Below, in pieces: positions 1-33,721 of a stretch of DNA of 33,721 nt (position 1 is the stretch's first letter; each line of letters opens with the position of its first letter). Origin of the DNA: Planctomycetaceae bacterium (GTDB lineage: Bacteria; Planctomycetota; Planctomycetia; Planctomycetales; Planctomycetaceae); the NCBI GenBank assembly GCA_015485495.1, contig WFTL01000123.1, forward strand, positions 1 to 33,721, read 5' to 3'. The translations under genes were made by a program, and so were the position numbers. A model generated the notes under the pieces. It was not told where the DNA came from and made no database searches. It worked only from the letters and a program-made list of their open reading frames with translations.

Positions 1-1
1 C

Positions 2-1057
2 CGATACACCCTGCGGGATCACGACCGCCGGCACCCGGAAACGGCGATTTTCGGAGACCGTTCCCGGCCGCTGTCGGAAGAACAGCAGGAGCTGCTGTTC
101 GATCTGCATGCTCACGGTGTTCCGATTCCGGATCTGGCCCGACGGTTTGCCCGTTCCCGGTCGACCGTGCAGGCGGTCATTGCGTCCGTGCAGGCCCGTC
201 GGCTCAAGACGACACCCATTGAGTACATGGACAGTCCGGAGTTTCATGAGCCGGATGCCGAGCGGGTGATCTGCGTGGAGGCTCCGGAGTACGACGAGGG
301 GGCCGGGCCGACGCGGGTTCCTTCCGGGCTGCCGGCCTATCTGGCGGATCTGTACCGGGTTCCGCTGCTGAACAAGGCTCAGGAACAGCACTATTTCCGG
401 CTGATGAATTTTCTGAAGTTTCAGGCGGCACAGCTGCAGGAGGAGCTGGATCTGCAGCATCCGTCTCGGCGGCTGGTTCGCCGGATGAAGGACCTGCTGG
501 ATGAAGCCGCGAAAATCAAGAGCCTGCTGATTCGTTCGAATCTGCGTCTGGTGGTGTCCATTGCCAAACGCCATCTGAAGCCGGGAGTCAATTTCTTCGA
601 GCTGGTCAGTGACGGCAACATGTCGCTGATTCGGGCCATCGAGAAGTTCGACTATTCGCGCGGCAACAAATTTTCGACGTATGCGTCCTGGGCGATCATG
701 AAGAATTTCGCCCGATCCGTCCCTGCCGAACACACGCGCATGGATCGGTTTCGGACGGGGTACGACGAGATTTTTCAGCAGTCGAACGACAATCGGGCCA
801 ATCCGTTCGCTGCCGAACTGCGCAATTCGGCTCAGCGATCGGCTCTGCGGGAGATTCTGGAAGAACTCGACGGCCGGGAGCGCAAGGTGATTTCCTGCCG
901 ATTCGGCCTCATCAAGGGGACGGAGCCGGAAACGCTGGAGCAGGTGGGCCACCGTCTGGGGGTCACCAAGGAGCGGGTGCGGCAGATCGAGGTGAGGACG
1001 CTGGACAAGATGCGTCGGATTGCTCACCGCAAACGCGTCGACATCCCGGGATTCTGA
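2..1057 (+). CDS. RNA polymerase sigma-70 family factor (5' end outside window)
   Basis: Sigma factor that directs RNA polymerase to promoters. The frame is open to the left edge (351 residues seen), so the start lies outside; an internal GTG at 167 would cut into the domain. Visible order: an N-terminal helix-turn-helix-like stretch (about residues 37-56, with DLARRFARSRSTV), a region 1.2-like helix (LLNKAQEQHYF), region 2 (RSNLRLVVSIAKRH, then DGNMSLIRAIEKFDYSRGNK and FSTYASWAIMKNFAR), a short linker, and region 4 ending in the helix-turn-helix LGVTKERVRQIEVRTL. Region 3 appears reduced to a linker of about 45 residues. From memory, an N-terminal helix-turn-helix on a SigA-like factor is typical of planctomycetes. 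It could be a primary or group 2 factor; the sequence cannot settle which. It lies 190 nt upstream of the tRNA cluster. Confidence 0.9.
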   Translation, partial: RYTLRDHDRRHPETAIFGDRSRPLSEEQQELLFDLHAHGVPIPDLARRFARSRSTVQAVIASVQARRLKTTPIEYMDSPEFHEPDAERVICVEAPEYDEGAGPTRVPSGLPAYLADLYRVPLLNKAQEQHYFRLMNFLKFQAAQLQEELDLQHPSRRLVRRMKDLLDEAAKIKSLLIRSNLRLVVSIAKRHLKPGVNFFELVSDGNMSLIRAIEKFDYSRGNKFSTYASWAIMKNFARSVPAEHTRMDRFRTGYDEIFQQSNDNRANPFAAELRNSAQRSALREILEELDGRERKVISCRFGLIKGTEPETLEQVGHRLGVTKERVRQIEVRTLDKMRRIAHRKRVDIPGF

Positions 1058-1191
1058 CGGACGGTTCTTCCGGACGGCCGAACCGGCGGCCCGTCGTCGG
1101 GGGGGGCCGGGATCGGGAGTGCGGCTGTCGAGGCCGAAAAGGGTCGATTTTCCCGGGATGAGAAGACTGGGAACCAGGCGGGGGATCAGCC

Positions 1192-1219
1192 TTGCCTGCC
1201 GTTTGCGGATTGCTATACT
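1192..1219 (+). promoter_or_regulatory. Sigma-70 type promoter of the tRNA-tuf cluster
   Basis: A -35 box TTGCCT (1192-1197) and a -10 box TATACT (1214-1219) are separated by 16 nt. Transcription would start near 1226, about 20 nt before the first tRNA, as expected for a stable-RNA promoter. Confidence 0.7.
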
Positions 1220-1247
1220 GCCCCGCTCGCCACCGCGATCGGTCTGC

Positions 1248-1320
1248 GCTAGCGTAGCTCAATTGGCAGAGCTCCGGTTTTGTAAACCGGAGGTTGTGGG
1301 TTCGAGTCCCACCGCTAGCT
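1248..1320 (+). tRNA. tRNA-Thr (anticodon TGT)
   Basis: Seven-base acceptor arms GCTAGCG (1248-1254) and CGCTAGC (1313-1319) pair perfectly, with T as discriminator. The anticodon stem CCGGT/ACCGG encloses loop TTTGTAA, giving anticodon TGT, which reads ACA. The T arm carries GTTCGAGTCC. CCA is not encoded. First gene of a four-tRNA cluster that leads into tuf. Confidence 0.97.
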
Positions 1321-1398
1321 AACGGGAACTACGGCAATCGTGGTGCATGGTGGAAGGGACAGGCCGTCTGTTCTTCCTGCTGTAGTTGCAAGCGTCGA

Positions 1399-1480
1399 GG
1401 GGGTGTTCCAGAGTGGCCAAATGGGCCAGACTGTAAATCTGGTGGCGAAGCCTTCGCAGGTTCGAATCCTGCCGCCCCCA
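1399..1480 (+). tRNA. tRNA-Tyr (anticodon GTA)
   Basis: Acceptor arm GGGGGTG (1399-1405) pairs with CGCCCCC (1473-1479) with one G-T pair; discriminator A. Stem CCAGA/TCTGG encloses loop CTGTAAA, giving anticodon GTA. The long variable arm (class II, 82 nt) fits tRNA-Tyr. CCA is not encoded. Confidence 0.97.
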
Positions 1481-1557
1481 CCTCATGGAGACTGTCTGGT
1501 GTGGATTCGGGCTGAACGGCAGTGTTCGACGGTTCGGGTTCACGGTGGGCCGGTCAA

Positions 1558-1628
1558 GCGGGCGTAGTTCAATGGTAGAACTCCAGCCTTCCAAGCTGGT
1601 AGTGTGGGTTCGATTCCCATCGCCCGCT
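1558..1628 (+). tRNA. tRNA-Gly (anticodon TCC)
   Basis: Acceptor arms GCGGGCG (1558-1564) and CGCCCGC (1621-1627) pair perfectly; discriminator T. Stem CCAGC/GCTGG encloses loop CTTCCAA, giving anticodon TCC. The T arm contains GTTCGATTCC. CCA is not encoded. Confidence 0.97.
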
Positions 1629-1645
1629 CCTTTGAGGTCTCTCAC

Positions 1646-1721
<76 letters not shown>

Positions 1722-1745
1722 GTTGGAATACAGTGGATCTGGTTG

Positions 1746-1781
1746 GGTGTCTCGTGTGAGGCACCATCGTTACTTTCTTTT
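1746..1781 (+). terminator. Candidate attenuator in the tuf leader
   Basis: GGTGTCTC (1746-1753) and GAGGCACC (1758-1765) form an 8-bp stem with one G-T pair around a GTGT loop. An interrupted T-rich stretch follows (1766-1781). It sits between the tRNA cluster and tuf, where partial termination would set the tRNA to EF-Tu ratio. The T run is imperfect, so termination is an inference. Confidence 0.4.
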
Positions 1782-1840
1782 GGTGGTTGCCGGCCGGGCG
1801 TCATGTCAGTCCTGGCGGAGATCGATCTGGAGTTCAGGAG

Positions 1841-3037
<1,197 letters not shown>

Positions 3038-3055
3038 AGTGATGTGGGACAGGAG

Positions 3056-3093
3056 GGCTGCCTGTTCATGTGGTGGACAGGCAGCCTTCTTTT
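3056..3093 (+). terminator. Rho-independent terminator after tuf
   Basis: GGCTGCCTGT (3056-3065) and ACAGGCAGCC (3077-3086) form a perfect 10-bp stem with an 11-nt loop, followed at once by TTCTTTT (3087-3093). It ends directly before the rpmG ribosome-binding site, so rpmG is reached either by readthrough or from an undetected promoter. Confidence 0.8.
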
Positions 3094-3105
3094 GGGAGGT
3101 GAACT

Positions 3106-3258
3106 GTGCGTGAGTATGTGTGGCTGGAGTGCACGGAAACGGGCCTGCGGAACTACCGGGTGATCAAGGAAACCCGGGGGACGGAGCGTCTGGAGCTGAT
3201 GAAGTACTGTCCGAAGCTGCGGAAGCATACGCTTCACAAGGAATCGCGCAAGAAGTAG
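3106..3258 (+). CDS. rpmG: 50S ribosomal protein L33
   Basis: Small protein of the large ribosomal subunit; 50 residues, starting at GTG. A strong GGGAGGT at 3094-3100 sits 5 nt upstream and fixes the start. Family features: YVWLECTETGLRNY near the N-terminus and RLELMKYCPKLRKHTLHKE at the C-terminus. Zinc-binding L33 has two CxxC pairs; here only the first Cys of each pair remains (Cys9 and Cys35; the partners are Thr12 and Leu38), so the protein probably does not hold zinc in the classic way. It lies between the tuf terminator and tRNA-Trp, a common order in bacteria. Confidence 0.95.
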   Translation: MREYVWLECTETGLRNYRVIKETRGTERLELMKYCPKLRKHTLHKESRKK

Positions 3259-3278
3259 GGAAGAGCTGTTCCGTGTGA

Positions 3279-3351
<73 letters not shown>

Positions 3352-3452
3352 CTGCGGGTTTGTTGATGGCGGGGTGAATTTCGGCAGGCGGTCCGGTACA
3401 CGGCTGCAGTGGTCGTGTCGGCCGGGAGAATCCGGCCTTGAGGCGGGAGCGG

Positions 3453-3899
3453 ATGTCAGGGAATCAGGTCAGTCCGATCGTGCCCGAACTGTTTCGGTTC
3501 GGGCTGTACAAGTCCAGACAGGGGCGGCTCGTCCGTCAGGCCACGTTCGTGTGTCTGGCGATTCTGTCCGGGTTCGGCGCGTTCGCGCTGTCGGGGCAGA
3601 TGCAGGGGGTTCTGGCAGATGCTCCGCAGTACGCTCGTTACGTTCGTCTGGGGGTTCCTCTGGGGGTGTGGCTGCTGTGCTGCTGGGTGGCCTTTCGGGC
3701 CGTCAACGTACCGCGGTTTGCTGATTTTCTGATTTCGGTGGAGGCGGAACTGGAGCGGGTTGTCTGGCCGACGCGGGATCAGGTGATTCAGGCGACCATT
3801 GTTGTGCTGGTGGTGATGTTTTCCCTGGGAATCTTCCTGACCGTGGCAGATCTGATCTGGAAGGGCCTGTTTCGGTTTCTGGGGTTCGTTGAGTACTGA
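3453..3899 (+). CDS. secE: Protein translocase subunit SecE
   Basis: Inner-membrane subunit that clamps SecY in the general secretion channel. The 148 residues show three hydrophobic segments (about 30-48, 65-84 and 111-136). The conserved SecE core is at the C-terminus: an amphipathic helix [20 protein letters not shown] (91-110), followed by the last membrane helix. Short SecE proteins have only the core; this one has two extra N-terminal helices, as in E. coli. The ATG at 3453 is preferred over TTG at 3438 because GGGAG (3444-3448) lies just upstream. It is followed by nusG after 125 nt, the near-universal secE-nusG pair. Confidence 0.93.
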
Positions 3900-4024
3900 A
3901 CAGGCAGGCTGAGTCCTCAGCAAAGTGTCGATTGGTGAAGTCCGGTGGTTGCAAACCGGGACCGGCGTTATCAGGATACCCCGCTTCCGGTTCCGGCGGT
4001 GCGGGTGCGGTGGGATCGCAGTTG

Positions 4025-4585
4025 ATGGTCGATTTGGCATCAGAGTTTTCCGATGAGATGCAGTGGTACGTTCTGAAGGTTCAGACGAACCGGGAACGGA
4101 CCATCCGTGAAGCTCTGCTGAAGAAGATTCGGCTGCAGGGTCTGGAGGAATATTTCGGCGAGATTGTGATTCCTTCGGAAAAGGTGGTGGACACCCGAAG
4201 CGGAAAAGCCCGGGAAAGTGAGCGGAAGCTGTACCCGGGGTACATCATGATTCAGCTGGTTCTGAACGACGATACCTGGTACCTGGTCCGCGACACGAGT
4301 GGTGTGGGTGACTTCGCCGGATCCGGAGGGCGGCCGATTCCGATGGAGCCGCATGAAGTCGATCGGATGCTGGGGAAGGTCGAGGAAGAATCCGGGGCTG
4401 CTCCGAAAGTGAGGATCCCGTTTTCCCGGGGGGACATGGTCAAGATCACGGATGGGGCCTTTGAAAGTTTTGAAGGGAAGATCGAGGAGATCGATGATCA
4501 CAGCGGGAAGGTTTCGGTTCTGATCGAAGTGTTCGGGCGGTCCACGCCGGTGGAACTGGATTACTGGCAGGTGGAATCGGTGTGA
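4025..4585 (+). CDS. nusG: Transcription termination/antitermination protein NusG
   Basis: NusG binds the RNA polymerase clamp through its N-terminal domain and connects to Rho or ribosomal S10 through its KOW domain. The 186 residues show the NGN domain ([20 protein letters not shown] at 14-33, [10 protein letters not shown] at 69-78) and a C-terminal KOW domain ([20 protein letters not shown], 132-151). The start is uncertain: ATG 4025 keeps a short acidic N-terminus, ATG 4058 would begin right at MQWYVLKV, and a longer frame opens at 3932. None has a strong ribosome-binding site; 4025 is a compromise. It sits between secE and rplK as expected. Confidence 0.92.
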
Positions 4586-4721
4586 CGAAAGGTTTCGGCT
4601 GAGACATTCGGGCGGCGTGGGTTCGTGTTTCAGCGTGGTCTGTTCAGAACGGCCGTGCAGTGCAGCATGCGGCCGGCAGGAAGCCGGCGGCAGTCGTCAA
4701 TGTGAATAACTGGTGAAAGAC

Positions 4722-5147
4722 ATGGGCAAACAGCTCGTCGCGGAAATCAAGGTTCAGGTTCCCGGAGGACAGGCGACTCCGGCGCCGCCGGTCGGAACGG
4801 CTCTGGGGCCGCACGGTGTGAACATCGGGCAGTTCGTGCAGCAGTTCAACGACCAGACGCGGGAGATGGCCGGAACGGTGATTCCGGTTGTGATTTCCGT
4901 GTACAACGATCGGTCGTTCGATTTCGTTCTCAAGAGTCCGCCGGCGGCTGTGCTGTTGAAGAAAGCGGCCGGCATCGCCAAGGGGTCTCCCAGTCCGCTG
5001 ACGAAGAAGGTGGGTTCGGTAACCCGGGCTCAGCTGGAGGAGATCGCGCGGACGAAATTCAACGATCTGAATACCGGGTCGATCGATCAGGCGGTGCAGA
5101 TCATCGCCGGAACGGCGCGCAGTATGGGACTGCAGGTGGTGGATTAA
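4722..5147 (+). CDS. rplK: 50S ribosomal protein L11
   Basis: L11 forms the GTPase-associated centre with 23S rRNA and is the thiostrepton-binding protein. The 141 residues match the family length (E. coli 142). The N-terminal domain carries the proline-rich segment [17 protein letters not shown] (19-35) where thiostrepton contacts L11; the C-terminal rRNA-binding domain contains [22 protein letters not shown] 4722 is chosen over the in-frame GTG at 4713, because the family starts at [22 protein letters not shown] at 4712-4716 serves as ribosome-binding site. First gene of the rplK-rplA-rplJ-rplL-rpoB-rpoC order. Confidence 0.97.
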
Positions 5148-5150
5148 CGG

Positions 5151-5176
5151 GCATGCCGGACGTGGTCCGGGCATCG
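5151..5176 (+). other. Hairpin in the rplK-rplA spacer
   Basis: Directly after the rplK stop, ATGCCGGAC (5153-5161) pairs with GTCCGG and CAT (5165-5170, 5172-5174), leaving G5171 bulged and a 3-nt loop. No T run follows. It could be an mRNA processing or stability element or an L1-related site; no function can be assigned from sequence. Confidence 0.5.
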
Positions 5177-5219
5177 TGCAGTCTTTTGGATTCAGGTATC
5201 GCGGAGTTCAGGTGCTGGT

Positions 5220-5924
5220 ATGGCTCGCAGGTCGAAACGAGCGAAGTTTCTTGCAGACAAAGCGGCAAAGCTGGGGGAGCTGAAGCTGCCGGAGGCGGTG
5301 GCTTCGCTGAAATCTCTGGAAGACGGACTGCCGAAAGGGGTGAAGCCCTGCGGGTTCGATCAGACGGTTGAGGTGGCGGTGCGTCTTGGGGTGGATCCCC
5401 GGCAGGCCGATCAGATGGTGCGGGGATCGATTGTTCTGCCGCACGGCATCGGGAAGACGCAGCGTGTTCTCGTGTTTGCTCAGGGAGACAACGTGGCGGC
5501 CGCCGAAGAAGCCGGGGCCGATTACGTCGGGGGCAAAGATCTGGCGGATCGGATCCGGGACGGCTGGCTGGAATTCGATGTGGTGATTGCGACGCCCGAT
5601 ATGATGGGCGTCGTGGGGCCGCTGGGTCGGGTTCTGGGCCCGCGTGGCCTGATGCCGTCCCCGCGCGCCGGAACGGTGACGCAGGATGTGGCGACGGCCG
5701 TCCGGGAATACAAGGCCGGGAAGGTCGAATTTCGGGTCGATTCCGGAGGCAATGTGCACTGCGTGGTCGGCCGGATGTCGTTCGGCGAGAAGGAACTGGA
5801 AGAGAATATCGAATCGCTGCTGAAGCACATTCAGAGTCTGAAGCCGTCGACATCGAAGGGCGTTTATCTGCGCAGCGTGTATCTGTCTGCAACGATGTCT
5901 CCGGCCATTTCCGTGGCGGTCTGA
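5220..5924 (+). CDS. rplA: 50S ribosomal protein L1
   Basis: L1 builds the mobile stalk near the ribosomal E site and in many bacteria represses its own operon by binding the mRNA. The 234 residues equal the E. coli length. Family marks: the N-terminus [15 protein letters not shown], the central [20 protein letters not shown], and the signature [16 protein letters not shown], where the usual Asn of LMPNPK is Ser. ATG 5220 follows a 72-nt spacer with a hairpin. No canonical ribosome-binding site is obvious apart from GGTG at 5211-5214. Confidence 0.97.
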
Positions 5925-6058
5925 TGCCGGAACGGCGGGGAGAGAGGTTCGCCTGAAAAGGAACGGACGGGCGTCTGTTTCGGCCGGCCGCCGGGCAGGC
6001 AGCGGAGTCGGGGTGAACGGTTTCATTACAGGAATTGTGGCTGCGGGAAAGAATTGCG

Positions 6059-6577
6059 ATGAGTCGTCAAGTGAAGGACATGCTGATTGCAGACGTTGCC
6101 GGGCGGATCGGGGAAGCCCGCGATCTGCTCGTGGTGGACTGTTCGGCGATGGATGCTGTGACGGCCAATCGGTGGCGGATCGGAATTGCGGAATCGCAGA
6201 TATCCGCTCTGACGGTCCGGAATTCCATCGCCCGCAATGCTCTGGCCCGTCTGGGCGTGGAGGGACTGGATGAGATTCTGGCCGGGCCATCGACCCTGGT
6301 ATGGGGCGGTGAAGATGTCGTGGCTCTGTCGAAGGAAATCACTCGGTGGGCCAGGGAACTGGACGGGCTGACCATCAAAGGGGCCACGGTCGAAGGGCAG
6401 ACGCTGGATGCGGCCGGTGTGGAGGCTTTGAGTAAGAGTCCGGGGCGGCTGGAGCTGATCGCTCAGATCTCCGGTCTGATGCTGTCACCGGGCCGGCAGC
6501 TTGCGGGGGCGCTGAAGGGGCCGGGCGGCCGGCTGGCCGGGGCGCTGAAGGCCATTGCAGACGACAACGAAGACTAA
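6059..6577 (+). CDS. rplJ: 50S ribosomal protein L10
   Basis: L10 anchors the L7/L12 dimers to the ribosomal stalk base. At 172 residues it has normal length. The N-terminal rRNA-binding domain contains SALTVRNSIARNALARLGVE. The C-terminal helix that binds L7/L12 follows, with a short near-duplication: LAGALKGPGGR and LAGALKA. ATG 6059 starts MSRQVKDMLIAD; the frame is open upstream to a TTG at 6035, but that extension does not resemble the family. The 134-nt leader (5925-6058) is where an L10 autoregulatory RNA would lie; no specific fold was confirmed by eye. Confidence 0.95.
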   Translation: MSRQVKDMLIADVAGRIGEARDLLVVDCSAMDAVTANRWRIGIAESQISALTVRNSIARNALARLGVEGLDEILAGPSTLVWGGEDVVALSKEITRWARELDGLTIKGATVEGQTLDAAGVEALSKSPGRLELIAQISGLMLSPGRQLAGALKGPGGRLAGALKAIADDNED

Positions 6578-6587
6578 TTGGGAATGA

Positions 6588-6636
6588 CGGCGGGGTCGGG
6601 GGCTCAGGTCTGGTATCTGAGACGACTGGCCCGCCG
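6588..6636 (+). other. Two-tier stem in the rplJ-rplL spacer
   Basis: CGGCGGG (6588-6594) pairs perfectly with CCCGCCG (6630-6636). Inside it, CTCAG (6603-6607) pairs with CTGAG (6617-6621). The structure lies between the rplJ stop and the rplL ribosome-binding site. It may adjust the known excess of L7/L12 over L10; that role is inferred. Confidence 0.45.
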
Positions 6637-6679
6637 AACGCTTCACTTCATGAAAGACCAGTTTGAAAGGTGATCGCTG

Positions 6680-7096
6680 ATGTCGACGGCAGAAGCAACT
6701 CAGGAATTTGACGAAGCAACGAAAGAACTGGGCGATCGGATCGTCGGTCTGACGCTGCTGGAAGCGAAGAAGGTCGCGGACTACCTGAAGGAAGTTCACG
6801 GCATCGAACCGGCCGGGGGCGGCGCTGTCATGGTGGCCGGACCGGCCGGGGACGGTGGCGGCGACGGCGGCGGAGCTGAAGAAAAGACCGAGTTTGACGT
6901 GATTCTGACCGGCGACGGCGGCAACAAGATCCCGGTGATCAAAGTGGTTCGAGCGGCCACCGGACTGGGGCTCAAAGAAGCCAAAGAACTGGTGGAAGGT
7001 GCTCCGAAGCCGGTCAAGGAAGGCATTTCGAAGGAAGACGCTGAAAAGCTGAAGGAAGAGATCGAAGGAGCCGGCGGCACCTGCGAAATCAAGTGA
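6680..7096 (+). CDS. rplL: 50S ribosomal protein L7/L12
   Basis: Acidic stalk protein, present in several copies per ribosome, that recruits translation GTPases. The 138 residues show the N-terminal dimerisation helices (to about 48), a hinge, and the C-terminal factor-binding domain with [20 protein letters not shown] (about 89-108) and ending GGTCEIK. The hinge is unusually rich in Gly and Asp ([15 protein letters not shown]) instead of the common Ala-rich linker. ATG 6680 has AAAGGTGA (6667-6674) at suitable distance, one of the better ribosome-binding sites in the cluster, in keeping with the need for high expression. Confidence 0.96.
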
Positions 7097-7132
7097 TCGC
7101 GGCGGGTCTTGTGTGGTGAAGCGAACGAGCGC

Positions 7133-7163
7133 GATTCGGAACGGAGCGATTCCGTTCCGAATC
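7133..7163 (+). promoter_or_regulatory. Strong hairpin after rplL, possible attenuator or processing site
   Basis: GATTCGGAACGG (7133-7144) and CCGTTCCGAATC (7152-7163) form a perfect 12-bp stem around a 7-nt loop, 36 nt after the rplL stop. No T run follows, so simple rho-independent termination is doubtful. An RNase III-type processing site or 3'-end stabiliser separating rplL from rpoBC message is plausible. Confidence 0.6.
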
Positions 7164-7381
7164 CGCATCGTGAGTGGCGGAAAGTGCAGTATCCTGCTAG
7201 GATCAGGCGGTGATCCGGACCACGGTGGGTCTGATGTGTGTGAGGCCTGCTGCACTGGCAGAAAAGGTCGGCGCCAGAACTGTTGTTGTCGCAGAACAGG
7301 AGGGGCCGCGATCGACAGGATGCAACCGGGAGACAGGCCGTGCTGCTGCCTGTCGTCGCCACAGGATTATTATCAGCGGGA

Positions 7382-7405
7382 CACGGTGTTCGACGGAACA
7401 CCGTG
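7382..7405 (+). other. Perfect hairpin with GACG tetraloop upstream of rpoB
   Basis: CACGGTGTTC (7382-7391) and GAACACCGTG (7396-7405) pair over 10 bp around GACG. It lies about 290 nt before the rpoB start. No T run follows, so it is more likely an RNA structural or protein-binding element than a terminator. Confidence 0.55.
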
Positions 7406-7692
7406 GAACGGGACGGGGCATCTCATCGGAACGTCGCAGGTGATGGACAGCCGGTCTGATTCAGTCGGGACAGGCCGGAACGAACAGGCGTGCAGGCAGC
7501 TGCCGCGACTGCGGGCAGGTGCCTTTTGCCGTGCGCTGATTCCGGAGACCGGTCGGGCACAGGATGGGCTCGGTTCATGGTCAGGGGTGCATATTGGGCG
7601 CATGGCCGCATTCGACTGTTCCGCGACGGCCTGGTTCCGTTCCGCCTGAGTTCGGGACAGTTTTTTGAGAATCTGACAGGGCAAAAGAAACG

Positions 7693-10600
7693 ATGCCAAT
7701 TCCTGCTGTTCGTACGATCGATCGGGACACGGTCCGGAATTTCGGAAAGATTCAGGACGATTTCGAAATCGTCGATCTGACACGGATTCAGACGGAATCG
7801 TACAGCCGGTTCCTGCAGCTGGACCGTTCGCCCAGGGACCGGCGCAATCAGGGTCTGGAAGAGATCCTGCGGGAAGTCTTTCCCATCGAAAGTTATGACA
7901 GTCAGTTTCGGCTCGAGTACATCCGGTACGAACTGGGCAAGCCACGTTATACGCCGGAAGAATGCCGTCAGCTGCGTCTGACGTATGGGATGCCGTTCCG
8001 GGTCTGGCTGCGGCTGGTGAAGGAACAGCCGGTCGAGGAAGAAGTCTATCTGGGCGACATTCCGATCATGATCGGCGGCGGAGAATTCATCATCAACGGG
8101 GCCGAGCGGGTGGTCGTCAGCCAGCTGCACCGGTCGCCGGGTGTGGATTTCGTGATGGCCGAAGAAACGGCCAGCAGTGACCGCAAGACGCATTCCTGTC
8201 GCATCATTCCGGAACGCGGGAGCTGGATCGAACTGATCGTGACCAAGAAGGATGCGGTCGCTGTACGGATCGATCAGAGCGGCAAGTTTTCGGCTCTGAC
8301 TCTGCTGCGGGCGATGGATCCGCAGTATTCATCGGATGCCGCCCTTCTGAAACTGTTTTATGCAACGGAAACGCAGAAGATTTCGGCTCGCACCGATCCG
8401 GCGAAGCTGGTGGGGCGGTATTGTGCCGACGATGTCGTGTTTCCTCAGGGGCATGACCGTGCCGGAGAGATCCTGTGCGATGCCGGCGGGCAGATCACGG
8501 AAGCCATCGCTCAGGAATTTCCGGAATCCGGCCTGAAATCCGTCGAGCTGCTCAGGGACGTGAAGGATGCGCTGGTGATCAACACCCTGCGCGAAGACAG
8601 CACGGCGACTCATGAGGAGGCTCTGCTGCGGATCTACCAGCGTCTGCGGCCGGGCAATCCGCCGAATCTGGACAAGGCTTCGGATCTGTTCCGGGAAAAA
8701 TTCTTCGATGTGAACCGGTATCGTCTGGGGCGTGTCGGCCGGTTCCGCATCAACCGGAAGTTCGAGCAGGACATTTCGGACGATGAGATGACGCTCCGTC
8801 CGGAAGATTTCATCAACGCGATTCGGTACATCAGTCGACTGCGGCAGAATGACGAGAAGGCGTCGATCGACGACATCGACAATCTGGGCAACCGCCGGCT
8901 CCGCACGATCGATGAACTGGCCACGGATGAAATTCGCAAAGGCTTCCTGAAGCTCCGCCGGACTGTTCAGGAACGGATGAGCATGAAGGAAGTGGAGGGC
9001 ATGACGCCGCGGACGCTGATCAATCCGAAAAGCGTGTCGGCCGCCATCGACTTCTTCTACGGGCGCAGTGAACTGTCTCAGGTGGTGGACCAGACGAATC
9101 CGCTGTCCATGCTGACGCATGAACGCCGTCTGAGTGCTCTGGGGCCCGGCGGGCTGAACCGCAAGCGGGCCGGTTTCGAAGTGCGGGATGTGCACATTTC
9201 GCACTACGGGCGCATCTGTCCGATTGAAACTCCGGAAGGCACGAACATCGGGCTCATCTCCAGTCTGGGGATTTACGCCCGCGTGGATCCGTACGGATTT
9301 CTCATTTCGCCGTACCGTGTGGTGAAGAAGGGAAAGATCACGGATGAGGTCGTCTGGCTGCGGGCTGATGAGGAATCGTCTGTGCACGTGGCGCCGGCGG
9401 ACACGCCGGTGGAAAACGGCAGGATCGCCGAAGATCTGGTCCTGGCCCGCTATCGGAGCGATGTGGTCTGGGTTCCTGCGGAAACGGTCGAATTCATCGA
9501 CGTGGCGCCCTGTCAGATGGTGGGCGTGTCGGCCGGACTGATTCCGTTTCTGGAGCACGATGATGCCAACCGGGCTCTGATGGGATCCAACATGCAGCGC
9601 CAGGCGGTGCCTCTGCTGGTCACGGAGCGTCCGGTGGTGGGAACCGGGATGGAAGACCACGTGGCGCAGCATTCCGGGATGCTGGTGCGGGCGGAAAAGA
9701 GCGGCCGGGTGACGTATGTCGATGCGACCGTGGTGGAAGTGGACGGCCGCAGGTATCCGCTGCGCAAGTTCACGAGGCTGAACGAACGGACCTGTCTGAA
9801 TCAGAAACCGATCGTCAAAGTCGGGCAGCGGGTGAAGAAGGGGCAGCTTCTGTGCGACAGCGCGGCGACTCGGAAGGGATCACTGGCTCTGGGACGCAAC
9901 GTGCTGGTGGCCTTCATGTCGTGGGAGGGATTCAATTTCGAAGACGCCATCATCCTGTCGGAACGTCTGGTGAAAGACGACGTGTACACGTCGATTCACA
10001 TTGATGAATTCGATGTGGAGATTCGCGAAACCAAACTGGGCCGCGAAGAGTTCACTCGGGACATTCCCAATGTGAGCGAGAAGGCTCTGCGGCATCTGGA
10101 TGACGACGGAATCGTCCATGTGGGCACCCGGGTCTTTCCCGGTGACATTCTGGTCGGCAAGGTGTCCCCGAAGGCAAAGACGGAACTGACTCCGGAAGAA
10201 AAGCTGCTGCATGCGATCTTCGGACGGGCCGGTGAAGATGTGAAGAACGAGTCGCTGGAGGTTCCCAGCGGAGTGGGCGGCATCGTGATTCACACGGAAA
10301 AGTTTTCGCGGCGGATGAGTCTGTCGGACATCGAGCGGAAGCGTTTCGAGGACGAGCTCAATCGGGTGAAGAAGGATGCGGACAGCCGGATTGCTGAGAA
10401 GTTTCAGGAATTCGCCCGGGAAATGAAGTCCGTTCTGGGCCGGCCGCTGACGGATGCCGACGGGCAGGACATGGGGACCTGCGAGGATGCGGCGGCCGTT
10501 GCGGAATATGCCCGCCAGTTTCCGACGCATTTCGAGCAGGTGGACATTCGCAGTGCGGACAGGAAGACGGCTGCCAGGAAGCTCATTCGGGACCGCTGGC

Positions 10601-11415
10601 CGGAAGTGGAGGACGTGATCGATTCGGAAGATCATCGCGTCAACAGCATGAAGCGGGGTGATGAGCTGCCCAGCGGCGTGCTGCAGATGGTGAAAGTCTA
10701 CGTGGCATCCCGTCGCCAGATTTCCGTGGGCGACAAGATGGCCGGACGGCATGGAAACAAAGGGGTGATTTCCAAGATTCTGCCGGTGGAGGATATGCCG
10801 TTTCTGGAGGATGGCACGCCGGTGGACATCATTCTCAACCCGCTGGGCGTTCCCAGCCGGATGAATGTGGGTCAGATTCTGGAAACGCATCTGGGCTGGG
10901 CCGCCGGCAAAATGGGATATCGCGCGATCTGTCCGGTCTTCGACGGAGCGACGGAAGAGGAGGTTCGGGAAGCGCTGGTGGAAGCCGGACTTCCGGAAGA
11001 CGGCAAGGCGCGGCTGTTCGACGGGCGGACAGGAGAACCGATGGAGCAGAAAACCACGGTGGGGCAGATTTATATGCTCAAACTGCATCACCTGGTGGAC
11101 GACAAGGTGCATGCCCGGGCGACCGGCCCGTATTCGCTCATCACACAGCAGCCTCTGGGCGGCAAGGCGCGTTTCGGCGGTCAGCGGTTCGGAGAAATGG
11201 AAGTGTGGGCTCTGGAAGCATACGGAGCTGCCTACATTCTGCAGGAGCTGCTGACGGTCAAAAGTGATGATGTGGAGGGGCGTACGAAGATCTATGAATC
11301 GATGGTCAAGGGCGAGAACACTCTGGAAGCAGGGACACCCGCCAGCTTTGACGTTCTGAAGAATGAAATCCGGGGTCTGTGTCTGAACATGTGGCTGGAA
11401 AAGTCGGGCACCTGA
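7693..11415 (+). CDS. rpoB: DNA-directed RNA polymerase subunit beta
   Basis: Catalytic beta subunit of RNA polymerase; 1240 residues. Family landmarks: [20 protein letters not shown] early, then the rifampicin cluster at residues 461-482 (nucleotides 9073-9138), [20 protein letters not shown], the [14 protein letters not shown] motif near the active site, and [20 protein letters not shown] at the C-terminus. In the rifampicin cluster the residues matching E. coli D516, H526, S522 and S531 are kept, whereas F514, M515 and N518 are Val, Val and Thr. The start at ATG 7693 matches the family; upstream only AGGG at 7677-7680 resembles a ribosome-binding site. rpoC follows after 210 nt. Confidence 0.98.
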
Positions 11416-11625
11416 CCGCGGCGGAAAACTGTTGTCCGTGTGATTTGTGTTATTTGAAATCTGCCCGGTGGCGGATTTCCTTCATCGTTTGAATCGGGTG
11501 ATTCGGATCTGCTGAGGCCTGTGCGGCACGCAGAAAACGGGAATTCGGGATCGACCGGAACGGCGGGCGGCCTGTCGGCATTCGGGACCGCCTGAACCGG
11601 ATCGGGTTACCAGGGAGTTTGCAGC

Positions 11626-14600
11626 GTGAGTGTGACTGAAACCACGTTCGACCGTGTCAACGACTATGCGTCCGTGAAGATCTGTCTGGCCAGTCCTTCG
11701 GTGATTCGCGAGTGGTCCTGCGGTGAAGTCAAGAAGCCGGAAACCATCAATTACCGGACCTATCGGCCGGAGCGGGACGGGCTGTTCTGCGAACGGATTT
11801 TCGGTCCGGAGAAGGACTGGGAATGTGCCTGCGGCAAATACCGCGGCATGAAATACAAGGGCATGATCTGCGACCGCTGCGGCGTCAAAGTGACGCACAG
11901 CCGCGTGCGGCGTCAGCGGATGGGGCACATCGAACTGGCAGCGCCCGTTGTGCACATCTGGTTTTTCAAGTCCATGCCCAGCCGCCTGGGGGCGCTGCTG
12001 AACATGAAGACGACGTCTCTGGAAAAGGTGATCTATTTCCAGGACTTCGTGGTGATCGATCCGGGCGACACGCCTCTGGAACGGTGTCAGCTGCTGACCG
12101 AAGAGGAAGCGCGGCAGGCGCGGCGAGACTACGGAGCCGATGCGTTCGAGGTCGGTATGGGGGCGGAGGCCATTCGGAAGCTGCTGATGAAGATGAAGCT
12201 GTCGGAAATGTCCGAGCAGCTTCGTGCCGAACTGGCTGCGACGAAAAGTCAGGCCACGACCAAGGACCTGATCAAGCGTCTGAAAGTGATTGAAGCGCTG
12301 CGGGACAGTGACAACCGGCCCGAGTGGATGGTGCTGGAAGTGATTCCCGTGATTCCGCCGGACCTGCGACCTCTGGTGATGCTGGAATCCGGCAATTTCG
12401 CCACCAGCGACCTGAATGATCTGTATCGCCGCATCATCAATCGCAACAACCGGCTGAAGAAACTGTGCGATCTGAATGCGCCGGATGTTATTGTGCGCAA
12501 CGAAAAGCGGATGCTTCAGCAGTCGGTCGACGCTCTGTTCGACAACAACCGGTGCAAACGCCCGGTTCTGGGGTCATCGAACCGTCCGTTGAAGTCTCTG
12601 ACAGACATGATCAAGGGCAAGCAGGGGCGTTTCCGCGAAAACCTGCTCGGCAAGCGCGTCGACTATTCCGCCCGCAGCGTGATCGTCGTGGGGCCGGAAC
12701 TGAAGCTGCATCAGTGCGGGCTGCCGAAAAAAATCGCTCTGGAACTGTTTCAGCCGTTCGTCATCCGGCGTCTCAAGGAACTGGGGCATGCGGACACGAT
12801 CAAGAGCGCCAAACGGATGCTGGAACGGCGCGACGAGGATGTCTGGGACATCCTGGACGAAGTCATTCGGAATCATCCTGTGCTGCTGAACCGGGCTCCG
12901 ACTCTGCACCGAATCGGGATTCAGGCGTTCGAGCCGACGCTGGTGGAAGGCAATGCCATCAAGCTGCATCCCCTGGTGTGCAAGGGGTTCAATGCGGATT
13001 TCGACGGGGATCAGATGGCCGTGCACCTGCCGCTGTCGATCGAAGCCCAGGTGGAAGCGACATCCCTGATGATGTCGACTCACAACATCTTCAGCCCGGC
13101 CAACGGGGCGCCCATCATCAGTGCCTCCCAGGACATCGTGATGGGCTGCTATTACCTGACGCTGATGCGCGAAGGACAGCCTGGCGAAGGGATGGTGTTC
13201 GCTTCTGCCGAAGAGGTCATTATGGCCTTTCAGCAGGGGCGGCTGTCACGCCACGCCATGATTCGTCTGAGAATGCCCAGGGACCAGCGGCTGATCGGAG
13301 ACGGAAGCGACACCTATCGCCCGGGGGGCATCGTCACGACATCGCCGGGACGGGTGATGTTCAACGATATTCTTCCGGAAGGAATGGCCTTCTACAACCA
13401 GACCATGGGCAGCAAGCAGCTGGCGGCCGTGGTGTCCGACTGTTACCTGGAGCTGGGGCGCGGCAGGACCATCCAGCTTCTGGATGACATGAAGGAATGC
13501 GGGTTTCGCGTTTCGACGGAAAGCGGTCTTTCGTTCGGAGCCAGTGATCTGAAAACGGCGCCGAACAAGGAAAAAGTGATTCGCGATGCGGAAAAGGAAG
13601 TTCTGAAACTGATGAAGAACTTCCAGCGCGGACGGATCACGGACAAGGAACGCTACAATAAGGTGCTCGATATCTGGACGCATGCCCGCGAAGAAATCAC
13701 CCGGGGCATGATGGATCAGCTGCGGCACGACGTGCGCGACGACGGACGTTATGTGAATCCGATGTTTCTCATGTCGGATTCGGGAGCCCGGGGCGGGATC
13801 GGTCAGATCCAGCAGCTGGCCGGTATGCGGGGGCTGATGGCCAAGCCGAGCGGTGAGATCATCGAGACGCCCATCAAGTCGAATTTCCGGGAAGGGCTGA
13901 CCGTTCTGGAGTATTTCAGTTCGACTCACGGGGCCCGCAAGGGACTGGCGGACACAGCTCTGAAAACCGCCGACAGCGGTTATCTCACGCGGAAGCTGGC
14001 CGATATCTGCCAGAACATGGTCGTGACCATGGAAGACTGCGGAACGACGAAGGGGCTGACGCGCGGTGTCGTGTACCGGGGTGAAAACGTGGAGGTCAGT
14101 CTGGCCGACGCGATCCGGGGACGTGTGAGCCGGACGAACATCGTCAATCCGATCACGGACGAGATCATTGTGAAGGAAGACGAACTGATCACGGTGGAAA
14201 AGGCCCGGCGCATCGAAGAAATGGGGCTGGAACGCATTCAGGTGCGCAGTCCGATGACCTGCGATGCCCCGCTGGGCATCTGCCAGCTCTGCTACGGAAT
14301 GGACCTGTCCACCGGGGACCTGGTGGAACGGGGACTGGCCGTCGGCATCATTGCCGCTCAGAGCATCGGGGAACCGGGAACACAGCTGACGATGCGGACC
14401 TTTCACATCGGCGGGGTGGCCCAGACGGACATGGAACAGAATGAACTGCTGGCCAAGCGGGCCGGGAGAATTCGGTTTGCCCGGATTCGCAGCGTGACCA
14501 ACGAAGACAACAAGAAAGTCGTGCTGGGCCGCAACGGGGAAATCAGCATTGTGGACAGCAAAGGCCGCGAAGTGGAACGTCAGACGGTTCCGAACGGGGC

Positions 14601-15942
14601 TGTGCTGCAGGTTGTCGAGGATCAGGAAGTCAAAAAGGGTGAAGTGCTTTGCAACTGGGACCCGCATTCCATCCCGATCATTGCCACGGTGGGAGGCCGG
14701 GTGCGGCTGGACGACTGTGTCGAAGGTCAGACGGTGAAGACCGAAAAAGATGCATCCGGCAACACCCGTCGCACCGTGACTGAACATCGCGGCGGACTGC
14801 ATCCTCAGGTCATCGTGGAGGACGGGGCCGGCCAGATTCTGGACTTCTACTATCTGCCGGAAGGTGCGGCGATTGAAGTGAATGACGGGGATCAGATCAA
14901 GGCCGGAGCGGCCGTGGCCCGGACTCCCCGCGAATCGACCGGAACGCAGGACATCACCGGCGGTCTGCCGCGAGTGACGGAACTGTTTGAAGCACGCAGT
15001 CCCCGGGATCCGGCGGTTGTCGCGGAAATCGACGGAGAAGTCGAACTGCTGGCTGAAAAGAAACGGGGCAAGCGGATTGTCGTGGTCAAAGGACAGGATG
15101 GAACAGAGGTGGAACATGCGATCCCGCATGGGAAGCAGCTTCTGGTTCATCAGGGCGATTTCGTGAAGGCCGGAGACGCGCTCGTTCGGGGGCCCCTGGT
15201 GCCGCACGACATCCTTCGGGTCAGCGGTCCGGAAGAAGTGCAGCAGTATCTGCTTCACGAGATCCAGAACGTCTATCGGGCGCAGCGTGTGGAAATCGAT
15301 GACAAGCACATCGAGATCGTGGTGGCTCAGATGCTGCGGAAAGTCCGCATCGACGACGTGGGTGATACCGACCTGCTGCCGGGAATTCTGATTGAAAAGA
15401 CGGAACTGAAACGAGTGAATGAAGAGCTCGAATCGAAGGGACGGATCACGGATCCTGGCGACACCGAGTACGCGGTCGGCGATGTGGTTGCTGTGGAGGA
15501 AATTGAAGAAGTGAATGCTCAGGTGGCCAGGCCGGCGAAGTATGCACGGCTGCGTCCTGCCAAGGCGAGTCCGCAGCTTCTGGGCATTACGAAAGCGGCC
15601 GTGCAGAGTGAAAGCTTCATTTCTGCCGCCAGTTTCCAGGAAACGACCAAGGTCCTCACCGAGGCGGCTCTGGCAGGCCGTGAGGATCGGCTGGTCGGGC
15701 TCAAGGAAAATGTCATCCTGGGACACCTCATCCCGGCCGGGACCGGGTTCCGGATGTATCAGGAAGCTCATGTTCGCATTCACGATGATGCGATTCGCGA
15801 GCAGGAGGAAGCACGGGCCCGGATGCTGGCTGCCCGCAAGGACATGCTCAGCGATACGGAAATCGCGGCCCGACGAGCTCAGGCGGACGACGATTCGCCC
15901 CGTCCGCCGTCTCTGGCCGACCTGACGGCCGACGATCTGTGA
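11626..15942 (+). CDS. rpoC: DNA-directed RNA polymerase subunit beta'
   Basis: Largest RNA polymerase subunit, carrying the catalytic magnesium; 1438 residues. The N-terminal zinc ribbon uses Cys67, Cys69, Cys82 and Cys85 ([19 protein letters not shown]). The catalytic loop [12 protein letters not shown] has Asp458, Asp460 and Asp462. Later come the bridge-helix and trigger-loop region ([29 protein letters not shown]) and a second zinc site with [11 protein letters not shown]. The GTG at 11626 is supported by AGGGAG (11612-11617) 8 nt upstream. The 210-nt gap after rpoB contains a modest GAAATC/GATTTC stem (11456-11479). The length is in the usual range and no large lineage-specific insertion stands out. 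Confidence 0.98.
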
Positions 15943-16037
15943 ACAGCCGGCCGTTCGTCATGGAAACCGGGTGCCGGAAGGCAGGGGCGTTCCGACGGAG
16001 CTGTCCGGGAAACCGGATGAGAAGCCGGGCGGACAGG

Positions 16038-16066
16038 TTGACGCTGCGGCATCCGGCCGGTAGATT
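16038..16066 (+). promoter_or_regulatory. Sigma-70 type promoter of rpsL-rpsG
   Basis: TTGACG (16038-16043) and TAGATT (16061-16066) are spaced by 17 nt, close to consensus. Transcription would start near 16073, leaving a leader of about 80 nt before rpsL. This is the best promoter match in the window and suggests that rpsL-rpsG is expressed apart from rpoBC. Confidence 0.75.
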
Positions 16067-16153
16067 CCTCGATTCACTTTTTTGATCGGTCGGCCGGGTT
16101 CGTCTGAAGAATCCGGCTGCCGAAGGTACCGCTGGCACAGAAGTTCTGGTCGC

Positions 16154-16525
16154 ATGCCCACCATCAACCAACTTGTCCGTCGGCCTCGTAAGCAGAAGCG
16201 GGCCCGCAGCAAGACCCCGCTGCTGGAAGGCTGTCCGCAGAAGCGGGGCGTCTGTCTTCAGGTGAAGACGGTGACGCCGAAGAAACCGAATTCCGCTCTC
16301 CGGAAGGTGGCCCGCGTTCGGCTGTCCAACGGCAAGGAAGTCACCGCTTACATTCCCGGTGAAGGCCACAATCTGCAGGAACACTCGATCGTGCTCGTGC
16401 GAGGCGGTCGTGTGCGTGACCTGCCGGGGGTGCGGTACAAGGTCATTCGCGGTGTGCTGGACACACTGGGTGTGGGCGATCGTCGACAGGCCCGCAGCCG
16501 CTATGGCAACAAACGTCCTCGATAA
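16154..16525 (+). CDS. rpsL: 30S ribosomal protein S12
   Basis: S12 lies at the decoding centre and controls accuracy; 123 residues, normal length. Signature segments: CPQKRGVC (27-34), [17 protein letters not shown] (41-57), [10 protein letters not shown] (69-78), [13 protein letters not shown] (83-95). Start ATG 16154 gives MPTINQLV; a longer frame from 16082 adds unrelated residues. Lys43 (Met counted) is kept, but position 88, Lys in most bacteria, is Arg (CGT, 16415-16417). K88R is a well-known streptomycin-resistance change, so the organism may be naturally resistant. Asp89, the methylthiolation site in E. coli, is kept. Confidence 0.97.
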
Positions 16526-16553
16526 GTTCTTCAACGCTTGAATCGATTCACTC

Positions 16554-17027
16554 ATGCCCCGCAAGTTCACTGCCAGTGCCGAGCAGCTCCGACCGGACAC
16601 GCGTTACCAGTCGCTGCTGGTGTCCAAATTCATCAACTGCCTGATGCACGACGGCAAGAAAAGCATTGCGACGCGCGTGGTCTACGAAGCGTTCGATCAG
16701 ATCCGGCGACAGATTCCGGACGAAGAACCGCTCGAAGTGTTCGTCACGGCCATCGAAAACGTCAAGCCGGCCATCGAAGTCCGATCGAAGCGCGTGGGGG
16801 GAGCCACGTATCAGGTGCCGACTCCCGTGAATCCGCGACGGCAGCAGACACTGTCCATTCGCTGGATTCTGGAGGCGGTTCGCAGCCGGAAAGGGCGTCC
16901 GGTGGCCAGATCGCTGGCTGAGGAACTCATGGCGGCCTATCGGCGGGAGGGGGCTGCGATGACGAAACGGGAAAACGTCCACCGCATGGCGGAAGCCAAC
17001 AAGGCGTTTGCTCATTTTGCCTGGTAG
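16554..17027 (+). CDS. rpsG: 30S ribosomal protein S7
   Basis: S7 starts assembly of the 30S head and contacts tRNA in the E site; 157 residues, normal length. Recognisable parts: [20 protein letters not shown] (18-37), [20 protein letters not shown] and [19 protein letters not shown] in the core, ending [20 protein letters not shown]. It follows rpsL by 28 nt and shares its promoter. In many bacteria fusA and tuf come next; here neither does, so the str operon is split. Confidence 0.97.
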
Positions 17028-17228
17028 GGCGGTGCCGCTCAGGATGCCGGGGATCTGTCCGCTGCAGCCGGGTGGTGTGCGCGGTCTTTCGAATAACCGG
17101 GTCGATCCGTCAGGTGCATCGTGATCCGACGGAGCTGTCTGCGCTGTTCCGTTGTGTTCCCACGGGACGCAGCGGTATCATCGGGCAGCCGAGCGGTTGT
17201 TCTGATGTTCGGCCGGAGGGCGCCCCGG

Positions 17229-19313
17229 ATGAAGCGACTGATCTGTCTGGCCATCGTGTGGTGCCTGTCGGCAGGCGGCGCGCATCCGCAGTCTTCCCGG
17301 CAGGAACGCCGGGAAGCGGAGCGATTCGCCGGGGCTCAGGAAGTCGTTTACAAAACGGTCGGAGACATCCGTCTGCGTGGCTGGGTGTTTCGGCCGCAGG
17401 AGCCGGCACCTGAACCGGGGCATCCGGCAGTTGTGTTTTTCTTTGGCGGCGGCTGGCGAACCGGGTCGCCTGCACAGTTCGTCGGCCAGTGTCGGCATCT
17501 GCAGCGTCGCGGGGTGGCGGGAATCGTCTGCGATTATCGGGTGGCGCGGCGGCACCAGGCGCGGATTGTCGACTGTGTGGAAGATGCGAAGTCCGCAATC
17601 CGCTGGTTCCGTCAGCATGCTGCCGAACTGAAGATCGATCCGCATCGGATCTGTGCGGCAGGGGGATCTGCCGGAGGACACATTGCCTGCTGCACCGGCC
17701 TGGTCAGCGGGCTGGACGCGGCAGGCGAGGATCTGTCGATCAGTTCCGTGCCGAATGCCATGGTGCTGTTCAATCCGGCCGTGCTTCTGGCTCCGCTCGA
17801 TGGCCTGGTGGTGTCTGAACGGTGGAAACGGAGTCTCGAAGAAATCGGGCGCAGGACGGGGACGGATCCGCGGCGGATTTCTCCCATGCACCAGATCAGG
17901 CCGGGGCTGCCGCCCACGCTGATTCTGCATGGTCGGAAAGACCGTGTTGTTCCGTACGAGTTCGTGGAGGAGTTTGTGCGGCGGAGCCGGGCTGCCGGAA
18001 ACGACATTCGCCTGGTCGGTTATGAGGGGGCTGCTCACGGATTTTTCAACCGCCGGCGTTCCGGGCGGGACGGGACGCAGCCGTCTCAGTCCTGGTACGA
18101 CCGCACTCTGGAAGAACTGGATCGGTTTCTTGGTGACCTGGGATGGATGGCCGGGGCGACGGCAGAACAATCGGATCCGGTACATGACGACCGTCACCTG
18201 AAGATTCGCCGTGGTCTGGATGCATCGCGTCGCGCCTTCGAAACGACCGGTCGCGGTCGAGTCGCCTTTCTTGGAGGATCGATCACGGAAATGGATGGTT
18301 ATCGCCCGCTGGTGGAGACCTGGCTGACGGAGCACTTTCCGCAGACGCAGTTCGAATTCGTCAATGCGGGAATCGCCTCCACGTGTTCTCACGCCGGCGC
18401 GTTTCGTCTGGAGCGGGATGTGTTCAGAGACGGGCCGGTGGATCTGCTGTTCGTGGACTTCGCGGTGAATGACGATCAGGACGCCGGTCACGGTTCGGAC
18501 GACTGTGTTCGGGGTGTGGAAGGGATTGTGCGGCACGCTTTGCTGACCGATCCGGAAACGGACATCGTTCTGCTTCATTTTCCCAACGATTCGATGCTCC
18601 GTACGTTTCGGGCCGGCAGGCAGCCGAAAGTGATTCGGGAGCACGAACGAGTGGCCGAACACTATGGGATTCCTTCGGTCAGTGTGGCCGGTTTCGCTGC
18701 TGATGCCATCGACCGCGGAGAACTGACGTGGGAGCAGTACGGCGGCACGCATCCTCACCGGCCCGGACAGCAGCTGGCAGCCCGCCTGACAGGCCGGCTG
18801 CTGACGGCGGGAATGCGGATCGGCCGTCCGCTGCGCCGGCGGGAATCGGCCGAACTGCCGTCTCCGATACGTGCAGATTCCTTCTGGTCGGGGCGGCTGA
18901 TTCCTGCAGCGGCAGCCGACGTGACCACTCAGGGGAACTGGCAGCGGGGAGCACCGGACTGGGACATGCTGCCCGGCCGCTGCCGTGATCGTTTCCGCCG
19001 GAGACCGCTTCTGTCGACCGTGTCTCCCGGAGCATTGTTGTCTCTGGATTTCATCGGGACGGCGGTCGGAGCCTGGGTGCTGGCGGGACCGGATGCCGCC
19101 GTGCTTGAATTCCGCATGGACGATGGTCCCTGGGAAAGCAGGGATCTGCTGCATCGGTGGAGCCGGGACCTGCATTATCCCCGCGTTGTTCTGTTCGGGG
19201 TCGGACTGTCGTCCGGGCGGCATCGGCTGGAGATCCGGGTTGCGGCTCCCCCGCGCCCCGAACGGGGATCTGCCGTCCGCATTCTGGATTTCGCTGTGAA
19301 CGGCCCGAAGTGA
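17229..19313 (+). CDS. Secreted two-domain esterase: alpha/beta hydrolase fused to SGNH hydrolase
   Basis: Predicted exported 694-residue protein with two separate serine-hydrolase domains. Residues 1-21 are a signal peptide (MKRLICLAIVWCLSAGGAHP). Residues about 38-305 are an alpha/beta hydrolase of the acetyl-esterase type: oxyanion loop FFGGGW (71-76), nucleophile Ser147 in GGSAGG, Asp238 in HGRKD, His270 in AAHGFFN. Residues about 340-530 are an SGNH (GDSL-like) hydrolase: Ser351 in GGSIT, Gly381 in NAGIAS, Asn414 in AVNDD, His508 in GGTHPH. The last 150 residues look like a beta-sandwich. Substrate is unknown; deacylation of acetylated polysaccharide is the best guess. Start chosen at the signal-peptide ATG; an earlier start at 17121 would bury it. 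It leads a likely operon with the sirtuin 36 nt downstream. Confidence 0.85.
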   Translation: MKRLICLAIVWCLSAGGAHPQSSRQERREAERFAGAQEVVYKTVGDIRLRGWVFRPQEPAPEPGHPAVVFFFGGGWRTGSPAQFVGQCRHLQRRGVAGIVCDYRVARRHQARIVDCVEDAKSAIRWFRQHAAELKIDPHRICAAGGSAGGHIACCTGLVSGLDAAGEDLSISSVPNAMVLFNPAVLLAPLDGLVVSERWKRSLEEIGRRTGTDPRRISPMHQIRPGLPPTLILHGRKDRVVPYEFVEEFVRRSRAAGNDIRLVGYEGAAHGFFNRRRSGRDGTQPSQSWYDRTLEELDRFLGDLGWMAGATAEQSDPVHDDRHLKIRRGLDASRRAFETTGRGRVAFLGGSITEMDGYRPLVETWLTEHFPQTQFEFVNAGIASTCSHAGAFRLERDVFRDGPVDLLFVDFAVNDDQDAGHGSDDCVRGVEGIVRHALLTDPETDIVLLHFPNDSMLRTFRAGRQPKVIREHERVAEHYGIPSVSVAGFAADAIDRGELTWEQYGGTHPHRPGQQLAARLTGRLLTAGMRIGRPLRRRESAELPSPIRADSFWSGRLIPAAAADVTTQGNWQRGAPDWDMLPGRCRDRFRRRPLLSTVSPGALLSLDFIGTAVGAWVLAGPDAAVLEFRMDDGPWESRDLLHRWSRDLHYPRVVLFGVGLSSGRHRLEIRVAAPPRPERGSAVRILDFAVNGPK

Positions 19314-19349
19314 TGGTCACGGCAGCCATATTCAGCGAGGAGAGCGACC

Positions 19350-20174
19350 GTGGCAGGGAGTGATGACGTGGCGGAAGCTGCCGGACAGATCTGCCGGTGG
19401 CTGAAGGAAACGGACCGCGTCTGTGCATTCACCGGAGCCGGAATCAGCACGGAAAGCGGAATTCCCGATTTCCGGTCGCCCGGCGGTGTCTGGTCGCGGT
19501 ATCGGACGGTGTATTTCGACGAATTCTGCGCATCGGCTGATGCACGGCACGAATACTGGAGGCAGAAAGCGGAAGCTCATCGTGAATTCCGCAGCGCGCG
19601 TCCCAATGTGACGCACCGGATGCTGGCGCGGCTGGAGACGGACGGACTGCTGCCTGGTGTCATCACCCAGAATATCGATGGGCTGCATCAGGAAGCCGGC
19701 AGCCGCCGCGTTCTGGAACTGCATGGAACGGCACGGGAGATCGTGTGTCTGGACTGTTCGTGGCGGGATGCGGCGGATCCCTGGGTGGAACGGTTTCTGG
19801 AAACCGGACAGGTTCCCGAATGTCCGCAGTGCGGAGGCAGGCTGAAACATGCCACGGTGTCCTTCGGCCAGTCGCTTCCGGCTGATGTTCTGCAGACGGC
19901 CATGGAATGGTCGGTGGGCTGTCGACTGTTTCTGGCTCTGGGTTCGTCTCTGGTGGTGGAACCGGCGGCGTCTCTGCCGCGTGCAGCCGCTCAGGCCGGA
20001 GCCCGTCTGGTGATCATCAATCGGGATCCAACGCCGCTGGATGCTCTGGCATCGCTCTGTGTGCGCGCGTCGCTGGGAGACGTTTTCACGTGTCTGCAGG
20101 AACTGTGGGACCGGACGGATCGGGAACGCACGAAGGTGTCTCGGGTTCCGCGGGAGAATTCCGGAGATTCGTGA
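19350..20174 (+). CDS. Sirtuin family NAD-dependent protein deacylase
   Basis: Cytoplasmic enzyme that removes acyl groups from protein lysines using NAD+; 274 residues. Motifs in order: GAGISTESGIPDFRSPGG (29-46) for NAD binding, QNIDGLH (107-113), catalytic His125 in LELHG, zinc site Cys133/Cys136 and Cys158/Cys161 (CLDC and CPQC), GSSLVVEPA (198-206). The GTG start at 19350 has GAGGAGAG (19337-19344) at good distance. The C-terminal tail is charged and without known motif. The stop overlaps the next start by one base (TGATG), so translation is coupled. A CobB-like role on acetyl-CoA synthetase would suit a neighbour that may release acetate; this is inference. Confidence 0.93.
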   Translation: MAGSDDVAEAAGQICRWLKETDRVCAFTGAGISTESGIPDFRSPGGVWSRYRTVYFDEFCASADARHEYWRQKAEAHREFRSARPNVTHRMLARLETDGLLPGVITQNIDGLHQEAGSRRVLELHGTAREIVCLDCSWRDAADPWVERFLETGQVPECPQCGGRLKHATVSFGQSLPADVLQTAMEWSVGCRLFLALGSSLVVEPAASLPRAAAQAGARLVIINRDPTPLDALASLCVRASLGDVFTCLQELWDRTDRERTKVSRVPRENSGDS

Positions 20175-20743
20175 TGAAACTGTTTTCGGTCCCGTCGCTG
20201 GTTCTGTTCGTTCTGGCCGCAACCTTCCTGGGTGTGGGGGGAGGCATCGGGCTGCTGTGGGGAAAACCGCTGGTGGATCGGGCACGGGCCAGTGAACACT
20301 GGCCTCAGACGGTCGGACGCATCATGAATTCGGAACTCAGAGAATCGATGAGTGACGGCACACGGATGTACAGTGCGGATATCGTGTACCGTTACCAGGT
20401 GGAAGACCGTGAATACGTCTCAGGTCGTGTCTGGTTCGGCGGTAGTTATTCCACCAGCGATCGGTCGGAAATGATGGCCCTGGTCGGATCCTTTCCGCCG
20501 GGAATGGACGTGACCGTTTTTTATTCGCCGGATGACCCGGGGGAGGCTGTTCTCATGCCGGGGGCCTGGTTTTCGACGTACATTCTGTACGCAACGGGTC
20601 TTGTGTTTCTGGGCATCGGGCTGCTTCTGCTGGTGATTCTGGTCGTCCTGCTGCTGAAGAGGCAGGAACAGGTGGCCGCGGAGGAACTGGCGTCCGCCGG
20701 CTTCGATGAGTTTCCGTTCGAAACGCGCGATCATCGGTGGTGA
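20174..20743 (+). CDS. DUF3592-like membrane protein
   Basis: Predicted 189-residue membrane protein with two hydrophobic helices (8-29 and 135-161) flanking a soluble beta-rich segment of about 100 residues. That segment shows the DUF3592 pattern: HWPQTVGRIMNSEL, then YSADIVYRYQVEDREYVSGR and later FPPGMDVTVFYSPDDPGEAVL. The C-terminal tail is charged and probably cytoplasmic (LLKRQEQVAAEE). No biochemical role is known for the family. The start shares one base with the sirtuin stop, and murA follows after 28 nt, so it lies inside an operon. A longer frame opening at 19907 overlaps the sirtuin and is rejected. Confidence 0.85.
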   Translation: MKLFSVPSLVLFVLAATFLGVGGGIGLLWGKPLVDRARASEHWPQTVGRIMNSELRESMSDGTRMYSADIVYRYQVEDREYVSGRVWFGGSYSTSDRSEMMALVGSFPPGMDVTVFYSPDDPGEAVLMPGAWFSTYILYATGLVFLGIGLLLLVILVVLLLKRQEQVAAEELASAGFDEFPFETRDHRW

Positions 20744-20771
20744 AACGAGGGAAAGGCACAGGAGTTCACGG

Positions 20772-22079
20772 ATGGACATGCTGGTCGTACAGGGAGGACG
20801 TCCTCTGTCGGGAGCGGTCAGCGTTGATGGTTCCAAGAACGCCACACTGCCCATCATGGCGGCCACGCTGCTGACGGACGGCCCGGTTCGGCTCCGCGGA
20901 GTCCCGGCGCTGGCTGATGTGGACACCATGGCCCGTCTGCTGCGCAGTCTGGGGGCAGATGTCATCAGATCCGGCAGTCAGATGGTCATTGATCCGCGTC
21001 CGGCATCAGGGATTGTCGCTGAGTACGATCTGGTGCGGCGGATGCGGGCCGGCGTGTGTGTTCTGGGCCCGCTGCTGGCCCGCTGCGGAACCGCTCAGGT
21101 GTCCCTGCCTGGTGGATGCAACATCGGTCATCGGCCGATCGACCTGCATCTGCGCGGCCTGGCAGCTCTGGGAGCCGACATTCGCATCTGTAGCGGCTAT
21201 GTGGTGGCCGAAGCCGGCACGCTGACCGGTGCCCGGATCGATCTGACGGGGCCTCAGGGCAGCAGCGTCACGGCCACCTGCAACGTGATGTCGGCCGCGG
21301 TGGCTGCGCGCGGCGAAACCGTGATTCTGGGAGCCGCCCAGGAACCGGAAGTGGTCTGCCTAGGCCGGTTCCTGAACGACTGCGGTGCGAAAATCGGCGG
21401 TCTGGGGTCGCCGATCGTCACCGTTGACGGTGTTGAAAGACTGGCCACGGCAGATGTCGACATCGGACCGGACCGGATCGAAGCGGCGACTCTGGCTGTC
21501 AGCGCGGCGCTGACTCGAAGCCGCATCCGCATTGACAATGCGCCGGTTTCGCAGATGGATGCTGTTCTCAGTCGTCTGGCCGATATGGGGGTTGACTGCT
21601 TTGCAGGCGACGACGGACTGACCGTGGATGCCCGTCACGGGAGACTGCGTCCGGTGAATCTGGTCACATCGCCTTATCCGGGGATTCCCACGGATACGCA
21701 GGCTCAGTTCACGGCGCTGCTGACGACCGTGCCGGGAACCAGTGTGGTCACAGATCGCGTGTTTCCTGAACGATTCATGCATGTCTCCGAGCTGATTCGC
21801 ATGGGAGCGAGAATTCGTCGTGCGGGTAACAGTGCGGTGATCGAAGGGGTCCCGCATCTGTCGGGGGCTCCTTTGATGGCGTCGGATCTGCGTGCCAGTG
21901 CGGCTCTGCTGCTGGCGGCTGTGTCAGCCGAAGGCGATTCGCAGATTCGCCGGATTTATCATCTGGACCGGGGATATGTGCGGCTGGAAGAAAAACTGAA
22001 TCGGCTGGGAGCGACAATTCAGCGCTGCCAGGACATTCCGGCCCGATCCGTTTCTGAGAACACGAGGTCGGGGGAGTGA
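20772..22079 (+). CDS. murA: UDP-N-acetylglucosamine 1-carboxyvinyltransferase
   Basis: First committed enzyme of peptidoglycan synthesis; transfers enolpyruvate from phosphoenolpyruvate to UDP-GlcNAc in the cytoplasm. The 435 residues match the family (E. coli 419). Catalytic Lys22 and Asn23 lie in DGSKNATLP, and Cys116 in SLPGGCNIGHRPIDLHLRGL. This Cys is the fosfomycin target, so the enzyme should be sensitive. Other landmarks: YPGIPTDTQAQF and the C-terminal DLRASAALLLAA. ATG 20772 is supported by AGGAG at 20760-20764. Presence of murA agrees with a peptidoglycan wall. It is the last gene of the esterase-sirtuin-DUF3592-murA run; no clear terminator follows. Confidence 0.96.
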   Translation: MDMLVVQGGRPLSGAVSVDGSKNATLPIMAATLLTDGPVRLRGVPALADVDTMARLLRSLGADVIRSGSQMVIDPRPASGIVAEYDLVRRMRAGVCVLGPLLARCGTAQVSLPGGCNIGHRPIDLHLRGLAALGADIRICSGYVVAEAGTLTGARIDLTGPQGSSVTATCNVMSAAVAARGETVILGAAQEPEVVCLGRFLNDCGAKIGGLGSPIVTVDGVERLATADVDIGPDRIEAATLAVSAALTRSRIRIDNAPVSQMDAVLSRLADMGVDCFAGDDGLTVDARHGRLRPVNLVTSPYPGIPTDTQAQFTALLTTVPGTSVVTDRVFPERFMHVSELIRMGARIRRAGNSAVIEGVPHLSGAPLMASDLRASAALLLAAVSAEGDSQIRRIYHLDRGYVRLEEKLNRLGATIQRCQDIPARSVSENTRSGE

Positions 22080-22389
22080 GCAGGGCGCGGTCCGGGCGTT
22101 GTCCCGATGGCTGCTTCCGTGGGATTCCTGATAAACAGGAACAGGCGCCATGCAGACGCACACTGTGCGGGATTGACCCATCGGGTGAGGCTACAGGGGA
22201 GGACTGGAACGGTTACAGCGGATGGTGTGAGGTTTCCAAAGAAACTGGATGCTGATAGAATCGACTTTCGATAAATACAGAAACCGGTGCCATTGACGGG
22301 CCGGTTCATCAGTGGCAGGAGAATTCTTCCGCTCTGCGGCATGAAGCGATCTTTGTTCGCCGTGTGCTGCTCATCAGAATGGACTCGAC
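22080..22389 (+). other. Non-coding spacer between murA and fabH
   Basis: 310 nt without a credible gene. It contains the fabH promoter described separately and a weak AACCGG/CCGGTT stem (about 22282-22306). No terminator for murA was recognised. Confidence 0.5.
22233..22261 (+). promoter_or_regulatory. Extended -10 promoter upstream of fabH
   Basis: TTTCCA (22233-22238, 4 of 6 consensus) and TAGAAT (22256-22261, 5 of 6) are spaced by 17 nt, and TGA precedes the -10 box as in extended -10 promoters. The start point would be near 22268, giving a leader of about 120 nt. Confidence 0.6.
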
Positions 22390-23529
22390 ATGAATTCGCG
22401 GACGATCCCGCCGGTCGACCTGCCTGCAGCCGAGGTCGATCCTCATCTGATTCAGCGGGTCCTGGCATCGCAGGGGACGGCAGCCCCGGCGTCTTCCGAT
22501 GCAGCCGGACAGCGTTCTGTTCGCTGCGGTCAGCCGCAGCGCACGCGGCAGCTTCTGGGCATTGGCATTTCGGCGGTTGGTTCGTCGCTTCCGGAGCAGG
22601 TCATCACGAATGCTGATCTGCATCGCGAGTACGGCATGGATCCGGACTGGATCGAGCAGCGCACGGGAATCCGGGAGCGCCGCCGGGTGGCTCCAGGAGA
22701 ATCGACCGCGGATCTGGCTCTGCGTGCTGCTGAAAACGCCATTGGCCGTGCCGGCGTGAGCGTTTCGGATATTGATCTGATTGTTGTGGGAACATTCACT
22801 CCCGACCATCGTGCGGTGGCATCGGCCTGCCTGGTTCAGGCGGGTCTGGGCAGCAGGGCTCCGGCCTTCGACGTGCAGGCCGCCTGTTCGGGCTTCATGT
22901 ATGCCCTGGCAACAGCCGGACAGTTCGTGGCGACCGGCAATGCGCAGCAGGCTCTGGTCATCGGGGCGGATATCGTCAGCAGCTGCTGCGATCCGGCGGA
23001 CCGTCAGACGGCTCCGCTGTTCGGCGACGGAGCAGGTGCTGTGCTGCTGCAGCGCGGCGAACCGCAGCAGGGACTGGTCGGATATCAGCTCGGTGCGGAC
23101 GGCAGTCTGGCGCACACGCTGTACTGTCCGGCAGGTGGCAGCCGCATCCCGCCGACTCCCGAGGCGATTGCTGAAGGAAAACATCATCTGCAGATGGACG
23201 GCCGGCGCGTTTACAAATGGGCCGTGCAGACGATTGTGGATTCGGTCCGTCAGGTGGTTGAGGAATCCGATGTGTCGCTGCAGGACATCGATCTGTTCGT
23301 TCTGCACCAGGCGAACATTCGCATCATCGATCACGCGGTGCGGGAACTGGGAATCGACCCGGATCGCGTGATGAACAATGTGGATCGTGTGGGGAACACT
23401 TCGGCCGCTTCCATCCCGCTGGTCCTTGCGGAAGCCGATGCGGCCGGCCGGATTCATCGGGGCGATCTGGTGCTGATGTGCGGATTCGGCGCAGGACTGA
23501 CCTGGGGGACCGGACTGTTCCGCTGGTAG
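22390..23529 (+). CDS. fabH: 3-oxoacyl-ACP synthase III (FabH-type, KAS III)
   Basis: Condenses acetyl-CoA with malonyl-ACP to start fatty acid synthesis. The 379 residues carry the full triad: Cys166 in DVQAACSGF, His306 in VLHQANIRI, Asn336 in RVGNTSAAS, and the C-terminal GFGAGLTWGT. The fold begins near residue 56 (LGIGISAVGSSLP), so there is an N-terminal extension of about 54 residues with DPHLIQRVLASQG and a Ser/Ala-rich stretch, absent from E. coli FabH (317 residues). No suitable internal start was found, so the extension is probably real. The gene stands alone, not in a plsX-fabH-fabD cluster, with its own promoter. A role in another KAS III pathway cannot be excluded. Confidence 0.88.
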   Translation: MNSRTIPPVDLPAAEVDPHLIQRVLASQGTAAPASSDAAGQRSVRCGQPQRTRQLLGIGISAVGSSLPEQVITNADLHREYGMDPDWIEQRTGIRERRRVAPGESTADLALRAAENAIGRAGVSVSDIDLIVVGTFTPDHRAVASACLVQAGLGSRAPAFDVQAACSGFMYALATAGQFVATGNAQQALVIGADIVSSCCDPADRQTAPLFGDGAGAVLLQRGEPQQGLVGYQLGADGSLAHTLYCPAGGSRIPPTPEAIAEGKHHLQMDGRRVYKWAVQTIVDSVRQVVEESDVSLQDIDLFVLHQANIRIIDHAVRELGIDPDRVMNNVDRVGNTSAASIPLVLAEADAAGRIHRGDLVLMCGFGAGLTWGTGLFRW

Positions 23530-23580
23530 GCGGCCGTGTCGGGGAGGGCCGATGTCCCGAACAGTCTGGAACGGACTCTG

Positions 23581-24480
23581 TCAGGAATCGGTGGCTGGCC
23601 GGTCTGGTGCCTGGCTGTCGGGTGCTGTCGCGGGATTCGGCGGATCGTCTTCCGTCGTGGAATGGCTGTCGGCAGCCGGGTTTGGCAGACGCTTGCCCGG
23701 ACGAAAATAGCGTTTGGATTCATTGACGGCGGTGCGTCGGGTGGTCAGACGTACGAGAATCGTGATCAGGTAATCCTTCCAGCCGGTCACCAGGTACTGC
23801 TGGCGGCGTTCCAGAGCTTTGAGCGCCTTACGGACGACTCGGGATGGCGGCTGGGCCGAATGTTTTTCCAGCCATCCGGGAGCGCGGGCTCGTGTGAAAA
23901 ATTCCGTCTCCGTCACTCCCGGACACAGTCCCAGAATGGTGACTCCACGGCTGCGGGCTTCGGCCCAGAGAGCTTCGCTGAAGTGCAGAATGTACGACTT
24001 GCTGGCTGCGTACGCACCCATGAAGGCGACCGGCTGAAATGCGGCCACCGATGACAGATTGATGATCGCCCCGTGCCCGCGCTGGAGCATTCCCGGGAGG
24101 ATGCGGTAGGTGAGGTCTGTCAGTGTCACGATGTTCAGTGTCAGCATGCGTCGGACTTCATCGGGATCTGTCGTTTCGATATCACCGATCAGTCCCACGC
24201 CCGCATTGTTGACAAGAAGTTCGACATCGACTCCCAGTCGGCAGACTTCTTCGTACAGGCGCCGCCCCGATTCCGGTCGCGCCAGGTCGATCGTCACCAG
24301 GTGACTGGTTGTTCCGTGACGCGTGAGCAGTTCCTGCGCCAGTTCCTTCATGAGTTCGGTGCGGCGTGCGGCCAGGATCAGATGCATTCCGCGTCCGGCC
24401 AGGCGTTCCGCAAACTCCCGGCCGATTCCGGAGGAAGCGCCTGTCACCAGAGCCCAGCGATCGTTGTACGTGTCGAGCAA
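23581..24480 (-). CDS. Short-chain dehydrogenase/reductase
   Basis: NAD(P)-dependent oxidoreductase of the classical SDR type, substrate unknown; 299 residues from a TTG start. Motifs: cofactor loop TGASSGIG (13-20), NNAG, the Ser of INLSSVAAF, and the catalytic YAASK. The family N-terminus begins just before WALVTGASSGIG, and TTG at 24480 is the closest start codon. The frame is open up to 24693, but that would overlap the divergent epimerase gene and has no family match. The C-terminal tail after RYFRPGKRLPNP is Pro, Asp and Ala rich, low in complexity. It is convergent with fabH (51 nt gap) and divergent from the epimerase gene. Confidence 0.85.
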   Translation of the reverse strand: MLDTYNDRWALVTGASSGIGREFAERLAGRGMHLILAARRTELMKELAQELLTRHGTTSHLVTIDLARPESGRRLYEEVCRLGVDVELLVNNAGVGLIGDIETTDPDEVRRMLTLNIVTLTDLTYRILPGMLQRGHGAIINLSSVAAFQPVAFMGAYAASKSYILHFSEALWAEARSRGVTILGLCPGVTETEFFTRARAPGWLEKHSAQPPSRVVRKALKALERRQQYLVTGWKDYLITILVRLTTRRTAVNESKRYFRPGKRLPNPAADSHSTTEDDPPNPATAPDSQAPDRPATDS

Positions 24481-24589
24481 GTGCGTGTGTCCGGATGGTT
24501 GAATCCCGCGGCGGGAGGGCCAGACTGAAATGACAGGAAACAGGGTGTGGAGAAATTCTAACCATCCTGGTGTGTTTCGTCGCCGTTTT

Positions 24590-24624
24590 CCTTCCGCAGG
24601 TTCGCGGAGGGTTCCGCAGTTTTT
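24590..24624 (+). promoter_or_regulatory. Overlapping hairpins in the epimerase leader
   Basis: CCTTCCGC (24590-24597) pairs with GCGGAGGG (24604-24611, one G-T pair). The same GCGGA (24604-24608) can instead pair with TCCGC (24613-24617), which is followed by AGTTTTT (24618-24624). The two folds exclude each other, as in a terminator/antiterminator switch, though the second stem is only 5 bp. The ribosome-binding site AGGAG (24626-24630) follows directly. Confidence 0.35.
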
Positions 24625-24637
24625 CAGGAGATGCGGG

Positions 24638-25351
24638 ATGTCCCGACAGTCCGATTCCTCATTCGTGCTCAGCCGTGACGAAGTGCGGGCCATCGATCAG
24701 GCGGCGATGCAGGAACTTGGGATTCCCGGCCTGCTGCTCATGGAAAACGCCGCACGGGGAGCGGCTGAAGTCCTGAAATCCGCGGGCTGCGGCGGCCGTA
24801 TCGTGATTGTCTGCGGTCCCGGCAACAACGGCGGTGACGGTCTGGCACTGGCTCGGCAACTGGCTGCTGAAGGCCTGGAGACGGATGTGTTTCTGGTGAC
24901 AGGCGGGCGCCGTCTGTCTCCGGATGCGGCTGCCAATCTGCAGTACCTGGAGCGCGCGGGGCTGTCGGTGGCATCTGCTGCAGACGGCCGTCCGGAAACG
25001 CTTCTGGAATCTCTGACGGATGCCGACTGGATCGTCGATGCGCTTCTGGGCACCGGAGTGCGGGGAGGACTGCGGGCTCCTTTTGACGGCTGGGCGGCGG
25101 CCATCAATGCGTCGGCAGCACGGGTGCTGGCCATCGATGTGCCGTCGGGGCTCGACTGCGATACCGGAACGGCCGGCAGCGGGTGCGTGACGGCGGACGT
25201 GACAGTGACGTTTGTCGGAGAAAAGGCCGCATTCCGGAATCCGGATGCCCGGCGGTGCATCGGAGAACTGCACGTTGCTCCCATCGGCATCCCGCAGGTC
25301 TGGACAGCTCGGTGGCTGCAGCGATACCGGGATGGAGCCAGGAACGGCTGA
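24638..25351 (+). CDS. nnrE: NAD(P)H-hydrate epimerase (YjeF N-terminal domain)
   Basis: Repairs damaged NAD(P)H by interconverting the R and S forms of the hydrate. The 237 residues contain only the YjeF_N domain: GLLLMENAARGAAE (31-44), the phosphate loop GPGNNGGDGLALARQL (60-75), DALLGTGVRGG and AIDVPSGLDCDTG with the expected acidic residues. The dehydratase domain, fused in E. coli YjeF, is missing, so a separate enzyme must finish the repair. ATG 24638 is supported by AGGAG at 24626-24630; the frame is open back to 24530. Divergent from the SDR gene; 111 nt separate its end from the convergent sugar transferase gene. Confidence 0.92.
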   Translation: MSRQSDSSFVLSRDEVRAIDQAAMQELGIPGLLLMENAARGAAEVLKSAGCGGRIVIVCGPGNNGGDGLALARQLAAEGLETDVFLVTGGRRLSPDAAANLQYLERAGLSVASAADGRPETLLESLTDADWIVDALLGTGVRGGLRAPFDGWAAAINASAARVLAIDVPSGLDCDTGTAGSGCVTADVTVTFVGEKAAFRNPDARRCIGELHVAPIGIPQVWTARWLQRYRDGARNG

Positions 25352-25462
25352 CGAACGGTGTTCGCGGTGCCGAAGCTGACGGGCGGCCGGTAGGCGTGGC
25401 GGGCGAAGGTGGCTGTCGCTGACAACAGACGGCGGACTGACGGACGGCTGCCGGAACAGCGT

Positions 25463-26323
25463 TCAGCGGGCTCCTTCTCCTGTGATCACGACACGAACCG
25501 TTCGCAGAAGGATCTTCAGGTCGTTCCGCAGGCAGCAGTTCTGCAGGTACAGCAGGTCGTAACCGACTTTGCGGCGAAATCCGTCAATGTCGCTGTCGTA
25601 TCCGTTGAGGACCTGGGCGATGCCGGTGAGTCCTGGTTTGAGGCCCAGACGGTCGAGGTAGCCGGGGATCTCTTCCGACAGCTCACGGATGAATTCGGGG
25701 CGTTCCGGACGCGGTCCGACCAGAGACATGTCGCCGCGGAGAATGTTCCAGAGCTGGGGCAGTTCATCGATACGGGTACGCCGCAGAAATCGGCCCAGGG
25801 GGGTGATGCGCGGGTCGTTGTCTCTGGCGAACTGTGCTCCATGGATTTCCGCATCCATGCGCATCGTGCGGAATTTATAGATGGTGAACGGGCGTCCGTA
25901 ACCGGACTGTTTTCGGCGGTCCGGCAGGGTGCCACGACGTTCGTCGGTGCTGTTCTGCGTGGAGTGTCGGCGGCGATCCTGTGGCCGGCGGCGCCGTCGA
26001 TTCAGGCCCACCCGGGTCTGAGAATAGATGGCCGGTCCGGGAGACGTCACGCGGACAGCGATCCAGGTGAGCAGCAGCAGGGGGCTGAGTCCGATGAGCA
26101 TGCAGGATGCAGCCACGATATCGAAAGCCCGCTTTCCGATGCGGACGGACAGCGGCAGGCTGGTGAGGTTTTCCCGCGGTTCGGTGAGGTTCAGCCGCGT
26201 CAGCCACTTTACATCCGGCAGTTCATACGGATAGTCGCGCACGATCTGCCCGGGATCGCTGTTCCGGCCGGCGGAATCAGGCGAGGGCAGTGTCCGGGAA
26301 ACAGTTGCCGTCGTGGACGTCAT
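25463..26323 (-). CDS. Polyprenyl-phosphate sugar-1-phosphate transferase (bacterial sugar transferase)
   Basis: Membrane enzyme that probably starts exopolysaccharide or glycan assembly by loading a sugar phosphate on undecaprenyl phosphate; 286 residues. Visible: a 60-residue N-terminal tail, KRAFDIVAA (64-72) leading into one hydrophobic hairpin (70-92), SPGPAIYSQTRVGLN (94-108), FTIYKFRTM (146-154), RRTRIDELPQLWN (181-193), GDMSLVGPRPE (197-207) and KPGLTGIAQV (229-238). Between the GLN and FTIYKFRTM blocks, normally a few residues apart, lies an Arg-rich insertion (109-143). The large domain of WcaJ-type proteins is absent, so it is a PglC-like small form. It stands alone without glycosyltransferase neighbours. 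Confidence 0.9.
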   Translation of the reverse strand: MTSTTATVSRTLPSPDSAGRNSDPGQIVRDYPYELPDVKWLTRLNLTEPRENLTSLPLSVRIGKRAFDIVAASCMLIGLSPLLLLTWIAVRVTSPGPAIYSQTRVGLNRRRRRPQDRRRHSTQNSTDERRGTLPDRRKQSGYGRPFTIYKFRTMRMDAEIHGAQFARDNDPRITPLGRFLRRTRIDELPQLWNILRGDMSLVGPRPERPEFIRELSEEIPGYLDRLGLKPGLTGIAQVLNGYDSDIDGFRRKVGYDLLYLQNCCLRNDLKILLRTVRVVITGEGAR

Positions 26324-26332
26324 GGCACATGC

Positions 26333-26378
26333 AGTCTCAGTGCATCGGTTTCAGAATCCGAAGGGAGCGGCTGAGACT
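26333..26378 (-). promoter_or_regulatory. Inverted repeat in the sugar transferase leader
   Basis: AGTCTCAG (26333-26340) and CTGAGACT (26371-26378) are perfect 8-base inverted repeats 30 nt apart, with an inner TCGG/CCGA pair (26345-26348, 26358-26361). The block ends 10 nt before the start codon on the minus strand. It could be an mRNA leader fold or an operator; no promoter was clearly recognised. Confidence 0.4.
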
Positions 26379-26417
26379 ACACTAGGTCGGGAAAGCACCG
26401 GTCACGCCGGTTTCCTT

Positions 26418-26437
26418 CGGGAAACGGTCGTTTCCCG
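26418..26437 (-). other. Hairpin between hemL and the sugar transferase gene
   Basis: CGGGAAAC (26418-26425) pairs with GTTTCCCG (26430-26437) around a 4-nt loop. It lies about 150 nt after the hemL stop in transcription direction. No good T run follows on the minus strand, so its use as the hemL terminator is uncertain. Confidence 0.4.
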
Positions 26438-26590
26438 GTGTTCAGATATGCCGGGCAGACGCAACACGCCGCGCTGTTGCCTGTTTGCCACACGGTCGAA
26501 CGGACCGTTGTCTCAGGACCGGAGCTGCACGACACGAAGGACCGATGCAATCCTCCGGACTGATCCATCCGGACTCAGCTCCATCCCGGC

Positions 26591-27889
26591 TCAGCACAGC
26601 TCCTTCAGGACGACCTGAGCAGCCGCGACGGTTTCGCGGATGTGGTCTTCTGTATGGGCTGCGGATACGAACAGCGCTTCGAACTGGCTGCAGGGGAGGT
26701 AGATGCCGTGGCGGAGCATGCCGTGAAACCAGCGGGCGAAGCGTTCTGTATCAGCCTGAGTGGCTGTGTCCAGATCGGTCACCGGACCGCTGGTGAAGAA
26801 CAGCGTCAGCATGCTGCCGGCGCGGTTGATGCATGCGGGAATTCCGGCCTGATCGGCAGCATCCTGAAGGCCGGCTTCCAGCAGGCCCGCATGTTTTTCG
26901 AGACGGTCCCAGGGAGATTCCTGCTGCAGCGTCCGGAGAACGGCCAGACCGCTGGCCATGGCCAGCGGATTTCCCGACAGCGTGCCGGCCTGATAAACAG
27001 GGCCGGCCGGCGACACACAGTCCATGATTTCCGCGCGGCCTCCGTAAGCTCCCACCGGCAGGCCGCCGCCGATGATCTTTCCCAGAGTGGTCAGGTCGGG
27101 TGTGATGTTCAGCCGCTCCTGGGCGCCGCCCAGGGCAACTCGAAACCCGGTCATGACTTCATCGAAGATGAGGACGGTGCCGTTTTCGGAACAGCGCTGC
27201 CGAAGCGTCCGGAGAAAATCGTCGTTCGGCAGCACACATCCCATGTTGCCGCAGATGGGTTCGAGAATGACGGCTGCCAGGGAGGCACCATGTTCCGCGA
27301 AGGCCTGATCGATCGCGGAAACATCGTTGAAAGGAAGCACGAGTGTGTCGGACGTGCATCCGGCGGGAACGCCGGGACTGGAGGGCGTTCCCAGGGTGAG
27401 GGCACCGCTGCCGGCCTGAACCAGCAGGCTGTCGACATGTCCGTGATAACACCCGGCGAATTTGACAATGCGGTCGCGCCCCGTGAATCCTCGAGCCAGG
27501 CGAATGGCCGACATGGTGGCTTCTGTTCCTGAATTCACCATCCGGACCCGCTCGATGCCTGGCACGATGCGGCAGACCAGTTCCGCCAGTTCCGTTTCGG
27601 CCACGGTGGGTGCACCGAAACTGGTTCCATGCTGACAGGCATCGGCGATCGCCTGCATCACCTGCGGATGGCGATGTCCCAGGATGTGGGGGCCCCAGGA
27701 TCCGACGTAATCAATGTACTGGTATCCGTCGATATCAGTGATGAACGGGCCGCTGCCTGAAGCGATGAACACCGGCGTCCCGCCGACGGCACCGAAAGCC
27801 CGGGCCGGACTGTTGACGCCTCCAGGAATCCACTGCCGGGCCCGGGTGAATTCCGCAGCGCTTCCTGGTCTGTCGGAACGGTGTTCCAC
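26591..27889 (-). CDS. hemL: Glutamate-1-semialdehyde 2,1-aminomutase
   Basis: PLP enzyme that converts glutamate-1-semialdehyde to 5-aminolevulinate in the C5 tetrapyrrole pathway; 432 residues, usual length. Features: PGGVNSPARAF (22-32), the SGTEATMSAIRLARG block (120-134), YHGHVDS (148-154), Asp243 in FDEVMTGFR, and the PLP lysine Lys271 in TLGKIIGGGLPVGAYGG. The GTG start follows the stop of the LRR lipoprotein gene with no base between (TAA then GTG), so translation is probably coupled to that gene. No other heme gene is nearby. Confidence 0.96.
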   Translation of the reverse strand: MEHRSDRPGSAAEFTRARQWIPGGVNSPARAFGAVGGTPVFIASGSGPFITDIDGYQYIDYVGSWGPHILGHRHPQVMQAIADACQHGTSFGAPTVAETELAELVCRIVPGIERVRMVNSGTEATMSAIRLARGFTGRDRIVKFAGCYHGHVDSLLVQAGSGALTLGTPSSPGVPAGCTSDTLVLPFNDVSAIDQAFAEHGASLAAVILEPICGNMGCVLPNDDFLRTLRQRCSENGTVLIFDEVMTGFRVALGGAQERLNITPDLTTLGKIIGGGLPVGAYGGRAEIMDCVSPAGPVYQAGTLSGNPLAMASGLAVLRTLQQESPWDRLEKHAGLLEAGLQDAADQAGIPACINRAGSMLTLFFTSGPVTDLDTATQADTERFARWFHGMLRHGIYLPCSQFEALFVSAAHTEDHIRETVAAAQVVLKELC

Positions 27890-29248
27890 TTATTCGTACT
27901 CCTGCACTTCCAGTTCCGGACGGGCGGCCTTCAGTTCGTCGATCACATCGAATCCGATGCTCGTGTTGGCGACATTCAGCCATGTCAGAGCCGGCAGCTC
28001 AGACAGCCGGGCAAAGCCTTCGTCCGTGAGCAGGGTTCCGGCAAGGTTCAGTTTCTTCAGTCGGGTGAATTTCAGCAGAGTTTCCACGGACTCATCTGTG
28101 ATGGATGTTGCCTTGAGATTCAGTTCTTCCAGATCGGTGAGCTGATCGAGGGTGACGAACACGGAATCGTCCAGGTCCGTTTCCCAGCAGATCAGAACGC
28201 GGAGTTTTTTCATGCGGGCCAGAGGTGCGAAGTCCGGAGGACCCAGGAGGCGGCATTCGCTGATGTCCAGATAAGTCAGTTCCGGCAGACCGGCGAGAAT
28301 CTCCAGCCCCTCCGGATCCAGGGATGTGCCGCGCAGTTCCAGGCGTTCCAGAGCTGTCAGTCCGCGGAGATGAGCGAATCCTTCGTGAGTCACGTCTGCG
28401 CCGGTCAGCCGCAGTCGTTTCAGTTTCGTCAGGTTCTTCAGGGCGGCCATGCCTTTGTCTGTGACGGCTGTTTCTGCAAGCTGAATGGATCGCAGGTCGG
28501 TCATTGTTCCCAGGACAGCCAGGGTGGCATCGGAAATCGATGTGCAGAAGTTGACATTGATCGATTTCAGAGGCAGTTTTTTGATGGCTTCGATTCCGGC
28601 ATCGGTGATGTCGCATTTTTCGAACTGGACGTCCACCAGTGAGGGGATGGCGGCCAGGTGCTGCAGTCCGGCGTCGGTAATCCGGGTGTTGCGGACGTCC
28701 AGTGCCCGCAGGCGGGGAAGTTCTTTCAGATACGCGAGTCCGTCATCCGACACGGCTGCCCGTCGGAGCTGCAGGACTTCGAGATTTTTCAGTCCGGAAC
28801 AGGCTTTGAGGGCGCCGTCGGATGCCCGGGAATCGGCCAGGTTGACGCGTCGCAGACGCGGCAGATCGGCCAGGACGTCCAGTCCGGCATCCGTCAGGGC
28901 CGGGCCGGTGAACTGGATCGATTCCAGAGCCGGCAGGCCGCGCAGGTGACCCAGAAGTTCGGTCGGATCTTCCCGGAAGGCCATGGACACGGCGGTCACA
29001 TTTCCGGCTTCGTTTCGGACCAGTTTGAATCCGGCTGCTGTGAGAGCTTCCACGGCCGCCGGATCGTCTTTCGGAAGAGATTCCGCGGAGTCTGCGGCAG
29101 CCGGAGGACCGGAGTCGGTTCCTTCTTCCACATGGCGGGAATCCCGGCAGCCGGAAGCTGCCAGGACGATGCTCATCAGGATCGTCGCGGCCAGGGGACC
29201 AGGGAGATGCGGGCAGAGCAGCGACGTATGAAACACAGGGAACTTCAT
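27890..29248 (-). CDS. Leucine-rich repeat lipoprotein
   Basis: Predicted exported 452-residue repeat protein of unknown partner. The N-terminus has a long basic/hydrophobic leader and a lipobox-like ASGC with Cys34, followed by an acidic linker (DSGPPAAADSAESLPKDD). From about residue 85 to the end it is a run of about 14 leucine-rich repeats of 23-25 residues with the pattern LxxLxxLxLxxTxITDxGLxxL, for example LPRLRALDVRNTRITDAGL. Such repeats form a curved binding surface; there is no catalytic motif. Repeat proteins of this kind are abundant in planctomycetes. The stop codon abuts the hemL start, so the two form a transcription unit, which is functionally puzzling. The membrane anchor prediction rests on the lipobox only. 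Confidence 0.88.
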   Translation of the reverse strand: MKFPVFHTSLLCPHLPGPLAATILMSIVLAASGCRDSRHVEEGTDSGPPAAADSAESLPKDDPAAVEALTAAGFKLVRNEAGNVTAVSMAFREDPTELLGHLRGLPALESIQFTGPALTDAGLDVLADLPRLRRVNLADSRASDGALKACSGLKNLEVLQLRRAAVSDDGLAYLKELPRLRALDVRNTRITDAGLQHLAAIPSLVDVQFEKCDITDAGIEAIKKLPLKSINVNFCTSISDATLAVLGTMTDLRSIQLAETAVTDKGMAALKNLTKLKRLRLTGADVTHEGFAHLRGLTALERLELRGTSLDPEGLEILAGLPELTYLDISECRLLGPPDFAPLARMKKLRVLICWETDLDDSVFVTLDQLTDLEELNLKATSITDESVETLLKFTRLKKLNLAGTLLTDEGFARLSELPALTWLNVANTSIGFDVIDELKAARPELEVQEYE

Positions 29249-29309
29249 GGGCAGACTCGGAAAAACGGCCGGTAGATGAGTGTGTGCGATGGCGGATTTT
29301 CAGCGGGAA

Positions 29310-29349
29310 AGGCTGTCTGCATGACGGAGAATCATGCCGGAGACAGCCT
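29310..29349. promoter_or_regulatory. Large imperfect palindrome in the LRR/oxidoreductase divergent region
   Basis: AGGCTGTCT (29310-29318) plus GCATGA (29319-29324) pair with TCATGC (29332-29337) plus AGACAGCCT (29341-29349): 15 bp in total with a 7-nt loop and a CGG bulge. It lies midway between two divergent genes. It may be an operator, a cruciform or a leader hairpin. Confidence 0.6.
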
Positions 29350-29362
29350 GGAAACGACAGGA

Positions 29363-29391
29363 TTGTTTGCTCTTTGTGACATCGTTGTTAT
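29363..29391 (+). promoter_or_regulatory. Weak promoter candidate for the Gfo/Idh oxidoreductase gene
   Basis: TTGTTT (29363-29368) and TGTTAT (29386-29391) are spaced by 17 nt. Matches to consensus are 3 of 6 and 4 of 6. It would leave a leader of about 140 nt that is rich in pyrimidines near its end. It lies just downstream of the large palindrome. Confidence 0.3.
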
Positions 29392-29537
29392 CGTGGAGCC
29401 TGTGTTTTTGGCAAACTGGGGTGAATTTCTCAGGGCTGCGTCACCGCGGATTCGGTTTCTCACCCATTCCCCTCTGAGTTCCCGTTTTGCCGGCCTCCTT
29501 CCTCCAAACTTCGAAGACAGTCAAAGGTGATTTTCTC

Positions 29538-30953
29538 ATGGCACTGAGCACTACTCGTCGTCGTTTCATCGGCCAGTCCGCGGCAGTTGGTACGGCTTTC
29601 TGGCTGGGCGGGCAGACGCAGGTCAAAGCCCGATCGGCTCTGGAAGGTCTGGCCGCCGCCTGTGTGGGGGTGGGCGGCAAAGGCAACAGCGATTCCAGTC
29701 ACATTGCCGGTCTGGGAGTGTCGATTGTCGGTATTTGTGATGTGGATCGGGGAACTCTGAAAAAGAAGAACCGTGAGTTCCCGGACGCTCAGTCGTGGAC
29801 CGATTTCCGGGAGATGCTGGATGCTCTGGGGGACAAGGTCGACATTGTCACCGTGAGTACTGCGGATCACACGCATGCCACGGCCGCATCACTGGCCATG
29901 AGTCTTGGCAAGCACGTCTACTGCCAGAAACCGCTGACCTGGTCGATTCGGGAAGCGCGTCATCTGCGGGAACTGGCAGCCGCAAAGGGCGTGGTGACGC
30001 AGATGGGCAACCAGGGAACTTCAGGTGACGGGTTCCGCGAAGCCGTGGAAGTTCTCCGCAGCGGCGTGATTGGCGATGTCACGTCGGTTCATGTGTGGAC
30101 GAACCGGCCGGTGTGGCCGCAGGCTGTGGGGCGTCCGGCCGGAGAAGATCCTGTTCCCGACAGTGTCAACTGGGATGCCTGGATCGGTCCGGCACCGATG
30201 CGGCCCTACAAGAAGGGCGTTTACCATCCGTTCAAGTGGCGCGGCTGGGTGGATTTCGGCACGGGAGCTCTTGGCGACATGGCGTGCCACACGACGAATC
30301 TGCCGGTGATGGCGCTGCAGCTGTTCGATCCGGTGGCTGTGACAGCCGTGAGAAATCCCGGACTGTACGAGAACGAAACGTTCCCGGCCAGCAGTCATCT
30401 GATGTTCGAGTTTCCGGAACGGAACGGCCTGGTCCCCTGTGAACTCCACTGGTACGACGGCGGCGAACTGCCGTCCGAAGACCTCACGTCGCAGCTTCCG
30501 GAAAGTTTTCAGAAGCGGATCGCTGAGCAGCGCCAGGGAGGAAGGAAGACAAGCGGCATGCTGGCGGTGGGAACGAAGGGATACCTGTTTTCCGCAGACG
30601 ATTACGGATCCCGTTACCATCTGCTGCCGAAAGAACGCTTCGTCGATCACGAACCTCCGGAGCCGAGTCTGCCGCGGATTCCGTTCCGAGGGGGCGGCGA
30701 TGAACGCCAGAAATGGGAGTTCGTGCATTCCATCACCGGTGAGCACAAACCGGGGACCATGTCGAACTTCGGTTACGCCGGTCGCCTGACGGAGACCATT
30801 CTGATCGGCAATCTGGCTCTTCGAGTGAAAGAAGGCGAACGCATTCAGTGGGATGCGAAGAATCTGAAGGCCACGAATGTGTCTGAACTGAGTGTGGATG
30901 TGAATCAGTTCGTCCATCGTGAGTATCGGGACGGCTGGAAGCTGTATTCCTGA
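29538..30953 (+). CDS. Tat-exported Gfo/Idh/MocA family oxidoreductase
   Basis: NAD(P)-dependent sugar dehydrogenase-like protein of 471 residues, substrate unknown. A twin-arginine signal is at the start (TTRRRFIGQSAAVG, 5-18). The Rossmann domain follows with GVGGKG (44-49), ICDVD (66-70), STADHTHA (107-114) and CQKPLTW (129-135), where Lys131 takes the place of the family EKP lysine. The C-terminal domain contains WDAWIGPAP, YHPFKWRGWVDFGTGALGDM and a final NVSELSVDVNQFVHREYRDG. ATG 29538 fits the Tat signal and has AAGGTGA (29523-29529); a longer start at 29487 is unlikely. Planctomycetes carry many such exported paralogs, thought to act in carbohydrate turnover. Single-gene unit closed by a terminator. 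Confidence 0.92.
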   Translation: MALSTTRRRFIGQSAAVGTAFWLGGQTQVKARSALEGLAAACVGVGGKGNSDSSHIAGLGVSIVGICDVDRGTLKKKNREFPDAQSWTDFREMLDALGDKVDIVTVSTADHTHATAASLAMSLGKHVYCQKPLTWSIREARHLRELAAAKGVVTQMGNQGTSGDGFREAVEVLRSGVIGDVTSVHVWTNRPVWPQAVGRPAGEDPVPDSVNWDAWIGPAPMRPYKKGVYHPFKWRGWVDFGTGALGDMACHTTNLPVMALQLFDPVAVTAVRNPGLYENETFPASSHLMFEFPERNGLVPCELHWYDGGELPSEDLTSQLPESFQKRIAEQRQGGRKTSGMLAVGTKGYLFSADDYGSRYHLLPKERFVDHEPPEPSLPRIPFRGGGDERQKWEFVHSITGEHKPGTMSNFGYAGRLTETILIGNLALRVKEGERIQWDAKNLKATNVSELSVDVNQFVHREYRDGWKLYS

Positions 30954-30982
30954 GATCCGGCCGAATCGGCTGCTGATGCCAG

Positions 30983-31019
30983 GCCCCGCACGGTTCCTGC
31001 TGTGCGGGGCTTTTTGTTT
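30983..31019 (+). terminator. Rho-independent terminator after the Gfo/Idh gene
   Basis: GCCCCGCAC (30983-30991) and GTGCGGGGC (31002-31010) form a perfect 9-bp GC-rich stem around a 10-nt loop, followed by TTTTTGTTT. It lies 29 nt after the stop codon. Confidence 0.92.
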
Positions 31020-31349
31020 CTGCGCGTGGCCGGCGGCCGATTCTGCCGGTTTGATTCGGGTGGATGTGATGGTCTGCGTCGGCGGAATCTGCCGGAACCG
31101 GGCGGCAACCGGCAGGCTCTCACGGCTGTGGTGACGGCAGGACATGAAGAGAATCTGCCATCGATGGGCGTAACCAGCGATTTTCACACGACTTGCTGCC
31201 GTTTTTCGCGACCGGAGAAATCGGACCGATCGTCACAACCCGCATATTTTGACTCAACCCGCCAGGCCGGGTGTTCCGATCGAACAGGATAACCGCGCGT
31301 CTCGTTACGTCCGGTACAGACTGTCATTACGGATCGATCGGAATCACCG
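31020..31349 (+). other. Non-coding region upstream of the surface protein gene
   Basis: 330 nt without a credible gene. It contains a CTGCCGG/CCGGCAG stem (31089-31095 with 31109-31115), a TTGACT that could be a -35 box (31249-31254) but has no clear -10 partner, and a 15-nt palindrome TGTTCCGATCGAACA (31272-31286) that could be an operator. No strong ribosome-binding site precedes the next ATG. Confidence 0.45.
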
Positions 31350-33721
31350 ATGAATACGACACGAACTTTCGCGTCATTCTGCCTGACAGCCAGCTGCATT
31401 GCTCTGGTCGCTGCAGCCAACGTTTCCGTGGGCGAACAGCCGGGCGTGTTTCGCATGGCGGCTGCTCCGGACGGCAGTTCGGCGACGCAGGCGGCAGATC
31501 CTCCGGTACCGACGCCGGATCCGAATCTTTCCGGACAGCAAAGCGGCGTTCAGAACGCGCCGGCCGGGCAGTTTCAGATGGGCGGACCCGGTGCGCCGGC
31601 GGGTCCGGCCGGCGGGACGGTCGTCAATGCGCAGCAGTACGTGCAGCGCAGTGCGGGGGTCACGGAACCACTGGTCACAGGTCCGGTCTTCAGCGGGCAG
31701 CCGCTGATCGGACCGCAGGTGACCTTTCTGCAGAACATCGACAGCAGCCTGGGGATGCGCGACCCATTCACACGCTTCAACCTGCGCCTGCCGAATCACC
31801 TGGTTCCCGACACGACCGTGCTCAACATCGACGTTGCGGCGTCCATCACCAATCGTGGCAACGACCTGTACAACTTCGGGGCCGTGTTTCGGCATTATGA
31901 CGAAGCACGCAATCGCATCTGGGGCATCAATGTTTTCGGAGACACCGATGCCACGGGCGCTCTGGGCGATTACACGCGGGTGGGAGCCGGGTTCGAGAAT
32001 CTGGGGCGGTACATCGATTTCATCGCCAACGGCTATCTGGTGACCGGAAGCGACACCGTCCTCAGCAACCGGACAGTGCTGCCGAATCTGACCCTGCGCG
32101 GCAACAATGTCGTGCAGTCGTTCATCGACACCCGAGAAAACGCCTATTCGGGGGCCGACGCCAAAATCGGCGGTCCGCTGCCCTGGCTGGGGCGGCGCGG
32201 AATCAACGGTTACGTGGGAACGTACTATCTGGCCAGTGATTTCGGAGCTCAGGAAGCTCTCGGGATCTCAGCAGAAGTCCAGGTGCTGGCCACGGAATCT
32301 CTGCAGGTCAACGCATACTACACGAACGATGAAGCGTTCGGATCCAACAGCTGGGTCAGCATCGCCTACACGATTCCGCATTCCCGCCAGAAACGCATCC
32401 TGCGGCCTCGCACAGTTCGGGAACGCCTGGTGGATCCGGTTCGGCGGACGAACACGATTCACAAGCAGGTTGAAACGGTCACAGGCATCCAGCCGGTGGT
32501 CAACGCCAAGACCGGTCAGCCCTGGTTCCTTCTGTATGTCGATCCCAATGCAACGACGGCGGGAACCGGGACGATCGAATCACCCTACATGACTCTGGCT
32601 CAGGCCGCTGCTGCGAATGCGCCCACCGTGGATGCCATTCGGATCACACCGCGATCGGATGATACGGGAACCAATCTGGAAGTGGCCGGCGGTCTGACGC
32701 TGTTCGATGAGCAGGCCGTGTTTTCGTCCCACAAGGATTTCACGCTGTTTTCAGACGCCAGCGGCGATTTCGTGATTCCGGCCATTCCCACCGCCAGCGG
32801 TCTGGGACCGCTCATTTCCGATCCGACGATCACTGCCGGAGACGCAGTGATCACTCTGGCGGACTGGAACCGCATCAACGGTCTTCGCATCAGCGCGTCC
32901 AATTCGCTGGGCACCGACTTCGGAAACGGGATTGCCGGGACCGGGGTAGAAGGTGTTGAGCTGACGATGAACGAATTCACGAACTATGTCATCGGAGCCG
33001 ACATCCAGACTGCGGAAGACCAGCTGCTGTTCGACATGAACACGTTCGATGGTCTGGCCGGAATCTCCACCATCGGTCTGAACGTGGTGACGCGCGGCGG
33101 TGCAGCCAGCGTGACGGATCTGCGCATCTCCGGCAACACAGCGATGAACAATGCCACGGCCGGTATCAATGTGACGGCTACGGCCGGTTCGACCATCAAT
33201 GCGGACAATCCGGCGGCTGTGGGAACCGCTCTGGGATCGATGCCCGTGGCCACCGGGATCACGGACAACACGACGACCGGCAACGGCGACGGAATCGTGA
33301 TGACATCGGAAGCCGGTTCGACCATCAATGCCGTTGTGGAACGGAACACGGCGACGGACAACACGTTCAATGGATTCATCGCGGATGCCAACGGCGGAAC
33401 GTACAACCTGTACAGTCTGCGGAGTAACACGTTCAATCAGAACCTGGAAAACGGAGCCTTCCTTCGCTTTCGGGCCGGAGGAACGTTTGCGGCCGTTACG
33501 GAAGATCTGAACGGCAATGGCATTCTGGATGCCGGGGAGGACGTCAACGGCAACGGACTTCTTGATGAAGGCATCGTGTCCAACACGATGAGCGACAACG
33601 GTGTCCTTGGGCTGTGTATCTTTGGGGAAGATGCCAGTACGGGAGATTTCACGATCGGCGGTCCCGTCGACACGCTGGGCAATACGTTCAGCGGCAATGC
33701 GGGAGCGGGAATCGCCGTGGA
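31350..33721 (+). CDS. Inverse-autotransporter-like barrel fused to right-handed beta-helix surface protein (3' end outside window)
   Basis: Large predicted outer-membrane protein, open to the right edge (790 residues seen). Order: signal peptide (about 1-29); Pro/Gly/Gln-rich linker with a collagen-like PGAPAGPAGG (about 36-100); a region of about 230 residues (120-345) resembling the intimin/invasin-type inverse autotransporter barrel, with FGAVFRHYDEARNRIWGINV, then VGAGFENLGRYIDFIANGY, and alternating strands; the closing RLVDPVRRTNTI (359-370); then WFLLYVDPNATTAGTGTIES, typical of the entry to a right-handed beta-helix, and a long Asn/Thr/Gly-rich passenger. A DxNxNG motif occurs twice near 33504-33572, like a calcium-binding loop. 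The barrel would insert in the outer membrane and expose the helix. The family assignment rests on pattern recognition. Start: ATG 31350 before the signal peptide. Confidence 0.8.
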   Translation, partial: MNTTRTFASFCLTASCIALVAAANVSVGEQPGVFRMAAAPDGSSATQAADPPVPTPDPNLSGQQSGVQNAPAGQFQMGGPGAPAGPAGGTVVNAQQYVQRSAGVTEPLVTGPVFSGQPLIGPQVTFLQNIDSSLGMRDPFTRFNLRLPNHLVPDTTVLNIDVAASITNRGNDLYNFGAVFRHYDEARNRIWGINVFGDTDATGALGDYTRVGAGFENLGRYIDFIANGYLVTGSDTVLSNRTVLPNLTLRGNNVVQSFIDTRENAYSGADAKIGGPLPWLGRRGINGYVGTYYLASDFGAQEALGISAEVQVLATESLQVNAYYTNDEAFGSNSWVSIAYTIPHSRQKRILRPRTVRERLVDPVRRTNTIHKQVETVTGIQPVVNAKTGQPWFLLYVDPNATTAGTGTIESPYMTLAQAAAANAPTVDAIRITPRSDDTGTNLEVAGGLTLFDEQAVFSSHKDFTLFSDASGDFVIPAIPTASGLGPLISDPTITAGDAVITLADWNRINGLRISASNSLGTDFGNGIAGTGVEGVELTMNEFTNYVIGADIQTAEDQLLFDMNTFDGLAGISTIGLNVVTRGGAASVTDLRISGNTAMNNATAGINVTATAGSTINADNPAAVGTALGSMPVATGITDNTTTGNGDGIVMTSEAGSTINAVVERNTATDNTFNGFIADANGGTYNLYSLRSNTFNQNLENGAFLRFRAGGTFAAVTEDLNGNGILDAGEDVNGNGLLDEGIVSNTMSDNGVLGLCIFGEDASTGDFTIGGPVDTLGNTFSGNAGAGIAV
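33183..33202 (+). repeat. 20-nt direct repeat within the beta-helix (copy 1)
   Basis: GCCGGTTCGACCATCAATGC recurs exactly at 33312-33331, 129 nt (43 codons) downstream and in the same frame, encoding AGSTINA. It points to internal duplication of beta-helix coils. Confidence 0.7.
33312..33331 (+). repeat. 20-nt direct repeat within the beta-helix (copy 2)
   Basis: Exact second copy of the 20-nt repeat at 33183-33202, in frame, encoding AGSTINA. The flanks differ, so only the core has stayed identical. Confidence 0.7.

Follow-up and report, generated by a model that had tools for sequence, protein, structure and literature searches.

A planctomycete fusion of a TtEst2-like esterase and a CE17-like SGNH-CBM module without the usual catalytic aspartate, a candidate two-site deacylase

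The window, the whole 33,721-nt stretch of DNA that was analyzed, carries a gene at 17229..19313 (+) that encodes a protein of 694 aa plus a stop. ORF, Pfam, and homologue alignment define it as one unbroken frame from the ATG at 17229 to the stop that ends at 19313; all of its features described below are on the same (+) strand. Its 5' neighbors are rpsL and rpsG, with rpoB further upstream, and its 3' neighbors are genes for a Sir2-type deacylase and EPSP synthase and KAS III-like genes. The gene of the Sir2-family protein deacylase (19350-20174, same strand) begins 36 bases past the fused gene. No CAZyme or sulfatase gene adjoins within the 33,721-nt window, and the housekeeping neighbors offer no functional clue.

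By Pfam, residues 64-273 are an alpha/beta hydrolase (BD-FAE, 4.5e-27; Abhydrolase_3, 1.5e-20) and residues 347-516 an SGNH domain (Lipase_GDSL_2, 1.1e-13), and the active sites of both are conserved. The sequence-only reading of this DNA, which had described two hydrolases of different fold in one protein, was therefore correct on this point and in its siting of Ser147, Asp238, His270, Ser351, Asn414, and His508, all invariant in 16 fused proteins. It overlooked a third domain, at residues ~555-694. From the N terminus, the protein consists of a probable signal peptide (residues 1-21, MKRLICLAIVWCLSAGGAHPQ; 17229..17291), a TtEst2-like alpha/beta hydrolase domain (residues 25-310; 17301..18158), a linker of low confidence (residues 310-317; 18156..18179; pLDDT <50), a CE17-like SGNH hydrolase domain recognized by Pfam, profile, and structure matches (residues 325-533; 18201..18827), and a CBM35-like beta-sandwich domain (residues 555-694; 18891..19310). 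The AlphaFold2 model of the whole protein, built with 29 sequences, has a mean pLDDT of 87.8 and a pTM of 0.62; the second half modeled alone has a pLDDT of 87.3 and a pTM of 0.88. Export of the 694-aa protein is plausible, as the N terminus is signal-like, fused homologues have similar hydrophobic N termini, and TtEst2 is reported to be exported (PMC4655241).

The nearest solved structure to the first half is that of TtEst2 (Thermogutta terrifontis esterase 2; 7bfn/5ao9; E 1e-79), whose host is a planctomycete (PMC4655241). TtEst2 superposes on the first half of the protein with a Z score of 41.8 over 275 aligned residues at about 46-47% identity. Alignment with TtEst2 (PMC4655241) assigns Ser147 (17667..17669) as the nucleophile, Asp238 (17940..17942) as the acid, and His270 (18036..18038) as the base, equivalent to TtEst2 Ser126, Asp216, and His248, respectively. 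These residues and F72-GGG-W76 are invariant in 29 aligned proteins. The FGGG oxyanion loop (residues 72-75; 17442..17453) had been singled out as a departure from the usual HGGG. Because FGGGW is present in 85 of 85 TtEst2-like ORFs, the remark fits the whole family and not one protein; TtEst2 itself has FFFGGGW at the same loop. An oxyanion hole formed by three amides, like the GGG-aromatic motif, is described as common in TtEst2's family (PMC4655241). On the match of fold, sequence, triad, and GGG-aromatic loop, we class the first half as a TtEst2-like esterase of alpha/beta hydrolase family 3.

Block V of SGNH enzymes normally reads DxxHP, with an Asp that is usual, not universal. In the second half of this protein, block V is GGTHP and the Asp is replaced by Gly505. 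Gly505-Gly506 (18741..18746) occupy the usual site of the catalytic Asp in the alignment of relatives, where 6hfz has DDLHP. Across 42 aligned relatives, position 505 is G in 38, K in two, R in two, and D in none; one group of relatives with a different N-terminal hydrolase has FRDLHP, with the Asp one residue nearer the His. The nucleophile Ser351 (block I, GGSIT; 18279..18281), the oxyanion residues Gly381 (block II; 18369..18371) and Asn414 (block III; 18468..18470), and the base His508 (block V; 18750..18752) are each conserved in 42 of 42 relatives, as are Trp501 and Glu431. Among the acidic positions, which include the invariant Glu431, no replacement acid could be established. Hence, the earlier claim of a full catalytic set in each domain holds for the alpha/beta triad and fails for the SGNH domain, as the block V Asp is absent from 42/42 relatives.

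The conserved block Ser, Gly, Asn, and His identify the SGNH half, by sequence, as a member of the SGNH superfamily. Loss of the Asp alongside retention of all other active-site residues suggests a working site, and the SGNH half probably acts as a Ser-His dyad that is predicted to be active. The same loss, with Asp at -3 from the catalytic His in 0/42 relatives, could instead mean that only the alpha/beta hydrolase is catalytic and that the SGNH and CBM35-like domains form a carbohydrate-binding platform, and one article (PMC2661963) reports on a carbohydrate esterase active site whose functions diverge between catalysis and non-catalytic binding. However, a dead site is not expected, because Ser351, Gly381, Asn414, and His508 are invariant even in proteins lacking a second esterase. 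Moreover, many CE2 esterases are active Ser-His dyads in which backbone carbonyls orient the histidine (PMC9487903), and in VvPlpA the triad is Ser-His-chloride (PMC10412561). We therefore consider a purely binding role for the second half unlikely.

No Pfam match was found in the C-terminal 140 residues. A profile of 16 sequences spanning the SGNH and C-terminal domains matched 6hfz across both domains (E 3.2e-30), and the second-half model superposed on this structure with a Z score of about 31-32 (30.9 in one run), covering 341/371 residues with an rmsd of 3.0 and ~20% identity. The structure is of RiCE17, a mannan 2-O-acetylesterase of Roseburia intestinalis that has SGNH and CBM35 domains and acts in concert with another, separate esterase (PMC9487903). 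Because a structure of SGNH plus CBM35 is matched across both domains, the C-terminal 140 residues are predicted to form a CBM35-like sandwich; in structure comparison, CBM35 2wz8 (TMt 0.63) is matched, as are CBM6 and CBM36 structures. The CBM35-like domain is found in every complete fused copy. The order typical of CE17, SGNH then C-terminal CBM35, is present, and the RiCE17-type DxxHP acid is absent. We designate the second half CE17-like rather than CE17, the likeness being at the level of fold only.

We surveyed 170 genomes of the source family (the source and 169 others) for the distribution of the fusion. Fused copies are present in 20 of the 169 other genomes, with 18 full-length and two cut by contig ends, and genome contigs yielded 15 fused loci, 14 from planctomycetes and one from a Bacteroidales metagenome-assembled genome (MAG). 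Fused orthologues from many separate genomes have 46-52% identity, and one copy belongs to a cultured relative, Planctomycetes bacterium K23_9 (L044). Many genomes encode the two parts in separate genes, which are mostly at distant sites. The survey proposed by the sequence-only reading thus recovered the same architecture in family relatives and one Bacteroidales MAG, and fused orthologues in so many genomes establish a genuine fusion, not split genes joined by a sequencing error. Likewise, error in assembly is ruled out by the 20 other family genomes and by the general lack of linkage between the parts elsewhere. The fused gene is dispensable, as neither of the two remaining genomes in its genus gives a match at E<=1e-30.

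In the tree of the SGNH module, a single origin for all fused copies was rejected owing to the Bacteroidales copy (L049; AU p 1.5e-53), an assignment that rests on the MAG. A single origin of the planctomycete fused copies is compatible with the same tree (AU p 0.26), in which the source protein is on a long branch. In the tree of the alpha/beta hydrolase (ABH), one supported set contains 15 fused copies together with a single-domain one. No relatives were found in viral contigs.

The distribution also bears on whether the target is food polymers or polysaccharide of the cell's own envelope or matrix. The latter would fit the lack of an adjoining polysaccharide-degradation gene and a match of the SGNH domain to Ape1, a peptidoglycan O-acetylesterase (Z 16.6). 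RiCE17, however, is matched much more strongly (Z 31), and patchy presence among relatives suits a dietary over a structural role, which leaves an envelope target very improbable.

Both modules are found with other partners. In ~14 proteins, the alpha/beta hydrolase fused to the SGNH+CBM module is of a different kind; in a further protein the module is fused to a sulfatase domain (L132:296-2800, minus strand; PF00884, 1.7e-25; the N terminus of the sulfatase is outside the stretch examined), and in yet another to a beta-helix domain (L140). The TtEst2-like hydrolase is joined to a BNR-repeat, sialidase-like domain in a Rhodopirellula-type genome (L064:3917-5977) and, as assigned by near-identical sequence, in a second such locus (L066:3917-5977). 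In Pelagicoccus, it is joined to a SASA (CE6-like) esterase (L093:3929-6268), a second way of pairing a TtEst2-like hydrolase with an SGNH-fold esterase. One 2242-aa frame (L138:272-6997) ends in the SGNH+CBM module and has no Pfam match in its first ~1840 residues. At one fused locus, two tandem sulfatase genes are directly upstream of the esterase gene and on the same strand (L036:443-3844). A rough motif scan, without a proper background, placed sulfatase neighbors at one of the 15 fused loci and at 14 of the 65 with a single domain; we give these counts no weight as a clue to the fused gene.

The repeated joining of the SGNH+CBM module to polysaccharide-tailoring enzymes favors a polysaccharide substrate and is the best indirect support for one. 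Alternatively, the protein could be a general exported esterase, with halves that act on unrelated small esters and a fusion that has no substrate logic. TtEst2 prefers short pNP esters, with pNP-acetate its best substrate (PMC4655241), and this, the housekeeping neighbors, and the usual separation of the two parts in other genomes would all be in keeping with such an enzyme. But a CBM35-like domain in every complete copy and independent fusions of the module to other enzymes, sulfatase included, argue against a general esterase, as does the action of RiCE17 on mannan (PMC9487903). We judge a general esterase to be a poor prospect.

We favor, with a probability of about 0.6, a bifunctional enzyme that is secreted and deacylates a polysaccharide or an oligosaccharide. 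The alpha/beta hydrolase (Ser147-Asp238-His270) would strip small acyl groups, probably acetyl, with an oxyanion hole of three amides, to which the GGG loop and the residue that follows the Ser contribute. The CE17-like SGNH domain (Ser351-His508; oxyanion Gly381/Asn414) would take acetyl off another position or from another setting; in place of an Asp, a main-chain carbonyl, a water, or some other side chain would orient His508. The CBM35-like domain may pack on its SGNH neighbor in the manner of RiCE17 and help hold the sugar chain, and the two sites may cooperate on one polysaccharide. Each half resembles a known acyl esterase, the counterpart of the SGNH half being a polysaccharide deacetylase with a binding domain, and in fused CE6-CE1 enzymes both halves are active, with one pair synergistic (PMC7110780); by analogy, these argue for a deacylase. 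Retention of the fusion in 20 other family genomes and invariance of the catalytic residues besides the SGNH acid are also consistent with it. Arguing against a deacylase are the housekeeping neighbors, the absent SGNH acid, the same-genus genomes without a match, the ~20% identity to RiCE17, and that TtEst2 is reported on artificial esters only in the literature searched.

Planctomycetes are regarded as having a major part in the breakdown of complex and often sulfated polysaccharides, and little is known of how they remove acyl groups. We tentatively suggest that there is a widespread, undescribed family of SGNH-CBM esterases without the block V Asp that, when repeatedly joined to polysaccharide-tailoring enzymes, might give rise to two-site enzymes for a polymer with both acyl and sulfate groups. 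If both sites are active, the protein would be a natural two-site deacylase composed of parts with solved relatives, which makes the halves amenable to study both singly and in combination. The SGNH subfamily that lacks the acid is also a clean case in which to ask how such a site works without an aspartate.

The protein shares with TtEst2 (5ao9, 7bfn; PMC4655241) its fold, triad, FGGGW, ~47% identity over residues 25-310, and probable export, whereas TtEst2 is a single-domain enzyme with neither an SGNH nor a CBM part. RiCE17 (6hfz, 6hh9; CE17) likewise has an SGNH followed by a CBM35-like domain, with 341/371 residues superposed, but differs in its ~20% identity, in having DDLHP where GGTHP is found here, and in having no second esterase domain. 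CE2 dyad esterases (PMC9487903) are also SGNH carbohydrate esterases without the block V Asp; their accessory domain is N-terminal and their block V motif has a Trp, whereas here the motif is GGTH and the accessory domain C-terminal. In the open-access literature searched, we found no account of a TtEst2-CE17-like fusion. Esterases are joined in one protein in Fll4, which has three CE domains (PMC12247016), and in BoCE6-CE1 and FjCE6-CE1 of Bacteroidetes, each with an acetyl esterase (CE6) and a feruloyl esterase (CE1), both active and in one of them synergistic (PMC7110780). Relative to the CE6-CE1 enzymes, the order is reversed and the families are others: the TtEst2-like domain is first and the CE17-like SGNH-CBM second, and Pfam gives BD-FAE/Abhydrolase_3 and Lipase_GDSL_2 with no SASA. 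Fusions of SGNH and alpha/beta-hydrolase esterases are thus already known from CE6-CE1, and the TtEst2-CE17-like pairing is a variant of them.
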